A DNA stretch of 64,000 nt. Origin: Clostridium thermobutyricum (lineage in GTDB: Bacteria; Bacillota; Clostridia; Ch29). Both the position numbers and the translations under genes were made by a program. The notes beneath the pieces were generated by a model. That model searched no databases and was not told where the DNA came from. It saw only the letters and a program-made list of their open reading frames with translations. How positions within the stretch are numbered: the stretch's first letter is position 1; each line of letters begins with the position of its first letter. The DNA lies in assembly GCA_016842005.1 (NCBI GenBank), contig JAENYD010000006.1, positions 1 to 64,000 on the forward strand. Reading direction: 5' to 3'. This document shows positions 1 through 64,000 of this stretch, in pieces.

Positions 1-44
1 ATGAATACATGAGGATTTAAGGCTTATTGTCCAAAATTAAGGGG

Positions 45-851
45 TCAGCCCGGTATTTGGGGCAGAGGGTCTTCAGCTTCTTCCCCGGCTAACTGCTCGT
101 TTATATCTGTTTCCAGGCCCGTGAAATCCCTGTCCTGCGCATTTTCCTGCCGGATTTTTTCAAGCATTTTCTCTTCTATGTCAGCTATGGTGATTATTTT
201 CTCATTGCTCAGGCCCATGCTCTTTGTCTCTTTCTGTTTCAGGTATGCTTCCTTGTCTGTAAGGTACTGCTCCAGATCTACGCCTATCTGCAATGCGCAG
301 AGGTATTCGTCAAGGACCTCTTCCATACTGTCGAAATGGTCTTTCAGTTTGAGCATAAGGTATACAGCCGTTTTAAGGTCTATCTTTTCCAACAATATAC
401 AATAGGATGAATTATCAGGTGATGCATCGGTTAACCGGTTCGCCCGTGTTATTTCACCGAGCTGGAATATAACTCTTTCCGCAAGCAACCTGGCTTCGGA
501 TATTTCCTCACCGGTATAGCCCTCATCCTTTAACCGGAGTATGTAGTCTTCGCCGATACCGGATTGCTCAAGCAAACCGTACCTCTTATCCTTTTCATCG
601 TTTTCACCCGCTCCATAGCCTCTTAACATATCCAGTACTTCATTCCATGTCCTGCCGTTCTCTTTAAGCCTTATTATCTCTTCTACCTTCACACCGGTCA
701 TATTTGAAATGTCTGCAGCCACCCTCAGGGTTTCACTGTCCGGCTCGTTTCCAGGATTCTGTCCTATTACCTGGGTATTCATCAAAAATACAGGCAGTAA
801 CAGGGCAATACCTATCATTACAGCTACGTACTTGTAAAACGGTCTTTTCAT
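45..851 (-). CDS. Hypothetical secreted or membrane-anchored protein
   Basis: I do not recognise this 268-residue protein. Residues 8-28 form one hydrophobic segment after a basic start (MKRPFYKY), consistent with a signal peptide or N-terminal anchor. The rest is acidic and mostly helical in character, with charged heptad-like stretches near residues 60-130 and 190-240 and an acidic, proline-containing tail. There is no obvious enzyme motif. The start is supported by an AGGTGG ribosome binding site just upstream. It lies 33 bases downstream of the fibronectin-repeat gene on the same strand, so it is probably cotranscribed with it and may belong to the same cell-surface function. That link rests on position only. 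Confidence 0.7.
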   Translation of the reverse strand: MKRPFYKYVAVMIGIALLLPVFLMNTQVIGQNPGNEPDSETLRVAADISNMTGVKVEEIIRLKENGRTWNEVLDMLRGYGAGENDEKDKRYGLLEQSGIGEDYILRLKDEGYTGEEISEARLLAERVIFQLGEITRANRLTDASPDNSSYCILLEKIDLKTAVYLMLKLKDHFDSMEEVLDEYLCALQIGVDLEQYLTDKEAYLKQKETKSMGLSNEKIITIADIEEKMLEKIRQENAQDRDFTGLETDINEQLAGEEAEDPLPQIPG

Positions 852-883
852 AAATCCACCTCATTTCTATTAAGGAAATAAGC

Positions 884-2641
884 TTATTCTACGGTAAAGT
901 TTATATTCGTTTCACCGTCAATCTTTGAATTGAACAATACGGCCGATATTTCTCCCGACCAGGATGTGCCTGGAACTATACTCCTGTCTACCGCAAGTTC
1001 AATTCTTCCCGGTGTATATGTAACGTATATGTCTGAACCCGGGATTTTACCTCCGGTGATTACATCCTCTCCGGGTGTGAAATTGTACAGGTCAACTACA
1101 TCAAGCTCATCCGGATTATAGGTGACTATGAACTTCAGTTCTATAAAGTCCTGCACATTGGAAGCCAGCAGTGACAGTTCAAATGTCGTATCATTTGTAC
1201 ACTGCACCGTATAAGTGGGATTGGTAGTGCTTACAGTTATTGCCGGGCTCCACGCAGTCACTCCGGTAATGTTTTTTGCCCTTACCCTGTAGGTGTGGGA
1301 AGTTCCGGGCTCCAGTCCGTCATGAACATAGCTTGTATTCTCCCCGCTGTCCGTTATTTGACCGTCAATCTCCAGATCGTATCCCGAAGCCCCCTCTATC
1401 CTCTCCCACCTGAGCTCTATTGCATTGCTGCCTGCAAATGCCTCTATGCCTTGAGGTGCGTCAGGGGGATCAGGGAGAGTTGACAAGGCCAGTACTCCGC
1501 ACCATTGGCTCAGGCCTTCACTGTTTTTTACCTTAATTCTATAGCGGTGAAAAGTGTTCGATTCCAGCCCTGTATGCTTATATATTGTTTCCGTTCCGTT
1601 ATCTTTGAGTGTTCCGTCTACCTCCACGTCATATTCCACGTCGGGAGCCACTGCATCCCATGATATGGTTATTGAATCATTGGTTACAATTGCCACCATA
1701 TTTGTCAATGCAATGTTCCTATCGCCATCTTCAATATGAGGCAGAGTAGACATTGTCAGAGGACTGCTCCATTCACTCATACCGCTTATATTCCTGGCTC
1801 TCACCCTGTAGGTGTGCTGGGTGCCGGCATCCAGTCCACTGTGTACGTATAATGTATCGGTGATGTCTGTAACCACCGTACCATCCATTTCAATATCATA
1901 GCTTTCGGCATGAGGTACTTTGTACCATATTATTGTTACAGCATTTTCCTCGGATGTCCCCATCAGGTTTGTGGGCATATCCGGATTTTCAGGATGTGTC
2001 GTTACATCTATGGGAGCACTCCAGAGGCTTTTGCCTCCCCTGTTTTTCGCCCTTACCCTGTAGGTATGTCCTGACAGGGGTTCAAGTCCATCGTGAAGAT
2101 AGGTTGTATTGGCTCCGTTATCTATTATCAGGCCGTCCACCTCTATCTCATATCCCGTGGCCCTTTCCATCTCGCCCCATGATACGGTCACAGCATCTTT
2201 GGTTATCTGTGTAGTTATATTTACAGGCGTATCCGGTGGCAGTGCAAGGGTTGTACCGTTTACCTGTGTGCTGAACGCTGTTTCAGTTCCTGTATGGTTT
2301 CTTGCCTTTGCAGAAAAACTGTATGTGGTACCAGGGGTCAGTCCCGTAAGGGTTAACCTCTTATTGCCAAATGTCACCCATTCGGGAGCTGCTGTCAGTG
2401 TTCCTGTATGGCTTATATAATTGGTTCCCACCTTAATCTGGTACTCTGTTGATGAAGGATTGCTGTCTACCATACATATATCCAGTGATGTTTCCTGTTG
2501 GTTATTTATCTCAAGTACAGGGGTCTGTGCTTTTGTATATATCTGCTCTTCCCTGGTTGATATATGGCCTACTTTGTCCCTGGCTTCAAATTTTACAGTA
2601 TAATTGGTGTTCGGTGTCAGGGAAGTCCTTCTCGTCAGCTT
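884..2641 (-). pseudogene. 3' part of the giant fibronectin-repeat surface protein, out of frame with its 5' part
   Basis: This open frame begins just after an in-frame TAG (2642-2644) and has no ribosome binding site of its own. Its first in-frame ATG is at 2473, well inside a domain. It encodes the C-terminal half of a fibronectin type III (fn3) domain, one divergent fn3-like domain, four fn3 repeats of the same type as the upstream frame, and a final domain of about 110 residues. That last domain resembles a cohesin or related beta-sandwich, with a stretch similar to FIVTYNPDELDVVDL. The matching repeat type shows it was once the end of the gene that now stops at 2586. It would be made only by frameshifting or internal initiation. 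A sequencing or assembly error in repeats is also possible. Confidence 0.7.
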
Positions 2642-5600
2642 CTATGTCATAGCCTGTTGATCCATCCACTTCATCCCAGGTGAGCGTTATTTGGGTGGTT
2701 GTCGCTGTTGCGGTGAGATTTGCAGGTATGTCGGGCGCTGTCAGCTGTTCTACCGGTTCACTCCAGTCACTGGCTCCGTTCTCGTTTTTTGCCCTTACCC
2801 TGTAAGTATGTAAGGTGTTCGGAGCTAGCCCGCTGTGCACATAGGTAGTTGATGCACCATTGTCTATAACCTCGCCATCGACCTTTATATCATAGCCCGC
2901 AGCTCCATTTACCTCATCCCATGTTACTGTTATCTGAGTGCTTGTTGCTGTTGTACTAATACTTGTAGGTACACCTACAAGAGTAGCTACTGTTATGGCT
3001 TCACTCCAGTCGCCGGCAAAATCTCCGCTTTTCGCTCTGACCCTGTACACATGCCAGGAATTGGGCTCCAACCCTGTATGCACATAGGCAGTATCCATCC
3101 CATTGTCTACAATCTCCCCATCAACCAGTACATCATAACCGGTTGCACCCTCTACAGCATCCCAGCTTATGGTTATGGTAGTGCTTGAAACTGCAGCAGT
3201 TATGTTTGCCGGAGTTCCGAATAAGGTTGTCCGGCTGATTGTTTCACTCCAGTCTCCCGGTCCGCTGACATTTCTTGCCCTGACCCTGTACGTGTGTTGG
3301 GTATTGGGCGTCAGTCCGGTGTGTACATAGGTGGTGTTCAAACTGTTATCTATTACCTCACCATCCACTTCTATGTCATAACCTTCTGCACCGGCTACCG
3401 GGTCCCATGTAACCGTTATTTCGGTACTGGCAGCTGTAGCCTGTAGATTTGTGGGTTGACCGACCAGAGTAACCTTTGTTAACTGCTCGCTCCAGAGGCT
3501 TGTAATATCACCGTTTCTTGACCTGACTCTGTAAGTATGTTCAGTATTCGGCTCAAGCCCTGTATGGACGTATGATGTACCTGTGATATTATCAATTACT
3601 ACGCCGTCCACTTCAATATCATAGCCTGTCGCTCCGTAAACTTCGTCCCAGACCACTGTTATATCGGTACTTGTTACAGTTGCGCATAAATTAACCGGTA
3701 TAGATGGCAGCGTGGTTTCTGTAATCAGTTGACTCCAGTCACTTATGCCTTCCGGATTTTTGGCCCTTATCCTGTATGTATGAGTAGTGTTCGGCATCAG
3801 CCCGCTGTGCAGGTAACTTACAGCCGTAATATCCGTAACCAGATCACCATCGACCTCAATATCATAAGCCGTAGCTCCGGCTACAGCGTCCCATGTTACC
3901 GTTATGGAGGTATCTTCTACAGCAGCAACAACATTTGTGGGTGCCCCCGGCAGGGTTGTTTTTGCAATTACCTGACTCCATTTTCCAAAGCCGCTTGAGT
4001 TTTTGGCCCTTACCCTGTACGTATGCTGTGTATTGGGGTTAAGCTCCTCATGTATGTATTGGGTATTCGTTCCGGTATCTACCGGTGTACCGTAGACTTC
4101 TATTTCATACCCTGTTGCCCCGGTTACCGGATCCCAGGTAACAGTTATGGATGTGCTGGTTGCAGTTGCCAGGATATTATCCGGTATACCGGGCAGTGTC
4201 CATTTTTCCATCGGGCTTGTCCAGCTTCCGGTCACCGCACTGCTTCTTGCTCTTACCCTGTAGATATGCCGTGTACCCGGTGCCAGACCATCGTGGGTAT
4301 ATGTGGTATCCTCACCATTGTTAACAACAGTTCCGTCCACTTCTACATCATACTCTGCTGCACCGTATACAGGCTCCCATGACAGGGTCACGGTTGTCTC
4401 GGTAGCCTCTGCAGTTATATTTTCAGGTTTGCCCAGTAATGTCGTCCTTGAAACAGAAGGGCTCCAGTCACCTGCTATAATGCCATTTCTCGCCCTTACC
4501 CTATAAGTATGCAGGGTTCCGGGTACAAGGTTACTATGGGTAAAGTCAGTATTCACACCATTGTCATGTATAACTCCGTCTACCTCAACATCATAACCGG
4601 TTGCAAAACTTACTTCGTCCCATTCTACTTTTATTGTGGTCTCGGTTGGAGTTGTTGTAATGTTTTCGGGTATCCCTATGGGATATAGCTGGCTTTTCGG
4701 TATTATCTCCTTATCCTGGCTGAAACTTGACCAGAATAGTCTGGCCAGTGCTATGCCGTTACTCTCCCTGTATTCCATCCTTATATCATATTTCTCTCCC
4801 GCATTAAGCGCTATAGTTCCGTCCCTTTTGATCATGCTGTGGGCTCCCCAATCATCTATTAGCAGTTGATTATCTACCCACAACTTGATTCCGCCATGAG
4901 CCTCGATATAGAATGTATAGGTTTCCGAAAATCTTGGTTCTATACGACCCGTCCATCTTACCGAAAACTCAGATGCTTCAATACCGGGAGCAGGAGAGTT
5001 ATTCTTCCAGTCAAAGTTTACGCTTTCATCTATCCGGGAATGTTTATGATCTGTTAAATCCTGATTGTCATAATACTCACCTTTCAAGCCGGTTCCGCTG
5101 CCGGGTTCAGGTAATGTTGATTTTATTAACAGTGCACTCCAGTCCTTCGGACCGTCGGGTCTAATTGCTCTAACCCTGTAGGTATGCTGGGTGTTGGGCA
5201 TGAGATGCTCGTGTATATAAGTAGTATCCTGTCCATTGTCTATTATGATGCCGTCGGCCTCTACATCATAGCTCAGGGCCTCCGGCACCGGGTCCCACGT
5301 CAGAGTTATTGAGTTACTCGTTACTGCTGCCTGGAGATTGGTGGGTATACTGGACAGAATAACTTTGGTAAAGGTTACACTCCAGTCTCCTGCCCCGTTC
5401 TCATTTTTTGCCCTGACTCGATAGGTATGCTGTGTCCCGGGCATCAAGCCGCTGTGTACGTATATTGTATCCAGACCGTTATCTATTACATCACCGTCCA
5501 CTTCAATATCATAACCGGTTGCTCCGGTCACTTCATCCCATGTTAATGTAACTTCATCATCTACCGCTGCCGCATTTATATTCTGAGGTATACCTATTTT

Positions 5601-7139
5601 AGTTCTTTCTGTGTATATTGTGCTCCATTCGCCTGTAACTGCTGAAGCTTTTGACCTAACTCTGTACTCATGCTGAGTATCCGGTGATAAGCCGGTATGG
5701 ATATAAGTGGTGCTGTCTCCGTTATCAATTACCTCCCCATCTGCCTCAATATCATATCCGGCTGCGCCATCTACCTCATCCCAGGTTACGGTTACCGTTG
5801 TACTTGTTGATGTAGTGTTTATATCCCCAGGTATGCCAGGTACAAAAGGAGGATAAAGACGGTTTTTCGGTATTATCTCCTTATCCTGGCTGGTACTTGA
5901 CCAGTACAGCCTGGCTACAGCAGCACCATTGGTCTCGCAGTATTCCATTCTTATATCGTACTTTTCACCGGCATTAAGAGAGATAGCACCGTCTTTTTTA
6001 GCCATGTTATGGGCTCCCCAGTCGTCTATCAACAGCTGATTGTCTATCCACAGTCTGATGCCGCCGTGGGTCTCGGTATAAAAAGTGTAGGTCTCTGAAA
6101 ACTCAGGTTCCACTTTACCTGTCCACCTGACTGTAAAAGCGTTAGGGTCTAAAGCTTCATCAGGTGCATCACCTGCCCAGTGGAAGTTTACAGTTTCATC
6201 TATTCTGTTCAGCTTTAACTCTTCAAAATTGGTACCATTATAATACTCACCTGCCAACCCTATACCGGTACCTGTCTCTTCCAGAGTTGTAACCTGCAGA
6301 GCCTCACTTCTTTCGGATATGTTGTCGGCGGCATCAAAGGCTGCCACTTCATATGTGAATGTTGTAGATGACGATAAATTTGTGTCTTCGTAATACTCTT
6401 CATCGATTACCACTGCTATTTGTTGATTGTCTCTGTAAACTATATATCCTTCTACATCACAATCGTCTGTAGAACTATCCCATGACAAAGCAACTTCATT
6501 CTGAGTAATATTCTGAACTGTGAGATGCTGCGGTACCGTCGGAGGGGTTGTGTCTTCTTCTGGCTCAGATGGAGGCTCCGCCTCTGTTTCAATTGTAACA
6601 ATCTCAACATAGTTTATTACAGTTTGACCTTCTCCCGAAGAACCATTATCTATAGTCAATATCCCGTCGCTGATTTCTACGGTTTTTGTTTCCGCTTCAA
6701 ATTCGTCTGCATCTAATGTCAGGTCATCCCAGTAATTTACTCCTTCAACATTTATGGTATTTGTACTGCTGTATACTGCATCTCCTACGCTTACTGTTAC
6801 ATCGTAGTTGCCGTCTATCAGTTCTATCTCCCAAACCCCTCCACTGTGAAACCAGCATCCTGTATCCAGTCTGGAATCAGTTTTCTCATTTCTGTCAACT
6901 GCTACATCCGTATGATCTTCATTCCATCCATACTTATATCCGTTTCTACTTCCATAGGGTTCTCCAGAATCAGAAATATACCCGTTTGGAATATCAGCAT
7001 CTTCAGTTTGGAAATTTATTTTTATATCTGACTCCTGAGCATGAGCTGCACCATTTTGTTCAGTTAAACCAAAGTTAAAGTATGGTAATATTAGAAGCAT
7101 AGCCAACAAGCATGATATTAATTTTCTTGATTTTCTCAT
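2586..7139 (-). CDS. Giant secreted malectin/fn3/PA14 repeat protein, frame ends prematurely
   Basis: This is a secreted, probably cell-surface, adhesin-like protein of about 1,517 residues. The order is: signal peptide (MRKSRK plus a hydrophobic core), a malectin/CBM-like domain (about residues 35-180), one fn3 domain, a PA14 domain, three fn3 domains, a second PA14 domain, eight complete fn3 repeats and a truncated one. The repeats share a consensus with YDIEVDG, DNG, TYVHSGL, PNTQHTYRVRAKN and DWS blocks. The ATG at 7139 is chosen because AGGAGG lies just upstream; an earlier in-frame start would precede the ribosome binding site. The frame leaves the fn3 pattern after YDIEAD and stops about 16 residues later. 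The continuation is in another frame downstream. Expression is likely controlled by the cyclic-di-GMP riboswitch upstream. Confidence 0.85.
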   Translation of the reverse strand: MRKSRKLISCLLAMLLILPYFNFGLTEQNGAAHAQESDIKINFQTEDADIPNGYISDSGEPYGSRNGYKYGWNEDHTDVAVDRNEKTDSRLDTGCWFHSGGVWEIELIDGNYDVTVSVGDAVYSSTNTINVEGVNYWDDLTLDADEFEAETKTVEISDGILTIDNGSSGEGQTVINYVEIVTIETEAEPPSEPEEDTTPPTVPQHLTVQNITQNEVALSWDSSTDDCDVEGYIVYRDNQQIAVVIDEEYYEDTNLSSSTTFTYEVAAFDAADNISERSEALQVTTLEETGTGIGLAGEYYNGTNFEELKLNRIDETVNFHWAGDAPDEALDPNAFTVRWTGKVEPEFSETYTFYTETHGGIRLWIDNQLLIDDWGAHNMAKKDGAISLNAGEKYDIRMEYCETNGAAVARLYWSSTSQDKEIIPKNRLYPPFVPGIPGDINTTSTSTTVTVTWDEVDGAAGYDIEADGEVIDNGDSTTYIHTGLSPDTQHEYRVRSKASAVTGEWSTIYTERTKIGIPQNINAAAVDDEVTLTWDEVTGATGYDIEVDGDVIDNGLDTIYVHSGLMPGTQHTYRVRAKNENGAGDWSVTFTKVILSSIPTNLQAAVTSNSITLTWDPVPEALSYDVEADGIIIDNGQDTTYIHEHLMPNTQHTYRVRAIRPDGPKDWSALLIKSTLPEPGSGTGLKGEYYDNQDLTDHKHSRIDESVNFDWKNNSPAPGIEASEFSVRWTGRIEPRFSETYTFYIEAHGGIKLWVDNQLLIDDWGAHSMIKRDGTIALNAGEKYDIRMEYRESNGIALARLFWSSFSQDKEIIPKSQLYPIGIPENITTTPTETTIKVEWDEVSFATGYDVEVDGVIHDNGVNTDFTHSNLVPGTLHTYRVRARNGIIAGDWSPSVSRTTLLGKPENITAEATETTVTLSWEPVYGAAEYDVEVDGTVVNNGEDTTYTHDGLAPGTRHIYRVRARSSAVTGSWTSPMEKWTLPGIPDNILATATSTSITVTWDPVTGATGYEIEVYGTPVDTGTNTQYIHEELNPNTQHTYRVRAKNSSGFGKWSQVIAKTTLPGAPTNVVAAVEDTSITVTWDAVAGATAYDIEVDGDLVTDITAVSYLHSGLMPNTTHTYRIRAKNPEGISDWSQLITETTLPSIPVNLCATVTSTDITVVWDEVYGATGYDIEVDGVVIDNITGTSYVHTGLEPNTEHTYRVRSRNGDITSLWSEQLTKVTLVGQPTNLQATAASTEITVTWDPVAGAEGYDIEVDGEVIDNSLNTTYVHTGLTPNTQHTYRVRARNVSGPGDWSETISRTTLFGTPANITAAVSSTTITISWDAVEGATGYDVLVDGEIVDNGMDTAYVHTGLEPNSWHVYRVRAKSGDFAGDWSEAITVATLVGVPTSISTTATSTQITVTWDEVNGAAGYDIKVDGEVIDNGASTTYVHSGLAPNTLHTYRVRAKNENGASDWSEPVEQLTAPDIPANLTATATTTQITLTWDEVDGSTGYDIEADEKDFPDTEHQLYCKI

Positions 7140-7182
7140 AAGTATTCCTCCTATTAAAAAATACAATATTAGTCCATTAATA

Positions 7183-7217
7183 CAAAAAGCAGACAGCTCC
7201 AAGTTATACTGTCCGCT
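7183..7217 (-). terminator. Intrinsic terminator of the cyclic-di-GMP riboswitch expression platform
   Basis: Read on the minus strand, AGCGGACAG pairs with CTGTCTGCT (nine pairs, one G-U) and is followed by TTTTTG. It lies between the aptamer and the ribosome binding site of the giant surface protein gene. A competing hairpin, CGCTT/AAGCG just upstream, would sequester the start of the terminator's 5' arm, so it is a candidate antiterminator. Whether ligand turns transcription on or off cannot be read from the sequence alone. Confidence 0.8.
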
Positions 7218-7236
7218 TCATACAATAAGCGATCAA

Positions 7237-7330
7237 CTAAACTTAGCAGCCTGGCAGTCATAGAAATAATTCCTTTAGACCCATGGCTTTGCGCCCTTAT
7301 CTTTCGATAAGTTTGCCTTTTTAAGTCTAG
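7237..7330 (-). promoter_or_regulatory. Cyclic-di-GMP-I (GEMM-I) riboswitch aptamer
   Basis: The minus strand carries the conserved GEMM-I blocks in order: GGCAAAC, a hairpin CTTATC-GAAA-GATAAG capped by the conserved GAAA tetraloop, GGGCGCAAAGCC, GGGTCTAAAGG, a second hairpin, and ATGACTGCCAGGCTGC. The ends close in a nine-pair P1 stem, CTAGACTTA (7322-7330) with TAAGTTTAG (7237-7245), containing one G-U pair. These features define the cyclic-di-GMP-I class, which binds the bacterial second messenger and often controls motility or adhesion genes. The downstream terminator supports control of transcription elongation. Confidence 0.93.
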
Positions 7331-7349
7331 TAATTACTCTGTTTTTCAC

Positions 7350-7358
7350 ATTATAGCA
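7350..7358 (-). promoter_or_regulatory. Extended -10 promoter for the riboswitch and surface-protein gene
   Basis: On the minus strand TGCTATAAT (TG-n-TATAAT) lies about 12 bases before the P1 stem begins to be transcribed, giving a start near 7343. No good -35 box is visible at the usual distance, consistent with an extended -10 promoter. Confidence 0.6.
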
Positions 7359-7492
7359 TATTATTATGTCACAATATGTCATTAATTGACGATAGATAAT
7401 ATTTTTCTAACATTTCCCATAAGCGACAAAACGTTGCTCCTGACCTCTATGGTTACCCTCCGGAAGCACAGGAGCTGTCCCCGTACTCCTGG

Positions 7493-9163
7493 TCACCGGT
7501 CACCCAGTTCCATTATCTCTCTTGCTATATCTCCAAAAATCGGAGCAGCGGTTCCACCCCCGCTCTTACCGTTCTCGGCAAATACCGTAATAACATATTT
7601 GGGCCTTATCCGGGGCACATAACCGGTAAACCAGGCATGGACCACCTCCTGACCATCAATCCTCTGGCCTGTCTGCGCCGAACTGGTCTTTCCCGAGGCC
7701 CCGCCCCATCCGGGCACATCGGCTGCCTTCCCTGTTCCCTCTTCCACAACCCGGTCCATCATCTTTCTTATTTCCATTGCCACAAAAGATGAGATAACCC
7801 TTTCGGTCCCGGCCTGGTCCCGGGGCTTCAGCCTTCTGCCGTAATTGTCCACCAGGGCCTTCACTACCCGGGGCTTTTTCCTGATACCGTTGTTTGCTAT
7901 TGTATTGGTCATATCCGCCACCTGTAAAGGGGTGACCAGTATATCCCCCTGGCCTATGGAAATATTCCCTATATCCGCAGTGTAGATGTCTCCGGGGTCC
8001 GGCAGGACACCCGGATGCTCTTCGTATGGATTCACCCCTGTAATGCTTCCGTATCCAAAAGCCCCGGCCATGTCTATGATAGCCTGTCCCCCTGCTCTCT
8101 TCCCCATTTCTATAAAAAAAGTGTTGCAGGAATGGGCAAAGGCATCATACAGGTTCATTTCACCATGACCTCCACTGTCAAAAGAAGAACATTTGAACTG
8201 GAGGCCTCCCGCTTCGGTATAGCCGGGACAGTTAATCTTCTCAAAGGGACTGACCAAACCTTTCTCAAGTACTGCTGCTGCAACCACAGTCTTGAATATG
8301 GACCCCAGGTTGTACTGCTGCAGGGCCTTGTTGAGCAACTCCCCCCTCTGTCCTTCCAGGTACTCTTCCACCATATCCTGACGGTAGTTGGGCCGGCTGG
8401 CCATAGCCAGAATATCTCCGCTTTCCACATCCAGCACAACCACTGCACCGTCCATCCGGTACCTGTCCATAACCTCTTCAACCTTCTTCTGTATATGATA
8501 ATCTATTGTCAGCTGGATGTTATAGTTTTTGATGTCAACATCCCTGTTCACCAGCTTGTATCCCAGACCCGGAATTACCCTGGAGCTTCCGTCAACCACA
8601 GCAGCTACAGCCACTTCCTGCTGTCCTGCCAGGTAATAATGATAAAGCTTCTCTATACCGCTTCTCCCCAGCCTGTCCTTCTCATCGATATATCCTACCA
8701 GATGCCTGGCCAGGCTGTCTTCGTCATACCTTACAATATCCTTAACAAAAATTACTCCCCTGACATTGTTATCCATCACCTTACCCGGTTTGCTTACCCG
8801 GGATATTTTGAAGGGAGCAGTTTCACTGTTGAGTTTATCAAGTATCTGGGTATAACTCAGTGGTGTTGCACCGGCAATCATATGGGCCGCCTCGTTTTTA
8901 TCAATTATCAGAGCCGGAAATACTACTATGCTGTCTGTGTTCTTCCTGCCCGTTATGGGAATCATATTCCTGTCGTATATCTGTCCCCTGGAGATATCAA
9001 GGGGCAGGTCCAGCATCCTCTGGTTGGCGGCCCTGTATGCGAAGTCCTTCCCCTTTATTATCTGTATGTAGAAAAGCCGGCTACTCAGAAATATCAATAA
9101 TACTAATATTATCCATGCTGTTGCCTGCATCCTTCCGGATATGCTGATCTTCTTCTGTGCCAT
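7493..9163 (-). CDS. Class B penicillin-binding protein (peptidoglycan transpeptidase)
   Basis: A membrane-anchored D,D-transpeptidase that cross-links peptidoglycan. The 556 residues contain an N-terminal transmembrane segment (about 13-33), a PBP dimer-type region beginning with DISRGQIYDRN, and a C-terminal transpeptidase domain. The catalytic SxxK is SIFK in LGSIFKTV, the second motif is SCN, and the third is KTS (SGKTSSAQTG) where most relatives have KTG. The length is typical of PBP2/FtsI/SpoVD-like proteins, without C-terminal PASTA domains. It stands alone on the minus strand with the riboswitch gene downstream. Family assignment is firm. Whether it serves division, elongation or sporulation cannot be said. 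Confidence 0.93.
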   Translation of the reverse strand: MAQKKISISGRMQATAWIILVLLIFLSSRLFYIQIIKGKDFAYRAANQRMLDLPLDISRGQIYDRNMIPITGRKNTDSIVVFPALIIDKNEAAHMIAGATPLSYTQILDKLNSETAPFKISRVSKPGKVMDNNVRGVIFVKDIVRYDEDSLARHLVGYIDEKDRLGRSGIEKLYHYYLAGQQEVAVAAVVDGSSRVIPGLGYKLVNRDVDIKNYNIQLTIDYHIQKKVEEVMDRYRMDGAVVVLDVESGDILAMASRPNYRQDMVEEYLEGQRGELLNKALQQYNLGSIFKTVVAAAVLEKGLVSPFEKINCPGYTEAGGLQFKCSSFDSGGHGEMNLYDAFAHSCNTFFIEMGKRAGGQAIIDMAGAFGYGSITGVNPYEEHPGVLPDPGDIYTADIGNISIGQGDILVTPLQVADMTNTIANNGIRKKPRVVKALVDNYGRRLKPRDQAGTERVISSFVAMEIRKMMDRVVEEGTGKAADVPGWGGASGKTSSAQTGQRIDGQEVVHAWFTGYVPRIRPKYVITVFAENGKSGGGTAAPIFGDIAREIMELGDR

Positions 9164-9545
9164 AATAATCCCTTCTCACTTAAGCTGTATTCTTTAACCA
9201 AGTTTCACTTTCTCCTGTGACTTCCGCCGCTAATACTCCCACCCTTCAGCCGGTAAATAATAAACGCGCTGCCTCCCAGGATAACGGCTTCTAACCTCCA
9301 TATGGGATTAAAACCATACCTGGAGCCAGGAATCCTGTTTATAAGTATTGGTCATTCCAACCGAATTTATAACAGGTGTTAAAATAATCATCCCTGGAAA
9401 GAAGATGTGATTGGCAATAAAATCTGCTATAATTAGAGCAATGGGAAAATTCTAAACCTATTGATAAAAGAGTTCAGTTGTTAAATTTGATTCGCTTACC
9501 CTGAGAGAATATATAAAATCAAGTAGTCTTTGGAGGCGTCTTGGT
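9164..9545. other. Intergenic region between divergent genes
   Basis: This 382-base stretch separates the minus-strand transpeptidase gene from the plus-strand antiporter gene. I see one promoter (9425-9433, plus strand) and a roughly 100-base untranslated leader before the antiporter. No convincing gene, gene remnant or known riboswitch is visible. A c-di-AMP (ydaO-type) aptamer, which would be expected for some ion transporters, was looked for by eye and not seen. Confidence 0.5.
9425..9433 (+). promoter_or_regulatory. Extended -10 promoter for the antiporter/PII-like pair
   Basis: TGCTATAAT (TG-n-TATAAT) on the plus strand, about 110 bases before the antiporter start. The -35 region is poor, so the assignment rests on the extended -10 element. 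Confidence 0.5.
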
Positions 9546-10715
9546 ATGTCTGTATTGGTCTATTTCAGTATTATTCTTCTTGTGGGATATCTGGCAGGAC
9601 AGCTGATTTCACTGCTGAAACTGCCTGTGATTACCGGTTACCTCATAGTGGGTATCATAATAGGCCCTTTTTGTCTTGATATTGTTCCCCCTGACGTGAT
9701 TGAACATCTGAGTTTCTTAAAGCATGTGACTCTTGCATTTATCGCTTTTTTCATAGGCAGTGAATTTGAAAAATCCCAGATAAAAAAACTGGGAAAATCG
9801 GTTATCATAATTACTATTGTCCAGGCACTGGGGGCGGTTGTACTGGTTACATCGGTAATGTTTTTCATCTTTCACCTGTCAGTATCCTTCAGTTTCCTTT
9901 TAGGTTCAATATCCGCTGCTACAGCGCCCGCCGCTGTTTTATTGGTGATAAAAGAATATAAGGCCCGGGGGCCACTTACACAGACCCTTCTCTCGGTTGT
10001 AGCCCTGGATGATGCAATATGCGTTATATTGTTCGGCGTGACAATGTCCCTGGTCAGTACTTTCAACAATGGTGCGACATTGTCAGTTGTTTCTCTGCTG
10101 GAACCCTTCTGGGAAATAATCGGATCAGTTATATTAGGTGTATTTGCAAGTATAATCACATTTATTCTCATTATAAAATTTGTTAAAAACCGGGAAAGCA
10201 TTTTGACTGTTACAACGGCCATGATTATAGGCGCGGCAGCTATCGCCTATGAACTGCATCTCTCCTACCTGCTTACCAATATGGTTTTTGGGGCAATACT
10301 TGCAAATACGAACTCAAAAGTAATCAAAGTATTCCCTATTACAGAGCATATAACTCCACCATTGTATGTAGCTTTTTTTACTCTGGCAGGTTTAACGCTG
10401 GAACTTGACCTTATCCCAAAAATGGGGCTTACTGGAACAGGCTATATCCTGGCGAGGGCCTCAGGCAAAATGATAGGATGTAATCTGGGGGCCAGGTTAG
10501 GTAAAGCCCCCGATGTAGTAAGAAAATATCTTGGACTCGGCATGTTGCCCCAGGCGGGTGTGGCCATAGGTTTAGCCGTTTTAGCCCAGGAGCGGTTCCC
10601 GGTCATAGGGAAAAATCTGTCTGCCATTGTTCTGGCAGGTGTGGTATTTTATGAAATACTGGGACCACTTTTTGCCAAGATAGCCATACAAAAGGCGCAG
10701 GAAGCAAAGATATAA
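9546..10715 (+). CDS. Cation/proton antiporter, CPA2 family (Kef/NhaS-like membrane domain)
   Basis: An integral membrane exchanger of Na+ or K+ for protons. The 389 residues are almost wholly hydrophobic with about 11-12 membrane segments. Family hallmarks are a GYLIVGIIIGP block in the first repeat, the ATAPAA motif near residue 125 and LDDA near 153, where the acidic pair binds the ion. It has only the membrane domain: there is no C-terminal TrkA-N/RCK domain as in KefB or KefC. GGAGG nine bases before the ATG supports the start. Twelve bases downstream is a PII-like gene, which probably encodes its soluble regulator in place of the missing RCK domain. Ion specificity is not decidable. Confidence 0.9.
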   Translation: MSVLVYFSIILLVGYLAGQLISLLKLPVITGYLIVGIIIGPFCLDIVPPDVIEHLSFLKHVTLAFIAFFIGSEFEKSQIKKLGKSVIIITIVQALGAVVLVTSVMFFIFHLSVSFSFLLGSISAATAPAAVLLVIKEYKARGPLTQTLLSVVALDDAICVILFGVTMSLVSTFNNGATLSVVSLLEPFWEIIGSVILGVFASIITFILIIKFVKNRESILTVTTAMIIGAAAIAYELHLSYLLTNMVFGAILANTNSKVIKVFPITEHITPPLYVAFFTLAGLTLELDLIPKMGLTGTGYILARASGKMIGCNLGARLGKAPDVVRKYLGLGMLPQAGVAIGLAVLAQERFPVIGKNLSAIVLAGVVFYEILGPLFAKIAIQKAQEAKI

Positions 10716-10727
10716 GGAGGGGATTAT

Positions 10728-11102
10728 ATGTACCTTTTTGTAGTTACTTTCAATGACGAGCATAAGACCAGTGAACTGATAAATAAATACAAGGAGAAGG
10801 ATATACGAGGAGCCACCATAATAGATACACTGGGCTCCGGAAGGTATGTGAACATGGAAAATCAGTTGAACAAGCCTATTATTGGAAGTATAAAAAGGCT
10901 GCTGGAACAGCACCTGGTCCACAACAGGACTCTTTACATGGTTATCCGCACCAAAAAAACCCTGCAGGATGCCATCAAGGTTACCGAAGAAGTGCTGGGA
11001 GACTTAACCCAGCCGGGAAAAGGAATAATGTTTGCTGTTCCGGTTGTGTATGTAAAAGGGGGCAGTTTTTCCCAGCCGGAGTTCTCAAATGGAGATTTTT
11101 AG
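10728..11102 (+). CDS. PII-like (GlnB-fold) small protein paired with the antiporter
   Basis: A 124-residue soluble protein with the alternating beta-alpha-beta pattern of PII-like proteins. It starts with a strand (MYLFVVTF), has a region equivalent to the T-loop (GSGRYVNMENQ, about 36-46), a second ferredoxin-like repeat (RTLYMVIRTK ... AIKVTEEVLG) and the GKGIMFAVPV strand, which resembles the PII C-terminal strand. Classical GlnB T-loop uridylylation sites are not obvious. AGGAGGGG just upstream supports the start. It sits 12 bases behind the antiporter, so a nucleotide- or metabolite-sensing role in gating that transporter is likely. This is inference by analogy with SbtA/SbtB and other transporter-linked PII-like proteins. 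Confidence 0.72.
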   Translation: MYLFVVTFNDEHKTSELINKYKEKDIRGATIIDTLGSGRYVNMENQLNKPIIGSIKRLLEQHLVHNRTLYMVIRTKKTLQDAIKVTEEVLGDLTQPGKGIMFAVPVVYVKGGSFSQPEFSNGDF

Positions 11103-12334
11103 ACCTCTTCCGGAGGCCTCCTCAATATATCAAAGGGTTTTACCGGTTCGTCCACAGGCATGGTAACTATCTGCTGGGGATGGGGAGCCACATCTATTTC
11201 CTTTCCCTCTTCATCCCTCATCCATTTTATTTCCTGGGTGAAACAGTCTCTCCCAGGTCCCATCACCTCCACCCTTTCACCGGCAAACATCCTGTTCCGC
11301 TGCTCCACGGTAGCAATCCCCGTCCGGGGGTCATATCCCAGTACAAGCCCCACAAAGGTATAATCCCTTATATAGCTGCTTCTGTCATATATCTGGTCCT
11401 CTTTTCCGGGCCTTCTGAAATAAAAACCGGTGGTGAATTCCCGGTGGCTTGCCTTGCACACTTCCTCCAGCCATATATCTTTACTGGCCTCATAGCTCCG
11501 GGGGTCATCATACCAGGCATCAATAGCCTCCCTGTAAGCCTTTACCACGGTGGCCACATAATAGGCACTCTTCATCCTGCCCTCAATCTTCAGGCTGTCC
11601 AGCCCGCTTTCCAGTAGCTGGGGAATATACTCAATCATGCACAGGTCTCGGGAATTAAATATATATGTCCCGTTATGGTCTTCAAATACAGGATAAAACT
11701 GCCCCGGTCGTTTTTCCTCCACCAGGTGGTACTTCCACCGGCAGGGATGGGCACAGTCCCCGAGATTGGACGCCCTGTCGGCCATATAATTGCTGAGAAG
11801 ACATCTCCCCGAATACGAAATGCACATGGCCCCGTGGACGAAGGCCTCCAGTTCCAGCTCCGGAGATACCTTCTGCCGGATCTCCTTTATTTCTTTGACA
11901 GAAAGCTCCCGTGCCAGTATAATCCTGCTTGCCCCTAACCGGTGCCAGAATTCTGCACTTTTAAAGTTTACGGTATTGGCCTGAGTGCTTATATGTACAT
12001 CCATATCCGGAAGAATGTTTCTGACCTCCGAAAAAATTCCCGGGTCCGAGACTATAACCGCATCAATTCCTGTAGCTGCGACCTTTTTCAGAAACCGGTC
12101 CATATCTTTCAGATGTCTGTTATGAGGTATTATATTTACGGTGAGATATGCTCTTGCCCCATGGTCATGGGCAAATTTTGCCCCTTTCTCCATGTCTTCA
12201 AAACTGAAGTTTCCGGCCCCGGCCCTCAGGCCATACTGTTTTCCGGCAAAATAGACAGCATTGGCCCCATAGATAACAGCCATTTTTAATTTTTCCAGGT
12301 TACCGGCCGGCGCCAGCAGTTCAACCCTTTTCAT
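11099..12334 (-). CDS. trhP: U32 family protein, probable tRNA U34 hydroxylation protein TrhP
   Basis: A member of the U32 'peptidase' family whose bacterial relatives (TrhP; YrrN/YrrO in Bacillus) make 5-hydroxyuridine at position 34 of tRNA. The 411 residues begin with ELLAPAGNLEKLK, and contain GADAVYF-like (GANAVYFAGKQYGLRAGA), the four conserved cysteines in AMCISYSGRC and GDCAHPCRW, and DLCMIEYIP, all typical of the catalytic TIM-barrel domain. A smaller C-terminal beta domain follows. It overlaps the upstream trmR by four bases, and TrmR methylates the product to 5-methoxyuridine, so the pair forms a short pathway. The stop overlaps the convergent PII-like gene by four bases. Proteolytic activity is an older annotation that I would not adopt. 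Confidence 0.85.
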   Translation of the reverse strand: MKRVELLAPAGNLEKLKMAVIYGANAVYFAGKQYGLRAGAGNFSFEDMEKGAKFAHDHGARAYLTVNIIPHNRHLKDMDRFLKKVAATGIDAVIVSDPGIFSEVRNILPDMDVHISTQANTVNFKSAEFWHRLGASRIILARELSVKEIKEIRQKVSPELELEAFVHGAMCISYSGRCLLSNYMADRASNLGDCAHPCRWKYHLVEEKRPGQFYPVFEDHNGTYIFNSRDLCMIEYIPQLLESGLDSLKIEGRMKSAYYVATVVKAYREAIDAWYDDPRSYEASKDIWLEEVCKASHREFTTGFYFRRPGKEDQIYDRSSYIRDYTFVGLVLGYDPRTGIATVEQRNRMFAGERVEVMGPGRDCFTQEIKWMRDEEGKEIDVAPHPQQIVTMPVDEPVKPFDILRRPPEEV

Positions 12335-12990
12335 ATTTGTGTCTCCTCCTTCCTGTAACTGACGGACAGCCCATCCCCTATGGGAATTATTGCTGTATCA
12401 AGCCGGGGATGGGAGCAGATGTAATCAAGGAAGTCCCGCATTCTCTTCACTATGGTTATCTTGCGTCTCTTTACCAGCCTGTCGCTGGCCACCATTCCCC
12501 TGAAAAGGACATTATCGCACAGGATGAGACCTCCCGGCCTGACAAGGTCAAGGCATAAATCCACCATCTCCCTGTAATGCCCTTTACCTCCGTCTATAAA
12601 TACCATATCGAAGCTGCAGTCCATATTCTTCAGCAGTTCCCTGGCATCCCCCCTGATAATTTCAATCCGGTCCTCCAGGTTGGCCGACCTGATATATTCC
12701 CTTGCCCGGGCCTCCATGGCACTGTTCATCTCCAGGGTAACCACTTTACCCCCTTCTCCCGCCGCCCGGGCCATAATCACAGCCGAATAGCCGATTGCAG
12801 TCCCTACTTCCAGCACCCTTTTGCATTTGCAGCCTTTTATCAGGACTTCCAGCATCCGGGCTACCTCCGGCTGGATAATGGGGATACGCTTCAGCCTTGC
12901 ATAATTTTCCATGTCCTTAAGCAGCCCTTCCGACGGCTTAATGGTATTCTTAATATATTCTTCAATATAATCCTGGGATATGTTGCTCAT
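12331..12990 (-). CDS. trmR: tRNA 5-hydroxyuridine methyltransferase TrmR (O-methyltransferase)
   Basis: A SAM-dependent O-methyltransferase of the catechol-OMT-like family (219 residues). The SAM-binding motif is VLEVGTAIGYSA (about 78-89), then VVTLEMN and the FDMVFIDGGKGHY block with acidic metal-binding residues, and LILCDNVLFRG. In Bacillus subtilis the orthologue YrrM/TrmR converts ho5U34 to mo5U34 in tRNA. Here it is directly followed by the U32 protein with an ATGA overlap, which strongly supports that role over a generic catechol methyltransferase. mltG lies upstream behind a terminator, the same order as yrrL-yrrM-yrrO in Bacillus. Confidence 0.85.
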   Translation of the reverse strand: MSNISQDYIEEYIKNTIKPSEGLLKDMENYARLKRIPIIQPEVARMLEVLIKGCKCKRVLEVGTAIGYSAVIMARAAGEGGKVVTLEMNSAMEARAREYIRSANLEDRIEIIRGDARELLKNMDCSFDMVFIDGGKGHYREMVDLCLDLVRPGGLILCDNVLFRGMVASDRLVKRRKITIVKRMRDFLDYICSHPRLDTAIIPIGDGLSVSYRKEETQI

Positions 12991-13054
12991 GGTACCTCCT
13001 CCACACTTGATGCCCGTTGTCCGGTGGTCACCGGGCAGAATATGCTCTGTTTAT

Positions 13055-13090
13055 TTCAAAAACAATAGGTGGCCTCATACCACCTATTGT
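13055..13090 (-). terminator. Intrinsic terminator after mltG
   Basis: A perfect 11-base inverted repeat, ACAATAGGTGG and CCACCTATTGT (13062-13072 and 13080-13090), with a seven-base loop, followed on the minus strand by TTTTTG. It ends or attenuates transcription between mltG and trmR. Confidence 0.85.
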
Positions 13091-13118
13091 CTGCGTAATG
13101 CTAGGTTTTATACCTTTT

Positions 13119-14177
13119 CTACCGGTTGCTATTCTTGGCATTGACAAAGTCGTTATAATATTTGAAGAAACCGTGGGTACCATCCTTCTGAAGCACAAAA
13201 AACAGGTAATCCACTTCAGCAGGATCCATGGCCGCCTTAAGGGATTCAATGCCCGGAGAAGCAATCGGTCCCAGCGGTAATCCGTAAACCCTGTATGTAT
13301 TGTATGGAGATTCCACTTCAAGGTCAGCGTAGGTAAGCCTGGCTTTCCTGTCTTCAAGCAGATATTCCACCGTGGCACAGGATTCCAGCCTGTAGCCCTT
13401 TTTCAGTCTGTTGTGAAATACCGCGGAAACCAGGGGTCGTTCACTGTCGTTGGCCGCCTCTTTTTCAATTATTGAGGCCAGGGTCACAATCTGGTCAACA
13501 GTCATGTCCCGGCCGTTGTCGTCAAAAAGTCCTATCTCCCGGGCTACCTCTTCAAACCGGGACAGCATCCTGTTTATTATCGAATGGGCCGACTCTCCGA
13601 CGTATACTTCATAGGTATCGGGAAACAGGTATCCCTCAAGTCTTTGCAATCTGTCTTCCCCGTCCGGTATATTCTTCAGAAACTCAAAGCTGAACTGTCC
13701 TTCCCCCGCTACCTTGAAAAATTCTTCCCGTTCCACAATACCCTTTTCATCCAGAAGGTCGGCTATCTGCCTTATCTCATAACCTTCGGGCACGGTAAAT
13801 CTTACTGTATCAATGTACACATTCCCTTCGGTCATTTCTTCCATTATCTGATGGATGGCCATATCATTAGATAGAATATAGGTACCCGCCATATATTTGC
13901 CGTCATATCCCTTTAACCTGGTTAATATCCTGAAGACAATATCATTTTTAATAAGACCGTTATCTTTCAATATCCTGCCGATCTGAGTAGTGGTAGCCCC
14001 CTTTGGGATTTCCAGCCTTACGATGTCTGCCACATCCGAAGAAGCAACAACCGGCTGCATAAGCTGGACAACGCCATACAGAAAGGTTAGCAGGGCAAAC
14101 AGCAGGATAATGATGTAAGGTAAAACCCGCTTCCGTTTTTTTTCACCCAACCGGGGAATTGAAAAAACACCTTTCAT
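13119..14177 (-). CDS. mltG: Endolytic peptidoglycan transglycosylase MltG
   Basis: A membrane-bound enzyme that cleaves nascent glycan strands and is thought to release them from elongation. The 352 residues have a basic N-terminus, one transmembrane segment (about 20-41), a LysM-like region (IPKGATTTQIGRILKDNGLI, given in part) and the YceG catalytic domain. The catalytic glutamate lies in ASIIEKEA (about residue 240), followed by SAVFHNRL and the YNTYRVYGLPLGPIASPG block. The GAGGTGG ribosome binding site supports the start. It lies downstream of the YlbF-like gene and upstream of trmR, as in many Clostridia. Confidence 0.95.
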   Translation of the reverse strand: MKGVFSIPRLGEKKRKRVLPYIIILLFALLTFLYGVVQLMQPVVASSDVADIVRLEIPKGATTTQIGRILKDNGLIKNDIVFRILTRLKGYDGKYMAGTYILSNDMAIHQIMEEMTEGNVYIDTVRFTVPEGYEIRQIADLLDEKGIVEREEFFKVAGEGQFSFEFLKNIPDGEDRLQRLEGYLFPDTYEVYVGESAHSIINRMLSRFEEVAREIGLFDDNGRDMTVDQIVTLASIIEKEAANDSERPLVSAVFHNRLKKGYRLESCATVEYLLEDRKARLTYADLEVESPYNTYRVYGLPLGPIASPGIESLKAAMDPAEVDYLFFVLQKDGTHGFFKYYNDFVNAKNSNR

Positions 14178-14256
14178 TATTCCACCTCTTCTATAGCCTG
14201 TATATTAATTATATATTTATCGCCATAGTTTTACAACAAAGTGAAAAAGCAATTCA

Positions 14257-14595
14257 CTATTGCTCTTCTTCAGTCTTCAGTGCCTCTCCTATTATATTGT
14301 AAATATCGCTCAACAGCTGTGCCAGTCTCATTTCGGCCTGCATCAGTCTTTTGACCTCTTCATCGGCTGTAACGATAGTGTACAGATTGTTTAGCTGCTG
14401 TATTTCCTCTTCTCCCGGTTCTCCGCCTGTCATCTGTTTCCGTTGCAGCTGCAGCTGCTTCTTCCTGAAATCATCCACCATTTCCTTCTTTTTCTCATCA
14501 GTATCCACTACCGCTTTGGCCTGTTTGAATTCGCTGAACTCCTGACTCTTCTTCAGAGCCCTGGCCAGTTGATGGGCTAAATCGTAAGGATTCAT
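14257..14595 (-). CDS. YlbF/YmcA family protein
   Basis: A small helical protein of 112 residues starting MNPYDLAHQLARALK, with the pattern of the YlbF/YmcA/YheA family (Com_YlbF). In Bacillus YlbF and YmcA form the Y-complex with YaaT, which affects RNase Y, competence, sporulation and biofilm formation. The start at 14595 follows an AAAGGAGG site; an upstream in-frame start lies before that site. The sequence is rich in Glu, Lys and Gln, with a central QLQLQRKQM helix. The exact paralogue cannot be decided, so I give no gene symbol. It lies in a minus-strand run between lysO and mltG. Confidence 0.8.
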   Translation of the reverse strand: MNPYDLAHQLARALKKSQEFSEFKQAKAVVDTDEKKKEMVDDFRKKQLQLQRKQMTGGEPGEEEIQQLNNLYTIVTADEEVKRLMQAEMRLAQLLSDIYNIIGEALKTEEEQ

Positions 14596-14698
14596 GAACT
14601 GCCTGCCTCCTTTAATACAAAATTTCAACACATTTCAAGACTTAGTGAACCTTGGACATCCCCCTGAAAAGGGAAATCTTAATCCCGGTCATAACCTG

Positions 14699-15304
14699 TT
14701 AAAAAGATAATTTAAGCAGTAAGGGTACAAGCACCGGAACCACAGCCGTTAACGAAGCCCCTGTCAAAAATGCGATAATGGTAATTTCCGGACCTGTTGA
14801 ACGGGAAATAACAGGCAGTGTGGTATCCATGGCAGTGGCTCCCCCCGGGGTAATGGCTTCCAGAAAACCTATTTTCCGGGCAACCAGCGGAATCAGAATT
14901 ATTGCCATCAGTTCCCGGGACACATTTGCCAGGAAGGCTACCGTGCCCAGCCTGATACTGTGAAGGTCGGATATTAAGACCCCGGACAGGCTGTACCAGC
15001 CAAAGCCGGCCCCTACCGCCCCCGCCTCACCAAAGGTATATCCCATAAGTCTGCCTGCTGCCGCGGCTGCCGTAACACTGCCCAGAACAATACCTGCAGG
15101 GATAAAAAATACTCTCCAGCCGTAGTCTTTGAGTTTTAGAAAGTTCTCTTTGCTTTTTCCTATGTCCACCCCTACCCAGAACAGGAGAAAACAGAGACCT
15201 GCCCTGATAAAATAGTCGGTATACGGTAGAACAGAAGGGGGGAAAACCAGCATGCCGCCCAATATGCCCAGTACAACGGTAATAAAGATTATCCAGCTCA
15301 CCAT
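14699..15304 (-). CDS. LysO family exporter, larger subunit
   Basis: An integral membrane protein of 201 residues with about six hydrophobic segments. It matches the C-terminal two thirds of LysO (YbjE), the L-lysine exporter of E. coli, with features such as FWVGVDIGKSKENF, GAGFGWYSLSGV and ATAMDTTLPVISRSTG. A conserved acidic residue in the VGVDIG region is typical. The N-terminal DUF340 part is encoded by the separate gene just upstream, whose stop overlaps this start (ATGGTGA). Such split LysO pairs are common in Clostridia as I remember them, so this is probably not a mutation. The substrate is inferred from the family. Confidence 0.85.
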   Translation of the reverse strand: MVSWIIFITVVLGILGGMLVFPPSVLPYTDYFIRAGLCFLLFWVGVDIGKSKENFLKLKDYGWRVFFIPAGIVLGSVTAAAAAGRLMGYTFGEAGAVGAGFGWYSLSGVLISDLHSIRLGTVAFLANVSRELMAIILIPLVARKIGFLEAITPGGATAMDTTLPVISRSTGPEITIIAFLTGASLTAVVPVLVPLLLKLSF

Positions 15305-15582
15305 ATCTTCTCCTTTTCTTTCTGTATAACAGGCCTGAGCAGCCTGACAACCACAAGGCTCCCGGTTATGGCCGCCGCTGCCAGAAGTACCGACTGTACC
15401 CCCAGGGTCATAAAACTGTTTATTATTTCCTCATCCGCACCGATACCTACTCCCATGGCAAACAATATCAGTATCAGTCCCCACAACTGGAAAACCTGGC
15501 TTTTCTCTGCAGCTTTTCGGGGAATCCGATTATATAGACTCAGTATAATGCCTGCAAAAAGAAAAATCATAAACAGCCACAT
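15298..15582 (-). CDS. LysO family exporter, small DUF340 subunit
   Basis: A membrane protein of about 94 residues with three hydrophobic segments, corresponding to the N-terminal part of LysO. Motifs include GIILSLYNRIPRKA and LFAMGVGIGADEEI, the latter carrying acidic residues in a membrane context. It overlaps the larger LysO gene by seven bases and is surely translated with it. I place the start at the ATG at 15582 because GGTAGGG lies nine bases upstream; an ATG three codons earlier (15591) would be almost on top of that site. Confidence 0.82.
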   Translation of the reverse strand: MWLFMIFLFAGIILSLYNRIPRKAAEKSQVFQLWGLILILFAMGVGIGADEEIINSFMTLGVQSVLLAAAAITGSLVVVRLLRPVIQKEKEKIW

Positions 15583-15639
15583 ATATAACATCCCTACCTT
15601 CCATTATCAGCAGTTGATAGCCGGTGAACAGACACTGTG

Positions 15640-16779
15640 TCAGTCCCTGCCATCCTTAAACCTGTATATAAACCCGGATACAAACACGGTAAGAGGAATG
15701 GTCAGAACCAGTCCAATGCTCCCTGACAGGGAACGCACCGCTTCTGTTACTATGAAATCAAAATTCATAATGGTACCAAAGGGATACCGGTATGCATAGA
15801 ACAACAACAGCAAAGGTATGGAAGAACCTGTATATGCCAGTATCAGAGTATTGGTCATGGTACCCATTATATCCCTGCCAACATTCATTCCGGAACCCAG
15901 TAATTCACTGAAAGTAATGGAAGGGTTGGCCTTCTTTATCTCATCCATAGCCGAGGCTATGGACATGCTGACATCCATTACGGCCCCCAGGGAACCGATT
16001 ATTATCCCGGCAAACATCAGTCCCTTGAAATCAAAAACAACTTCCTGCGGTATATACATGAGCATTTTTGCTTCCTCGGCACTGAGACCGGTCAGCCGGG
16101 CAAGATGACCTATCAGGATGGCAATAAGGGCGGCAATCAGCACGCCTCCCGATGTGCCTATGATGGCCGAAAAGCTTTTTCTGCTCAATCCTCCGATAAG
16201 TATAAATGTTACTACAGTTGATACGATCACAACCGCAACCGACAGTAAAATGGGGCTATAGCCCTTAAGTATAAAAGGTATTAAAAATCTCAGTATCAGA
16301 AAAACTATTGTAACAAGGGATACAGTGGCTTTCAATCCTTTTACCCGCCCTATTATCAGCAGCAGGACAATCAATATGCCCGCCAGATAGTATACATAGA
16401 TATTCCTTGTAAGATTGGAAATATAAGCTGTCTCTATCTCTCCGTCTACAGTATCTATATACAGTTCTACTCTGTCACCTTCCTTTACCACTATATCATA
16501 TGCAGGATCATTCGCCAGATTGTGCTGTATTTCAAGTATTTCTCCTTTATAAATACCTGACGTTACTTTGACCTTTACCTTCTGTGCAGTGATGGATATA
16601 CCGTATTCACTCAAATCTTCTTCCGGTTCAGTCTCCTGTATCTCCAGCACCCTGCCTGTGGCAATCACTTCCCGGTACTCTCCGTCCATTTCCTCTTCCC
16701 CTTCATACGCTGAAACGGGTAACGGAAGGTTTAGAACCAAAATCAGCAGGATAACCATAATTATCATTTTAGTCTTCAA
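15640..16779 (-). CDS. YibE/F family membrane protein
   Basis: A 379-residue protein with a signal-like N-terminal segment, an extracytoplasmic beta-rich domain (about 25-125, including GIYKGEILEIQHNL) and then seven or eight membrane segments with the YibE/F signatures GGLSRKSFSAIIGT, FKGLMFAGIIIGSLGA and MDVSMSIASAMDEI. The family function is not established; a transport role is often assumed. The TTG start has GGTGAGG just upstream. A TTGACA box at about 16850 could serve its promoter but the -10 is weak. Gene order places it between nrdG and lysO. Confidence 0.88.
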   Translation of the reverse strand: MKTKMIIMVILLILVLNLPLPVSAYEGEEEMDGEYREVIATGRVLEIQETEPEEDLSEYGISITAQKVKVKVTSGIYKGEILEIQHNLANDPAYDIVVKEGDRVELYIDTVDGEIETAYISNLTRNIYVYYLAGILIVLLLIIGRVKGLKATVSLVTIVFLILRFLIPFILKGYSPILLSVAVVIVSTVVTFILIGGLSRKSFSAIIGTSGGVLIAALIAILIGHLARLTGLSAEEAKMLMYIPQEVVFDFKGLMFAGIIIGSLGAVMDVSMSIASAMDEIKKANPSITFSELLGSGMNVGRDIMGTMTNTLILAYTGSSIPLLLLFYAYRYPFGTIMNFDFIVTEAVRSLSGSIGLVLTIPLTVFVSGFIYRFKDGRD

Positions 16780-16906
16780 TATTCCTCACCCTTTGTATTT
16801 TGTAATATGTTATCCATACATACATTACTCTATTTTATAGAAGTAATATTGTCAAGGCAGAACAAACAGGAGGTATAGGCAAACTGATTGAACCATCCCT
16901 GTTTGC

Positions 16907-17590
16907 CTATCGGATTTCAAACCGGTCAAAATGGTTTTCTATCCTGGCTCTTAACTGCTGCATCTCTTCCGGCAGAAAAGGATTAAGTTTATTTTTTCCG
17001 GCGAGTACCGTGCTGCCGTCTCTGAAGTTCTGCACCACGTATTTTTTGCTGCCCTTAAGCAAACCGGCTATTTGGACAATATCATCAACCCCCAAAAGTT
17101 CCCGGCATACGGTCGTTCTGAACTCATAGTCAATTTCTGAGTTTCTAATCAGCGAGAGCGATTCTTCAATACGGCACGGGTTCACCCGGGCCTGGGCGAT
17201 ATGATTGTATTTATCCATGGGAGCCTTGACATCCATTGCAATATAATCAATATCCCCACTGCTCAGCAGTTCCTTTATAACTTCAGGATTTGTCCCGTTG
17301 GTATCCAGTTTGACCAGGAACCCCATTCTCTTTACTTCCCTTATGAATTCGTGCAAACCTGACTGCAGGGTTGGCTCGCCTCCTGAAATGCATACGGCAT
17401 CCAGCATCTTCTTTCTCCTGCCCAGGTAAGAGAACACCTCTTTTTCTCCTATTGTTTCGCCTCCATTTATTAAAAGGTGCGAATTATGGCAGTAGGGGCA
17501 CCGGAAATTACATCCTCCTACAAAATATACAGTACAAATCTTGTGGGGGTAATCAATAAAGGAAGATTTAACATGCCCTTTAAACTCCAT
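16907..17590 (-). CDS. nrdG: Anaerobic ribonucleotide reductase activating protein (radical SAM)
   Basis: A radical-SAM enzyme of 227 residues that installs the glycyl radical on NrdD. The [4Fe-4S] cluster motif is CNFRCPYC, with a further cysteine-containing segment CISGGEP typical of the SAM-binding region. The N-terminus FKGHVKSSFIDYPHK matches the 'NrdG2' type found in Clostridia, which is longer than E. coli NrdG (about 154). It follows nrdD by 43 bases on the same strand. A ten-base inverted repeat (16875-16884 with 16901-16910) overlaps the gene's end and may act in 3' processing, though no T-run follows it. Confidence 0.92.
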   Translation of the reverse strand: MEFKGHVKSSFIDYPHKICTVYFVGGCNFRCPYCHNSHLLINGGETIGEKEVFSYLGRRKKMLDAVCISGGEPTLQSGLHEFIREVKRMGFLVKLDTNGTNPEVIKELLSSGDIDYIAMDVKAPMDKYNHIAQARVNPCRIEESLSLIRNSEIDYEFRTTVCRELLGVDDIVQIAGLLKGSKKYVVQNFRDGSTVLAGKNKLNPFLPEEMQQLRARIENHFDRFEIR

Positions 17591-17633
17591 TTCCTATCCC
17601 CCCTTTTGCAATATTATAAACGGGAAAGCGCCC

Positions 17634-19712
17634 TTAACTGACTTCAAATTCAATCCTGTCTTTGTATTCCTCTTTTTTGCCTTTGTTCCAGGACTGCACC
17701 GGTCTGTGGAACCCGACCACCCTGGTCCATACCTCTGCTTCCCGGCCGCAATGGGGACATTCAAAATGTTCACCCTTCAAGTAACCATGGTCAGGACATA
17801 TTGAAAAGGTAGGCGTTATGGTCAAGTATGGAATGGTACTGTTTTCAAAAATTCTCCTGATGAGCAGTTTGCACGTCTCCGGACTTTCTACTTCCTCCCC
17901 CAGGAATCCATGCAGCACCGTACCTCCCGTATACAGGGACTGTAACTCTTCCTGGAGCTCTATGGCTTCGAATATATCCTTCGTATGGTTTACCGGCAGT
18001 TGGGTTGAATTGGTGTAGTAGGGCTCATCGCTGCCCTGAGTGAATATCTTGGGGTATATTTTCCTGTCCAGACGGGCAAACCTGTATGCAGCCCCTTCGG
18101 CAGGTGACGCTTCCAGGTTCCAGAGGCTGCCCGTTTCTTCCTGGTAAATCTGTATAACCCTGTTCATAAATTTCATTATTTCTACTGCAAATTCATTGCC
18201 CTCTTCGGTCGTAATATCCTTGCCCAAAAAATTGACGCAGGCTTCATTCATCCCGTTTATACCGATAGTTGAGAAATGATTTTTGAAGTATTCTCCCGTT
18301 TCTTCCCTGACCTCACTTAAGTAATACCGGGAATACGGATAAAGTCCCGCTTCCATATATTTTTCCAGAATATATCTCTTGGTTTCGCAGATTTCCTTTG
18401 CAGCCTCCATCAAATGACGGGTCCGTCTCTTGAAATCTTCTACTGACCTTGACAGGTAACCTATCCTGCTCATATTCAGGGTAACAACATTTATAGAACC
18501 GGTAAGGGGATTGGCCCCGAAGAGCCCTCCTCCCCTCCTTTGCAGTTCCCTGTTGTCAATCCTCAGCCTGCAGCACATGGACCGTATATCTTCGGGCGAC
18601 ATATCCGAATTCACAAAATTGGCAAAATAGGGTATTCCGAACTTTCTGGTCATTTCCATTATTTTTTCCACAACTCCCGAATCCCACGGGAAATCCTTTG
18701 TTATATTAACGGTAGGAATAGGGAAGCTAAAGGTCCTGCCGCCCCCGTCTCCTTCCATCATAACCTCGCAGAAAGCCGTATTTATCATATCCATTTCCCT
18801 CTGGAACTCTCCATAGGTCTTATCCATGTTCTCCCCGCCAATGATTACGGGCATATTCCTGAGCATTGTATGAGGAGTGATATCCAGGGTTATATTGGTA
18901 AACGGCGTCTGGAATCCCACCCTTGTAGGTATATTAAGGTTGAAAATAAACCGTTCCATGGATTTTCTGACCTCATCATAGGTCAAACCGTCATAGTATA
19001 CAAAGGGAGCCAGGTATGTATCAAAGCTGGATACCGCCTGAGCGCCGGCAGCTTCACCCTGAAGGGTGTACAGCAGGTTTACAAGCTGTCCCAATGCTGA
19101 CTCCAGATGTTTGGGAGGCCTGGATTCTATCTTGCCCTTTGCTCCCTTGAACCCTTTCCTCAAAAAAGCCTCAAGGTCCCATCCACAGCAGTAAGGTGCC
19201 AGAATGCCCAGGTCATGTATATGTATATCTCCGTTAACGTGGGCATCACGAAGTTCTTTTCTGTATATCTTGTTAAGCCAGTATTTCTTTGAAATGCTTT
19301 CCACTATGTGGTTGTTAAGCCCCTGGAGGGAAAATCCCATATTGGCATTTTCATTTACCCTCCAGTCCTCAAGAGAAACATATTTATCTATCATCCTCTC
19401 CGCATCCATGAAGAGGTTTTTTACATCTCTCAGTTCCTCCCGCTTTTTCCTGTATAATATGTACGCCTTTGCCGTTTTCGCATGTCCTTCTTCTATCAGG
19501 ACCTTTTCCACCACATCCTGTATATCCTCCACTGTCGGTATACCTGCTCCGTGGGTTTCATTTACAATATCCGCAACAATTCTGGCGAGGTTCTCCGCCT
19601 CTTTCCTGTCACTGCCCCCCACCGCCTTGACAGCGGCAAATATTGCATTTTCAATCTTCGCAATATCAAAATTCACTATTTCCCCGTTTCTCTTCTGAAT
19701 CTTGCTTATCAA
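17634..19712 (-). CDS. nrdD: Anaerobic ribonucleoside-triphosphate reductase
   Basis: Class III ribonucleotide reductase, which makes dNTPs without oxygen using a glycyl radical. The 692 residues start with an ATP-cone regulatory domain (about 1-95: KIQKRNGEIVNFD ... HAKTAKAYILYRKKR), followed by the catalytic barrel. The C-terminal zinc site is CPDHG ... CPHCG, and the glycyl radical lies in RVVGFHRPV near residue 667. The TTG start follows AAAGGAGG at nine bases. nrdG lies downstream. An exact NrdR box about 160 bases upstream suggests NrdR repression; the nrdR gene itself is not in this window. Confidence 0.96.
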   Translation of the reverse strand: MISKIQKRNGEIVNFDIAKIENAIFAAVKAVGGSDRKEAENLARIVADIVNETHGAGIPTVEDIQDVVEKVLIEEGHAKTAKAYILYRKKREELRDVKNLFMDAERMIDKYVSLEDWRVNENANMGFSLQGLNNHIVESISKKYWLNKIYRKELRDAHVNGDIHIHDLGILAPYCCGWDLEAFLRKGFKGAKGKIESRPPKHLESALGQLVNLLYTLQGEAAGAQAVSSFDTYLAPFVYYDGLTYDEVRKSMERFIFNLNIPTRVGFQTPFTNITLDITPHTMLRNMPVIIGGENMDKTYGEFQREMDMINTAFCEVMMEGDGGGRTFSFPIPTVNITKDFPWDSGVVEKIMEMTRKFGIPYFANFVNSDMSPEDIRSMCCRLRIDNRELQRRGGGLFGANPLTGSINVVTLNMSRIGYLSRSVEDFKRRTRHLMEAAKEICETKRYILEKYMEAGLYPYSRYYLSEVREETGEYFKNHFSTIGINGMNEACVNFLGKDITTEEGNEFAVEIMKFMNRVIQIYQEETGSLWNLEASPAEGAAYRFARLDRKIYPKIFTQGSDEPYYTNSTQLPVNHTKDIFEAIELQEELQSLYTGGTVLHGFLGEEVESPETCKLLIRRIFENSTIPYLTITPTFSICPDHGYLKGEHFECPHCGREAEVWTRVVGFHRPVQSWNKGKKEEYKDRIEFEVS

Positions 19713-19873
19713 GTCTTGGAACCTCCTTTAAAAATACAGTTTATCCCGTACCATGTCTATTTTAACTTAAAATACCGGATGTACAAATTCACATGAGCAT
19801 TCATAATAGCCGTGATTTTGTCAAAATGCTTCCTCTCCTTCGTTTTTGCACTCCGTTCTTAAAATTAAAAAAA

Positions 19874-19920
19874 ACACAATATATTGTGTATATGCGAGTG
19901 CTTTTGCCTATATATTCTAT
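19874..19920. promoter_or_regulatory. NrdR box pair upstream of nrdD
   Basis: ACACAATATATTGTGT at 19874-19889 is a perfect 16-base palindrome and matches the NrdR consensus ACACWATATATWGTGT. A degenerate second site with a TATATA core is centred about 31 bases away (19905-19920), the helical spacing typical of NrdR box pairs. The rest of the 447-base gap between nrdD and the RNase J gene is AT-rich and holds a small possible gene and a terminator. Confidence 0.82.
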
Positions 19921-19994
19921 TGCAACAGCCGGCCAAAAAATGAACAAAAAAAATTATTGGACAGTGTTTTTTTTTCGAGAAAAACCGGCATGTC

Positions 19995-20099
19995 CTAGCT
20001 CTCAATGTAATCTTTAATCCACTTAAAGTACTTTATCAGTATTATACATCCAACCATCACAAACGACAATGCTAAAAAAGAATATCCCCGATTATGCAA
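19995..20099 (-). CDS. Possible 34-residue single-pass membrane peptide
   Basis: A short open frame with a TTG start, encoding a hydrophobic segment (LALSFVMVGCIILI) followed by an amphipathic, aromatic and basic tail (KYFKWIKDYIES). This composition looks like a real small membrane protein rather than chance. However, the ribosome binding site is weak (TAAGG close to the start) and the frame begins inside the region just after the RNase J terminator. No family is recognised. It could equally be non-coding. Confidence 0.3.
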   Translation of the reverse strand: MHNRGYSFLALSFVMVGCIILIKYFKWIKDYIES

Positions 20100-20121
20100 G
20101 GGCCTTACGGGCGGTTGCCCC

Positions 20122-20169
20122 GAGATATAAAAGGATGGAATTCCGAAGAATCCCGTCCTTTTATATCTC
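20122..20169 (-). terminator. Long hairpin terminator overlapping the RNase J stop codon
   Basis: Minus-strand arms starting GAGATATAAAAGGA pair with the arm ending TCCTTTTATATCTC, extended by further pairs and closed by a TTCG tetraloop, about 22 base pairs with two mismatches. The T-rich run lies inside the 3' arm. It overlaps the last codons of the RNase J gene. Confidence 0.7.
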
Positions 20170-21831
20170 CATTATTATGGGTAAAATCATGGGTTTTCTC
20201 TTGGTCTGCTCATACAGGAACGCTCTCAGGACGTCCCTTATGCTGGATTTCAGCGTTGCCCACTCGGTGATATGCTTCTCTTCGCAACGGGACAGTGCTT
20301 CTTTGACTACCAGGCGGGCCTGCTCCATCAGGACTTCGGACTCCCTGACATAGACAAACCCCCGTGAAATTATATCCGGACCTGCGATTATGGCTCCGGT
20401 CTCCCTGGATATGGTTACCACAACCACCATCAGACCATCCTGGGCAAGATGCTGCCTGTCCCTGAGCACAACATTCCCCACATCTCCCACGCCCAGACCA
20501 TCCACAAGGACTTTGCCGGCATTCACCTTTCCTGTAACCTTTATGCTATCCCTGGTAAGTTCAATAACATCGCCGATTTCCCCGACAACTATATCCCTGG
20601 AATCCATACCCATTGATTGTGCCAGCCTTGCATGCCTCTCAAGATGCCTGTATTCACCATGTACCGGAATGAAAAACCGGGGTTTGACCAGGGCGTGCAT
20701 CAGCTTGAGCTCTTCCTGGCATGCATGGCCGGACACGTGTATATCTGCCAGGTCCTCGTATATGACATTGGCGCCTTTTGCAAAAAGACGGTTTATAACT
20801 CTGCTTATCAACTTTTCATTCCCGGGGATTGCACTGGCAGATATGATTACCAGGTCCCCCGGTACTATTTCCACATTGCGGTGGTCCGCATTGGCCATCC
20901 TTGTCAGGGCGGACATGGGTTCCCCCTGGCTGCCTGTGGTAAGAATGACAATCTCATTGTCCCTGTAACGGCTCATTTCGTTTATATCAATCATTAACCC
21001 ATCCGGTATGTGAAGGTACCCCAGTTCTGAAGCAACCCCCACAACATTGACCATGCTCCTGCCGCATACCGCTACTTTTCTTCCCAGTTTATGGGCAGAG
21101 TTTATTATCTGCTGGATTCTGTGGACATTTGATGCAAAGGTAGCAACTATTATCCTGCTTCCGGTAGCGGCAAACATCTCATCAAAGGTCTGACCTACGG
21201 TGCTTTCAGACATGGTGTATCCCGGCCTTTCCACATTGGTACTGTCCGCCATGAGTAGAAGCACTCCCTGCCGGCCAAGTTCCGCAAACCTGTGGAGGTC
21301 AATCATTGCCCTGTCGATAGGCGTATAGTCAACCTTAAAGTCACCCGAATGCACTATTGTACCGATATCGGTGTAAATAGCCAGGGCAACCGTGTCGGCA
21401 ATACTGTGGCTTGTACGTATGAACTCTATCTTAAAACTGCCAGGACGAATAACATCTCCGGCTTTAACAGTTATCAGTTCACATACATCAGCCATATTGA
21501 ATTCTGCCAGCTTGTTCTTGAGCAATCCCAGGGTAAGCCTGGTCCCGTAAACAGGGACATTCAACTGCTCAAGCACATAGGGAAGGGCCCCTATATGGTC
21601 TTCATGCCCATGGGTAAGGACTATTCCCTTTACTTTATCCCTGTTTTTTTCCAGGTAACTTATGTCAGGAATTACCACGTCAATACCCAGCATTTCCTCC
21701 TCGGGAAAAGCCAGACCACAGTCTATCACCACAATCTCATCCCTGTACTCTATTACCGTCATATTTTTCCCAATCTCGTGAAGGCCTCCCAGGGGAATAA
21801 TCTTAACCTTCTGTTCTCTTTTCTCTCCCAT
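20161..21831 (-). CDS. rnj: Ribonuclease J
   Basis: A metallo-beta-lactamase/beta-CASP nuclease with 5'-to-3' exo- and endonuclease activity in mRNA decay and rRNA processing. The metal site is THGHEDHIG, with HSGDFKVD and a later HVSGHA histidine motif; the beta-CASP region includes GSQGEPMSALTRM. The C-terminal domain ends at about residue 556, the usual length. I chose the ATG at 21831 (MGEKREQK) since an AAGGAG site lies nine bases before it; another ATG seven codons upstream has no such site. It lies downstream of the Fur-family gene, separated by a terminator. Number 1 or 2 cannot be decided from one copy. Confidence 0.95.
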   Translation of the reverse strand: MGEKREQKVKIIPLGGLHEIGKNMTVIEYRDEIVVIDCGLAFPEEEMLGIDVVIPDISYLEKNRDKVKGIVLTHGHEDHIGALPYVLEQLNVPVYGTRLTLGLLKNKLAEFNMADVCELITVKAGDVIRPGSFKIEFIRTSHSIADTVALAIYTDIGTIVHSGDFKVDYTPIDRAMIDLHRFAELGRQGVLLLMADSTNVERPGYTMSESTVGQTFDEMFAATGSRIIVATFASNVHRIQQIINSAHKLGRKVAVCGRSMVNVVGVASELGYLHIPDGLMIDINEMSRYRDNEIVILTTGSQGEPMSALTRMANADHRNVEIVPGDLVIISASAIPGNEKLISRVINRLFAKGANVIYEDLADIHVSGHACQEELKLMHALVKPRFFIPVHGEYRHLERHARLAQSMGMDSRDIVVGEIGDVIELTRDSIKVTGKVNAGKVLVDGLGVGDVGNVVLRDRQHLAQDGLMVVVVTISRETGAIIAGPDIISRGFVYVRESEVLMEQARLVVKEALSRCEEKHITEWATLKSSIRDVLRAFLYEQTKRKPMILPIIMEI

Positions 21832-21871
21832 ATTCTCACTCTCCTTATCCATCCGTACTCACAGGCAATAA

Positions 21872-21897
21872 GTATAAAAACACCCCTGGAGGTGTTT
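21872..21897 (-). terminator. Terminator after the Fur-family gene
   Basis: On the minus strand AAACACC and GGGTGTTT form a short stem over a five-base loop, followed by TTATA. It sits at the stop codon of the Fur-family gene and before the RNase J gene. Confidence 0.65.
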
Positions 21898-22333
21898 ACT
21901 TTCCGGCACATGTTTTACAGTAGCCAAAAAACTTAAGCCGGTGGTCCAGTATTATGAAACCCTTCTTTTCCTCTACTTCCCTTTCCAGATGTTCCAGCAA
22001 ATCCTCTTCCACTTCCTCCACCTTTCCGCACTTAACACAAACAAGATGATGGTGCTGATGACCTTCACTATCTTCCGCCATCTCATATCTGCTGCATCCG
22101 TCATCAAAATTCAACCTGTGAATAATCCCCAGCCGTTCCAGGAGCTGCAGGGTTCTGTATACTGTGGCGAGACCTATTTCAGGGCATTTTTCCTTGACCA
22201 TCATATAAATCTCTTCAGTGCTTAAATGTTTGTCATCATTCTCCAGCATTACATCCAGGATATCCCTTCTCTGGGGAGTAAATTTATAACCTTTATTTTT
22301 AAGCTTATCCCTTACGCTCTCAGAATCAGCCAA
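21896..22333 (-). CDS. Fur-family metal-dependent transcriptional regulator
   Basis: A DNA-binding repressor of the Fur/PerR/Zur family (145 residues from the chosen start). The winged-helix domain contains KFTPQRRDILDVML and LATVYRTLQLLERLGI. The dimerisation domain has the metal-ligand HQHHHLVC and the structural zinc site CVKCG ... CKTC. I take the TTG at 22333 as start because GGAG lies five bases upstream; an earlier TTG at 22357 lacks a ribosome binding site. The subfamily (Fur or PerR) cannot be fixed by eye. Its closeness to feoAB, which has a near-perfect Fur box, favours Fur. Confidence 0.9.
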   Translation of the reverse strand: MADSESVRDKLKNKGYKFTPQRRDILDVMLENDDKHLSTEEIYMMVKEKCPEIGLATVYRTLQLLERLGIIHRLNFDDGCSRYEMAEDSEGHQHHHLVCVKCGKVEEVEEDLLEHLEREVEEKKGFIILDHRLKFFGYCKTCAGK

Positions 22334-22354
22334 AGCTACTCCACCCCTGTTTCT

Positions 22355-22375
22355 CAATTAATAATTATTTTCATA
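22355..22375. promoter_or_regulatory. Possible autoregulatory Fur/Per-like box
   Basis: AATAATTATT (22360-22369) is a ten-base palindrome within an AT-rich stretch just upstream of the Fur-family gene. It matches the centre of the PerR/Fur consensus (ATAATTATTA) but the outer positions do not match well. Confidence 0.3.
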
Positions 22376-22514
22376 TATAGTCTACAGATAAACCCCTGTT
22401 ATGTCAATAGCTGCCATAGTATTAATCCGCATTATGATTATTTGTACATAACTTCATTTTTAAACCTTATTTTTAACCGGACATTGAAGCAATCGGTTCG
22501 GATTATCCCTTCCT

Positions 22515-22661
22515 CTACTCTCCGCTCAGACAGTTTTTGATTTTGCAGCCTTTACAGTCCTCACATTTCGGGAGCGTCAGTAAAGCCGCATTACACCGGG
22601 GACAGCGCTTTTGGCTGTCATCGGTAATAACCATCCCGCATTTAGGACATTTTCTTTCCAA
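22515..22661 (-). CDS. Small Cys-rich (zinc-ribbon-like) protein, 48 residues
   Basis: A short gene with a TTG start a few bases after AGGAGGG. The product has nine cysteines: two zinc-ribbon knuckles (CPKCG, CPRCN) followed by CEDCKGC and a last cysteine. The first four could bind one zinc ion; the CxxCxxC plus C resembles an iron-sulfur or second metal site. It lies about 90 bases downstream of feoB on the same strand, so a role in iron handling, as for other small Cys-rich proteins linked to feo genes, is plausible but unproven. I do not recognise the family with certainty. Confidence 0.72.
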   Translation of the reverse strand: MERKCPKCGMVITDDSQKRCPRCNAALLTLPKCEDCKGCKIKNCLSGE

Positions 22662-22752
22662 TAAAGACCCTCCTCGCCATAATGTATATCAGTTAAACCT
22701 CCTGCTAACCAGCCGGTCACTACATACTATGAAACGGATCTATAAGATGCCC

Positions 22753-24597
22753 TTACAAAATATGAGCCAGCAGCCCTCCGGTAAGAAAAGATATCACAAA
22801 ACTGCCTGCCCATATTACCACGGCCTCCCACCAGCTTCTTTCCTTGAAAATAACCATAACCGCCGCAATGCACGGGACAAAGAGGGTAATGGTTACCAGG
22901 GACACCAGTGTCTGAAGCGGTGTCATCGCAAGGGAGTAAAGCCCTGCCGCACCAAAATCCCTTCTGATAATTCCCATCATAAAGGCAGTTGTTGCCCCGG
23001 CAGGAAGTTTCAAGAGCCCCACCGTTACCGGTGCGAACACTGTCTGTATGCCCTGAAGTATTTCCGTATACTGCATAATACTTATAAGGGCTGCTCCCAG
23101 GAAGAACAGCGGGGCAGCCTCCTTCAGGAACATTACTGACTTGTTTTTTGTCTTCATCAGCACATTTTTCATTACAGGTATTCTCAAGGGTGGCAGGTCA
23201 ATCAGCAGAACCGTGGATTCACCGGGCATTATTTTATTCAGGAGTGTGCCTATTATCACGAATACCAGAAAAATTACAGTTATATAGGTGAAAAGATATC
23301 TGGGTCCAAGGGCAGCAATCATACCCGCAATAACTCCGAGCTGCGCCGAGCACGGAATTGCCAGCCCCAGGAGCATGGTAGCAATGAACCGTTCCCGTCT
23401 GGAACCCAGTATACGGGTGGTTATAGTTGCCATTGTTACACACCCGAACCCCAGAATCATCGGGATTACAGCCCGTCCATTCAGCCCAAAACCGGTCAGC
23501 ACCCTGTCCACAAGGGTTGCAATCCTGGGAAGGTATCCGGAATCCTCCAGGGCGGACAAAAATAAATAAAAACCTATGACCAGCGGCAGGAGCAACCCGA
23601 ACAGATATACGGGCACCATAGTCAAAAGTCCGAATTCTCCTGCCAGCAGAGTGCCTGTAAAGGATGCCTGCTCAGCTATGGAACCAACAACCTTTTCTAT
23701 AAAGGGCCGGTAAATGCCCCCCATTATCCTCTCCTCGGTTATTCCTACAACCCATTGGGCCACAAATACGCCCACTACCTGATATAACAGCCAGAGCGTC
23801 AAGGCGAGCAGAGGTATACCGGTAACAGGCTTAATCATCCATCTCCCCAGCTTTGTCCTGAAGGTCGCCCCTTCATTGGTTTCTGATACAACTACCTCAA
23901 CTATTTCATTCACTCGCTTCCTTCTTTTCCTGTAAATTTCCTCCCTCCTGCCAGCAGTAACAATACCGTATCGCTGCGAAACGTTCTCGTCATCTTCCAG
24001 TATCATCAAAGCTTCCGCCTCATTGGGCACAGTTCCCCTGTAGTTTTCCAGGAGGCCGGTTATACCCGGAGTCCTGTTTCCCATGGCCGGACTTGCAAGT
24101 ACCTCTTTAACCGTATCCAGCCCTTTACCCTTCACCGCTACCGTCGGTATAACGGGTACCCCCAGATATTCCTGCAACAGGTCAACATCTATACTCAAGC
24201 CGTTTTTTTCTGCTTCATCCATCATATTGAGGGCCACTACCATAGGTTTACCCATATCAATAATCTGCTGGGTCAAAAACAAATCCCTCTCCAGATGCAG
24301 AGCATCCACTATATTCAAAACAACATCGGCATACAGTATTACATCACGGGCCACCCTTTCTTCATCATTAAAGGAGGATACCCCGTATACCCCGGGAGTA
24401 TCCATCACCAGATCCTTTCCGTATTTGCCGTGACTTATGTCCACCGTTGTACCGGGAAAATTGGATACATCAACATACATCCCCGTTAAAGCATTGAAAA
24501 ATACCGATTTGCCCACATTGGGGTTACCGACCAGTACTACTTTTCGTTCCTTTTTATTCAGTACATCGCCCAATCCTGGTATATTGATGTGGTTCAT
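22753..24597 (-). CDS. feoB: Ferrous iron transporter FeoB
   Basis: Inner-membrane Fe2+ transporter with a cytoplasmic GTPase domain. The 614 residues start with the G domain: G1 GNPNVGKS, G2 region FPGTTVD, G3 DTPG, G4 NMMD, then a helical GDI-like spacer and eight or more membrane segments with the two Gate repeats (for example IPMILGFGCVTMATI and the later TTAFMMGIIRRDFGAAG). The C-terminus is short, without the extra Cys-rich tail of gammaproteobacterial FeoB. GGGGGGC upstream supports the start. feoA lies 18 bases upstream and the operon promoter carries a Fur box. Confidence 0.97.
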   Translation of the reverse strand: MNHINIPGLGDVLNKKERKVVLVGNPNVGKSVFFNALTGMYVDVSNFPGTTVDISHGKYGKDLVMDTPGVYGVSSFNDEERVARDVILYADVVLNIVDALHLERDLFLTQQIIDMGKPMVVALNMMDEAEKNGLSIDVDLLQEYLGVPVIPTVAVKGKGLDTVKEVLASPAMGNRTPGITGLLENYRGTVPNEAEALMILEDDENVSQRYGIVTAGRREEIYRKRRKRVNEIVEVVVSETNEGATFRTKLGRWMIKPVTGIPLLALTLWLLYQVVGVFVAQWVVGITEERIMGGIYRPFIEKVVGSIAEQASFTGTLLAGEFGLLTMVPVYLFGLLLPLVIGFYLFLSALEDSGYLPRIATLVDRVLTGFGLNGRAVIPMILGFGCVTMATITTRILGSRRERFIATMLLGLAIPCSAQLGVIAGMIAALGPRYLFTYITVIFLVFVIIGTLLNKIMPGESTVLLIDLPPLRIPVMKNVLMKTKNKSVMFLKEAAPLFFLGAALISIMQYTEILQGIQTVFAPVTVGLLKLPAGATTAFMMGIIRRDFGAAGLYSLAMTPLQTLVSLVTITLFVPCIAAVMVIFKERSWWEAVVIWAGSFVISFLTGGLLAHIL

Positions 24598-24615
24598 TAT
24601 AAGCCCCCCTGAATG

Positions 24616-24834
24616 CTATACTAATCTTACCTGAATTTTTTGGGCAAGCTTTCTCCCAACAGCTATTTCCTGATTTCTGTTCAATAAAACCACCGGTCCG
24701 TATGGGAGCTTCTCAAAACATGTAACTATGGCTCCTTCGTATACCCCCATTCGTATAGCCTGGTCCCTGATATTTTTATCGGGTATGGAGACTATTTCCA
24801 TTCTTTGACCTCGTACGGTTTTGTCCAGTGTCAT
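24616..24834 (-). CDS. feoA: Ferrous iron transport accessory protein FeoA
   Basis: A 72-residue SH3-like protein that assists FeoB. It contains the GxxVxC-type turn EGAIVTCFEKLPYGPVV and ends IQVRLV as in other FeoA proteins. GGAGGG precedes the ATG. It is the first gene of the operon and is read from the Fur-box promoter just upstream. Confidence 0.93.
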   Translation of the reverse strand: MTLDKTVRGQRMEIVSIPDKNIRDQAIRMGVYEGAIVTCFEKLPYGPVVLLNRNQEIAVGRKLAQKIQVRLV

Positions 24835-24871
24835 ACAGACCCTCCATCCTTTGCAAATTTTCGCCGAATAT

Positions 24872-24886
24872 TGATAATCATTCTCA
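24872..24886. promoter_or_regulatory. Fur box of feoAB
   Basis: TGATAATCATTCTCA matches the 7-1-7 Fur consensus TGATAATNATTATCA at all but one position. It sits just downstream of the -10 box, over the expected transcription start, a classic repressor position. Confidence 0.88.
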
Positions 24887-24891
24887 GTAAT

Positions 24892-24920
24892 ATTATACTC
24901 TCCATGAGAATGGCTGTCAA
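24892..24920 (-). promoter_or_regulatory. Consensus sigma-A promoter of feoAB
   Basis: TTGACA (24915-24920) and TATAAT (24892-24897) on the minus strand with a 17-base spacer: a perfect match to the vegetative consensus. The -35 box lies two bases beyond the sfsA stop codon. Confidence 0.92.
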
Positions 24921-24922
24921 TA

Positions 24923-25639
24923 TCATTTACAAAAATTTACAGGAATTTCATCCTTCAGCCTTATTTCATTGATGGATACGCAGCAGTTGAAAGCCAGAAT
25001 TTCCACTCCCTCACGTTCTGCCTCAGCAAGGACTGAAGCAAACCGGGGGTCCATATCACCGTGGGGGGTAAAAGCAGATGCGTCCTCCCTCTGGGCTACA
25101 AAGACTATAGCAGTCCGGTAACCCAGGCTCTTTGCTTTAATCAGCTCCTTAACGTGTCTGGTTCCTCTTTCGGTGGGGGCATCAGGAAATTTTGCATACC
25201 CCCCTTCCACGCAGGTAACACATTTCACTTCAATCAGACAGGTATTTTTCTCCCCTGCAAGCCCTATATCAAACCTGCTATTTCCGAAAGCCACTTCCTG
25301 TTTCACCCGGGTATATCCTTTAAAAGCCTCCAGCCCGCCTTGCTCTATTGCCCCCGCAATCAGCCTGTTGGCAGCTGTGGCATCCAACAATACCGGAATA
25401 CCTTTGCAGTTATAGGCAATAATAAGATCCCAGCCTGTCTTTCTGCTGGGATTCAAGGCTTTCCTTATAATAACCCTTCTCCCGGGGACGAGAAGCTCTT
25501 TCATCCTTCCCGTATTGGCAACATGGCACCTGACTATCCGGTTTGCCTGCCGTACATCCGTCACAAATCTGTTCAGCCGCCTTTCAAACAGACCCTCTTC
25601 TTTTTTGCCGGGTATCTTCAATACGGATGTCAGTATCAT
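24923..25639 (-). CDS. sfsA: SfsA family nuclease
   Basis: A 238-residue member of the SfsA family, first named as a sugar fermentation stimulation protein and now regarded as a DNA/RNA nuclease with an OB-fold and a PD-(D/E)XK-like domain. Diagnostic segments are RFVTDV near the start, CHVANTGRMKELLVPG, SRFDIGLAG, CLIEVKCVTCVEGGYAKFPDAPT (given in part), GTRHVKEL and DPRFASVL. The ATG overlaps the stop of the upstream aminotransferase gene (ATGA). The cellular role here is unknown. Confidence 0.93.
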   Translation of the reverse strand: MILTSVLKIPGKKEEGLFERRLNRFVTDVRQANRIVRCHVANTGRMKELLVPGRRVIIRKALNPSRKTGWDLIIAYNCKGIPVLLDATAANRLIAGAIEQGGLEAFKGYTRVKQEVAFGNSRFDIGLAGEKNTCLIEVKCVTCVEGGYAKFPDAPTERGTRHVKELIKAKSLGYRTAIVFVAQREDASAFTPHGDMDPRFASVLAEAEREGVEILAFNCCVSINEIRLKDEIPVNFCK

Positions 25640-27027
25640 CTGTCCGCCAATCTGCTTTTTACAGCCGTCTTTGCCCCGGACAGAACCATCCGGAAGGCAT
25701 TTTTGTTATGTTCCAGTATTCTCTCCAGGGAGTTGACCATATAGTCAATCTGTTCCCTTGTAATAATGAGGGGCGGTTCAAACCTTATTACATTGGGATT
25801 ATTCAGGGTATATGCGGTAATTATCCTGTAATTGTTCAAAAGCTCTCCGGCCACCAGTGAACCTATATACTCCTTCCCCAGTCTTGAAACCGCACCTTTT
25901 GAAAGGCGATCAATAAAACTGCCCTCACTGCTGCTGAATTCTATGCCTATAATAAGCCCTCTTCCCCTTATGTCCCGTACAAAAGGATATCTTTCCTTCA
26001 ATGGTCTCAGTTTTTCAAGGGCATAGTTCCCCATCTCCTCAGCTCTCCGGTCCAGTTTTTCCTCCACCAGCACCTCCAGGGCGGCTATACCTGCTGCCAT
26101 GGCCAGTGCATTTCCCCCGAAGGTGGAAGTATGGAGCAGGCACTTATCCATGCTTCCATAGGCCTTTTTGAATATATTTCCGGTGGATATGCATGCCCCC
26201 ACAGGCATCATGCCTCCACCCAAAGATTTTGCAATACACATTATATCCGGAACTACGTCCTCATGCTGACAGGCAAAGTATTTCCCCGTCCTGCCCATAC
26301 CCGTCTGAATTTCATCCGCAATCATCACTACCCCGTATCTGTCGCACAGTTCCCTGATGCCTTTCAGATAACCCTCCCGGGGGACCACCACGCCCCCCTC
26401 GCCCTGTACAGGTTCCAGTATTATTGCTGCGACATCCCCGGCTGACATGTGTGTTTCTGCCGCATCCAGGTCATCATATTCAATCTCTGTACAATCGGGA
26501 AGAACAGGCTGAAAGGGTATCCTGTATTTTTCCCTCCCGGTGACCGAAAGGGACCCGAAAGATTTACCGTGAAAGGAGTTTTTGCAGTATAGTATTTTAC
26601 TTTTTTCACTGCAGGCCCGGGCCAGTTTTAAAGCTGCTTCCACCGCTTCGGTACCGCTGTTGCAAAAAAAACAGTACCCGAGGTCTCCGGGGGTTATCCT
26701 GGAGAGATTGGACGCCAGAGCAGCAGCAAGGGGGCTCAGGGATGCCTGCATCATTTTGGGCGTATTTTCCATAATTCTGTACAGGGCTTTGATGATTGCA
26801 GGGGGGTTATGCCCCATATTCAATGCGCCGTAGCTCCCCAGAAAATCCAGGTATGTATTCCCATCTTCATCCCATAATTCCATACCCGAAGCCCTGACAA
26901 ACCTTTTATCAAAGTCCAGCAGAGCCATCATCCCGGCAAGCCCCGGATTAACATAGTCCTTGTACAGGTCTCTGACTTTCTTCCTGTCCAAACTTACGGC
27001 TTCATCAAGAGAAATGAACTCTTTCAT
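25636..27027 (-). CDS. Class III pyridoxal-phosphate aminotransferase, putrescine-aminotransferase-like
   Basis: A 463-residue PLP enzyme of the acetylornithine/putrescine/ornithine aminotransferase group. Motifs: SGTEAVEAALKLAR, SFHGKSFGSLSVTGR, LEPVQGEGGVVVP, ADEIQTGMGRTG and the PLP lysine in IAKSLGGGMMPVG. The N-terminal extension of about 60 residues before the core (LYKDYVNPGLAGMMALL) is typical of the YgjG/putrescine aminotransferase subgroup. Substrate cannot be fixed by sequence reading alone; lysine or ornithine transamination remain possible. It overlaps sfsA and is 41 bases downstream of the DUF1292 gene. Confidence 0.85.
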   Translation of the reverse strand: MKEFISLDEAVSLDRKKVRDLYKDYVNPGLAGMMALLDFDKRFVRASGMELWDEDGNTYLDFLGSYGALNMGHNPPAIIKALYRIMENTPKMMQASLSPLAAALASNLSRITPGDLGYCFFCNSGTEAVEAALKLARACSEKSKILYCKNSFHGKSFGSLSVTGREKYRIPFQPVLPDCTEIEYDDLDAAETHMSAGDVAAIILEPVQGEGGVVVPREGYLKGIRELCDRYGVVMIADEIQTGMGRTGKYFACQHEDVVPDIMCIAKSLGGGMMPVGACISTGNIFKKAYGSMDKCLLHTSTFGGNALAMAAGIAALEVLVEEKLDRRAEEMGNYALEKLRPLKERYPFVRDIRGRGLIIGIEFSSSEGSFIDRLSKGAVSRLGKEYIGSLVAGELLNNYRIITAYTLNNPNVIRFEPPLIITREQIDYMVNSLERILEHNKNAFRMVLSGAKTAVKSRLADR

Positions 27028-27068
27028 AATTTTTCTCCTTTTCAGATTATTATATAATTGAAAATCCC

Positions 27069-27332
27069 TTAGTCATCCTCCTGTTCAACCAGTTCTTCGT
27101 AGGCTTCAATCACTGTATTAAGCTCTTCCTGGTCTTCTATCCCCACAAGAATGTCCTCTCCGTTCTCATCTTCCTCAATCCTCAGTATATATGCCTCATC
27201 TTCGCCTTCCACCGATACCGGCAGTAACAGGGCATACCTGCTCTCATCCACGTCCAGTACGGCCAGTACTTCGAACTCCTGCTCATTATTGTCTTCATCG
27301 TAAAGAACGATGGTTTCCTGTCTGTCTTCCAC
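27069..27332 (-). CDS. DUF1292 protein (YrzB-like)
   Basis: An 87-residue, very acidic protein (VLYDEDNNEQEFEVLAVLDVDESRYALLLP, given in part) with the compact beta pattern of DUF1292. Function unknown. In Firmicutes it is regularly found next to ruvX and ireB, as here. GGAGG before the GTG start supports translation. Confidence 0.9.
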   Translation of the reverse strand: MEDRQETIVLYDEDNNEQEFEVLAVLDVDESRYALLLPVSVEGEDEAYILRIEEDENGEDILVGIEDQEELNTVIEAYEELVEQEDD

Positions 27333-27352
27333 GGCTTCTACCTCCCCTCCGC

Positions 27353-27772
27353 TTAAAGTATTGCCTCCCTGCTGTCCAAATATCCCTGAAGTATGTAACT
27401 GGCAGCAAGTTTGTCGATAACCTTCTTCCTCTTTGCCCTGCTCATGTCCGCCTGTATCAGCATTTTTTCCACAGCAACCGTTGTAAGCCTTTCATCCCAT
27501 AAAACTATGTCTGTAGAAATTCTATTTTTCAACTGACCGGCGAATTCAATAATTTTTTCTCCCTGTGGTCCCATGGTACCGTCCATGTTCTTGGGCAGCC
27601 CTATCACAATCTTTTCTGCCTGATAATCCGAAACAATCTCCCTGAGTCTATCTATATCTTCTTCAAGGCAGGTCCTTCTGATGGTCTCCAGTCCCTGGGC
27701 AGTAACCCCCAAAGGATCGCTCACCGCCACCCCTATAGTTTTATCCCCTACGTCCAGCCCCAGAATCCTCAA
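27353..27772 (-). CDS. ruvX: Putative pre-16S rRNA nuclease / Holliday junction resolvase YqgF
   Basis: A 139-residue RNase H-fold protein starting [21 protein letters not shown], with the conserved [14 protein letters not shown] and [14 protein letters not shown] blocks; the acidic residues in LDVGD, DERLT and the late VIDKLAA region form the expected metal site. The family has been described both as a resolvase (RuvX) and as a nuclease acting on 16S rRNA precursor. TTG start after GGTGGGAG. Position between DUF1292 and ireB is the usual one, here interrupted by two extra genes. Confidence 0.93.
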
Positions 27773-27784
27773 TCTCCCACCACC

Positions 27785-28735
27785 TCATACAACCTTGATG
27801 CAGAAATTCCTGCACCTTGCGGCACAGTACCCGCACAGGGTGCATAAATCCTGCCTGACCCGCACTTTCCCTTCCTCTATGTACAGGGCGTTGTGCCGGC
27901 ACGCCCCGATACAGTCTCCACAGCCTTCGCACCAGTATGAAATATGAAGCCTTCTTTTTTTTGAAGCCAGATACTCTCTCAAGGAGGGTTCTATTTCTCT
28001 GCCTTCAAAGACTGCAATATTAGCCTCCAGTTCCTCCGGGCACTGCATGCCTACAGCAATAGAAGCAATACCGGGAATATTGAGTACAAACTCAAAGCAT
28101 TTGTCAAATCTGGACAGCAGGTTTCCCCCGCCCAGAGGCTTCATGGCGTATATACCCTTTCCCGTCCGGTATGCTGTTTCTACAGCCTCCAGCATTTCCT
28201 GAATATTGCCGTCTATTATGCCCAGTCCTTCAATGTTCACAATGGGATGAACAATTTCAATTTCTCTAAAGTCACATGCAGCCCTGACTCCTTCAACAGC
28301 ATGGGTGGATATTCCGAAAGCGGATATATAGCCTTTTTCCCTGGCCCTTACAAAATATTCCATGGCCTTGTAGTGTCCCTTCAGGGTCAAGCTGCTTTCC
28401 TGTTCATGAAGCATAAATATATCTATGTGATCTACTCCCATCTCTTTCATAGCTTTGACAAGACTTTTTTCGGCAGTCTTTTCATCATAGGCATAGCTTT
28501 TTGTGGCAATAATCAGCCTGTTCCTCGATCCTCCCTTTAATGCCTCTTTAATGTATGCATAATTATCGTATAATTCGGCAGTATCCAGAAAATTTACTCC
28601 CCTGTCCATGGCCTGCCTTATAAGGTCTGCTCCTTCCCTGACAGGCAAACAGGCCTGCAAGGGCCCCATGGTAAGGCTGCCGAAACAGAGTCTTGAAATC
28701 CTGAGCCCTGTTCTTCCCAGCTCTCTATATTCCAT
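27785..28735 (-). CDS. Aldo/keto reductase with C-terminal iron-sulfur domain
   Basis: An oxidoreductase of about 316 residues. The N-terminal TIM barrel begins MEYRELGRTGLRIS and carries DTAELYDNY (catalytic Asp and Tyr), a lysine in IIATKSYAYD and HEQES. The C-terminal part has cysteine clusters CEGCGDCIGAC and CTLCGYCAARC, consistent with two [4Fe-4S] clusters of ferredoxin type. Such proteins are widespread in anaerobes, with unknown substrates. The ATG at 28735 overlaps the end of the upstream membrane protein gene by 11 bases; a TTG eight codons earlier is possible. Confidence 0.88.
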   Translation of the reverse strand: MEYRELGRTGLRISRLCFGSLTMGPLQACLPVREGADLIRQAMDRGVNFLDTAELYDNYAYIKEALKGGSRNRLIIATKSYAYDEKTAEKSLVKAMKEMGVDHIDIFMLHEQESSLTLKGHYKAMEYFVRAREKGYISAFGISTHAVEGVRAACDFREIEIVHPIVNIEGLGIIDGNIQEMLEAVETAYRTGKGIYAMKPLGGGNLLSRFDKCFEFVLNIPGIASIAVGMQCPEELEANIAVFEGREIEPSLREYLASKKRRLHISYWCEGCGDCIGACRHNALYIEEGKVRVRQDLCTLCGYCAARCRNFCIKVV

Positions 28736-30914
28736 AATCGGCTGTATCCCTCTCTTCAATCAGCATATACAGAAGGCTGGCTATAAAGAATATACTCCCG
28801 GTAGCCGAAGTCACCACCCCGGAATCATTCACCAGCATGCCCGCCGCGGCTGCTACAACTATGGAAGACCACGCCCTGACAGAATAGGGATATTTTTTGA
28901 ATATCCTCTTGAAAATACCCACCGGCCTGTAAAACAGGACAGCCGTGACAAATATGACCGTAAGCAGTACCTTTGTCCATATTGTATACCTTAACAGCTT
29001 TATATTCATGGATACTTTCCTGTTTATTATGGTCAGCAGGTACAGAGGCCCCCGGTCAGCCGCATCACGGACAGCCGCCGCCAGGTGCGAGTGACTTTTC
29101 AAAAATACCATATCCTGCACCGCAAAACACAGTACTACCGTTACAAGTCCTGCCAGTATAAGGATCATATGCTTTAATCCTATCCTGATTTCCCTGAGCC
29201 TCATCAGGAAAAACGAAAAGGCGACAAAAGAGGTAATGGCCCCTCCCACATTTGCCCCCAGGGCAGGATATCCTACCACTACCAGAACTAAGGCCAGCAG
29301 CAGGGCTACAAACCACAGGTTTATTCTCCTTTTCTCAAGAAAGGAAGCGGCCATAACCATGGTGCTACCGATAACGACGCCCATGTACTCGTTACCGATA
29401 CCATAATACCTCGCTCCTATTATAGGGTCATACCCCAGCAGCGAAACCCTTATAAGGTGCCCGCCTATAGCTATATCCAGTACAAGCCCAAGGGTTGTAA
29501 GTGCTGAGGCGACAAATATCTTTTGCGGTGTTCCCCTGAACAGTGAACATATCAAAAAAGTCAACCCCAGGTCAATAAATATGATTGCCAGCAACGTCAG
29601 GGCTAATGTCGGGAGGTTGAGGAGAGGCAGGATGAGAAGCACCAGGGGAAAAATCATGATGGCTATCAGCAGAAATTTTTCCAAAGCTGCCAGTCTCCCT
29701 CCCAGAAGCCCCGGGTAAAGTATGGTAACAAGCCCCATAAGAACTACCATGATTACAAATATTGCATACCTGCTCAGTACAGGATATCTGAAGTTGGACG
29801 TATTTACCGTAACCCTGTTGATATCTTTTATTGTTTCAATATTGTTGCCTGCAGGTATCCCCTTAACCGGTCTTCCGGTTACATCAGCCTCCCTGATGCC
29901 GAAATAATCCACTATTGTTGCGGCAATATCCACATTGCCGATTATACCCTGTCTTCTGGTGGTACCTGAAAACAAAAGCCCCCCCGGTATACCGTCACCG
30001 TACATAATAACCGGTGTCAGCCTGTCACCGGCAGACAAACGTTCATATGAAGGATAAGGCGTTAATATTATAAGCAGCCAGTTGTTGTCGTCCACCTTCT
30101 TTTTTATATTCCCAAGAAACCCGTCTATCCGTGTTAAAGCCTTTTTCCGGTGAAGCCCATACATCTCCTCGCTGAGTATTCCTTTGCTTTCCTCTACCCT
30201 TATGGTGTCCCCCGTTTCAACTACTATCAGGTCCGCTTTGTCCTGTATATGTTCTATGTAAGACAGCATCCCATCAAAATCTGTCCTGTATCCCGTGGGG
30301 AATTCATCATCCTCAACCAGCATCCCCCGCCCTACTCTGCCATAGTCCACCACGCCGTTTCTGTCCATAGCTATTGCCACCGCCCAGCGGATGCGGTTCT
30401 CATCGCAGTCCCCATTTCCCAGGACCGCAGTCCTGAAACCATTCTCATGAAGATAATATCCTATATTCCCCGGAACAGCCCCGTATTCACCGGTATCATT
30501 CTGACTCACCAGTCTGGCAATATCCGGGTTCACAACCGCTCCTTCCGCCGGTTTAATCCCGGTTCTTCTGTAAAATACCTTTCCCGTCTCACCGGCAATT
30601 TCAACTCCGTCAAGTGCTGACGGCGTTCCTTCCGCCCTGACCCCGGCACCAATGGTTACATAGGCTTTGCTGGGAGTGGTTGTCCCCGACGTCCGGCCGT
30701 TCATCAATCCCACAGACCCCGTCTCCATTATGCTCCTGAATGAGGGCAGGTTTTCCATATCCTCTAACCCCACCCTGTCTACAATAACGACCAAGGCTTT
30801 TTTAGCCTCCTCAGGAACTTCTCCGCCGGCGTTTCCACTGATAAATACAGTAATAAAAAAAGTCACAGCTGTGACAACTGCAATCCTATCCCAGGCTTTC
30901 ACAAAATACCGCAC
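28725..30914 (-). CDS. Large membrane protein with alkaline-phosphatase-like domain
   Basis: A 729-residue protein with an N-terminal signal anchor, an extracytoplasmic domain of about 340 residues and roughly ten membrane segments. The soluble domain resembles the alkaline phosphatase/sulfatase superfamily: a strand ending in Asp (ALVVIVDRVGLED), a nucleophile-like turn (TTTPSKAYVTIGAG), and metal-site-like segments DLIVVETGD and NVDIAATIVDYFG. The membrane part contains DPIIGARYYGIGNEYMG and a long hydrophobic run. The fusion suggests an envelope enzyme that transfers or removes a phosphate- or lipid-linked group. I do not know a characterised member. The GTG at 30914 is close to the ribosome binding site; a GTG at 30902 is a better-spaced alternative. 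Confidence 0.75.
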   Translation of the reverse strand: MRYFVKAWDRIAVVTAVTFFITVFISGNAGGEVPEEAKKALVVIVDRVGLEDMENLPSFRSIMETGSVGLMNGRTSGTTTPSKAYVTIGAGVRAEGTPSALDGVEIAGETGKVFYRRTGIKPAEGAVVNPDIARLVSQNDTGEYGAVPGNIGYYLHENGFRTAVLGNGDCDENRIRWAVAIAMDRNGVVDYGRVGRGMLVEDDEFPTGYRTDFDGMLSYIEHIQDKADLIVVETGDTIRVEESKGILSEEMYGLHRKKALTRIDGFLGNIKKKVDDNNWLLIILTPYPSYERLSAGDRLTPVIMYGDGIPGGLLFSGTTRRQGIIGNVDIAATIVDYFGIREADVTGRPVKGIPAGNNIETIKDINRVTVNTSNFRYPVLSRYAIFVIMVVLMGLVTILYPGLLGGRLAALEKFLLIAIMIFPLVLLILPLLNLPTLALTLLAIIFIDLGLTFLICSLFRGTPQKIFVASALTTLGLVLDIAIGGHLIRVSLLGYDPIIGARYYGIGNEYMGVVIGSTMVMAASFLEKRRINLWFVALLLALVLVVVGYPALGANVGGAITSFVAFSFFLMRLREIRIGLKHMILILAGLVTVVLCFAVQDMVFLKSHSHLAAAVRDAADRGPLYLLTIINRKVSMNIKLLRYTIWTKVLLTVIFVTAVLFYRPVGIFKRIFKKYPYSVRAWSSIVVAAAAGMLVNDSGVVTSATGSIFFIASLLYMLIEERDTADYGI

Positions 30915-30931
30915 CTACCTTCAGTTCGTCT

Positions 30932-31192
30932 CTATAAGCTTTCCAGATACTCTTTAACAAGCTCTTCCAATATCTCGTCCCTTTCCACCTTGCCGATAAG
31001 GCTTCTCGCATTATTATAGCTGGTAATATAGGTAGGGTCCCCTGAAATAATATATCCTACAATCTGGTTTATGGGGTTATATCCTTTTTCCTTCAACGCA
31101 TTGTATACAGCGGCCATTACCTCTCTTACCCTGTTGTGCTCCTCTTTTTCCACATCGAATTTCATGGTTTTATCCATATCCCTGTCCACCAT
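30932..31192 (-). CDS. ireB: IreB family regulatory phosphoprotein (UPF0297)
   Basis: An 86-residue protein matching UPF0297/IreB. It starts [14 protein letters not shown], carries the threonine region phosphorylated by the PASTA kinase IreK in Enterococcus, and then [20 protein letters not shown] and [15 protein letters not shown]. The ATG at 31192 follows GAAGGGAGGG. In Firmicutes ireB usually stands between alaS and ruvX, and here it is separated from alaS by the plus-strand ger remnant. Confidence 0.95.
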
Positions 31193-31371
31193 AAACCCTC
31201 CCTTCATAGATATTTATTGCCATATATTATATATTAATATACATATCCAATAAATTCAATTAAAAAACGTCATATGGACAGGATAGGCGGGAAGTGTCAG
31301 AGCTGAATTTTTTTTGCCTTTGTGGCACATTAAATAATATGAAAATTAGGGATGAAAGGACAAGGAAAGCT

Positions 31372-32427
31372 ATGCTGAAGAAACTGTTATGGAAAATCAG
31401 TATGCTTGGAAAGAACGGTCCCCGCAATACCGTTTCCCGGTCCCTGGATACAAAAGAAAGTCTTTCAAAGGACCTGCAGAAAAATCTGAGGAAAATAACA
31501 GACATATTCGGAAACAGCAGCGATATAAGTATCCGGGAATTCAGCATAGGAATGGACAGTAATACAGATGCAGCAGTAGTGTTTATAGACGGTCTTGTTG
31601 AAAAAAGCGTTATCAATGAAAACATACTGAAACCTCTCATGCTCTATTCTCGGGGCACAAAGCCCACACCCCTTGCAGACAATGCGGACATGCTTGATGT
31701 TCTGAAGAGAAATGTCCTGACGGTTGCAAAATCCAAAGAAGTATCCACCATCGAAGAAATAACCGATGCAGTTCTTTCCGGGGAAACTGCCCTGCTCATA
31801 GCCGGGTACAGCTCGGGTTTCAGGGTATTTACAAAAGGCTGGGAAACCAGGGGAGTTGAAGAACCGAAGACTGAATCGGTGGTACGGGGTCCCAGGGAGG
31901 GGTTCAGTGAAACCCTCCGTACCAATACCGCCCTTCTGAGGAGAAAGATAAAAAATCCCAACCTGGTTTTGGAAACGCTCAAGGTCGGAAGGGTTACCCG
32001 GACGGATGTATGCATCGCCTATATAAGGGGTATTGCCGATGAAAAAGTGGTAAGGGAACTGAAAAAAAGGATGAACAGGATAGACATTGACGGTATCCTG
32101 GAATCCGGTTACATAGAAGCATTTATAGAGGATGCCCCTCTCTCCATATTTCCCACAATAGGAAATACCGAAAAACCGGATACCGTAGCAGCCAAAATGC
32201 TGGAAGACGGAAAAATATCCAACAATCAGGCCATTAAATTACTATTTATAACCATTTCATCAACCGCTGTACTCTTTGCCCCTACAATCATACATAAATA
32301 TGCAAAACAGGACAGCTGGATACCGGTAGTCCTGATTACAATTCTCGCCATAGTTTTTTCCTATATTATTGCCACCCTGGGACTTATGTTCAAAGGCAAA
32401 ACCATTGTACAGTACAAAGGTGAATAG
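31372..32427 (+). pseudogene. GerAA N-terminal domain fused by deletion to the start of GerAB
   Basis: The first ~280 codons encode the soluble N-terminal domain of a GerA-family germinant-receptor A subunit (SRGTKPTPLADNADML, VLSGETALLIAGYS, ESVVRGPREGFSE, PDTVAAKMLEDG). Where the membrane domain should begin (about 32210) it jumps to KISNNQAIKLLFI ... YAKQDSWIPVVL ... GKTIVQY, the first two membrane helices of the GerAB permease. The A-subunit membrane region and the rest of GerAB are absent. The junction is in frame, so a protein of about 351 residues could be made, but no complete receptor subunit. The ATG at 31372 follows AAGGAAAG; an in-frame GTG start at 31294 is less likely. Confidence 0.82.
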
Positions 32428-32968
32428 CTTCAGTCTGGCCAGCACAGCGGTATTCAAGAACTACAGACTTGTATACTGGCTTGATGCCTACGAAACCAGA
32501 GGTCTGCTCTTTGTAACCAGAAAAGTGAAAAGCGGCATAATCGAAGTCAAGTGTCCCGAAGAGAAAAATAAGATCATAGCCTTTGAGATAATCAGGGCAG
32601 GGAGCAAGATAAAGCCGGAGATAAGAGACGGTGAATTGACCATTACAGTAGAAATCCGTGAGGAGGGCAATGTGGGTGAAGACCAGTTCGCCAGCATTGA
32701 CCTCACAGTCCCAGAAAACATAAGCCGCCTGGAGAAAATAAAAGCGGATGCAATAAAAAAAGAAGTGGAAGGCGTAATCAGAAAAGCCCAGCAGTTCAAT
32801 ACGGATATATTCGGATTTGGTGAGGCTGTTTACAGAAAATACCCCCGTGAGTGGAAGGAAATGGAGAAAAAATGGGATGAAATCTTTCCCCTACTGGAAG
32901 TTCAGGTAAAAGTGGAATCAAGGATAAGACGTACCGGCCTTATATCCAATCCTACGAGGATAAAATAA
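32420..32968 (+). pseudogene. C-terminal part of a GerAC lipoprotein
   Basis: About 180 codons with a clear Ger(x)C C-terminal domain: STAVFKNYRLVYWLDAYETRG, KSGIIEVKCPEEKNK, IKPEIRDGELTITVEI, DIFGFGEAVYRKYPREW and the ending RRTGLISNPTRIK (segments given in part). The N-terminal half, with the lipoprotein signal and first domain, is missing. It is one frame off from the preceding GerAA-GerAB fusion and overlaps its stop codon; a GTG at 32420 without a good ribosome binding site is the only nearby start. It is most simply the end of the same collapsed gerA operon. Confidence 0.82.
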
Positions 32969-32992
32969 GGTTGGCAAGCAGGACCCCTTCAA

Positions 32993-33026
32993 CTGGGAAA
33001 AGCCCGAACAAGCGGGCTTTTCCCAG
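32993..33026. terminator. Bidirectional terminator between the ger remnant and alaS
   Basis: A perfect 14-base inverted repeat, CTGGGAAAAGCCCG and CGGGCTTTTCCCAG, with a six-base loop. Runs of A and T inside the arms let it act for both convergent transcripts. Confidence 0.88.
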
Positions 33027-33033
33027 GGAGTGT

Positions 33034-35673
33034 TTATATCAATTGTGAGTGTAGGATTTCAACAGCTTTTTCCAGGGCCTGGTCCACTTTGCCGGGGTCT
33101 CTGGCGCCTGCCTGGGCCACATCGGGCCTTCCTCCACCGCCGCCGCCGGCCACTTTGGCCGCTTCCCTTATAATGTTTCCGGCGTGGACGCCCCTGGATA
33201 CCGCATCTCTGGTGGCCATAGCAGCAAAATTAACCTTTCCGTCTTTTACTGTGGCTAGCACCACCACACCGGATTTTATCCTGTCTCTTACCTTGTCGCC
33301 CATATTTCTCAAAGCTTCCATATCAAGACCGTCAATACTAGCTGTCACCACTTTAAGGCCGTCCACTTCCCTGACATTTTCCAGCAGTCTCTCAACTTCA
33401 CCACCGGCAAGTTTGTCCCTCAACCGATTTATTTCCCTTTCAGCCTGTTTCAACTGTTCATTCACCGTAACGGCTTTCTGGGCACAGTTGTCAGGACTGG
33501 TCTTCAGGACACGGGCAGTCTCTTCCAACAGTCGGTCCCTGCCCCGCAGATATTCAAAGGCATCCTTCCCTGTCATGGCCTCTATCCTTCTGACACCTGC
33601 CGCGATACCGGCCTCACCGGTCAGTACAAACAACCCTGCCTGGGCAGTTGAATGTAAATGGGTTCCACCGCACAGTTCCATGCTGAAATCTCCCATTTTC
33701 ACCACCCTGACCCTTTCGCCGTATTTTTCGGTAAACAGGCCTACAGCGCCCATCTCATTCGCTGTCTTAAGGTCGGTTTCCAAAATATCTATAGCCAGGT
33801 CCTCCAGTATCTTATCGTTTACTATTTCCTCCACTCTCCTGAGCTGTTCTTCGGTCATGGGGGCAAAATGTGTGAAGTCGAATCTCAGCCTGTCGGGCCC
33901 CACCAGAGAACCTGACTGCTCCACATGTCCTCCCAGGACTTCCCTCAAGGCCTGGTGAAGGAGGTGCGTGGCAGTATGATTCCGAGCAGCGCCCAGCCGG
34001 CGTGACAGGTCAATGGCAGCGGTTACTTCCATATCTTTCTTCAATGTGCCGGTTTTGACTTTGCCTGTGTGTACCGTCCTGCTTCCGGTAATGGTTTTAC
34101 ACTCTTCCACCTCAAACTCAAAAGTGTCCCCGGTTATCCTGCCTGTATCGCCCACCTGACCCCCGCTTTCAGCATAAAAGGGAGTCCTGTCCAGGATAAC
34201 CGAAATCATGTCCCCCTCAAAGGCCTGGTTCACAATTTGGTTGTCTTTCAATATTGCCATTAATCTTGCTCTGGACCGGTAAGATGTATAGCCCTCAAAT
34301 ACAGTGGCAGGTACCCCTTCCAGGCGGGAAGATAATTCCTCCTGCCAGCCCAGACTGTCGCTCTCGGTGCGGGCGGCTCGGGCTCTCTCCCTCTGGGCTT
34401 CCATCTCTTTCCCGAACCCTTCTTCATCAACCTCCATACCATTTTCCTCCAGGATATCCCTTGTCAGGTCCAGAGGAAATCCATAGGTATCGTATAGCCT
34501 GAAGGCCAGGCTACCGGTCAGAATTTTCTTGCCTTCAGCCTTTATCTCATCCATGTACTGCTGCAGTATATGCAGGCCCTGATCCAGGGTCTCCTGGAAT
34601 CTCTCCTCTTCCTGCTTTATTACCATCTGTATATAATCCAGTTTCTGTACAAGCTCCGGATAGGCCTCCCCCGAAACCTCCGCCACCCTGGCGGAAACAT
34701 CATACAGGAAACTGCCTTCCAGACCAAGGAGCTTACCATGGCGGGCAGCCCTTCTCAGCAGCCTCCTCAGCACATATCCCCTGCCCTCGTTGGAGGGCAG
34801 TATGCCGTCGCTGACCATAAAGGTAACTCCCCTTATATGGTCTGTAATAACCCTTATGGATACATCCACCTTATCGTCTTCTCCGTATTTTTTTCCGGAG
34901 ATCCGGGCGATGTAATCCCTTATATGACGGATGGTGTCCACATCAAACATGGTATTCACACCCTGCATTATGGCCGCCATTCGCTCCAGTCCCATACCCG
35001 TGTCAATATTGGGATTGGCAAGCCTGTTGTAATTGCCGTCGGCATCCCTGTCAAACTGGGTGAATACATGGTTCCAGAACTCTATATACCTGTCACAGTC
35101 ACAACCCACCTTGCAGTCCTCTTGCCCGCAGCCGTATTCCGGCCCCCTGTCAAAATATATCTCCGAGCAGGGGCCGCAGGGCCCCAGGCCTATTTCCCAG
35201 AAATTGTCCTCCTTACCCATCCGGACTATCTTCTCCGCAGGAATGCCAATCTGTTTGTTCCATATCTCAAAGGCCTCATCATCATCCTCGTATATTGTAA
35301 CCCACAGCCTGTCCTCCGGGAGTTTCAGCCATTCTGTTACGAATTCCCAGCCCCACGCAATGGATTCTTCCTTAAAATAATCTCCAAAGGAAAAATTACC
35401 CAGCATTTCGAAAAAAGTCCCGTGACGGGCGGTTTTGCCCACCCTTTCAATATCCGGCGTCCTGATACACTTCTGGCATGTGACAACTCTTTTCCGGGGC
35501 GGCGTTTCAGCACCGGTAAAATAGGGTTTTAGCGGCGCCATCCCGCTGTTGATGAGCAAAAGACTCTTATCCTTCTGGGGAACCAGCGGAAAGCTCGGTA
35601 ACCTGAGATGGTCTTTTGTCTCGAAAAACTTCAGAAATTTTTCTCTTATTTCATTCAAACCCAGTTTCTCCAT
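33034..35673 (-). CDS. alaS: Alanyl-tRNA synthetase
   Basis: Class II aminoacyl-tRNA synthetase of 879 residues. The N-terminal catalytic core contains [20 protein letters not shown] and [21 protein letters not shown] (in part); the editing domain has [10 protein letters not shown] and the zinc-type ELCGGTH motif; the C-terminal DHHA1 domain ends with [14 protein letters not shown]. Full length for the family. AAGGAGG precedes the ATG. Expression is controlled by the T-box leader and the consensus promoter upstream. A bidirectional terminator follows the gene. Confidence 0.98.
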
Positions 35674-35769
35674 GAATACTACCTCCTTATGTGTAAAGCG
35701 CAGCTTGCTTCAGATGGGGTTTCCGTCCACATTTAAATCCACTTTCTCATCTCTGGGAAGGGATTTTGT

Positions 35770-36029
35770 CTTTAAAATAATTAAGCTCCCATCCCTGACT
35801 CCAGTCAGGAACGAGAGCTATCCCGCGGTACCATCCTAATTGCCGTAATACGGCCCCTTGCAAGTGATAACGGATACAACCGTCAGTATCTACTGGTATT
35901 TCGACACCGAGGCTCCGGGACTGCTTGGGCCGACCTGCTTCAAAGGTCTTCCAGCCATGGACCTTCTCTCTGGGAAAACGGTTTCGGCTTACTACTTCCC
36001 TTCACTGCCTTTATATCCATATAAGTTTA
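35770..36029 (-). promoter_or_regulatory. T-box leader of alaS with terminator
   Basis: The roughly 260-base leader has the T-box hallmarks: AGAGAGAAGG and GCTGGAAG in Stem I, the T-box sequence TGGTACCGCG (35824-35833), and a terminator whose arms AGCTCTCGTTCCTGAC and GTCAGGGATGGGAGCT (35784-35819) are followed by a T-rich stretch. It senses uncharged tRNA and allows readthrough when that tRNA is scarce. The downstream gene predicts tRNA-Ala; a GCC at 35911-35913 is a possible specifier but I did not verify its place in the specifier loop. Confidence 0.92.
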
Positions 36030-36035
36030 TATCTG

Positions 36036-36064
36036 ATTATATATAAAATATTCTCCCTTGTCAA
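36036..36064 (-). promoter_or_regulatory. Consensus promoter of alaS
   Basis: TTGACA (36059-36064) and TATAAT (36036-36041) on the minus strand with a 17-base spacer, just upstream of the T-box leader. Confidence 0.9.
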
Positions 36065-36160
36065 TTGTTATTTATACAGGCTGTGATTATCGTGTGATAA
36101 TGTCACCTTGTTAATTATCTTGATAAAATGTCAGTATGGAACGAGGTGGGTGGCAAGGGT

Positions 36161-36184
36161 GGCAAGGGGACGTTTCGTTTGCCA
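36161..36184 (+). repeat. REP-like repeat, copy A
   Basis: GGCAAGGGGACGTTTCGTTTG followed by CCA. The ends (GGCAA/TTGCC) can pair, giving a small hairpin. Inverted relative to copies B and C. Confidence 0.75.
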
Positions 36185-36190
36185 CATACT

Positions 36191-36934
36191 CTAAGCCCGA
36201 TCCACTATCCCTCGACCTATGCCTAATACTCTGCTTATCTGACGATTGCTCGCTCCTGTATATTTTTTTATCTCTCTTATTGCATTATCTCTTTCCTCTT
36301 TTGATAAGCCTGCGATTAACTCCGGCTTGTGAATTTTGGATATTTCATTCTTCAATTTTTCATCTGTATATTTTGTTTTCACTTCATACTCAAGACACTG
36401 GTCTGTATTAGACATTCCCATGAATTCTACAAATTTGTCCTGGCTTTGAAAGAAGTTTTTCGCCATCTCTACACTGATTAATCCTTGTTTGGATCCTTCA
36501 GTATAATGAGCATAACTACACCATTTATAATGAGAAATGTTCTGTACTAATCCTGCCTTTATCGGATTTTGATGGATATATCGCAATACTGTTAGAAAAT
36601 ATGCATCATCTTCAATTACTTCACTCTTGTATCTGTTTTGAAATAAATGGCCCGTCCGGGAATACTTTAAATTATGCCATTGTACATAGCCAACTGTTAT
36701 TCTCTTGATTGATGCTCCTATATGTTCATGCCCTTCTTTCATCAAAATATGTACATGATTATCCATCAGGCAGTAACCATAGATAATACAATTACTTTTT
36801 TCCTTTGCTCTAGACAGATAAGATAGAAACTTCTCTCGATCCTGGTCATCCAGAAATATTTCTCTCTTATCTATTCCTCTTAACATGATATGATATATCC
36901 CTGTTCTACTTTTTTGTCTGCTTTGTCTTGACAT
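36191..36934 (-). CDS. REP-associated tyrosine transposase (Y1/HUH family)
   Basis: A 247-residue single-strand transposase of the IS200/IS605-like Y1 group, RAYT branch. The start RQSRTGIYHIMLRGID (approximate; the protein begins MSRQSRQKSRTGIYHI) leads to the HUH motif in MDNHVHILM and the catalytic tyrosine region LRYIHQNPIKAGLV. The C-terminal region (LSKEERDNAIREIKKYTGASNRQIS, in part) looks like a DNA-binding helix-turn-helix. Full length, so it may be active. GGGTGG before the ATG supports the start. It is flanked by inverted REP-like repeats that are its probable substrate. Confidence 0.9.
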   Translation of the reverse strand: MSRQSRQKSRTGIYHIMLRGIDKREIFLDDQDREKFLSYLSRAKEKSNCIIYGYCLMDNHVHILMKEGHEHIGASIKRITVGYVQWHNLKYSRTGHLFQNRYKSEVIEDDAYFLTVLRYIHQNPIKAGLVQNISHYKWCSYAHYTEGSKQGLISVEMAKNFFQSQDKFVEFMGMSNTDQCLEYEVKTKYTDEKLKNEISKIHKPELIAGLSKEERDNAIREIKKYTGASNRQISRVLGIGRGIVDRA

Positions 36935-36975
36935 AAATTACCACCCTTTGTTATTTTACTCCTTTCCTATTTATG

Positions 36976-36999
36976 TGTCAAACGAAACGTCCCCTTGCC
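36976..36999 (-). repeat. REP-like repeat, copy B
   Basis: Reverse complement of copy A with one change (TGTCAAACGAAACGTCCCC plus TTGCC). Followed by further CCCTTGCC units. Confidence 0.75.
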
Positions 37000-37041
37000 C
37001 TGCCCTTGCCCTGCAGTGCCATGCCAGTGCCACAGCAAAAG

Positions 37042-38775
37042 TCAATCCCTCATCCTCAAAAGTTTCGCCTCCATTCCCCTCCAGTTTTCCAAAGCATCAG
37101 AAATACTTTCTTCTGCCTCTTCCCTCTGCCTGATGATTTCCTCTATCATATTGCAGGTTTGGTCAGTGATGACGGATATCCTTTCCATAAACAATCTTTC
37201 AAAAATGAATTTACTGTCCTTTAATTTACAGATATACTCCCATTTGAGATTAGCTCCGTTGTTCACAAGTTGTTCCTCAAGCCTGTCAGCAATAGTATTA
37301 AATACCATCCTGTTCCCCGGCCCCCTTGGCATTAACCTGGCAGCGTCAATTTTACCGGGTAATGTCATAGAAGTACTCGAAAAACTGAACTTGAAATAGA
37401 ATCTGTCCCTGTCTACCAGCTCAACATTTTCTATGGGTTTAGCTGCATCAAATCCGAACAGTTGATTGGAAACACCGTTAATATAATCAATAGCACTGTT
37501 AAACTTGTCGGTAAACCGCTTTATCAGTATGTCAAACTTCTCCCTCACATATTCCTTTTCCTCTGCGTTAAACTGCGTGTATAATTTGACAATCTGCTTT
37601 TCCAGGCTGCTCTGAAGAAGCTGCGCCATATGTGATGGTCTCACACCAGTGTTGGCTCTGTAAATCTCCCGGAGGTCTTCATATATTTCGGGAATACTGT
37701 TTTTAACAATATCCGATATATGCTTTTCCAAATCCTCAATAATATATTTGATATAATTGTCGACCAGATGCACTGTTTCTTTCCTCTGTATCTCCAGTTC
37801 CCCCATCGCCTCTTCAAATTCTTTTCTTTTCTGTTCCAGCTCTGCAACGGGTAAAGTGGCACTATTTATTTTGAACTCTATATAGTCCAGCAAATCCTTC
37901 AGGGTCATCTGAAACTTATTGCGAGAGGACGTCAACAGCACATTCCCCTTTTCTTTGGTTAAAAATCTGCTTATCTCCTCTTCAAAGGCAGGCATACCGC
38001 TTTTGAGAACTTTGTCCCTGTTCCCCTCTTTTATCCCCGTCAGGGCATTCAGGGCCGACAGGGGATATATATTAAAACTGCAACCCAGTTTATCTTGTAT
38101 TATCTTTCTGGAAAAATTCACAGTTATATTTATCTCATCCTCTTCAAGATAATCGGTTTTGTTTTGCACTATAAAAATTTTATCGACATATTTCCTGACT
38201 TTTTCCAGAAACTCAATCTCCAGTTCGCCTACCGGAGGGTCGGAGGATATTACCAGCACCGCTGCATCCGCTTTGGGCAAATATTCATGGGCAACTCTTG
38301 TATTATGCTCAAAAATAGAGCCTATTCCCGGGGTATCAATAAGTACAAGGCCGCTTTCAAGTTTTTCGGAGGGAAAGCGCACCTGTATAATGTTTACATC
38401 CTTTTGATTCTCCGGATTTCGCATCTCGCTTACATAATACTCCAATTCCTTCAAAGGGATATCTTCAGTATGGCCGTCATTGAATATAACCACAGCCCCC
38501 GGAGGGCTTCCATACCTTATCTGGGTGACAATGGAGGTTATGGGCACAACCCCCGTAGGCAGGACACTTTCCCCGACCAAATAATTTATAAGGGTGCTTT
38601 TACCCCTCTTGAACTGTCCCACCACCATCAGGTAAAATTCATTCAGGTCCAGCTTCTCTATTTCATTTTCTATTCTTTCGGTCAGTTGACGGTATCCCGT
38701 TTCTTTTGAATACCGCAGAATACTTTTCCATTTTTCCATCAATCCCTGCCTTTGTACATTAAAATCATTCAGCAT
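37042..38775 (-). CDS. Bacterial dynamin-like GTPase
   Basis: A large membrane-remodelling type GTPase of about 577 residues. The G domain has G1 GQFKRGKST, a conserved threonine in VVPITSIVT (G2), G3 DTPG and G4 NKTD. Long helical segments follow (about 290-450), with a short hydrophobic stretch near residues 470-500 (QLFGFDAA, SMTLPGKIDA) that could contact membrane, and a final coiled-coil-like region. Bacterial dynamins act in membrane fusion or repair and stress protection. The ATG at 38775 has a well-spaced GGATGGGG; a GTG at 38784 is too near to it. The gene is read through a structured leader with a terminator and has a REP-like repeat on each side. Confidence 0.88.
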   Translation of the reverse strand: MLNDFNVQRQGLMEKWKSILRYSKETGYRQLTERIENEIEKLDLNEFYLMVVGQFKRGKSTLINYLVGESVLPTGVVPITSIVTQIRYGSPPGAVVIFNDGHTEDIPLKELEYYVSEMRNPENQKDVNIIQVRFPSEKLESGLVLIDTPGIGSIFEHNTRVAHEYLPKADAAVLVISSDPPVGELEIEFLEKVRKYVDKIFIVQNKTDYLEEDEINITVNFSRKIIQDKLGCSFNIYPLSALNALTGIKEGNRDKVLKSGMPAFEEEISRFLTKEKGNVLLTSSRNKFQMTLKDLLDYIEFKINSATLPVAELEQKRKEFEEAMGELEIQRKETVHLVDNYIKYIIEDLEKHISDIVKNSIPEIYEDLREIYRANTGVRPSHMAQLLQSSLEKQIVKLYTQFNAEEKEYVREKFDILIKRFTDKFNSAIDYINGVSNQLFGFDAAKPIENVELVDRDRFYFKFSFSSTSMTLPGKIDAARLMPRGPGNRMVFNTIADRLEEQLVNNGANLKWEYICKLKDSKFIFERLFMERISVITDQTCNMIEEIIRQREEAEESISDALENWRGMEAKLLRMRD

Positions 38776-38796
38776 TTGCTTCACCCCATCCGATTG

Positions 38797-38914
38797 ATAA
38801 AATAAAAGCTTCTATCACCCATTGATTAATGGATAATAGAAGCTATCAGCCGCAGGCATTCGGGAACTTCCCCAGGAGAGCCTCATCTCCCGTATGGAAT
38901 TAAATTGATATACA
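38797..38914 (-). promoter_or_regulatory. Structured leader with terminator upstream of the dynamin gene (candidate riboswitch)
   Basis: Between the promoter and the dynamin start the minus-strand transcript holds a GC-rich structured block (38845-38890: GGGAGATGAGGCTCTCC, GGGGAAGTTCCC, GCCTGCGGCTGAT) in an otherwise AT-rich context. It is followed by a terminator: AGCTTCTAT and ATAGAAGCT (38836-38844 and 38807-38815) enclosing a second stem CCATT/AATGG, then TTTTATTTTAT. This is the layout of a riboswitch with a transcriptional platform. I could not match it to a class I know. Some words resemble the M-box start, but it is far too short for that class. Confidence 0.6.
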
Positions 38915-38920
38915 TATACC

Positions 38921-38949
38921 ATTATAAACACTTTTATCATTTTTGTAAA
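38921..38949 (-). promoter_or_regulatory. Promoter of the dynamin leader
   Basis: TTTACA (38944-38949) and TATAAT (38921-38926) on the minus strand, 17-base spacer. The transcript would start near 38914, giving a leader of about 140 bases. Confidence 0.82.
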
Positions 38950-38975
38950 TTGCCTGTAATTTTATGTAGCAAATG

Positions 38976-38999
38976 TGGCAAACGAAACGTCCCCTTGCC
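38976..38999 (-). repeat. REP-like repeat, copy C (solo)
   Basis: Exact reverse complement of copy A, TGGCAAACGAAACGTCCCC plus TTGCC. It lies between the AI-2E permease gene and the dynamin promoter, without a transposase of its own. Confidence 0.75.
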
Positions 39000-39025
39000 A
39001 TGCCACCCCACATGATCACACTATC

Positions 39026-40063
39026 TCACACTATCTTATTGAACAGGTAAACAGCCAGTATTTTGATGATTGCAGCCACCGGGACGGCAAAAAACAGCCC
39101 TATGATGCCGAAAAACCGGCCGGCCACAAAAAGGGAAAAAATTATGAATACCGGATGAATCCCCACACTGTCGCCTACAATTTTGGGGGTAATTATCCCG
39201 CTTTCCAGTTGCTGGACAACAAATACAACGGCCAGTCCCCAAAAAGCCTTCTGGACACTGTCCATAAGCCCCAGCAGCAGGACAAGAACCCCTCCGATTA
39301 TAGGTCCGAAATAGGGAATAATGTTTGCCATGCCGGTGATTACACCCAGTAACAGGGCAAAATTAAGGTTAATAATAAAAAAACCCGCAGTGGCCAGCGC
39401 CCCGACAATCAGTGCCACTATCAGCTGACCCCTGATGTATCTGGTCAGAACCCTGTTTATTTCCCCGGCAATCCGGTAAACTTCCTTTCTTCTTCCCGCC
39501 GGCACCATATACCTGATCAGATGTAAGAAATAGTCCCTGTCCTTTAGAAGATAGAAGGAGATAACTACTGCTATCACCCAGATGATAAGGCCTTCAAACA
39601 GTGCAATAAAGGACTTTGCCATATTATCTATCTGTTCTTCAATAACTTCCTGGTAGTTTCTGATATTATTGCCGATTATCTCTGCCATCTGCGGGGTAAG
39701 GTTCCTGTGGAAACTGGCATATAATGTATCAAGATAGCCCTTTGCCCTGTAAATGTAAAAGGGCAGTATGTCCATGAATTTTGAAAATTCCCGGTAAACG
39801 GCAGGAAGAATTAAATAAGACGTAAGCAGAACAGCTACGGCAAAAGCCGTATATACAACTGCTACGGCATAAACCCTTCCCACCCCTTTTTTTTCTATCA
39901 ACCCCACTACGGGATTAACCAGGTAAGCAATAGCTATACCCAGAATAAAAGGCATCAGGATTGATGTGACAGCATCCCTGTATTTTATCGCCGCCAACAC
40001 AAGAAAAACGCAAAGGGCCGTAACTATTAGTCTCAGAACCATTCTTTTTTTTGCCGTTTCCAA
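39026..40063 (-). CDS. AI-2E family permease
   Basis: A 345-residue membrane protein with about eight membrane segments and the family signatures VNPVVGLIEKKG, IIPYFGPIIGG and PKIVGDSVGIHPV near the C-terminus. The family includes permeases named for autoinducer-2 export and others with sodium/proton-linked roles, so the substrate is unknown. The central part (about 110-170) is amphipathic and less hydrophobic. The TTG start follows GGGGATT. It has a strong terminator upstream, so it is probably transcribed separately from the small genes before it. Confidence 0.9.
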   Translation of the reverse strand: METAKKRMVLRLIVTALCVFLVLAAIKYRDAVTSILMPFILGIAIAYLVNPVVGLIEKKGVGRVYAVAVVYTAFAVAVLLTSYLILPAVYREFSKFMDILPFYIYRAKGYLDTLYASFHRNLTPQMAEIIGNNIRNYQEVIEEQIDNMAKSFIALFEGLIIWVIAVVISFYLLKDRDYFLHLIRYMVPAGRRKEVYRIAGEINRVLTRYIRGQLIVALIVGALATAGFFIINLNFALLLGVITGMANIIPYFGPIIGGVLVLLLGLMDSVQKAFWGLAVVFVVQQLESGIITPKIVGDSVGIHPVFIIFSLFVAGRFFGIIGLFFAVPVAAIIKILAVYLFNKIV

Positions 40064-40081
40064 GATAATCCCCCTAACACA

Positions 40082-40108
40082 GTAAAAAGCGACTGTGTCG
40101 CTTTTTAC
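40082..40108. terminator. Strong terminator between the YtxH-like gene and the AI-2E gene
   Basis: A perfect 12-base inverted repeat, GTAAAAAGCGAC and GTCGCTTTTTAC, with a three-base loop. The embedded A and T runs would allow it to work in both directions. Confidence 0.85.
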
Positions 40109-40113
40109 CAGTG

Positions 40114-40290
40114 CTATCTGGCTATATCCCTGACTTCGTCTATGATATTGGCAGCCCTCCCTATGACACGCCTTCCTGTTCGCATCATTCTCCTGCGGGA
40201 CCGGGGAGACATGCCGGGAGTCATCATCATGGTAGCCACTGCGCCAATCATTCCCCCCATAATGAGGCCTCTCATAAACCTGTTTTGCAT
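40114..40290 (-). CDS. Small basic YtxH-like protein
   Basis: A 58-residue protein with one hydrophobic, Gly- and Met-rich segment (LIMGGMIGAVATMMMTPGM) followed by a strongly basic stretch (SPRSRRRMMRTGRRV) and an amphipathic tail. The pattern resembles YtxH-type gas-vesicle-like small membrane proteins, but the match is by character, not by motif. AAAGGAG eight bases before the ATG at 40290 supports this start over a GTG three codons earlier. It lies just after the PRC-barrel gene. Confidence 0.65.
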   Translation of the reverse strand: MQNRFMRGLIMGGMIGAVATMMMTPGMSPRSRRRMMRTGRRVIGRAANIIDEVRDIAR

Positions 40291-40313
40291 TTTATCCACT
40301 CCTTTAATCTTTA

Positions 40314-40856
40314 TTAGTCTTCAAGCTTTAAAATGTTTTTGAGCCCGCTGTCCTGGGAATGGCTGAAGGTATCCAGTCTGTGGTCATCCACTATAACTGC
40401 TCCGTCTCCCACCGTTATTTTGTCACTATAATTCAGTATTCTTCTGCCCTCCATAATATCTTCAAAAAGCCCTCCTGCCAGCATATAACCCCGTATATCG
40501 CCCCGGACTTCATCAAAGACTATATCTTTTATTTCGCCCAGTTCAGTGCCATCTGCTGTAAATACCGGATATCCCATTATATCCTGCTCCTTCTCCAGGA
40601 CATTCGCTATTCCTACAATCCTCATAGGGTCAGCCACAGCCGATCTTCCCTTTTTTATTATTATGGCGTCCCGGCCGATACTCTGGATATCCTTAAACAA
40701 TACGGCAGCCTCACCCTTTAGTATCCTACCGGTACGAAAAATAATACCCACAACTCTTCCATTGGACCTGGAATAGATTACTTTTTCCGCTTCTCCTATT
40801 ATATTCCCCTCTTCATCCACAATTCTCATTCCAAGGACTTCGGAAATTTTTTTCAA
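40314..40856 (-). CDS. PRC-barrel domain protein
   Basis: A 180-residue protein with two PRC-barrel-like beta domains: residues 1-75 (SEVLGMRIVDEEGNIIGEAEKVI, in part) and about 85-160 (IMGYPVFTADGTELGEIKDIVFDE, in part). Such double barrels in Firmicutes (YlmC/YrrD type) are of unknown function, possibly in sporulation or RNA-linked processes. TTG start after GGGGAG. It lies downstream of mnmA behind a terminator and just upstream of the small YtxH-like gene. Confidence 0.85.
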   Translation of the reverse strand: MKKISEVLGMRIVDEEGNIIGEAEKVIYSRSNGRVVGIIFRTGRILKGEAAVLFKDIQSIGRDAIIIKKGRSAVADPMRIVGIANVLEKEQDIMGYPVFTADGTELGEIKDIVFDEVRGDIRGYMLAGGLFEDIMEGRRILNYSDKITVGDGAVIVDDHRLDTFSHSQDSGLKNILKLED

Positions 40857-40916
40857 ACAATATTTCTCCCCTAAGCGTATGATGCGGTATTATTATTTTT
40901 TAACAAAAAAAATCAA

Positions 40917-40941
40917 AAATGCACTGTAAATAAGTGCATTT
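40917..40941 (-). terminator. Terminator after mnmA
   Basis: On the minus strand AAATGCACT pairs with AGTGCATTT over a seven-base loop, followed by TTGATTTTTTTTG. Confidence 0.85.
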
Positions 40942-40948
40942 CTGCTAA

Positions 40949-42037
40949 TTAATGTATTGATTTCTGGATTACACCCCCGCCAACCACCAGATCACCCTCA
41001 TAAAATACCACCGACTGCCCTGGTGTCACCGCCCGTTGGGGCTTCAGGAAATCCGTTCTTACCCTGCCGCCATCCAGGGGCGTTATCACTGCCTCCACAG
41101 GAGCTGCGTTATACCTTATCTTTGCGGTTACCTCCATGGGGGCTTCCAGTGTTTCAAAGGGGATGAAATTATGGTCTGCGGATATCAATCCCCTGCTGTA
41201 TGTCTCCTCTGCTTCTCCCACCACCACCACATTGCTGGCGGGGTCTATATCAATCACGTATACGGGTTTGCCCAGAGCCAGACCCAGACCCCGGCGCTGG
41301 CCGATGGTATAATGGACTATTCCCTTATGCCTGCCCAGGACATTACCCTGCTTATCTACAAAATATCCGGGGTGCATCTCCCGGGTAGCCCTCTCGGTTA
41401 CAAACCTGCCGTAATCATCATCGTCAACAAAACATATCTCCTGACTGTCAGGCTTGTCCGCCACCAGAAGACCCATCCCGGCAGCCATCGCCCGGGTTTC
41501 TTCCTTGGTGTATTCCCCCAGAGGCATCAGGGTATGCTTCATCTGATACTGAGTCATATTGTACAGCGCATAGGTCTGGTCTTTTTCCTGTGTTACCGAT
41601 TTTCTCAGCAGGTACCTATTCGTCTCCCCACGGTATTCAATCCTGGCATAATGCCCTGTTGCCATATAAAAGGCATCAAGACTGTGGGCCCTCCTCAGAA
41701 ACTCTTCGAACTTCACATACCTGTTACAGGCAATGCATGGGTTGGGAGTACGCCCCGACTGGTATTCCTCAATAAAATAGTCTACCACCTTCTGCTGGAA
41801 ATAGTCTTTAAAATTCAGGACATAATACGGAATGCCCAGCCTGTCGGCCACTCTCCTGGCATCTTCCACAGCCGCCAGGGAACAGCATGTTTTTTCCCTT
41901 TCATCATCCCGTCCGTCTCCTGTCCACAACCGCATGGTGGCACCTACAACCTCATACCCTTTTTCCAGCAGGAGAGCAGCAGTCACAGAACTGTCCACTC
42001 CACCGCTCATAGCCACTAAAACCCTGTTTCTGTTCAT
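40949..42037 (-). CDS. mnmA: tRNA-specific 2-thiouridylase
   Basis: Adds the sulfur of s2U34 in tRNA-Lys, -Glu and -Gln, using sulfur from a cysteine desulfurase. The 362 residues carry the PP-loop AMSGGVDSS, the catalytic cysteine in NPCIACNRYVKF and the second one in DSQEICFVDDDDY. The C-terminal beta domain contains HYTIGQRRGLGLA. It is the last gene of an iscR-nifS-nifU-mnmA operon, which explains its sulfur supply, and is followed by a terminator. Confidence 0.97.
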   Translation of the reverse strand: MNRNRVLVAMSGGVDSSVTAALLLEKGYEVVGATMRLWTGDGRDDEREKTCCSLAAVEDARRVADRLGIPYYVLNFKDYFQQKVVDYFIEEYQSGRTPNPCIACNRYVKFEEFLRRAHSLDAFYMATGHYARIEYRGETNRYLLRKSVTQEKDQTYALYNMTQYQMKHTLMPLGEYTKEETRAMAAGMGLLVADKPDSQEICFVDDDDYGRFVTERATREMHPGYFVDKQGNVLGRHKGIVHYTIGQRRGLGLALGKPVYVIDIDPASNVVVVGEAEETYSRGLISADHNFIPFETLEAPMEVTAKIRYNAAPVEAVITPLDGGRVRTDFLKPQRAVTPGQSVVFYEGDLVVGGGVIQKSIH

Positions 42038-42052
42038 TCAACCACCTGCTGA

Positions 42053-42439
42053 TTATTTGCCCTGAGCCGCTTTTTTCCGTTTTTCGCTGTAATCCTTTAT
42101 GGCGGCATGGATGGCCTCTTCCGCCAGCACAGAGCAGTGAACCTTGGCGGGAGGTAATCCGTCCAGGGCCTCTGCCACCGCCTTATTTGTCAGCTCCAGG
42201 GCTTCCTCTATGGTTTTTCCCTTGACCAGTTCGGTTGCCATACTGCTGGTAGCAATAGCAGCAGCACATCCAAAAGTCTTGAATTTTATATCTTTTATTA
42301 TATTATCTTCAACTTTGATAAAAACTTTCATTATATCCCCGCACTTGAGGTTCCCCTCTTCCCCGACACCGTCGGCATCTTCGATTTCTCCCGCATTCCG
42401 GGGATGCATGAAATGGTCCATTACTTTTTCGCTATACAT
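42053..42439 (-). CDS. nifU: Iron-sulfur cluster assembly scaffold NifU/IscU
   Basis: A 128-residue scaffold protein with the three cluster-binding cysteines in LKCGD, FGCAAAIA and VHCSVLAEEAI, and the start MYSEKVMDHFMHPRNAG typical of the group. It overlaps nifS by eight bases. The C-terminal Nfu domain of the nitrogen-fixation NifU is absent, so it is a general iron-sulfur scaffold. Confidence 0.96.
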   Translation of the reverse strand: MYSEKVMDHFMHPRNAGEIEDADGVGEEGNLKCGDIMKVFIKVEDNIIKDIKFKTFGCAAAIATSSMATELVKGKTIEEALELTNKAVAEALDGLPPAKVHCSVLAEEAIHAAIKDYSEKRKKAAQGK

Positions 42440-43625
42440 TTATCTTTCCCCCTTTTTCCTGAATAAACAAGGGTGACAATGCCCTTAATCTGTCCACAAT
42501 CGGAGGCAGCTGCTCAAGGATATACTCTATATCTTCTTCCGTATTGATATCACCCAGACTCAACCTCAGAGACCCATGGGCTGTTTCATGGGGAAGGCCT
42601 ATAGCCATCAGCACATGGGACGGGTCCAGGGAGCCGGAAGTACATGCGGAACCGCTGGAAGCCGATATACCCACCATATCCAGGCTGAGCAGAAGGGATT
42701 CCCCCTCGATAAATTCGAAAGACATGTTGACATTGTTACAAAGCCGCTTTGTGGGATGACCGTTCAGTCTGACATGTTCTATCCTGTCCTGGATACCTTT
42801 TATGAGCTTATCTCTTAAACCGGTAAGCCTCTGCACATGGGTTTCAAGGTTTCGGCCGGCCAGTTCTATGGCTTTTCCCAGTCCTACTATGGATGCCACG
42901 TTTTCTGTCCCTGCCCTTCTCTTTTTCTCCTGGGCTCCCCCGTGGATGAGGTTGTGTATTTTGACCCCTTTCCGCATATAAAGAACTCCCACTCCTTTGG
43001 GACCGCGAATTTTGTGCCCGGACATGGAAAGCAGGTCTATGTTCAGCTTTTTCACATCAATGGGCACATTGCCCACAGCCTGGACAGCATCAGTATGAAA
43101 GTATATACCCTTCTCCCGGGCAATCTTACCTATCTCTTCTATGGGCTGTATTGTACCTATTTCATTGTTGGCAAACATAATGGATATTAAAATGGTGTTA
43201 TCCTTTATTTCCTCCCTCAGCCTGTCCACATCAACCATACCGTACTCGTCCACATCCAGGTATGTTACCTCAAAACCGTGTTCTTCCAGATACTCGCAGG
43301 TATGAAGTATTGCATGGTGCTCGATGCTGGTTGTTATTATGTGATTTCCCCTGTCCCTGTTAGCATAAGCCACTCCTTTCAAAGCCCAGTTGTCTGCCTC
43401 CGACCCTCCTCCGGTAAAATATATCTCGTCGGCATGGGCCCCAAATGCTTTGGCAGCCCTGTCCCTGGCTTTGTCAATGGCTTCTTTCGCTTCTCTGCCC
43501 AGAGAATATATACTGGAAGGATTTCCGAATTTCTCGCTGAAGTACGGAAGCATTTCCTCCAGAACTTCCGGGTGCACCGGTGTTGTAGCAGCGTTATCGG
43601 CATATACATTTCTGGCCACTTTCAT
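42432..43625 (-). CDS. nifS: Cysteine desulfurase NifS/IscS
   Basis: A PLP enzyme of 397 residues releasing sulfur from cysteine for iron-sulfur clusters and tRNA thiolation. YADNAATTPVHPEV opens the protein, the PLP lysine lies in SMSGHKIRGPKG, and the active-site cysteine in SSGSACTSGSLDPSHVL. GGAGAAG before the ATG supports the start. Overlap with nifU downstream and by 32 bases with iscR upstream shows tight coupling. Confidence 0.96.
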   Translation of the reverse strand: MKVARNVYADNAATTPVHPEVLEEMLPYFSEKFGNPSSIYSLGREAKEAIDKARDRAAKAFGAHADEIYFTGGGSEADNWALKGVAYANRDRGNHIITTSIEHHAILHTCEYLEEHGFEVTYLDVDEYGMVDVDRLREEIKDNTILISIMFANNEIGTIQPIEEIGKIAREKGIYFHTDAVQAVGNVPIDVKKLNIDLLSMSGHKIRGPKGVGVLYMRKGVKIHNLIHGGAQEKKRRAGTENVASIVGLGKAIELAGRNLETHVQRLTGLRDKLIKGIQDRIEHVRLNGHPTKRLCNNVNMSFEFIEGESLLLSLDMVGISASSGSACTSGSLDPSHVLMAIGLPHETAHGSLRLSLGDINTEEDIEYILEQLPPIVDRLRALSPLFIQEKGGKINV

Positions 43626-44061
43626 CTTCTCCTTCCCCCTCTCTCATTTTATTATACTCATCCACCATATCCTGAAGGCTGATGGAGTCGATTACGCTAT
43701 CAATGCTTTCCTTTATTTTTTCCCATATAACCCTTGTAACACAGTAATCCGCCTTTATGCATTCGCTGTCCTGGTCCTCCATAACGCACTCGGCCGGTGA
43801 CATGGGGCCTTCCAAGGACCTCAGAAGGTCTCCCACGTATATTTTTGAAGGGTCACGGGCAAGCATGTACCCACCCTGGGCACCTCTTACGCTTTTTACC
43901 AGTCCATCCTTTTTGAGCACTGCTATTAGCTGCTCAAGATAAGGGTCGGATACATTCTGCCTCTCTGCAATACTGTTCAGCGGCACAGGCCCTTCTCCAT
44001 AGTGCAGGGCAAGGTCCAGGGCTGCTTTTACCCCGTATCTTCCCTTTGTGGACAGTATCAA
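43594..44061 (-). CDS. iscR: Rrf2-family iron-sulfur regulator IscR
   Basis: A 155-residue winged-helix repressor that senses iron-sulfur cluster supply. The N-terminus MILSTKGRYGVKAALDLA and the helix NVSDPYLEQLIAVLKKDGL are typical, and the three cluster ligands are present in ECVMEDQDSECIKADYC. I place the start at the TTG at 44061, eight bases after GGAGG; the in-frame ATG at 44076 overlaps that ribosome binding site. It heads the operon and has a palindromic operator just upstream, consistent with autoregulation. Confidence 0.93.
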   Translation of the reverse strand: MILSTKGRYGVKAALDLALHYGEGPVPLNSIAERQNVSDPYLEQLIAVLKKDGLVKSVRGAQGGYMLARDPSKIYVGDLLRSLEGPMSPAECVMEDQDSECIKADYCVTRVIWEKIKESIDSVIDSISLQDMVDEYNKMREGEGEDESGQKCICR

Positions 44062-44077
44062 TAAAAACACCTCCATA

Positions 44078-44109
44078 ATTCCTAGTATTCCAGTAGGAAT
44101 TCTAGGAAT
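44078..44109. promoter_or_regulatory. Palindromic operator upstream of iscR
   Basis: A nested inverted repeat: outer arms ATTCCTAG and CTAGGAAT (44078-44085 and 44102-44109) around an inner ATTCC/GGAAT pair. It directly abuts the -10 box, so bound repressor would cover the transcription start. Rrf2-family binding sites often have this ATTCC-type symmetry. Confidence 0.78.
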
Positions 44110-44138
44110 AATATAGCATATCCCCATGGGAATGTCAA
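44110..44138 (-). promoter_or_regulatory. Promoter of iscR-nifS-nifU-mnmA
   Basis: TTGACA (44133-44138) and TATATT (44110-44115) on the minus strand, 17-base spacer. Confidence 0.88.
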
Positions 44139-44181
44139 TAATATCAGCGATTATTTTCTACTGTTTTATCCGGAATTATGT

Positions 44182-44214
44182 AAAAAAAGAGTACCGTATG
44201 GGATAACCCGGTAC
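44182..44214 (-). terminator. Terminator ending the polysaccharide operon
   Basis: On the minus strand GTACCG and CGGTAC pair over a 12-base loop and are followed by TCTTTTTTT. It separates the glycosyltransferase gene from the iscR promoter. Confidence 0.82.
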
Positions 44215-44240
44215 ATTCACCGTGAGATGCACACGAACAT

Positions 44241-45335
44241 TCAGGGTTTGATTTGTTTTTTCAACTTCTCATCAATCAGTCTTTCCATAATCATAACACG
44301 GCTGTCCCAGCTATTTTCCCCTGCAATTTCCAGTCTTTTTTTAACCAGGTCAACCTTTTCCTGTTTTATACTCTCCTCAACCGCCTTTATAAACTCGCCT
44401 GCAGTTGAAGCAGTTTTCACCACTTCATTATATCCCGTTACTTCAGGTATTGGAGTGGAAACCACAGGCTTTCCCGCAGCAAGATACTCATAAAGTTTTA
44501 TTGGATTTGTACATTCGGTCAGACTGTTCACTTTAAAAGGTATGATACAGACATCAAAGCCTTTGATTATCCGGGGCAAGATACCATAATCCTTTCTTCC
44601 CATGAAATACAGGTTTCTGGGCCGGGAAGCATTTGGTACATCTTTGCTGACCGGACCTACAAGCACAAAAGACCACTCGGGTCTTTCCCTGCACATATTT
44701 TGGACAAGGGCCAGGTCCACCCACTCATAAATGGCTCCAATAAAACCAATCACGGGCTTTTTCAATACTTTGATTTCATCATGCACCGGAAGGCTTTTGT
44801 CCAGGGCTTTATTGAAATGGCGTTCATCTGCTCCATTGGGTACTAGGTATATTTCGCTATTCTCTCTCTCCTTTAGCTTTTTAAGTCTTTTCGCAGTAAC
44901 AAAGACCAGGTCGCTCTTTTGAATTAGTTTTTCTTCATTGAAAGCAAATGAACCGGGCGTCCAGCTAAAACTCCTGAAATCATCAACGCAGTCGTAACAT
45001 AAAAGACTGTAATCAAATTCATCAAGTACCGACACCACTGTCGGATAATATACCCAAATAACCGGGCGGTGTATATCCAGGCTTTGGCATACATCCCCAA
45101 TAATCCTGACAAACTGGCGTTTACTGGCATACCTGATGGACAGGACGAACAGATTGCTGTTTATCTGACGCAGATGTGTCTGTCCTGAAAACCCGGGCGT
45201 GTATTTTCCCCCCGTCAGTATAAAATGGTCTACAAATAGCACTTTGTTGTTTCCCGACAGCCTGCTCATCACCTGCTGAGGCCTCTGCCACAAGAAATCC
45301 CACCGGGTCGACGAAAAACAAATAATATCTTTCAA
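44241..45335 (-). CDS. Glycosyltransferase, TuaH-like
   Basis: A GT-B fold glycosyltransferase of 364 residues. The start FSSTRWDFLWQRPQQVMSRL is characteristic of the TuaH group (teichuronic acid cluster of Bacillus). The C-terminal nucleotide-sugar domain has VIGFIGAIYEWVDL, a hydrophobic FVLVGP strand, and the ECTNPIKLYEYLAAGKPVV block with the conserved Glu. No signal peptide, so it acts on the cytoplasmic side. TTG start after GGAGGG. It is the last gene of the cluster. Donor and acceptor are unknown. Confidence 0.87.
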   Translation of the reverse strand: MKDIICFSSTRWDFLWQRPQQVMSRLSGNNKVLFVDHFILTGGKYTPGFSGQTHLRQINSNLFVLSIRYASKRQFVRIIGDVCQSLDIHRPVIWVYYPTVVSVLDEFDYSLLCYDCVDDFRSFSWTPGSFAFNEEKLIQKSDLVFVTAKRLKKLKERENSEIYLVPNGADERHFNKALDKSLPVHDEIKVLKKPVIGFIGAIYEWVDLALVQNMCRERPEWSFVLVGPVSKDVPNASRPRNLYFMGRKDYGILPRIIKGFDVCIIPFKVNSLTECTNPIKLYEYLAAGKPVVSTPIPEVTGYNEVVKTASTAGEFIKAVEESIKQEKVDLVKKRLEIAGENSWDSRVMIMERLIDEKLKKQIKP

Positions 45336-45353
45336 TACTATCCCTCCAGTATA

Positions 45354-46076
45354 TTAGAGGTACCCTTTTGTAGCAATACTATCCGCCACATGGCCTATAT
45401 CAATCGCTATCTTATTCTGAAGACTTGCTATTCTCTCACATATCGCTACAGCAGCTACCCCGGCACCCACCAGTGCAACATCATATTGGTATTCCCGGGA
45501 ATGTCTCAGCACCCTGTCAATATCTCCCAGACCGAAGACAGGTGAAATGGTGCCTGAAACCGGTATACCTTCCTTTCTCAGCACCCTGCTTAATCCCTTC
45601 CCCTTATTTCCGACCACCAGAACCCCGGGCCTGTAGTCCAATAAGAACCTTTTTAATCTGCCTGATCTGTAAAGAAAGTAGTTAATGCAGGCATTAGTCA
45701 AATCCATTGAACAAGGATTTATATGCAAAGCCTTGAATGCCTCTAAAAGAAGGGGAAGGAAATCAGGCATCAAATTAACGGGTATACCTACAATACCCGC
45801 TTTCCGGACAGAAAAGGCCAACCGGTCTCTGCCCTTCAAGTCGGGTACATTGACACCAGCATATCTTAAAAATGACCTCTTTGCCACTTCTGCTACCGGC
45901 ATTGCTTTATCCTGGGCAAGGGTGAGGGCTTCTCCATCTCCCAGCCTTACTATTGAAAGGGAGCTTTTTTTGTTGAAGGCCTCTTCTATCCGGCGGTATA
46001 CCTGCTTCTCATCCATTATTTCGGTGCTTTTCAGAAAATCATTTGCGTAAGCCCTTGCAATATCATCATAAAGCAT
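45354..46076 (-). CDS. GT-D fold glycosyltransferase-like protein
   Basis: A 240-residue protein with the GT-D (DUF1792-like) pattern: SLSIVRLGDGEALTLAQ near residue 40 (the DxE motif, here GDGEAL), GIVGIPVNL, and a late Rossmann-type half, GVLVVGNKGKGLSRVL and YDVALVGAGVAAV. GT-D enzymes were first described in glycosylation of serine-rich adhesins. GGAGGGG precedes the ATG. It lies between rmlA-like and TuaH-like genes and is preceded by a terminator, so its expression may be attenuated. Confidence 0.75.
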   Translation of the reverse strand: MLYDDIARAYANDFLKSTEIMDEKQVYRRIEEAFNKKSSLSIVRLGDGEALTLAQDKAMPVAEVAKRSFLRYAGVNVPDLKGRDRLAFSVRKAGIVGIPVNLMPDFLPLLLEAFKALHINPCSMDLTNACINYFLYRSGRLKRFLLDYRPGVLVVGNKGKGLSRVLRKEGIPVSGTISPVFGLGDIDRVLRHSREYQYDVALVGAGVAAVAICERIASLQNKIAIDIGHVADSIATKGYL

Positions 46077-46102
46077 ATCCGCTCCCCTCCTTACCTACCG
46101 CC

Positions 46103-46127
46103 AAAAAATTCCACGCCTTCAGGCGTG
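46103..46127 (-). terminator. Terminator after the sugar-1-phosphate nucleotidylyltransferase gene
   Basis: On the minus strand CACGCC and GGCGTG form a stem with a TGAA loop, followed by GAATTTTTTGG. Confidence 0.7.
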
Positions 46128-46134
46128 TGGAGTG

Positions 46135-47199
46135 TCAAAGTATTTCTATCCTGCTGTCCTGTCCGGCCCATATACTGATACTCTTGGGTAATTCCCTTCT
46201 TCTTACAATACTCCCGTTTCCGATAATGCTCATATCTATTCGTGAACGGATACCCTCCAGAATGCATCGTTCATGTATCACACTGTTCTCAACTTCACAG
46301 CCTGTTAGCCGGCTTCCGGACCCAACGGCAGTATAGGGTCCTATATATGAATTTTGTATAATCGCTCCTTTACCAATTGATACAGGACCCCTGATAACAG
46401 AATTTTTCACCCTGGAGCCTTCTTCCAGCACGGCTTCGCCCAGGATTATACTGTCTTTATCCACATATCCTCTTACATCCCTTTCCATCAGGGACAGGAG
46501 CTTCATATTGGCATGCAGGAGGTCTTCCGGTTTTCCTATATCTTTCCACCATCCCTTATTCATAACATAATTAACTTTTTTCCCCTGTATTATCATCTCC
46601 ATAATAGCATCCGTAATCTCCAGTTCGCCCCTCCCGGATGGACTGATTTTTTCTATTGCAGTGAATATTTTTGTATTGAACACATAGATGCCGGTTACAC
46701 CATAGTTGCTTTCGGGGTTTACCGGCTTTTCAACCAATTTTGTTACCCTGTCTTCCTCAATGGTTGCAATCCCATACCTTTCCGGCTGATGAACCGGAGA
46801 CAGCAATAACGTGCAATCGACAAGACTGCCTTTATAATAGTCGATTACATCCTTTACCGGATGCATTATCAGGTTATCGCCAAGCATTACAACAAAAGAA
46901 TGCCTGCCAATATAAGATTCCGCTACTTTGACACCATGGGCAAGACCAAGAGGTCTCTCCTGCCTTATATACGTCAGGGAAAGGCCCCACGCTTCACCAT
47001 CCCCCAGTTTATCTCTGAACTCTTCTTCCGCATCTCCGCTTATTACTATTGCTACATCCTTTATACCTGCTTCCTTCAATGCATCTAAAATATAAAATAC
47101 TACCGGTTTGTTAGCTACCGGCAGCAGGTGCTTTGCTCCTGAATAGGTAAAAGGCCTCAGCCTGGTACCCTTCCCTCCGCAGAGAATCAGTCCTTTCAA
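46135..47199 (-). CDS. Glucose-1-phosphate thymidylyltransferase, long form
   Basis: A sugar-1-phosphate nucleotidylyltransferase of 354 residues. The catalytic domain begins KGLILCGGKGTRLRPFTYSGAKHLLPV and includes GLAHGVKVAESYIG and VMLGDNLI. The C-terminal 100 residues form a left-handed beta helix (SVIRGPVSIGKGAIIQNSYIG, in part), as in the long RmlA type of Archaea and actinobacterial antibiotic clusters. It supplies an activated sugar, probably dTDP-glucose. The TTG at 47199 is preferred, eight bases after GGGGGAGG; earlier in-frame starts precede that site. No rmlB or rmlC is present in the window. Confidence 0.85.
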   Translation of the reverse strand: MKGLILCGGKGTRLRPFTYSGAKHLLPVANKPVVFYILDALKEAGIKDVAIVISGDAEEEFRDKLGDGEAWGLSLTYIRQERPLGLAHGVKVAESYIGRHSFVVMLGDNLIMHPVKDVIDYYKGSLVDCTLLLSPVHQPERYGIATIEEDRVTKLVEKPVNPESNYGVTGIYVFNTKIFTAIEKISPSGRGELEITDAIMEMIIQGKKVNYVMNKGWWKDIGKPEDLLHANMKLLSLMERDVRGYVDKDSIILGEAVLEEGSRVKNSVIRGPVSIGKGAIIQNSYIGPYTAVGSGSRLTGCEVENSVIHERCILEGIRSRIDMSIIGNGSIVRRRELPKSISIWAGQDSRIEIL

Positions 47200-47279
47200 G
47201 TTCACAACCTCCCCCTGATGCAATTTCAATATGCAAGGAACTTCAATATACAATATGTACAGTTAATATTATTAGTTAC

Positions 47280-47310
47280 AAAAAATATACCCGCAGGTGA
47301 TATACCTGCG
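47280..47310 (-). terminator. Terminator after the hexapeptide acyltransferase gene
   Basis: On the minus strand CGCAGGT and ACCTGCG (seven pairs) with a short loop, then GGTATATTTTTTG. The 220 bases between the acyltransferase and nucleotidylyltransferase genes hold nothing else I can support. Confidence 0.6.
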
Positions 47311-47473
47311 AGGCATATGAGTAATATCTGAACGTTAGCCATCGGATAAAAATTGTTTTTATAGCAGTTACCCATGTGGTTTCCGTCTTCATAACCCATT
47401 TTTATCCAATTGCTGTTGAACAGGTTCAGCCGCAACTTATTGCAGTCCATGGCCCGGAAATTATTTTCATGGG

Positions 47474-48250
47474 CTATCCCCCGTCCTCCTGTATATTGTT
47501 ATTCAATAACTGCTCTTCGGGTACTTTGCCCCAGGCCTTCCCGGGGCAGCCTTTAACAACCGTCTCTTTATCCACGTCTTTCGTAACAACGCATCCTGCG
47601 GCAACCAGGGCATCCTCTCCTATAACCTTTCCGGGGAGAATTGTGGAGTTTGCCCCTATCCGTCCTCCCTTTTCTACAGTGACTCCTCTCATATATTGAA
47701 CCCGTTTCTTTGTCCTGCCTGCAAAATTGTCATTGGTAGTAACCACTCCGGGGGCAACAAAAACATAATCATCCAGATCTGAGTGGGCGGTAATATATGC
47801 ATTGGCTTCTAACTTACACAGTCGTCCCACTGTACACTGGTTTTCAATCAGTACTCCCCTGCCAATAATGGTCCCTTCACCGACAACAACCCCTTCACGT
47901 ATTGCAGCCTGATCTGCCACATAACAATCTTTTCCCAGAGTACATCCCCTGTACAGGACTGATGAAGTACCAATAATGCAATTGTCCATTATTATACAGC
48001 AATTGCTCTCTTTATCTGTTTCCTTCATCATGTTTGAGACGCTGTTTTTTGCCCTAACAGGACTTTTCCCTACAATGACATTGTCCTGAATAATCACATT
48101 GTTACCAATGACAGTATCTCCGTATATGATAACACCATTTCCTATATAAACGTTGTCTCCTATGATTACATCATTTTCTATGACACAATAGCACCCAATC
48201 CTGAAATTCTCACCTATACTGGCAGATGGAGAAATTATATTGGTAATCAT
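47474..48250 (-). CDS. Left-handed beta-helix acyltransferase
   Basis: A 258-residue protein made almost entirely of hexapeptide repeats ([IV]-G-x-x-x-x): an N-terminal helix (IGENFRIGCYCVIENDVIIG, in part), an inserted loop near 65-85, and a second block with NAYITAHSDLDDYVFVAPG and GRIGANSTILPG. It ends with the VVKGCPGKAWG signature of sugar O- or N-acetyltransferases. With the Gfo/Idh dehydrogenase and DegT aminotransferase genes directly upstream it fits the last step in making an N-acetylated amino sugar (WlbB/WbpD or FdtC type). This pathway assignment is inference. Confidence 0.85.
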   Translation of the reverse strand: MITNIISPSASIGENFRIGCYCVIENDVIIGDNVYIGNGVIIYGDTVIGNNVIIQDNVIVGKSPVRAKNSVSNMMKETDKESNCCIIMDNCIIGTSSVLYRGCTLGKDCYVADQAAIREGVVVGEGTIIGRGVLIENQCTVGRLCKLEANAYITAHSDLDDYVFVAPGVVTTNDNFAGRTKKRVQYMRGVTVEKGGRIGANSTILPGKVIGEDALVAAGCVVTKDVDKETVVKGCPGKAWGKVPEEQLLNNNIQEDGG

Positions 48251-48279
48251 GATCTGTTATCCCTCCTTTGCCCGAAGAA

Positions 48280-49323
48280 TTACAGCGGAAGCCTGACAGG
48301 CGCGCCTTCTTCAGCAGATTGCTGTATGGCCAGTATCAATTCAATACTTTTTCTTGCCTCTCTGCCGTCAACCATCGGCTTCTTGGATGTTACAACCGAT
48401 TCCGCAAAATCCCGGTATACGTATTCATGATATAAGCTGTTAATAACAGCATGGTTGTTCGGTATAGATATATCCGGTTTCTCCTCGGACTGCCACATTT
48501 CAATTCTATTCAGCGATGGTCCCCCGATTTTTACACTGCCCCTTTCACCGAAGACGGAAATGCTGCTTTCGAGATTATGGGGATACGAAGCCACTGTTCC
48601 TTCTATACTCCCCAGCATCCCGCCATTAAATTTTATCAGGGCAAGGACCGTATCTCCCGTCTCAATATATGGATGGGCAAAATTATGCTCGTAAGCAAAA
48701 ACCTCTACCGCTTCTACATCCAGCAGCCATTGCAGGAGGTCAATATTGTGTATGCATTGGTTCATCAGTATACCGCCATCCTGCCCCATTGTCCCCCTCC
48801 ATTCAGCTTCCTTATAATACTCTTCGCTTCTGTTCCATCTTATAGTTGCAGCCCCATAAAACAGATTGCCGAGGCACCCCCTGTCTATCTGGTCCTTCAA
48901 TTTGGTTATAAGGGGGTTAAACCTGTGCTGGTGCACCGCACCCAATTTGACATCATATAGCTCTGCTGCTTCAATAAGCGTATCCATATTCTGCAGGGAA
49001 AGGGAAACAGGTTTCTCTACCAGTACGTTAATCCCCTTCTCAATGCATTCAAGGGCAATGGCAAAATGCGTACCACTGTCGGTCAGTATGCTTACAACAT
49101 CCAGTTTCTCCCTTTCGATCATCTGCCTGTAATCAGAATACACAGCGGCGTTAAGACTGTTCCCTGTCAATTGCCTGTAGGCAGTACCAAGACTTAGAGC
49201 ATTTTTCACATTAATATCGCTGACAGCGGCAAGGGCTAAATATTCCCGGTTGCATGCAGCAGCTTTCATATGCTTTTTACTGATGCTGCCGCAGCCTATT
49301 ATTCCGAATTTCAACGGCTTCAT
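48280..49323 (-). CDS. Gfo/Idh/MocA family oxidoreductase
   Basis: An NAD(P)-dependent sugar-nucleotide dehydrogenase of 347 residues. Rossmann start LKFGIIGCGSISKKHMKA, the EKPVSLSL motif near residue 95 with the conserved Glu-Lys-Pro, and HQHRFNPL. The ATG at 49323 follows AGGAGGGG. In WlbA/WbpB-type pathways such an enzyme oxidises C3 of the sugar before transamination. It is placed between the aminotransferase and acetyltransferase genes, as that pathway would need. Confidence 0.87.
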   Translation of the reverse strand: MKPLKFGIIGCGSISKKHMKAAACNREYLALAAVSDINVKNALSLGTAYRQLTGNSLNAAVYSDYRQMIEREKLDVVSILTDSGTHFAIALECIEKGINVLVEKPVSLSLQNMDTLIEAAELYDVKLGAVHQHRFNPLITKLKDQIDRGCLGNLFYGAATIRWNRSEEYYKEAEWRGTMGQDGGILMNQCIHNIDLLQWLLDVEAVEVFAYEHNFAHPYIETGDTVLALIKFNGGMLGSIEGTVASYPHNLESSISVFGERGSVKIGGPSLNRIEMWQSEEKPDISIPNNHAVINSLYHEYVYRDFAESVVTSKKPMVDGREARKSIELILAIQQSAEEGAPVRLPL

Positions 49324-49342
49324 GGGCACCCCTCCTGGAAAA

Positions 49343-50500
49343 TCAACTGATACTATCGATAATGGTATCAATAATGTATGCCTGGTCTTCTTCTTTCAGT
49401 TCCGGGAAAAGAGGAATAGAGAAGGTTGTTTTCACAACTTTTTCGACCATTTTCAGGTCACCATCCCTGTATCCCAGATATTCCAGGCCCTTCTGCAGAT
49501 GAAGCGGTACCGGATAATATACCCTTGAATCAATATTCCTGGATTTTAAATATTCAACTATCATGTCTCTGCTGCTGTGCTCCAGGGTATAAATATGGTA
49601 AACAGCTTCTGCGTCTTCTTCTTCCTTGGGTGTTCTTAACGGGTATCCGGATAATCTTTCATTATAGTAATAAGCCTTTTCCCTTCTGAGGCTGTTCCAC
49701 CTTTCCAGATATTTTAGCTTGACATCCAGTATGGCAGCCTGGATTTCATCCAGTCTGCTGTTGTACCCGACCATATAATTGTAATATTTATCTGAATACC
49801 CTCTTTCTTCATAACCGTTTATGAGATTATATGCCATAAGCCCCATTTCACCTCCGCCATGGCTTCTTAACGCCTTTGCCACTACGGCTATTTCCTCCCT
49901 GTTGGTTACCAGCATACCTCCATCACCGTAACAGCCCAGATTTTTGGAAGGAAAAAAGGAAAAACAGCCGGCATCTCCAATGGTACCTACCCGTTTACCT
50001 TTATATTTGGCCCCGATAGCCTGACAGGCATCCTCTATCACATGGAGTTTGTATTTTTCTGCTATTTCCATGATGCCGGCCATATCCGCCGGGTTCCCAA
50101 ATATGTGAACGGGTATTATCGCTTTTGTATTATCGCTTATCCTGTCTTCAATTTTGCTGGCATCAATATTATAGGTTGTGGGATCAATATCCACAAAAAC
50201 CGGACGGGCACCGGCCCGGACAATAGCTTCAGCGGTAGCAAAAAAAGTAAAAGGAGATGTTAATACTTCATCACCTTTCCCTATTCCAAGAGCCTTTAGT
50301 GCAATTACAAGAGCATCTGTACCGTTTGCAAGACTGACAGCGTATTTGCTGCCATTGAATGCTGAAAAATCTTCCTCAAACTGTCTTACATATCTGTCCA
50401 TAACGAAATTACCGGAATTCAGCACATCCGATACAGCCTTGTCAATTTCATCCCTGATGCAATAATACTGTGCCTTCAAATCAACAAGGGGTATTGTCAC
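49343..50500 (-). CDS. DegT/DnrJ/EryC1/StrS family sugar aminotransferase
   Basis: A PLP-dependent sugar-nucleotide aminotransferase of about 385 residues. IPLVDLKAQYYCIRDEID opens the protein; LANGTDALVIALKALGIG, EDACQAIGA and SFFPSKNLGCYGDGGM (PLP lysine) are conserved, and the C-terminal part has GYNSRLDEIQAAIL. The GTG at 50500 with AGGGTG seven bases upstream is preferred over the TTG at 50506. Together with the dehydrogenase and acyltransferase genes it should make a 3-acetamido sugar nucleotide. Confidence 0.9.
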   Translation of the reverse strand: MTIPLVDLKAQYYCIRDEIDKAVSDVLNSGNFVMDRYVRQFEEDFSAFNGSKYAVSLANGTDALVIALKALGIGKGDEVLTSPFTFFATAEAIVRAGARPVFVDIDPTTYNIDASKIEDRISDNTKAIIPVHIFGNPADMAGIMEIAEKYKLHVIEDACQAIGAKYKGKRVGTIGDAGCFSFFPSKNLGCYGDGGMLVTNREEIAVVAKALRSHGGGEMGLMAYNLINGYEERGYSDKYYNYMVGYNSRLDEIQAAILDVKLKYLERWNSLRREKAYYYNERLSGYPLRTPKEEEDAEAVYHIYTLEHSSRDMIVEYLKSRNIDSRVYYPVPLHLQKGLEYLGYRDGDLKMVEKVVKTTFSIPLFPELKEEDQAYIIDTIIDSIS

Positions 50501-50645
50501 CTTCAATCACCCTTTCCCTATACCATTCAATAGTCTTCAACAATCCATCTTCCGGGATTATACTTAGTTCAAAACCCCATACACTTCTTGCCTTTATTAT
50601 ATTTACAAACCTGATATCTATATCAGCATGGTTCTTATCAATATT
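50481..50645 (-). pseudogene. C-terminal stub of an NAD-dependent sugar epimerase/dehydratase
   Basis: Immediately after the stop of the glycosyltransferase gene and in the same frame there are about 50 codons reading DKNHADIDIRFVNIIKARSV, WGFELSIIPEDG and LLKTIEWYRER. This matches the last 45 residues of extended SDR sugar epimerases, which end with a 'KAR..LGW.P...L.EGL..TIEWYR' pattern. No start or N-terminal part remains. It overlaps the beginning of the aminotransferase gene by 20 bases, as the intact gene probably once did. Confidence 0.72.
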
Positions 50646-51602
50646 TCAATACTGAATACGCTTTCTTCCACTAAGATAAGTTTCCACCATCTGCAAAAAC
50701 TCCCTAACTCTTATCCTGTCTGTATGCCTTGAATGGACAAGACTGCACCCGTTCTGCGCTATCCTCTTCCTTTTCTCTTCATTTCCAAGGTAATACATGG
50801 CCAGGTCATAGAAGTTGTTTTCGTTGCATTCAACAAAGTTCTCCCCGCTCACAAATCCAAGGTCCTCCAGGTCCCTGTTCCCTTTGGCTATCAGCAGCGT
50901 ATTGCAGGCAGGGACTTCGAAATACTTTCTGACAGGATATCCAAACCTGGTTCCGCATGTAAAAAAAATCTTTGCCCGGTTAATCTCTCTGGCATATCTT
51001 TCTCCTGTATATGTTTCACTCTTGTGTACATTACCTTCATAGGGATGTTTATGGTAAACGAATCCTTTAACCCCCTTCATTCTTTTGAGCACTTCATTCC
51101 TGAAAGGATACCATTCTCCCCATGACCGTCCCATTAATAAACAATCAATATCTTTCTTCAATTTCCAGTCCTTAAAAATATCAGGATTATTACTGAAAGG
51201 CAACCACCTGAATTCTTTTTTTAAATCCGGAAGCGTCCTGAAAAAGAAATCCTTAGTAGGACTGAATACCAGATTTATCCTGTTCTCATGGACAAATTCC
51301 CTGCGCTCGTCTGTCTGGGTCTGAAGGTCGATATAATACACCCCTTTGGGGATATTTGTATAGCTGAGACCGTATATCCTGGGCGATAATGCATAACCAT
51401 ATGCAAAGTCATAATGAAAGATAAAATCGGGTGAAAAATTTCCCCTTTTCTTAACAGCCTTCAGGACATAGTTTATCTCCCATCTTCCTTTACTCCATAC
51501 CTGTACGCAGGCTTGCCTTTTCAACTCATCAAGAAAATACCTGAAATGCATAAATCTTTCAGATCTCAGATTGGCAAATATCAAAATTTTTAGCTTAGCC
51601 AT
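50646..51602 (-). CDS. CgeB-like glycosyltransferase, copy 1
   Basis: A 318-residue protein of the CgeB/glycosyltransferase group (Glyco_trans_1_2). Features are KGVYYIDLQTQTDERREF, FRWLPFSNNPDIFKDWKL and the C-terminal GYPVRKYFEVPACNTLLIAKG plus LGFVSGENFVEC. The ATG at 51602 follows GAGAGGG. It is a tandem paralogue of the next gene upstream, about half identical overall by eye but with an exact 131-base shared tract. CgeB acts in the glycan of the outer Bacillus spore crust, which hints at spore or surface glycosylation here. Confidence 0.82.
   Translation of the reverse strand: MAKLKILIFANLRSERFMHFRYFLDELKRQACVQVWSKGRWEINYVLKAVKKRGNFSPDFIFHYDFAYGYALSPRIYGLSYTNIPKGVYYIDLQTQTDERREFVHENRINLVFSPTKDFFFRTLPDLKKEFRWLPFSNNPDIFKDWKLKKDIDCLLMGRSWGEWYPFRNEVLKRMKGVKGFVYHKHPYEGNVHKSETYTGERYAREINRAKIFFTCGTRFGYPVRKYFEVPACNTLLIAKGNRDLEDLGFVSGENFVECNENNFYDLAMYYLGNEEKRKRIAQNGCSLVHSRHTDRIRVREFLQMVETYLSGRKRIQY
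50794..50924. repeat. 131-base tract identical to 51773-51903
   Basis: Base-for-base identical to 51773-51903, starting TACATGGCCAGG and ending ACTTCGAAATA. It lies within the 3' thirds of the two tandem CgeB-like genes and encodes the VPACNTLLIAKGNRDLEDLG region. Sequence on both sides diverges at once. Confidence 0.92.
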
Positions 51603-51624
51603 CCTGGTCCCTCTCATATACGAG

Positions 51625-52590
51625 TTATTTGCAATTATTCCATAAGAACTTAAGGTCTTCAGATAGTGTCCTGACAAATTCCTGTGCCCTTACCCGGTTT
51701 GTATGCCTTGAATGAACGAGATTGTACCCGTTTTGTGCTATTCTCTTCCTTTCCCCTTCATTTCTCAGATAGTACATGGCCAGGTCATAGAAGTTGTTTT
51801 CGTTGCATTCAACAAAGTTCTCCCCGCTCACAAATCCAAGGTCCTCCAGGTCCCTGTTCCCTTTGGCTATCAGCAGCGTATTGCAGGCAGGGACTTCGAA
51901 ATATTTGGCAACAGGATATCCGAATGTAGTACCGCAGGTAAAGAACATCTTTGATCTGTTTATTTCTTTTGCATATTTCTCTCCAAGAAAAACACCTTTC
52001 ATATTTATATTTATATTCCTGATGCCTGCTTCAACAGGATGCTGGCGATAGACAAATCCCCTGACACCATTCATTCTCTCCAAAACCTTTTGTCTGAAAA
52101 GGTATTTGGGGGCTTTTACTTTCCCCATGAGTAAAAAATCTATTTCCTTATCCAGCTTCCAGTCTTTAAAGATATCGGGATTATTGCTGAAGGGCAGCCA
52201 CCTGAATTTATTTTTAAACTCCGGAAACATCCGGAAAAAGAAATCCCTGGAGGAACCGAATATCAAATTAATCTTGTTCCTGTGGATAAATGCCCTGCGC
52301 TCATCTGTCTGGGTCTGAAGGTCAATATAATACACCCCTTTAGGAATTTTTGCCATGCCAAGTCCGTATATTTTCGGTGCATAAACGCTGTTGTAGACAA
52401 AATCATAATGAAAAATAAAATCAGGAACAAACCCCCTTTTCTTCAGTGTCTTCAGTATATAATAAACCTCTCCGTCTTTTCTCCATATCGCCACATTGGC
52501 ATGTTTTTTGAGTTCCAGTATAAAATCCCTTAAATTCCCGTTCTGAGGCCTGTCTAATTTCGCAAATATCAAAATGTTCAGTTTTTTCAT
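51625..52590 (-). CDS. CgeB-like glycosyltransferase, copy 2
   Basis: A 321-residue paralogue of the following gene, with the same blocks (KGVYYIDLQTQTDERRAF, FRWLPFSNNPDIFKDWKL, KYFEVPACNTLLIAKG). The ATG at 52590 lies after GGCGGTG. It is the first gene after a promoter at 52616-52643. Both copies keep complete domains, so both may be active with different sugars. Confidence 0.82.
   Translation of the reverse strand: MKKLNILIFAKLDRPQNGNLRDFILELKKHANVAIWRKDGEVYYILKTLKKRGFVPDFIFHYDFVYNSVYAPKIYGLGMAKIPKGVYYIDLQTQTDERRAFIHRNKINLIFGSSRDFFFRMFPEFKNKFRWLPFSNNPDIFKDWKLDKEIDFLLMGKVKAPKYLFRQKVLERMNGVRGFVYRQHPVEAGIRNININMKGVFLGEKYAKEINRSKMFFTCGTTFGYPVAKYFEVPACNTLLIAKGNRDLEDLGFVSGENFVECNENNFYDLAMYYLRNEGERKRIAQNGYNLVHSRHTNRVRAQEFVRTLSEDLKFLWNNCK
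51773..51903. repeat. 131-base tract identical to 50794-50924
   Basis: Second copy of the identical tract shared by the tandem glycosyltransferase genes. Confidence 0.92.
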
Positions 52591-52615
52591 CTGTATCACC
52601 GCCTTACTCTCTTTT

Positions 52616-52643
52616 TTAGTAGCATTGTATGTCACGTTGTCAA
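52616..52643 (-). promoter_or_regulatory. Internal promoter of the glycosyltransferase pair
   Basis: TTGACA (52638-52643) and TACTAA (52616-52621) on the minus strand with a 16-base spacer; TGC before the -10 gives an extended -10. Confidence 0.68.
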
Positions 52644-52654
52644 TTTTGTTGCGT

Positions 52655-52683
52655 AACAAATAAAGAGCGGGTTTTCTCCGCTC
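52655..52683 (-). terminator. Terminator after the trypsin-fold gene
   Basis: On the minus strand GAGCGG and CCGCTC pair over a short loop and are followed by TTTATTTGTT. Confidence 0.75.
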
Positions 52684-52704
52684 CATTCTGATTATCTCTA
52701 TCAT

Positions 52705-53385
52705 CTAAACAAACTCAATATCAAGCTGACTGACAACATGCTCAATCCTGTTTATTACTCCCATACTTCCCACTGCAGCAAACAAAAGGCCTATTACCCT
52801 GTTATCGCTGTCCAGCACTACGGAACCGCTGTCTCCTTCCCTGCATCGGATATCGGCCAGTAGTTGATCGGTGAACACATATTCCTTCCCCTCAAAGGTA
52901 ATAGTTACAGTATAATCGTCCTTCACTATCTCTCCTTCAGTTAACCCTGTAGCCCACCCCTTCTTTTTGATCTTCATACCCGGCTTTCCCTTACTGATAC
53001 CTGTAATACCGCCAATCCCCTTTATTTCCCGATAAATATCGATATTTTGTACCGGTTCCGCCACTGCGGCATCCGCCACATTTGGGGTATCCTGTTTCAA
53101 AGGAACCCACTTATAAAGCTTCCCGATGATATTCCTGCTGTTTCCCCCGCAGAATACGGGAGGAGAAAAAATAAGGTCTCCTGTCCGTGCCCTGCCGTCA
53201 CTACCATCACTGCAGTTTGCCAGTACATGGTTGTTTGATAAAAACAATGTTTTACCCTTTTCCCTGTCTTTTACCACAGCCCCCAGAGTACCTCCCCTGC
53301 TGCATGCACAGCCAATTTTTACTCCGGGTCCCATGGGCCTCCTGACAGGTCTGACCCCTTTCAGACCATAGCCCCTGTATATCAT
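52705..53385 (-). CDS. Trypsin-fold serine protease-like protein without signal peptide
   Basis: A 226-residue protein with a complete chymotrypsin-type triad in order: His in LFLSNNHVLAN (about residue 53), Asp in NVADAAVAEP, and Ser in CREGDSGSVVLD (about residue 190), followed by RVIGLLFA. GxSG with an upstream Asp is typical of S1-like proteases. There is no signal peptide or membrane segment, so it should be cytoplasmic, which is unusual. The ATG overlaps the stop of the upstream glycosyltransferase gene (ATGA), so the two are translated together. Its target is unknown. Confidence 0.8.
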   Translation of the reverse strand: MIYRGYGLKGVRPVRRPMGPGVKIGCACSRGGTLGAVVKDREKGKTLFLSNNHVLANCSDGSDGRARTGDLIFSPPVFCGGNSRNIIGKLYKWVPLKQDTPNVADAAVAEPVQNIDIYREIKGIGGITGISKGKPGMKIKKKGWATGLTEGEIVKDDYTVTITFEGKEYVFTDQLLADIRCREGDSGSVVLDSDNRVIGLLFAAVGSMGVINRIEHVVSQLDIEFV

Positions 53386-54383
53386 TCATCAAGTACCTCC
53401 CTGTAGGCTTCAAGAGTTTTCCGGGCAGCCTTTTCCCATGAATACTCGGACAGCACCAGTTCTTTAAGCCGCTCTCCATTATTGCTGTCAGCAGCCTTGT
53501 AAACACCCTCTTTTATGGATGCTATATCTTCAGGCAGACAATAATTGGCCAGGTCCCCGAAATATTCATATGCGCTTCCATATCGTGTAGTAACAATTTC
53601 GCAACCTGCCGCCGCAGCTTCCAGATTTGCCAGCCCCGGCGTTTCAAGCCAGCTCGGGAGCGCATGGACTGCTGCTGCTGCATAGCTGTCCCTCAATTGC
53701 TCTATATTCTGTCCGGGAATGAACAATACCTTTTCATCTGCAGCCTTTAGACACTTTTCTTCATATTCCCTGTCGTTTACCGGTCCAATCAGGACCAGCC
53801 TGAAGTCTGTATCTTTCAGGGCTTCTATCAATGCCAGCTGATTTTTTCTCGGTGAAATTCTTCCTACACACAGGACATAATCCTCTATTCCATATCTCTC
53901 CACAAACCGGCTTTTGACACCACAGGAAAATTTTTTATCCACGCAATTTGGAATAATGCGGTACGGCTTACTAACTCCGAAATCTTTCAATATCATCTCT
54001 GCCTCAGCTATGGAATTGGGCAGAAGCATGGCTGCTTTGGAAATAACTATACGTCTCAGCATGTCCTGTTGATGCCAGGCTTTCTTTTTCCAGTCGGGAA
54101 GTTCATTTTTTTCATAATAATATGAATTGTTCCAATAGATGGTTGACAATACTATCGGCATCCCGTATTCATAAGCTTTATAAGCATATGCATAAGTTTC
54201 CACCACCCGGGTCAGGTTAAAAAGGTGGACAAGGTCGTATCCCTTGTACTGCTGTGCAAAAGAAGATGAGATATCCACCCTTATACCCAGACGCTCAAGG
54301 TGTTTTTTTGTATTCAATAGCTGGATACTATCTCCGGCAAGGTTCTTCATAAAATCCGGTCTTATCTGAAATAAAACCCTCAC
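53382..54383 (-). CDS. Glycosyltransferase family 4
   Basis: A GT-B glycosyltransferase of 333 residues beginning MRVLFQIRPDFMKNLAGDS. The donor-binding half has VLCVGRISPRKNQLALIEAL, LVLIGPVND, and the PSWLETPGLANLEAAAAG block with the conserved Glu motif. The GTG at 54383 follows GGAGGAG; earlier in-frame starts lack a site. It opens the polysaccharide cluster and is followed by the trypsin-fold gene. Substrates unknown. Confidence 0.88.
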   Translation of the reverse strand: MRVLFQIRPDFMKNLAGDSIQLLNTKKHLERLGIRVDISSSFAQQYKGYDLVHLFNLTRVVETYAYAYKAYEYGMPIVLSTIYWNNSYYYEKNELPDWKKKAWHQQDMLRRIVISKAAMLLPNSIAEAEMILKDFGVSKPYRIIPNCVDKKFSCGVKSRFVERYGIEDYVLCVGRISPRKNQLALIEALKDTDFRLVLIGPVNDREYEEKCLKAADEKVLFIPGQNIEQLRDSYAAAAVHALPSWLETPGLANLEAAAAGCEIVTTRYGSAYEYFGDLANYCLPEDIASIKEGVYKAADSNNGERLKELVLSEYSWEKAARKTLEAYREVLDE

Positions 54384-54443
54384 AGTCTCTCCTCCGATCT
54401 CTGTTCTGGAATAAATTACATCTTCCGGCATACACCGTTCCCG

Positions 54444-54472
54444 TTGAATTATGTCTACCAATCAGGTATGAT
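54444..54472 (+). promoter_or_regulatory. Promoter of the CAP-domain gene
   Basis: TTGAAT (54444-54449) and TATGAT (54467-54472), 17-base spacer, plus strand, about 85 bases before the gene. Confidence 0.6.
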
Positions 54473-54557
54473 AATAATAAGTAATCGCAGTTGCTGTCCA
54501 CCCCAAAGGTAACCCTGTTCCCGGTTTTAAACAAATTCTATTCTGCGAGGTGAAAAA

Positions 54558-55352
54558 TTGAATAAAAAAATCGTAGCAGTAGTGGTAGTCATTATGTTAA
54601 CAACAGGCATTATCTTTGCCAAAATCGCCCTGGCTGATTATTATGTTACTGATTCCGGCCAGAAGATCGGGTATAACAGGAATGAAGCAACACACAGTAA
54701 TTACTATTCACTTGGGAAAACAAAAATTCCCTCAACCAATAATCCAAACGCTATTAATAGACCTGCCCCTGCGGATAATACTTCCAAAGCACCTGACATA
54801 CCGGTCCCGGACAGTCCTTCCACAGACTACATAAAAGTTGGAAACCAGAAAATTTACTACAATAATTCATCGCAAAATAGCAGTAACCATTACAAAGTGG
54901 AGATAGGCAGGCGTAATACAAACTCCGGCACCGGCAATCAGCAGCCCCCGGTGGAAATCCCGGCTGACAGCACAGTATATGAATTGTCAACCAGCGAAAA
55001 AAAACTGATAGATTTAATAAATCAGGAAAGAACAGATGCCGGACTTAACCCTCTGATAGTGGACAGTGAACTGTGCAGAGTAGCCCGAATAAAAGCTGAA
55101 GACCTTTATAAAAACAACTATTTCTCTCATACATCTCCCACATACGAGTCCCCCTTCCAGATGATGAGAGATTTTGGCATCAGCTTTAAAAGCGCTGCCG
55201 AAAACATCGCTAAAACCTATGGAGCAGAAAGTGCCCATAACGGATTTATGAATTCCCCGGGCCATAGAAACAATATCCTGAACCCCGGCTACACTCATGT
55301 AGGAGTGGGTATATACGGCAAATACTATGTGGAAATGTTTATCCGGAAATAA
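54558..55352 (+). CDS. Secreted CAP (SCP/PR1) domain protein, YkwD-like
   Basis: A 264-residue secreted protein. The N-terminal hydrophobic segment (about 5-25) is a signal peptide. A low-complexity linker of about 100 residues is rich in Asn, Ser, Pro and contains two similar short motifs (YYVTDSGQKIGYN, DYIKVGNQKIYYN). The CAP domain (about 140-264) has the cavity residues in YFSHTSP, AENIAKTYG, GHRNNIL and HVGVGIYGKYYVEMF. Many Firmicute CAP proteins of this type are produced during sporulation. TTG start after GCGAGGTG. A strong terminator follows. Confidence 0.9.
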   Translation: MNKKIVAVVVVIMLTTGIIFAKIALADYYVTDSGQKIGYNRNEATHSNYYSLGKTKIPSTNNPNAINRPAPADNTSKAPDIPVPDSPSTDYIKVGNQKIYYNNSSQNSSNHYKVEIGRRNTNSGTGNQQPPVEIPADSTVYELSTSEKKLIDLINQERTDAGLNPLIVDSELCRVARIKAEDLYKNNYFSHTSPTYESPFQMMRDFGISFKSAAENIAKTYGAESAHNGFMNSPGHRNNILNPGYTHVGVGIYGKYYVEMFIRK

Positions 55353-55356
55353 TTCA

Positions 55357-55398
55357 AAGGGGCTGTATCCTCAGGTCAATCCTGAGATACAGCCCCTT
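55357..55398. terminator. Bidirectional terminator after the CAP-domain gene
   Basis: AAGGGGCTGTATC and GATACAGCCCCTT extended inward by TCAG/CTGA, a stem of about 17 pairs with one mismatch, between convergent genes. Confidence 0.88.
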
Positions 55399-55446
55399 CT
55401 TCATCCGGTAAAACCTTTCATTATATTGAGGGCCATTTATTTCATA

Positions 55447-56067
55447 TCATTCCAGTTCCAGCTGGTCGGGGAATATTTGTGTAAATGGCAGGTTCAGGAA
55501 TTCCTCGCATTCATCCTGAGGTATAAATTCCTCACACCTATCAGGTACACAGAAACCAAGAGACAATACCACCAGTTCAACTCTACCCACTACTTTTATG
55601 ACTACCAGACTGCCGATAGTAACAACTAATGTGCTCCCCAGTATTGCTACTCTTAAAGCTTCTGACCTTGTTTCGAGCACTATATCAAACGAAAACTCAT
55701 CGAAAGGATTTTCGGGTATTCTAATAATATCATCCTTGAAGAAGTCAACAAAACTGTCAATAGATATTATAGTTCCTTCAGCATTTCTTACCCTGACCAC
55801 AAAAGGAATCCTTAAAGTAAAGGTAACTCTGTTAAGCGTTGGGTCCATGTTTTCAACTGGGGTTATGGTAAGTGTACCCGGTACAATAAACCCTTCCTGG
55901 AAAGTAATATCAACAAAAGTGAACGGCCCTCCTTCTGCAGGTAATTGCACCTCAAAATCCGGTATACATTCCCGCTGGAAGCACTGGAAAAACACCTTGT
56001 CAGTGACTATACATTCCGGTATGGGTTCATAAGTGTCTTGTAGAAATCTAGCATTACCTGTTTCCAA
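55447..56067 (-). CDS. Probable spore-associated protein, weakly SPOCS-like
   Basis: A 206-residue protein with no signal peptide. It has a Cys pair near the start (VTDKVFFQCFQREC), two beta-rich repeats (FVVRVRNAEGTIISIDSF, IVLETRSEALRVAILGST) and a Cys-containing, acidic tail (CVPDRCEEFIPQDECEEFL). The pattern resembles clostridial spore proteins with SPOCS-like beta domains, but I do not recognise it firmly. TTG start after GGGGGG. A possible SigK-type promoter lies upstream. I judge a spore coat or exosporium role likely, not shown. Confidence 0.6.
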   Translation of the reverse strand: METGNARFLQDTYEPIPECIVTDKVFFQCFQRECIPDFEVQLPAEGGPFTFVDITFQEGFIVPGTLTITPVENMDPTLNRVTFTLRIPFVVRVRNAEGTIISIDSFVDFFKDDIIRIPENPFDEFSFDIVLETRSEALRVAILGSTLVVTIGSLVVIKVVGRVELVVLSLGFCVPDRCEEFIPQDECEEFLNLPFTQIFPDQLELE

Positions 56068-56123
56068 TATATTACCCCCCTTTTACTTAAATAGAATATG
56101 AGATATGTGATACTTTTTACTTC

Positions 56124-56152
56124 CATATTATGAACGCTTCCGTATTTTGGTG
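56124..56152 (-). promoter_or_regulatory. Possible SigK-type sporulation promoter
   Basis: On the minus strand CACC and CATAATATG separated by 16 bases, close to the SigK consensus (mACm, N16-17, CATAnnnTA) except for the last base. Confidence 0.35.
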
Positions 56153-56200
56153 AAAATTTGTTGTATAAATAGTTTCATTCTAGCAATAATATATGATTTT

Positions 56201-56230
56201 TAATATTTTTGTGTTACAGCTGCATATAAT
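56201..56230 (+). promoter_or_regulatory. Possible SigE-type sporulation promoter
   Basis: TAATATT (56201-56207) and CATATAAT (56223-56230) with a 15-base spacer, similar to the SigE mother-cell consensus (kmATATT, N14-15, CATACAnT). A vegetative promoter is not excluded because TATAAT is contained in it. Confidence 0.4.
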
Positions 56231-56260
56231 TAATTAGTATATTAAAAGGCGGTGATGGTA

Positions 56261-57754
56261 TTGAGTTATTTCCCCGGCCAGGAGTACCTGGTTTTCAGTG
56301 CTTCCAACAATCTCTGGTATTTCTATTATAATCAGGATAGTATCTTCTTTAAAATACGTAATGACAAAGGAGTATGGTCGGAAAGTGTCAGGTTGACTAA
56401 TAACGTGGTAGATGATTTCTCTGTTGATATAGATCCTTCAGACAAACTTCATCTGGTATGTATGGACAATACCGGCCAGATGCTTTATTTCATGCATGAT
56501 GGCACGCACTGGTATAACAAGCGGTTATCCCATTTTCCCCCCGAAAAATACAGTGTCAGACATCTAAATGTATCCATATGGGACGAACTCATCAACATAT
56601 TCTTTGCCGTCAATTCTTTGAGAAGTTCTTCTCCGCTATGGACTATACAGCACAACTTCTGGAACGGCTCCAAATGGAAGAATCTGAAGGTTGCCCGTAT
56701 CAGCGGGACCAGAAGCTTCAGCCCGTTTTATACCGGATATGACTATACGGGAACTATTCATCTGATATTCAAAGCCCCCCATACCGGAGTACACCATCTA
56801 TGCTACTGTAAATTTCATCCTGAATATCTTATCTGGAGCAATCCTGAAAAAATAGCGGGAACCGGTCATGAAGACAGTCAACCATACATGCTGACGGACA
56901 ATAAAGATACCCTTCACCTTGCCTGGAGCTATCCCTCAAGAAGCAATGTACACATAAATTACCTGCAGAAAACCCGTATCAGTTATCCCCGGGGTATATG
57001 GAAGAATGAAGCTGCTGTTTCATACATCGATTTTAACAATATTCTCCCGGTTATATATACAGTTAACCGCACTATATGGATAGTATGGAAACAGCAGGAT
57101 ACCCTGTTTGGCAGTTTTAGCTATGATGGCGGAGTAAACTGGACCAGTCCTGTTCAGCTTGATAAACCCCACGGTTCGGAACTGACTGTTTTTGGCGTGG
57201 CCTCCAACAGCAAAGAGTATTCCAAAGTAAATGCAGACCTGGTTTTCGGCTACAGGTCCGGAGATGATATAATTCTTCCCGTCATTAACGAAGCCTTAAA
57301 TAAGTCTGCAAATGAAATCCTCAAGAAGATTGGGGGAGGGGATAAAAAACGGGGAGAAGACGGAAAATCTGTTGATATAGATAACAAAAAATTGAAAGAA
57401 TACACAGACCAGACCAAAAACTATATCAGTAAATTAAGTGAAGAAATCGATAAGGTAGAAAATTTTAAAAAGGAGGTTGAACATAAGATATTTACCCAAA
57501 CAAATGAGATGGTGGAAAACAGGCAAAATCTTGAGGAATTAAGGACAGACATGATGGAACTGGGGGAAAAGCTTGATAACCTGAAAAAGGAAAATTCAGA
57601 GCTTATTTCATCAATCAAAAACTGGCATCAGAAGTATAAGGACCATGAGAAGACCATTGAAGATATAGAGAGTAAATACAGTGGAATGCTGGACGATCTT
57701 CAAAGGTTGACCGAAAAAAGCATTATTGACAAAATACTGGATTATTTCAGGTAA
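56261..57754 (+). CDS. Beta-propeller and coiled-coil protein of unknown function
   Basis: A 497-residue protein without signal peptide. Residues 1-350 have repeated short strands with W and F spaced about 45-60 residues apart and Asp-box-like turns (SYDGGVNWTSPVQL), as in six- or seven-bladed propellers of the sialidase/BNR type; the catalytic residues of sialidases are not apparent. Residues 350-495 are a long charged coiled coil (KLSEEIDKVENFKKEVEHKI and so on). The TTG at 56261, eight bases after AAGGCGG, is preferred. The possible sporulation promoter suggests a mother-cell structural protein, for example of the spore coat. A strong terminator follows. Confidence 0.72.
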   Translation: MSYFPGQEYLVFSASNNLWYFYYNQDSIFFKIRNDKGVWSESVRLTNNVVDDFSVDIDPSDKLHLVCMDNTGQMLYFMHDGTHWYNKRLSHFPPEKYSVRHLNVSIWDELINIFFAVNSLRSSSPLWTIQHNFWNGSKWKNLKVARISGTRSFSPFYTGYDYTGTIHLIFKAPHTGVHHLCYCKFHPEYLIWSNPEKIAGTGHEDSQPYMLTDNKDTLHLAWSYPSRSNVHINYLQKTRISYPRGIWKNEAAVSYIDFNNILPVIYTVNRTIWIVWKQQDTLFGSFSYDGGVNWTSPVQLDKPHGSELTVFGVASNSKEYSKVNADLVFGYRSGDDIILPVINEALNKSANEILKKIGGGDKKRGEDGKSVDIDNKKLKEYTDQTKNYISKLSEEIDKVENFKKEVEHKIFTQTNEMVENRQNLEELRTDMMELGEKLDNLKKENSELISSIKNWHQKYKDHEKTIEDIESKYSGMLDDLQRLTEKSIIDKILDYFR

Positions 57755-57757
57755 ACA

Positions 57758-57816
57758 GGCTTCCTGGCTTCAGGTGAGGTTTTAACCCCGTCTGAAGCCA
57801 GGAAGCCGTTTATTCT
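57758..57816 (+). terminator. Strong terminator after the propeller gene
   Basis: A perfect 16-base inverted repeat, GGCTTCCTGGCTTCAG and CTGAAGCCAGGAAGCC, with an 18-base loop, followed by GTTTATTCTC on the plus strand. Confidence 0.85.
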
Positions 57817-58097
57817 CTTTGAAAACCTTCATACTGCACCCATCGCCTGTCATATAATCTGCATTTTTGATGTTATTAACCGAAGCCAGTTCAAAACATG
57901 TTCGTGTGCGTTCTTTGTCAATTTCTATGTCTGTATATTGTTTAATATTTTTTTGCCTTGCAAAGGTAAATACTCAGAATACCTTCCCAGAGTCCAACCC
58001 CCAGCACCCTGTCACCATACCCATACTCCAGCAAGCTGTCCTCCTCTGGTCCTGTCATATACTGGAAATAGGCTGTATTTTCATGCGCCAAAAGCAT
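57808..58097 (-). pseudogene. Fragment of a SAM-dependent methyltransferase with a frameshift
   Basis: The first frame (from an ATG at 58097) reads TAYFQYMTGPEEDSLLEYG, GDRVLGVGLWEGILSIYLC and KAKKY, then stops. If one base is removed from the run of seven A at 57948-57954 it continues KNIKQYTDIEIDKERTRTC, FELASVNNIKNADYM and TGDGCSM. This is a class I methyltransferase core: motif I (normally VLDVGCGEG), then an acidic residue at the end of strand 2 (DIEID). The fragment ends at the neighbouring terminator, so the C-terminal half is lost. It fills the 344-base space between the propeller and glycosyltransferase genes. Confidence 0.68.
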
Positions 58098-58098
58098 T

Positions 58099-58800
58099 CT
58101 ACATATACTCTTTTAGAATACTATTAATCCTGGATTTATCGGTAATAATATCCCCTACCATTCTTCCTTTACTGCGCTCAAATGAAAACAACGTATTATT
58201 CGAATGAACATGGCTGATAAAGTTTTTGCCTTCCAGAATCTCGTGTCTCAATTTGATGGCATCCCAATGACCGGAAGCCAGCCGATATCTCTTGCCCTTC
58301 AAATAGTCTTCAACCCTGTATATTAAAGCATGATATGGGGGAGACGGGTGAAAATACTCAACAATACGATTATTGACGGAATCGTATATATAGCCTTTCT
58401 GCGAAATTAGCACCTCGGTATTCTTCTTTGGTTTGTATTCGTGTAGTTTCCGGATGAAAGACTTGTGGAACATGTCATCGCTGTCCAGTCTGACCATGTA
58501 CAGTGTATCATAGCCATTTAAATGCTTTATTATTTCCTTATCGTAATTTTTTGAACTGACGAAAATAATATTTTTAGGCAGAGGTTTATATCTTTCAAGG
58601 GCACTGCGAATTAAATCCGCTGTATCATTATGATATCTCAGTAATACCAGAAAATCCTGATTGGTCTGCAGTTTCAAACTGTTCAAAGTATATTTCATGA
58701 AAACAGACATTCTCCGTTCAATCCACTCTTTTTTCAATACATCGTCGCTTTTTACCCAGGCATTAAAAAGCGTGGTTATTATGATTTTTTTCTTCTTCAT
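58099..58800 (-). CDS. Glycosyltransferase (putative rhamnosyltransferase type)
   Basis: A 233-residue GT-A-like protein: an N-terminal strand KIIITTLFNAW, a basic ERRMSVFMKYTLNSLKLQTNQ stretch (in part), the nucleotide-sugar motif MVRLDSDDMF (DxD type), and a late SGHWDAIKLRHE block. The pattern fits short glycosyltransferases annotated as putative rhamnosyltransferases. No signal peptide. It lies directly downstream of the sugar dehydrogenase genes. The region from about 58.1 to 60.7 kb is visibly richer in A and T than its surroundings, suggesting a different origin. Confidence 0.72.
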   Translation of the reverse strand: MKKKKIIITTLFNAWVKSDDVLKKEWIERRMSVFMKYTLNSLKLQTNQDFLVLLRYHNDTADLIRSALERYKPLPKNIIFVSSKNYDKEIIKHLNGYDTLYMVRLDSDDMFHKSFIRKLHEYKPKKNTEVLISQKGYIYDSVNNRIVEYFHPSPPYHALIYRVEDYLKGKRYRLASGHWDAIKLRHEILEGKNFISHVHSNNTLFSFERSKGRMVGDIITDKSRINSILKEYM

Positions 58801-58820
58801 TTACACTTTGGCACCTCTCT

Positions 58821-59684
58821 TTATTCTATATGGTAATGAGGATACATATCAATATTCGTCATAATCCATTCTTTCATATCATCTATCATTTTTTCATAAG
58901 ACGGTATTTTATAATAAAAATCATTTCGGGTATTAATTAAGCTTTTATCTACAGGTTCATTATTGTATCTATTGATTGTCAAATCTTTTTTATTAAATTT
59001 TGCCTTCAGCAGGTTTAGCAGATCGTACTTTGTAATCGTTTTCTCCGGCACAAGATGATATAACCCTGATAAATCTGAAAAAATCACTCTTTCAATCGCT
59101 TTAGCCAATTCAATTGTAGTGATACCTGTCCATACAGCGTTTACATAACCGCTAATTTCACCCTCTCTCTGCATAAACCAGTTAAACAAGCCGATACCAT
59201 CTCTGTTTAAATCAGGGCCAATAATAGAAGTTCTGAAGGTCAAATCTTTTTCATTTATGATTTCCCCTATGGCTTTTGTTCTGTCATAAAACTTATCTCC
59301 ATCTCTAAATGATGCTTCTGTGTAGGCACCACTCTTGCCGGAAAATACGCAATCGGTACTCAGGTGTATTATTCTGGTGCCTGTATTTCTATACTTATTC
59401 TCGAGAAAATGAGGTAAATAACCATTTATGAAAACTGCTTTATCTTTAAACTGTTCAGCAAACTGATTTAGAATGCCGATGCAGTTCACAATATAGTCCA
59501 GATCCAAATCATTCAAATACCTGTCAAACTCTTCTGTATCCATTACATCCATTACAATACTTTGATGGTTTAGCTTTCTTCTATGGGATAAGTTGTATAT
59601 TCTCAGACAAGGGTTGTTTTCAAGATGCATAGTTATAACATGACCGGCCATTCCGGTTGAGCCCAGAACCAGAACATTTTTCAC
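58821..59684 (-). CDS. SDR-type sugar-nucleotide reductase (RmlD/CapF-like)
   Basis: A 287-residue extended short-chain dehydrogenase with VLVLGSTGMAGH (NAD(P)-binding), LDYIVNCIGI, LSTDCVFSGKSG and the catalytic YxxxK in YDRTK. It belongs to the dTDP-4-dehydrorhamnose reductase-like group. Coupled to a CapE-type dehydratase gene 17 bases upstream, it could act like CapF/WbjC in making UDP-6-deoxy-L-talose/FucNAc intermediates, but it lacks the C-terminal cupin domain of CapF. GTG start after GGAGG. Confidence 0.82.
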   Translation of the reverse strand: MKNVLVLGSTGMAGHVITMHLENNPCLRIYNLSHRRKLNHQSIVMDVMDTEEFDRYLNDLDLDYIVNCIGILNQFAEQFKDKAVFINGYLPHFLENKYRNTGTRIIHLSTDCVFSGKSGAYTEASFRDGDKFYDRTKAIGEIINEKDLTFRTSIIGPDLNRDGIGLFNWFMQREGEISGYVNAVWTGITTIELAKAIERVIFSDLSGLYHLVPEKTITKYDLLNLLKAKFNKKDLTINRYNNEPVDKSLINTRNDFYYKIPSYEKMIDDMKEWIMTNIDMYPHYHIE

Positions 59685-59701
59685 GCAACATATACCTCCT
59701 T

Positions 59702-60721
59702 CTACGGGTCATGCCTCTCCAGTTCCTTTTTTATAAAATCAAGAGACAGCAATTTTTCTCTTACTTCTTCTACTGTCAGTCTTCTCGTATTATGCGAATT
59801 AAAATCCGTTTGACCAGTTATATTTATTTCTCCCCTTGATAGAAATTTAGAATAGTTGAGGTCCCTGTTATCAGCTTTTATCCGAAAATACTTTCCTTTG
59901 TCATCAGCTTTAGACATCTCTTCTCTGGTGACCAGAGTCTCAAATAATTTTTCCCCATGCCGGGTACCTATTATTTCGATCTTCGCATCCGAATTAAATA
60001 TATCTTTAAGCGCAACCGCCAGGTTTCCGATTGTAGATGCCGGAGCCTTATGAACCCAGATATCACCCTGCTCAGCGTTGTTAAACGCGTGAATAACCAA
60101 ATGGACCGCTTCATCCAGGCTCATTAAAAATCTTGTCATATTTGGGTCTGTAACGGTTATGGGACCGCCGTTCCTGATCTGGCTGACAAACAATGGAATA
60201 ACCGACCCCCTGGATGCCATAACGTTGCCATAGCGGGTACAACATAATATGGTATCCCTTTGTCCCAGGGTCCGTGATTTTGCAACAACCAGTTTCTCCA
60301 TCATTGCCTTGGATGTACCCATGGCATTAATAGGGTAAACAGCCTTGTCTGTGCTCAATGCAATAAATCTGCTGACCCCGTTCTCCAAAGCGGCATTAAT
60401 AACATTTTCCGTACCCAGAATATTGGTTTTAACGGCTTCCATAGGGAAAAATTCACAGGACGGAACCTGTTTTAACGCTGCGGCATGGAACACATAATCC
60501 ACATCCTTCATTGCAAAATCCACACTTTTATAATCCCTTACATCTCCGATGAGAAAATTAATTTTAGAATTATTGAACTTGTGCCTCATATCGTCCTGTT
60601 TTTTTTCATCCCTGCTGAATATGCGGATTTCTCTTATATCGGTATCAAGAAACATGTTCAATATAGCGTTTCCGAAAGAACCGGTACCGCCGGTTATCAG
60701 TAATACTTTATCGGTAAACAT
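59702..60721 (-). CDS. UDP-N-acetylglucosamine 4,6-dehydratase, CapE/WbjB-like
   Basis: A 339-residue polysaccharide biosynthesis SDR. It has the binding motif LLITGGTGSFGNA, LIGDVRDYKSVDFA, FHAAALKQVPSCEFFPMEAV (in part), LSTDKAVYPINAMGTSKAMMEK with the T-D-K / K catalytic residues, and RYGNVMASRGSVIP. This matches inverting 4,6-dehydratase/5-epimerases (CapE, WbjB, FnlA) that start UDP-L-FucNAc synthesis. The ATG at 60721 follows GGGAGG. No CapG/WbjD-type 2-epimerase gene is visible in the window. Confidence 0.88.
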   Translation of the reverse strand: MFTDKVLLITGGTGSFGNAILNMFLDTDIREIRIFSRDEKKQDDMRHKFNNSKINFLIGDVRDYKSVDFAMKDVDYVFHAAALKQVPSCEFFPMEAVKTNILGTENVINAALENGVSRFIALSTDKAVYPINAMGTSKAMMEKLVVAKSRTLGQRDTILCCTRYGNVMASRGSVIPLFVSQIRNGGPITVTDPNMTRFLMSLDEAVHLVIHAFNNAEQGDIWVHKAPASTIGNLAVALKDIFNSDAKIEIIGTRHGEKLFETLVTREEMSKADDKGKYFRIKADNRDLNYSKFLSRGEINITGQTDFNSHNTRRLTVEEVREKLLSLDFIKKELERHDP

Positions 60722-60776
60722 TCTAACGCCTCCCAGATTCACTCTCTGCCCTGAAAACCTATCCCTTTTTCACTTC

Positions 60777-60804
60777 AATATATGCACAACAGTTATATTT
60801 GTAA
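60777..60804 (-). promoter_or_regulatory. Promoter of the capE-like operon
   Basis: TTACAA (60799-60804) and TATATT (60777-60782) on the minus strand, 16-base spacer, about 55 bases before the gene. Confidence 0.5.
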
Positions 60805-60991
60805 CTTGCACAGCCGTTGATAGGAAATACGGATTCAAACAACTTGATTTAAGGCTTTTCAATAATATGTATAGAGATTATCCTGAAAATAAAAAAAAGA
60901 GAAAAGAATAACAGATATGATTTGTTCATCCCATTCATAACTGGGAAGCGTGAATACAGATAAATGGGATTTTAACAACAGTGGTCAAGTA

Positions 60992-61276
60992 CTATTTGAC
61001 AGCGGAGAAAGAATGGATTTTCTTGTAGGCTCTTCCGGAACCGGTCCTTGTCACTTTGTATACTCCTGCCAAAGTGACATTAAGTCCTGATATTCTGTCT
61101 CTGACCTCTTTCACTTCCAAAGCTTTACAACTTAACATGGCCGAATAGGAACAGCTTTTGGCGAGTTTCCTGGGTGTTGGACATAACTCCATAGTATACC
61201 CCTGGTCTCTAAGTTTTGACTTTACATGTACGGCATGGTTCCTAGTTCTGAATACAAATAAATATTCATGTTCCAT
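60992..61276 (-). CDS. DUF3343 protein (putative Se/S carrier-like)
   Basis: A 94-residue protein. EYLFVFRTRNHAVHVKSKL and the cysteine-bearing ELCPTPRKLAKSCSYSAML match DUF3343, described as a putative selenium/sulfur carrier-like family. The first cysteine followed by PTPR is the conserved one. It lies alone behind the terminator of the threonine aldolase gene. Function not established. Confidence 0.82.
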   Translation of the reverse strand: MEHEYLFVFRTRNHAVHVKSKLRDQGYTMELCPTPRKLAKSCSYSAMLSCKALEVKEVRDRISGLNVTLAGVYKVTRTGSGRAYKKIHSFSAVK

Positions 61277-61343
61277 AAACCTTTACCCCTCGGTTGTTAT
61301 TTTAGTATATACTACTGATGGTCATCAAAACATGTTACTAAAT

Positions 61344-61371
61344 AAAAAAAGGCCCTTACAGACCTTTTTTT
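61344..61371. terminator. Terminator between the threonine aldolase and DUF3343 genes
   Basis: AAAAAAAGG and CCTTTTTTT enclosing a ten-base loop; works on the minus strand for the threonine aldolase transcript. Confidence 0.78.
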
Positions 61372-61377
61372 ATCCGG

Positions 61378-62415
61378 TTATTGTTTTACTATTTTATTAA
61401 CGGTATCGATTACTTTTTCTACATGGTCTTTTTCAATATAATGATGGGTTGCAAAACGGAACACATAGTGGGGTGAACCGTTTATCAGGATGCCATGGGT
61501 TCTCAGTCGCTCCGCAACCTGGTTTCCGTTCAGGCCTGCACCACTGAAGTCTGCCATTATCAGGTTGGTCTGGACCTTTTCCAGATTTACGGATACCCCG
61601 TCAATGGCATTAAGCCCTTCCGCCAGCAGCCGCGCATTGTCATGGTCCTTTTGAAGGTCCTTTGTCATTTTCTCAACAGCGACTATACCTGCTGCTGCCA
61701 GGATACCGGCCTGACGCATGCCTCCCCCCAGCATCTTCCTGAATTTTCGAGCCCTGTCCACAAATTCTTTGCTCCCCGCGATTACAGAACCCACAGGGGC
61801 ACACAGGCCTTTGGACAGGCAGACATTTACCGAATCGCAGTGGCGGGCAATCTCTTTGGCTTTCACTCCCAGATAAGTGGCAGCGTTGTATATACGGGCA
61901 CCATCCAGGTGTACGGGGATACCGTGCTTCTTTCCTATACTGTGGATGCTCATCATGTTATCCAGGGGTATCACCATTCCCCCGGCCCTGTTATGGGTGT
62001 TCTCCATACATATGAGAGATGTTCTGGGAAAATGGATATTCAACGGCCTTATTTTGCCTTCCACATCTGCAGGGTCCATAGCCCCGTCTGTTCCTTTTAC
62101 AAGGGCTGCCTGCACTCCTGCCAGGTATGCCAGCCCCCCCACTTCATAGCAATAAACGTGGCTATCCTGTTCCAGTATTATTTCATCGCCGCGCCTTGTA
62201 TGGGTCATTACCGACACCTGGTTGCCCATGGTGCCGCTGGTCACGAAAAGGGCTGCTTCCTTCCCCATCTCTTCTGCCACAAGGTTTTCAAGCCTGATTA
62301 CCGTTGGGTCTTCGCCGTAGACATCATCCCCTACCTCCGCCCTGTACATGGCTTCCCTCATCTCCCGGGTGGGAGGTGTTACCGTGTCGCTTCTGATGTC
62401 GATATACTCCATCAT
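61378..62415 (-). CDS. ltaE: Low-specificity L-threonine aldolase
   Basis: A PLP enzyme of 345 residues that splits threonine or allo-threonine to glycine and acetaldehyde. IDIRSDTVTPPTREMREAM opens the protein, followed by VGDDVYGEDPTV, VTSGTMGNQVS, HLDGARIYNAA and the PLP lysine in VCLSKGLCAPVGS. Full family length. Two ATG codons follow GGGGGACCT, so the start may be one codon later. Downstream terminator present. It stands as a single gene. Confidence 0.95.
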   Translation of the reverse strand: MMEYIDIRSDTVTPPTREMREAMYRAEVGDDVYGEDPTVIRLENLVAEEMGKEAALFVTSGTMGNQVSVMTHTRRGDEIILEQDSHVYCYEVGGLAYLAGVQAALVKGTDGAMDPADVEGKIRPLNIHFPRTSLICMENTHNRAGGMVIPLDNMMSIHSIGKKHGIPVHLDGARIYNAATYLGVKAKEIARHCDSVNVCLSKGLCAPVGSVIAGSKEFVDRARKFRKMLGGGMRQAGILAAAGIVAVEKMTKDLQKDHDNARLLAEGLNAIDGVSVNLEKVQTNLIMADFSGAGLNGNQVAERLRTHGILINGSPHYVFRFATHHYIEKDHVEKVIDTVNKIVKQ

Positions 62416-62573
62416 AGGTCCCCCTTTTCTTTTTGAAGAATATAATTCTGATTACAGGCAAACAGGTTCAAAAGTAAACTTCCACACAGGTCAAAAATAA
62501 ACCCCTTATCATAAGAACAGGTGCAAATCTACCGTTAAGCCTGTTTACCTATAACTATTTCTACGGAAAGAGT

Positions 62574-62600
62574 AAAAACCCTTCTCCGGCAACAGGGTTT
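62574..62600 (-). terminator. Terminator after the activase gene
   Basis: On the minus strand AAACCCT and AGGGTTT-like arms enclose a GC-rich loop and run into TTTTTAC; overlaps the stop codon. Confidence 0.7.
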
Positions 62601-63568
62601 CAGGCCAGTTTGCTTGTGCTGTTACTCCACTTGCCGCACCTGTCGCCCCAGCAGGCAATCACTTTCCCGTCCTTCATAATCTCCACCACTTCACACAGGT
62701 TGGGGCAGCCGCTGCACTCTGTGCCTTTTACCTGGAACCTGCAGTCAGCCACATCAAACCCTTTAAAGCTGGTACGGCCGCTTTTCGCTGCGGCGTCCCT
62801 GGACAGCATGGCTGCGCCTACCGCACCCATTACATCATAATGCTCGGGTATCTCTATCTCTAACCCCAGTACCTGGCTGAAAGCATGGCGTATTCCCTTA
62901 TTGGCAGCCACTCCCCCCTGGAAGATTACGGGAGGGAGAATTTCCTTGCCCTTGCCCACATTATTCAGATAGTTCCTTACAAGGGCCTGACATAATCCGT
63001 ATATTATGTCCTCCGTATTATGTCCCATCTGCTGCTTGTGAATCATGTCCGATTCTGCAAATACCGCGCACCTTCCTGCGATCCTTACCTGGTTCCGTGA
63101 ATTCAGGGCCAGATCGCCGAACTCCTCTATGGGTATACCCAGCCTGGAAGCCTGCCTGTCCAGAAAGGAACCTGTTCCGGCTGCACATACCGTATTCATT
63201 GCAAAATCGGTGACAATTCCGTCCCTGAGCAATATTATCTTTGAATCCTGACCCCCGATTTCCAGGATGGTCTTCACTTCCGGATTAATATGCATAGCTG
63301 CAACGGCATGGGCGGTTATTTCATTCTTTACTATATCCGCCCCTACCATGACACCGGCAAGATTTCTGCCGCTGCCGGTGGTACCCACTCCTCTTATATT
63401 TATTTCTCCCATCTTTTCCTTCAAGCGCTTCAATCCGTCCTGTATAACCTTCATAGGCCGCCCTTGGGTCCTCAAATAATCCTTATATACAGCTTCACCG
63501 TGCTTGTCAATGACAGCCACATTGGTACTGACAGAGCCTACATCAATCCCAAGATAAAATTCTCTCAT
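62600..63568 (-). CDS. 2-hydroxyacyl-CoA dehydratase activase (HgdC/BadF type)
   Basis: An ASKHA-fold ATPase of 322 residues that passes an electron to a dehydratase-type partner. LGIDVGSVSTNVAVID (phosphate 1), TTGSGRN, IGGQDSK, CAAGTGSFLDRQASRLG (with a cluster-ligand cysteine), RIAGRCAVFAESD (second cluster cysteine) and GGVAANKGI are all present. A C-terminal extension adds four cysteines (CRFQVKGTECSGCPNLC). The ATG follows AGGAGATG. It overlaps the upstream partner gene by 26 bases. Confidence 0.9.
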   Translation of the reverse strand: MREFYLGIDVGSVSTNVAVIDKHGEAVYKDYLRTQGRPMKVIQDGLKRLKEKMGEINIRGVGTTGSGRNLAGVMVGADIVKNEITAHAVAAMHINPEVKTILEIGGQDSKIILLRDGIVTDFAMNTVCAAGTGSFLDRQASRLGIPIEEFGDLALNSRNQVRIAGRCAVFAESDMIHKQQMGHNTEDIIYGLCQALVRNYLNNVGKGKEILPPVIFQGGVAANKGIRHAFSQVLGLEIEIPEHYDVMGAVGAAMLSRDAAAKSGRTSFKGFDVADCRFQVKGTECSGCPNLCEVVEIMKDGKVIACWGDRCGKWSNSTSKLA

Positions 63569-64000
63569 TACGCATCTCCTTCCTCCTGCTGATCAGGTCG
63601 GTAAAGGCTTCCAGCCTTGTGAGGTAACCTGCTTCTCCGGTCATTTCATCCAGTACAAGGGTCATAACCGGTATATTGCTGTCCCTGCTGACCGAAGGAA
63701 GAATACTCTGGGCCACTATCTCGGGCATGCAGGTAAAGGGCAGCAGGTGTATCACCCCGTCATATCCCCTGTCATTATACATGACCGTATGGGCTATGCT
63801 CTCCTGTCCGTGCCCCCCCACGAAATGCCTCAGGTAAGGCGAAGAAGCCAGTTTTATATCCTTCTTGTTATACAGGTGCAGGGCCTCTTTGAACATGTTG
63901 TATATTACCCAGTGGCTTACGGTTACCGATTTGTCCACCTCCACTCCCATGCTCCCCAGTTTTTCCTCAATCCTCAGATTTACAAAGGGCTCTATTACCG
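63543..64000 (-). CDS. Partial CoA-dehydratase-D-like activase partner, 5' end outside the window
   Basis: At least 152 codons, open to the right edge of the window, so the start is missing. The sequence includes HFVGGHGQESIAHTVMYNDRG, LPFTCMPEIVAQSILP and LVLDEMTGEAGYLTRLEAF, as in DUF2229/'CoA protein activase' proteins that accompany HgdC-like ATPases; the cysteine in PFTCMPE is the conserved likely iron-sulfur ligand. Together with the overlapping HgdC-like gene it suggests an activation complex, whose dehydratase substrate lies outside the window or is unknown. Confidence 0.82.
   Translation of the reverse strand, partial: VIEPFVNLRIEEKLGSMGVEVDKSVTVSHWVIYNMFKEALHLYNKKDIKLASSPYLRHFVGGHGQESIAHTVMYNDRGYDGVIHLLPFTCMPEIVAQSILPSVSRDSNIPVMTLVLDEMTGEAGYLTRLEAFTDLISRRKEMRNERILSWD

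Follow-up and report, generated by a model that had tools for sequence, protein, structure and literature searches.

Here we describe a c-di-GMP-I (GEMM-I) riboswitch in the leader of a gene for a putatively secreted PA14/fn3 protein of Clostridium thermobutyricum. Folding of the leader indicates that it probably acts as a transcriptional OFF switch, in which the P1 helix of the aptamer and an antiterminator are mutually exclusive. The stretch of DNA analysed (the window, 64,000 nucleotides) is the first 64 kb of a 106-kb contig, in a genome of 2.62 Mb on 55 contigs. The closest relatives among the genomes compared are Clostridia and Bacillota assemblies with 69-71% identity in alanyl-tRNA synthetase. 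The window also holds a T-box leader (RF00230, 122 bits) before the alanyl-tRNA synthetase gene (35804-36014, minus strand).

Architecture of the leader

The leader lies on the minus strand and carries, from 5' to 3', a -10 element, the P1 5' strand, the aptamer, the P1 3' strand, a terminator, a U-tract, a ribosome-binding site and the ATG (Table 1). An Rfam scan, the check proposed in a preliminary description of this DNA, returned a match to RF01051 at 83.4 bits against a gathering score of 35 (E 6e-15). The match spans model positions 1-87 of 87, which confirms the GEMM-I class claimed there and a complete aptamer. The P2 helix is a UCGAAAGA hairpin with GNRA tetraloop closure, and 41 invariant aptamer columns are common to the leader and each of the genome's five further GEMM-I RNAs. 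RF01051 is also the best clan match. The leader does not qualify as the c-di-GMP-I-GGC variant (RF03167), to which three other GEMM-I leaders of the genome are assigned. The P1 stem was earlier counted as nine pairs; the stem stands, but it consists of 10 contiguous pairs, one of them G-U.

The extended -10 element reported earlier is present and well placed. The motif occurs six times in the window versus 4.1 expected, which alone is not significant, and its value lies in its position rather than in its rarity. No good match to a -35 element was found at 17 bp spacing. The downstream intrinsic terminator of the same description was borne out by folding (-14.7 kcal/mol) and by its U-rich tail. 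A simple promoter and terminator scan listed no convincing promoter and did not report the terminator, which it missed because the 12-nt loop is too long.

Table 1. Features of the riboswitch locus (positions in the window) and the other GEMM-I leaders of the genome
Feature	Location	Strand	Sequence or remark
Extended -10	7350-7358	(-)	TGCTATAAT; exact consensus, correctly placed
Transcription start (expected)	~7342-7344	(-)	
P1 5' strand	7322-7331	(-)	ACUAGACUUA; 10 contiguous pairs with 7236-7245
c-di-GMP-I (GEMM-I) aptamer	7242-7327	(-)	RF01051; P2 with GAAA tetraloop, P3, conserved core
P1 3' strand	7236-7245	(-)	UAAGUUUAGU; overlaps antiterminator 5' arm, 7240-7246
Antiterminator (predicted)	7199-7246	(-)	CUAAGUU (7240-7246) with AACUUGG (7199-7205), enclosing CGCUU/AAGCG (7227-7231 with 7214-7218)
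Intrinsic terminator hairpin	7187-7218	(-)	AAGCGGACAG-N12-CUGUCUGCUU; 10 pairs, loop 12 nt
U-tract after terminator	7179-7188	(-)	UUUUUGUAUU
Ribosome-binding site	7147-7152	(-)	AGGAGG; ATG at 7139 is 7 nt downstream
Target ORF	2586-7139	(-)	1517 aa, ends at out-of-frame stop; 2 PA14 and 12 fn3 (Pfam)
Frame break in one fn3 repeat	~2613-2636	(-)	35-nt shortfall
Continuation of target gene	884-2593	(-)	Another frame; 4 more fn3, weak cohesin-like C-terminal domain
Secreted 268-aa orphan protein	45-851	(-)	32 bp downstream of target gene
GEMM-I leader before flgB flagellar operon	C45		
GEMM-I leader before M23 peptidase	L001:1269-1986 (G000:C54)		
GEMM-I leader with PAS-GGDEF-EAL gene	L009:3227-6622 (G000:C21:155226-158621)		
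GEMM-I leader before surface protein	C6		Two fn3 and SLH
RHS-repeat surface gene after a GEMM-I leader	L011:3158-7341 (G000:C18)		

Exclusive folds and the sign of control

The transcript was folded at increasing lengths under three conditions: P1 forced, P1 forbidden and P1 left unconstrained. The CUAAGUU arm of the antiterminator contains the UAAGUU of the P1 3' strand, and its partner AACUUGG lies in the terminator loop. The antiterminator also occupies the 5' arm of the terminator, and extra pairs extend to the AGCU that opens the terminator 3' arm. When P1 was forced, the pair probability of the terminator is 0.70 at length 157 and 1.00 from 160. With P1 forbidden, the antiterminator has a probability of 0.96-0.97 at lengths 151-157 and 0.84 at 160, and the terminator only 0.00-0.06 at the lengths where the antiterminator holds (to 160). 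The antiterminator keeps the terminator from forming as far as the U-tract. From this pair of outcomes an OFF switch is predicted.

In the unconstrained RNA, P1 is preferred to about nt 150, the antiterminator is the minimum-energy fold at lengths 151-155, and the terminator prevails from nt 160. At nt 154 the antiterminator stands at 0.91 versus 0.06 for P1, and the switch point lies at nt 151-157. The prediction is thus an interval of a few nucleotides in which RNA without ligand can abandon P1 ahead of terminator completion, and in which the ligand-bound RNA should not. In the full-length transcript the terminator state is lowest in energy even without ligand (-53.5 vs -46 kcal/mol), so OFF control must be kinetic and depends on the antiterminator forming and persisting in time.

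The preliminary description had suggested a possible antiterminator, and as a predicted alternative fold it is real. When the linker and loop were shuffled and P1 and both terminator arms were kept (n=300), only one shuffle gave an equally strong effect and the mean effect was 0.02. The antiterminator is therefore not an accident of composition, and the small mean indicates that for this leader the fold test is not inherently biased. No ortholog of the leader close enough for covariation on the antiterminator was found.

The sign of control, earlier left open, can now be put in the form of a model. At high c-di-GMP the ligand would lock the aptamer and the P1 helix and make the P1 3' strand unavailable. 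The intrinsic terminator would then form, and RNA polymerase would halt about 45 nt upstream of the start codon. When c-di-GMP is low, the P1 3' strand (within CUAAGUU) would instead pair with AACUUGG in the terminator loop, with the additional CGCUU/AAGCG pairing. The antiterminator would hold the terminator 5' arm, allowing readthrough and production of the secreted PA14/fn3 protein, which under this logic would be made in the low-c-di-GMP, motile state.

The class I switches of C. difficile are transcriptional OFF switches (PMC11477304). In one of them, Cd1, the T and H strands form the terminator and the T, A and H strands the antiterminator (PMC9262584). Cd1 precedes the flgB operon and has the same aptamer class (RF01051). 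The leader described here resembles it in strand plan: its antiterminator combines T and part of H with the P1 3' strand (A). In the energy model this antiterminator draws on the terminator 5' arm as well as the P1 3' strand and is exclusive with P1, and an intrinsic terminator lies between the aptamer and the gene, as in the Cd1 type. Switching distances are also similar: the Cd1 antiterminator begins at nt 134 with the decision at 148, versus about 148-157 here. Cd1 is an OFF switch, whereas our leader is one by prediction only, and the target of Cd1 is flagella rather than a PA14/fn3 secreted protein.

GEMM-I switches do not all have one sign: Bc2 of B. thuringiensis is a proven ON switch (PMC4933901). 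Bc2 also combines a c-di-GMP-I aptamer with an intrinsic terminator before a large surface protein, the collagen adhesion protein Cap, although Cap differs from the protein here, in which PA14 and fn3 domains occur without a recognised anchor. By analogy, ligand could block the terminator, and the surface protein would be made in the high-c-di-GMP sessile state in keeping with the usual biology of adhesins under c-di-GMP. The folds speak against such ON control, which we regard as unlikely. P1 has no overlap with the terminator and hence cannot block it. The terminator rises to certainty with P1 forced and drops with P1 forbidden, and the opposite effect appears at no transcript length. A family-wide fold test with a duplex-based P1, covering 35 leaders with a nearby terminator from this and other Clostridia genomes, led to rejection of an ON sign as well; 29 leaders were OFF-like, five ambiguous and one ON-like, on a scale uncalibrated on proven ON switches. 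The genome's own flagellar GEMM-I leader is among the five ambiguous cases.

The PA14/fn3 gene and its frame break

The fn3/PA14 composition noted before is confirmed by Pfam. Both families score above their gathering thresholds, PA14 (PF07691) at 190.9 bits over two stretches (singly 102.3 and 99.8 bits) and fn3 (PF00041) at 311.8 bits over 12 stretches. The N-terminus is signal-peptide-like. The domain at residues 37-187 is unassigned, its weak similarity to a galactose-binding family (E 0.0026) falling below the cut-off, and a structure prediction of the N-terminal domain without an alignment was too poor to use (pLDDT 43.5).

Both PA14 domains are close to the solved PA14 pair of C. thermocellum RsgI3 (PDB 6qe7; E 3.5e-79), and the matches to 6qe7 and to a second PA14 pair, 6qdi, far exceed any other. 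The RsgI3 pair is reported to bind pectin (PMC4711584). These two observations make a glycan-binding role outside the cell likely, and the protein probably binds a plant-type polysaccharide or another extracellular glycan. Unlike the tandem module of RsgI3, the two PA14 domains here are separated by three fn3 repeats. The Pfam scan found no RsgI anti-sigma domain in the target, so that only the PA14 modules are shared with RsgI. No relatives of the target were found in named GTDB genomes, those within its family have nothing but fn3 repeats in common with it, and none was found beyond the shared fn3 and PA14 modules.

A giant protein had been proposed. The repeat-rich domains are there, but a single intact giant ORF is not, as the frame is lost after 1517 codons, a break that the preliminary description missed. 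The main fn3 repeats are spaced 81 aa within each run. The segment from YDIE to PNT measures 25 nt in the last fn3 repeat versus 60 nt in 11 other repeats of this type, and the shortfall of 35 nt throws the frame. It may be either a true deletion or an assembly collapse of near-identical repeats. In the continuation of the gene the cohesin-like C-terminal match (E 0.0046) is below the Pfam cut-off. Neither Pfam nor NCBIfam gave a match for the orphan protein downstream, and 59 related genomes contain no relative of it; from the 32-bp spacing its gene is probably in the same operon as the target.

The frame break raises the alternative that the switch is idle or vestigial despite its intact aptamer, with regulation irrelevant to a target already broken by the 35-nt loss. 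The RHS gene under another GEMM-I of the genome is broken as well, by three frame changes, and Bc1 is a conserved GEMM-I leader that fails to respond, or hardly does so (PMC11218506). We think this quite unlikely, because the -10, aptamer, P1, terminator, antiterminator, ribosome-binding site and 1517-aa ORF are all intact and the break may stem from misassembly of near-identical repeats. The broken gene may still give a useful product, and we continue to favour a working OFF switch.

The neighbouring penicillin-binding-protein gene is conserved in 6/6 genomes of the family, and no GEMM-I was found beside it in the five others, which argues that the riboswitch locus is lineage-specific.

Ligand and the GEMM-I RNAs of the family

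The leader shows every RF01051 feature that sequence can test, and we infer that it would bind c-di-GMP. In the RF01051 alignment it keeps the equivalents of two ligand contacts (Vc2 numbering), G20 in AAAAAGGCAAAC and, in GGCUGC, C92, whose pairing partner is the second guanine. With five GGDEF and two EAL domains encoded in its genome, this organism probably produces the signal. That the element senses 3',3'-cGAMP (GEMM-Ib type) is scarcely credible: although the two folds resemble each other and cGAMP-sensing members initially carried a c-di-GMP annotation (PMC9262584), it is a G20A change that favours cGAMP (PMC6274999), the leader keeps G rather than the A of 3',3'-cGAMP riboswitches at this position as well as the C, and GGDEF and EAL enzymes are encoded in the genome.

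Six GEMM-I RNAs, including the leader described here, are present in the genome (Table 1). The genome has just two EAL proteins; one is the PAS-GGDEF-EAL protein directly after one of these RNAs, and through this riboswitch c-di-GMP may feed back on its own metabolism. The riboswitch of the M23 peptidase has two tRNA genes and an FMN riboswitch nearby. With the split RHS gene and the target, two GEMM-I-controlled large surface genes are broken in this genome.

Five further genomes of the family contain 30 GEMM-I RNAs. The genes after them include flagellar operons, chemoreceptors and surface or secreted proteins (SLH, camelysin-like, CBM2, transglutaminase-like), among others. In one relative, tandem c-di-GMP-I aptamers precede a transglutaminase-like protein (L081, G005:C86:1488-1843), and in another, repeated GEMM-I copies precede LytTR-like proteins (L084 and L085; G002:C1, C35). 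A third relative, G003, has an fn3/kelch/RHS ORF of >5800 aa split over two overlapping contigs (L063, reverse, and L062/L092; G003:C21, C37), and no GEMM-I was found on those contigs.

The preliminary description considered the target and its architecture worth describing; that they are new is weakly supported, since c-di-GMP-I control of large adhesins has already been published. Besides the Bc2-cap case (PMC4933901), a class I riboswitch precedes CD2797, a calcium-binding adhesion protein of C. difficile (PMC11477304). CD2797 also is adhesin-like but differs from the PA14/fn3 target, and its riboswitch belongs to a class described there as transcriptional OFF. The novelty lies in the pairing of such a switch with an RsgI3-type PA14/fn3 protein and in the OFF prediction; no new mechanism is involved.

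As a tentative picture, somewhat doubtful as a whole, a glycan-binding, RsgI3-like PA14/fn3 protein would be switched off by c-di-GMP through a Cd1-type terminator and made together with flagella in the motile state. It would belong to a small regulon of c-di-GMP-I OFF switches over flagella, the M23 peptidase, the PA14/fn3 protein and the RHS protein, with the GGDEF-EAL riboswitch as feedback. The clear two-state fold makes the leader a convenient test template for termination control. For the family, a putative carbohydrate-binding surface protein joins the c-di-GMP-I regulon of these Clostridia, and if the OFF prediction is true, this would be a further case of c-di-GMP lowering an adhesin-like protein.
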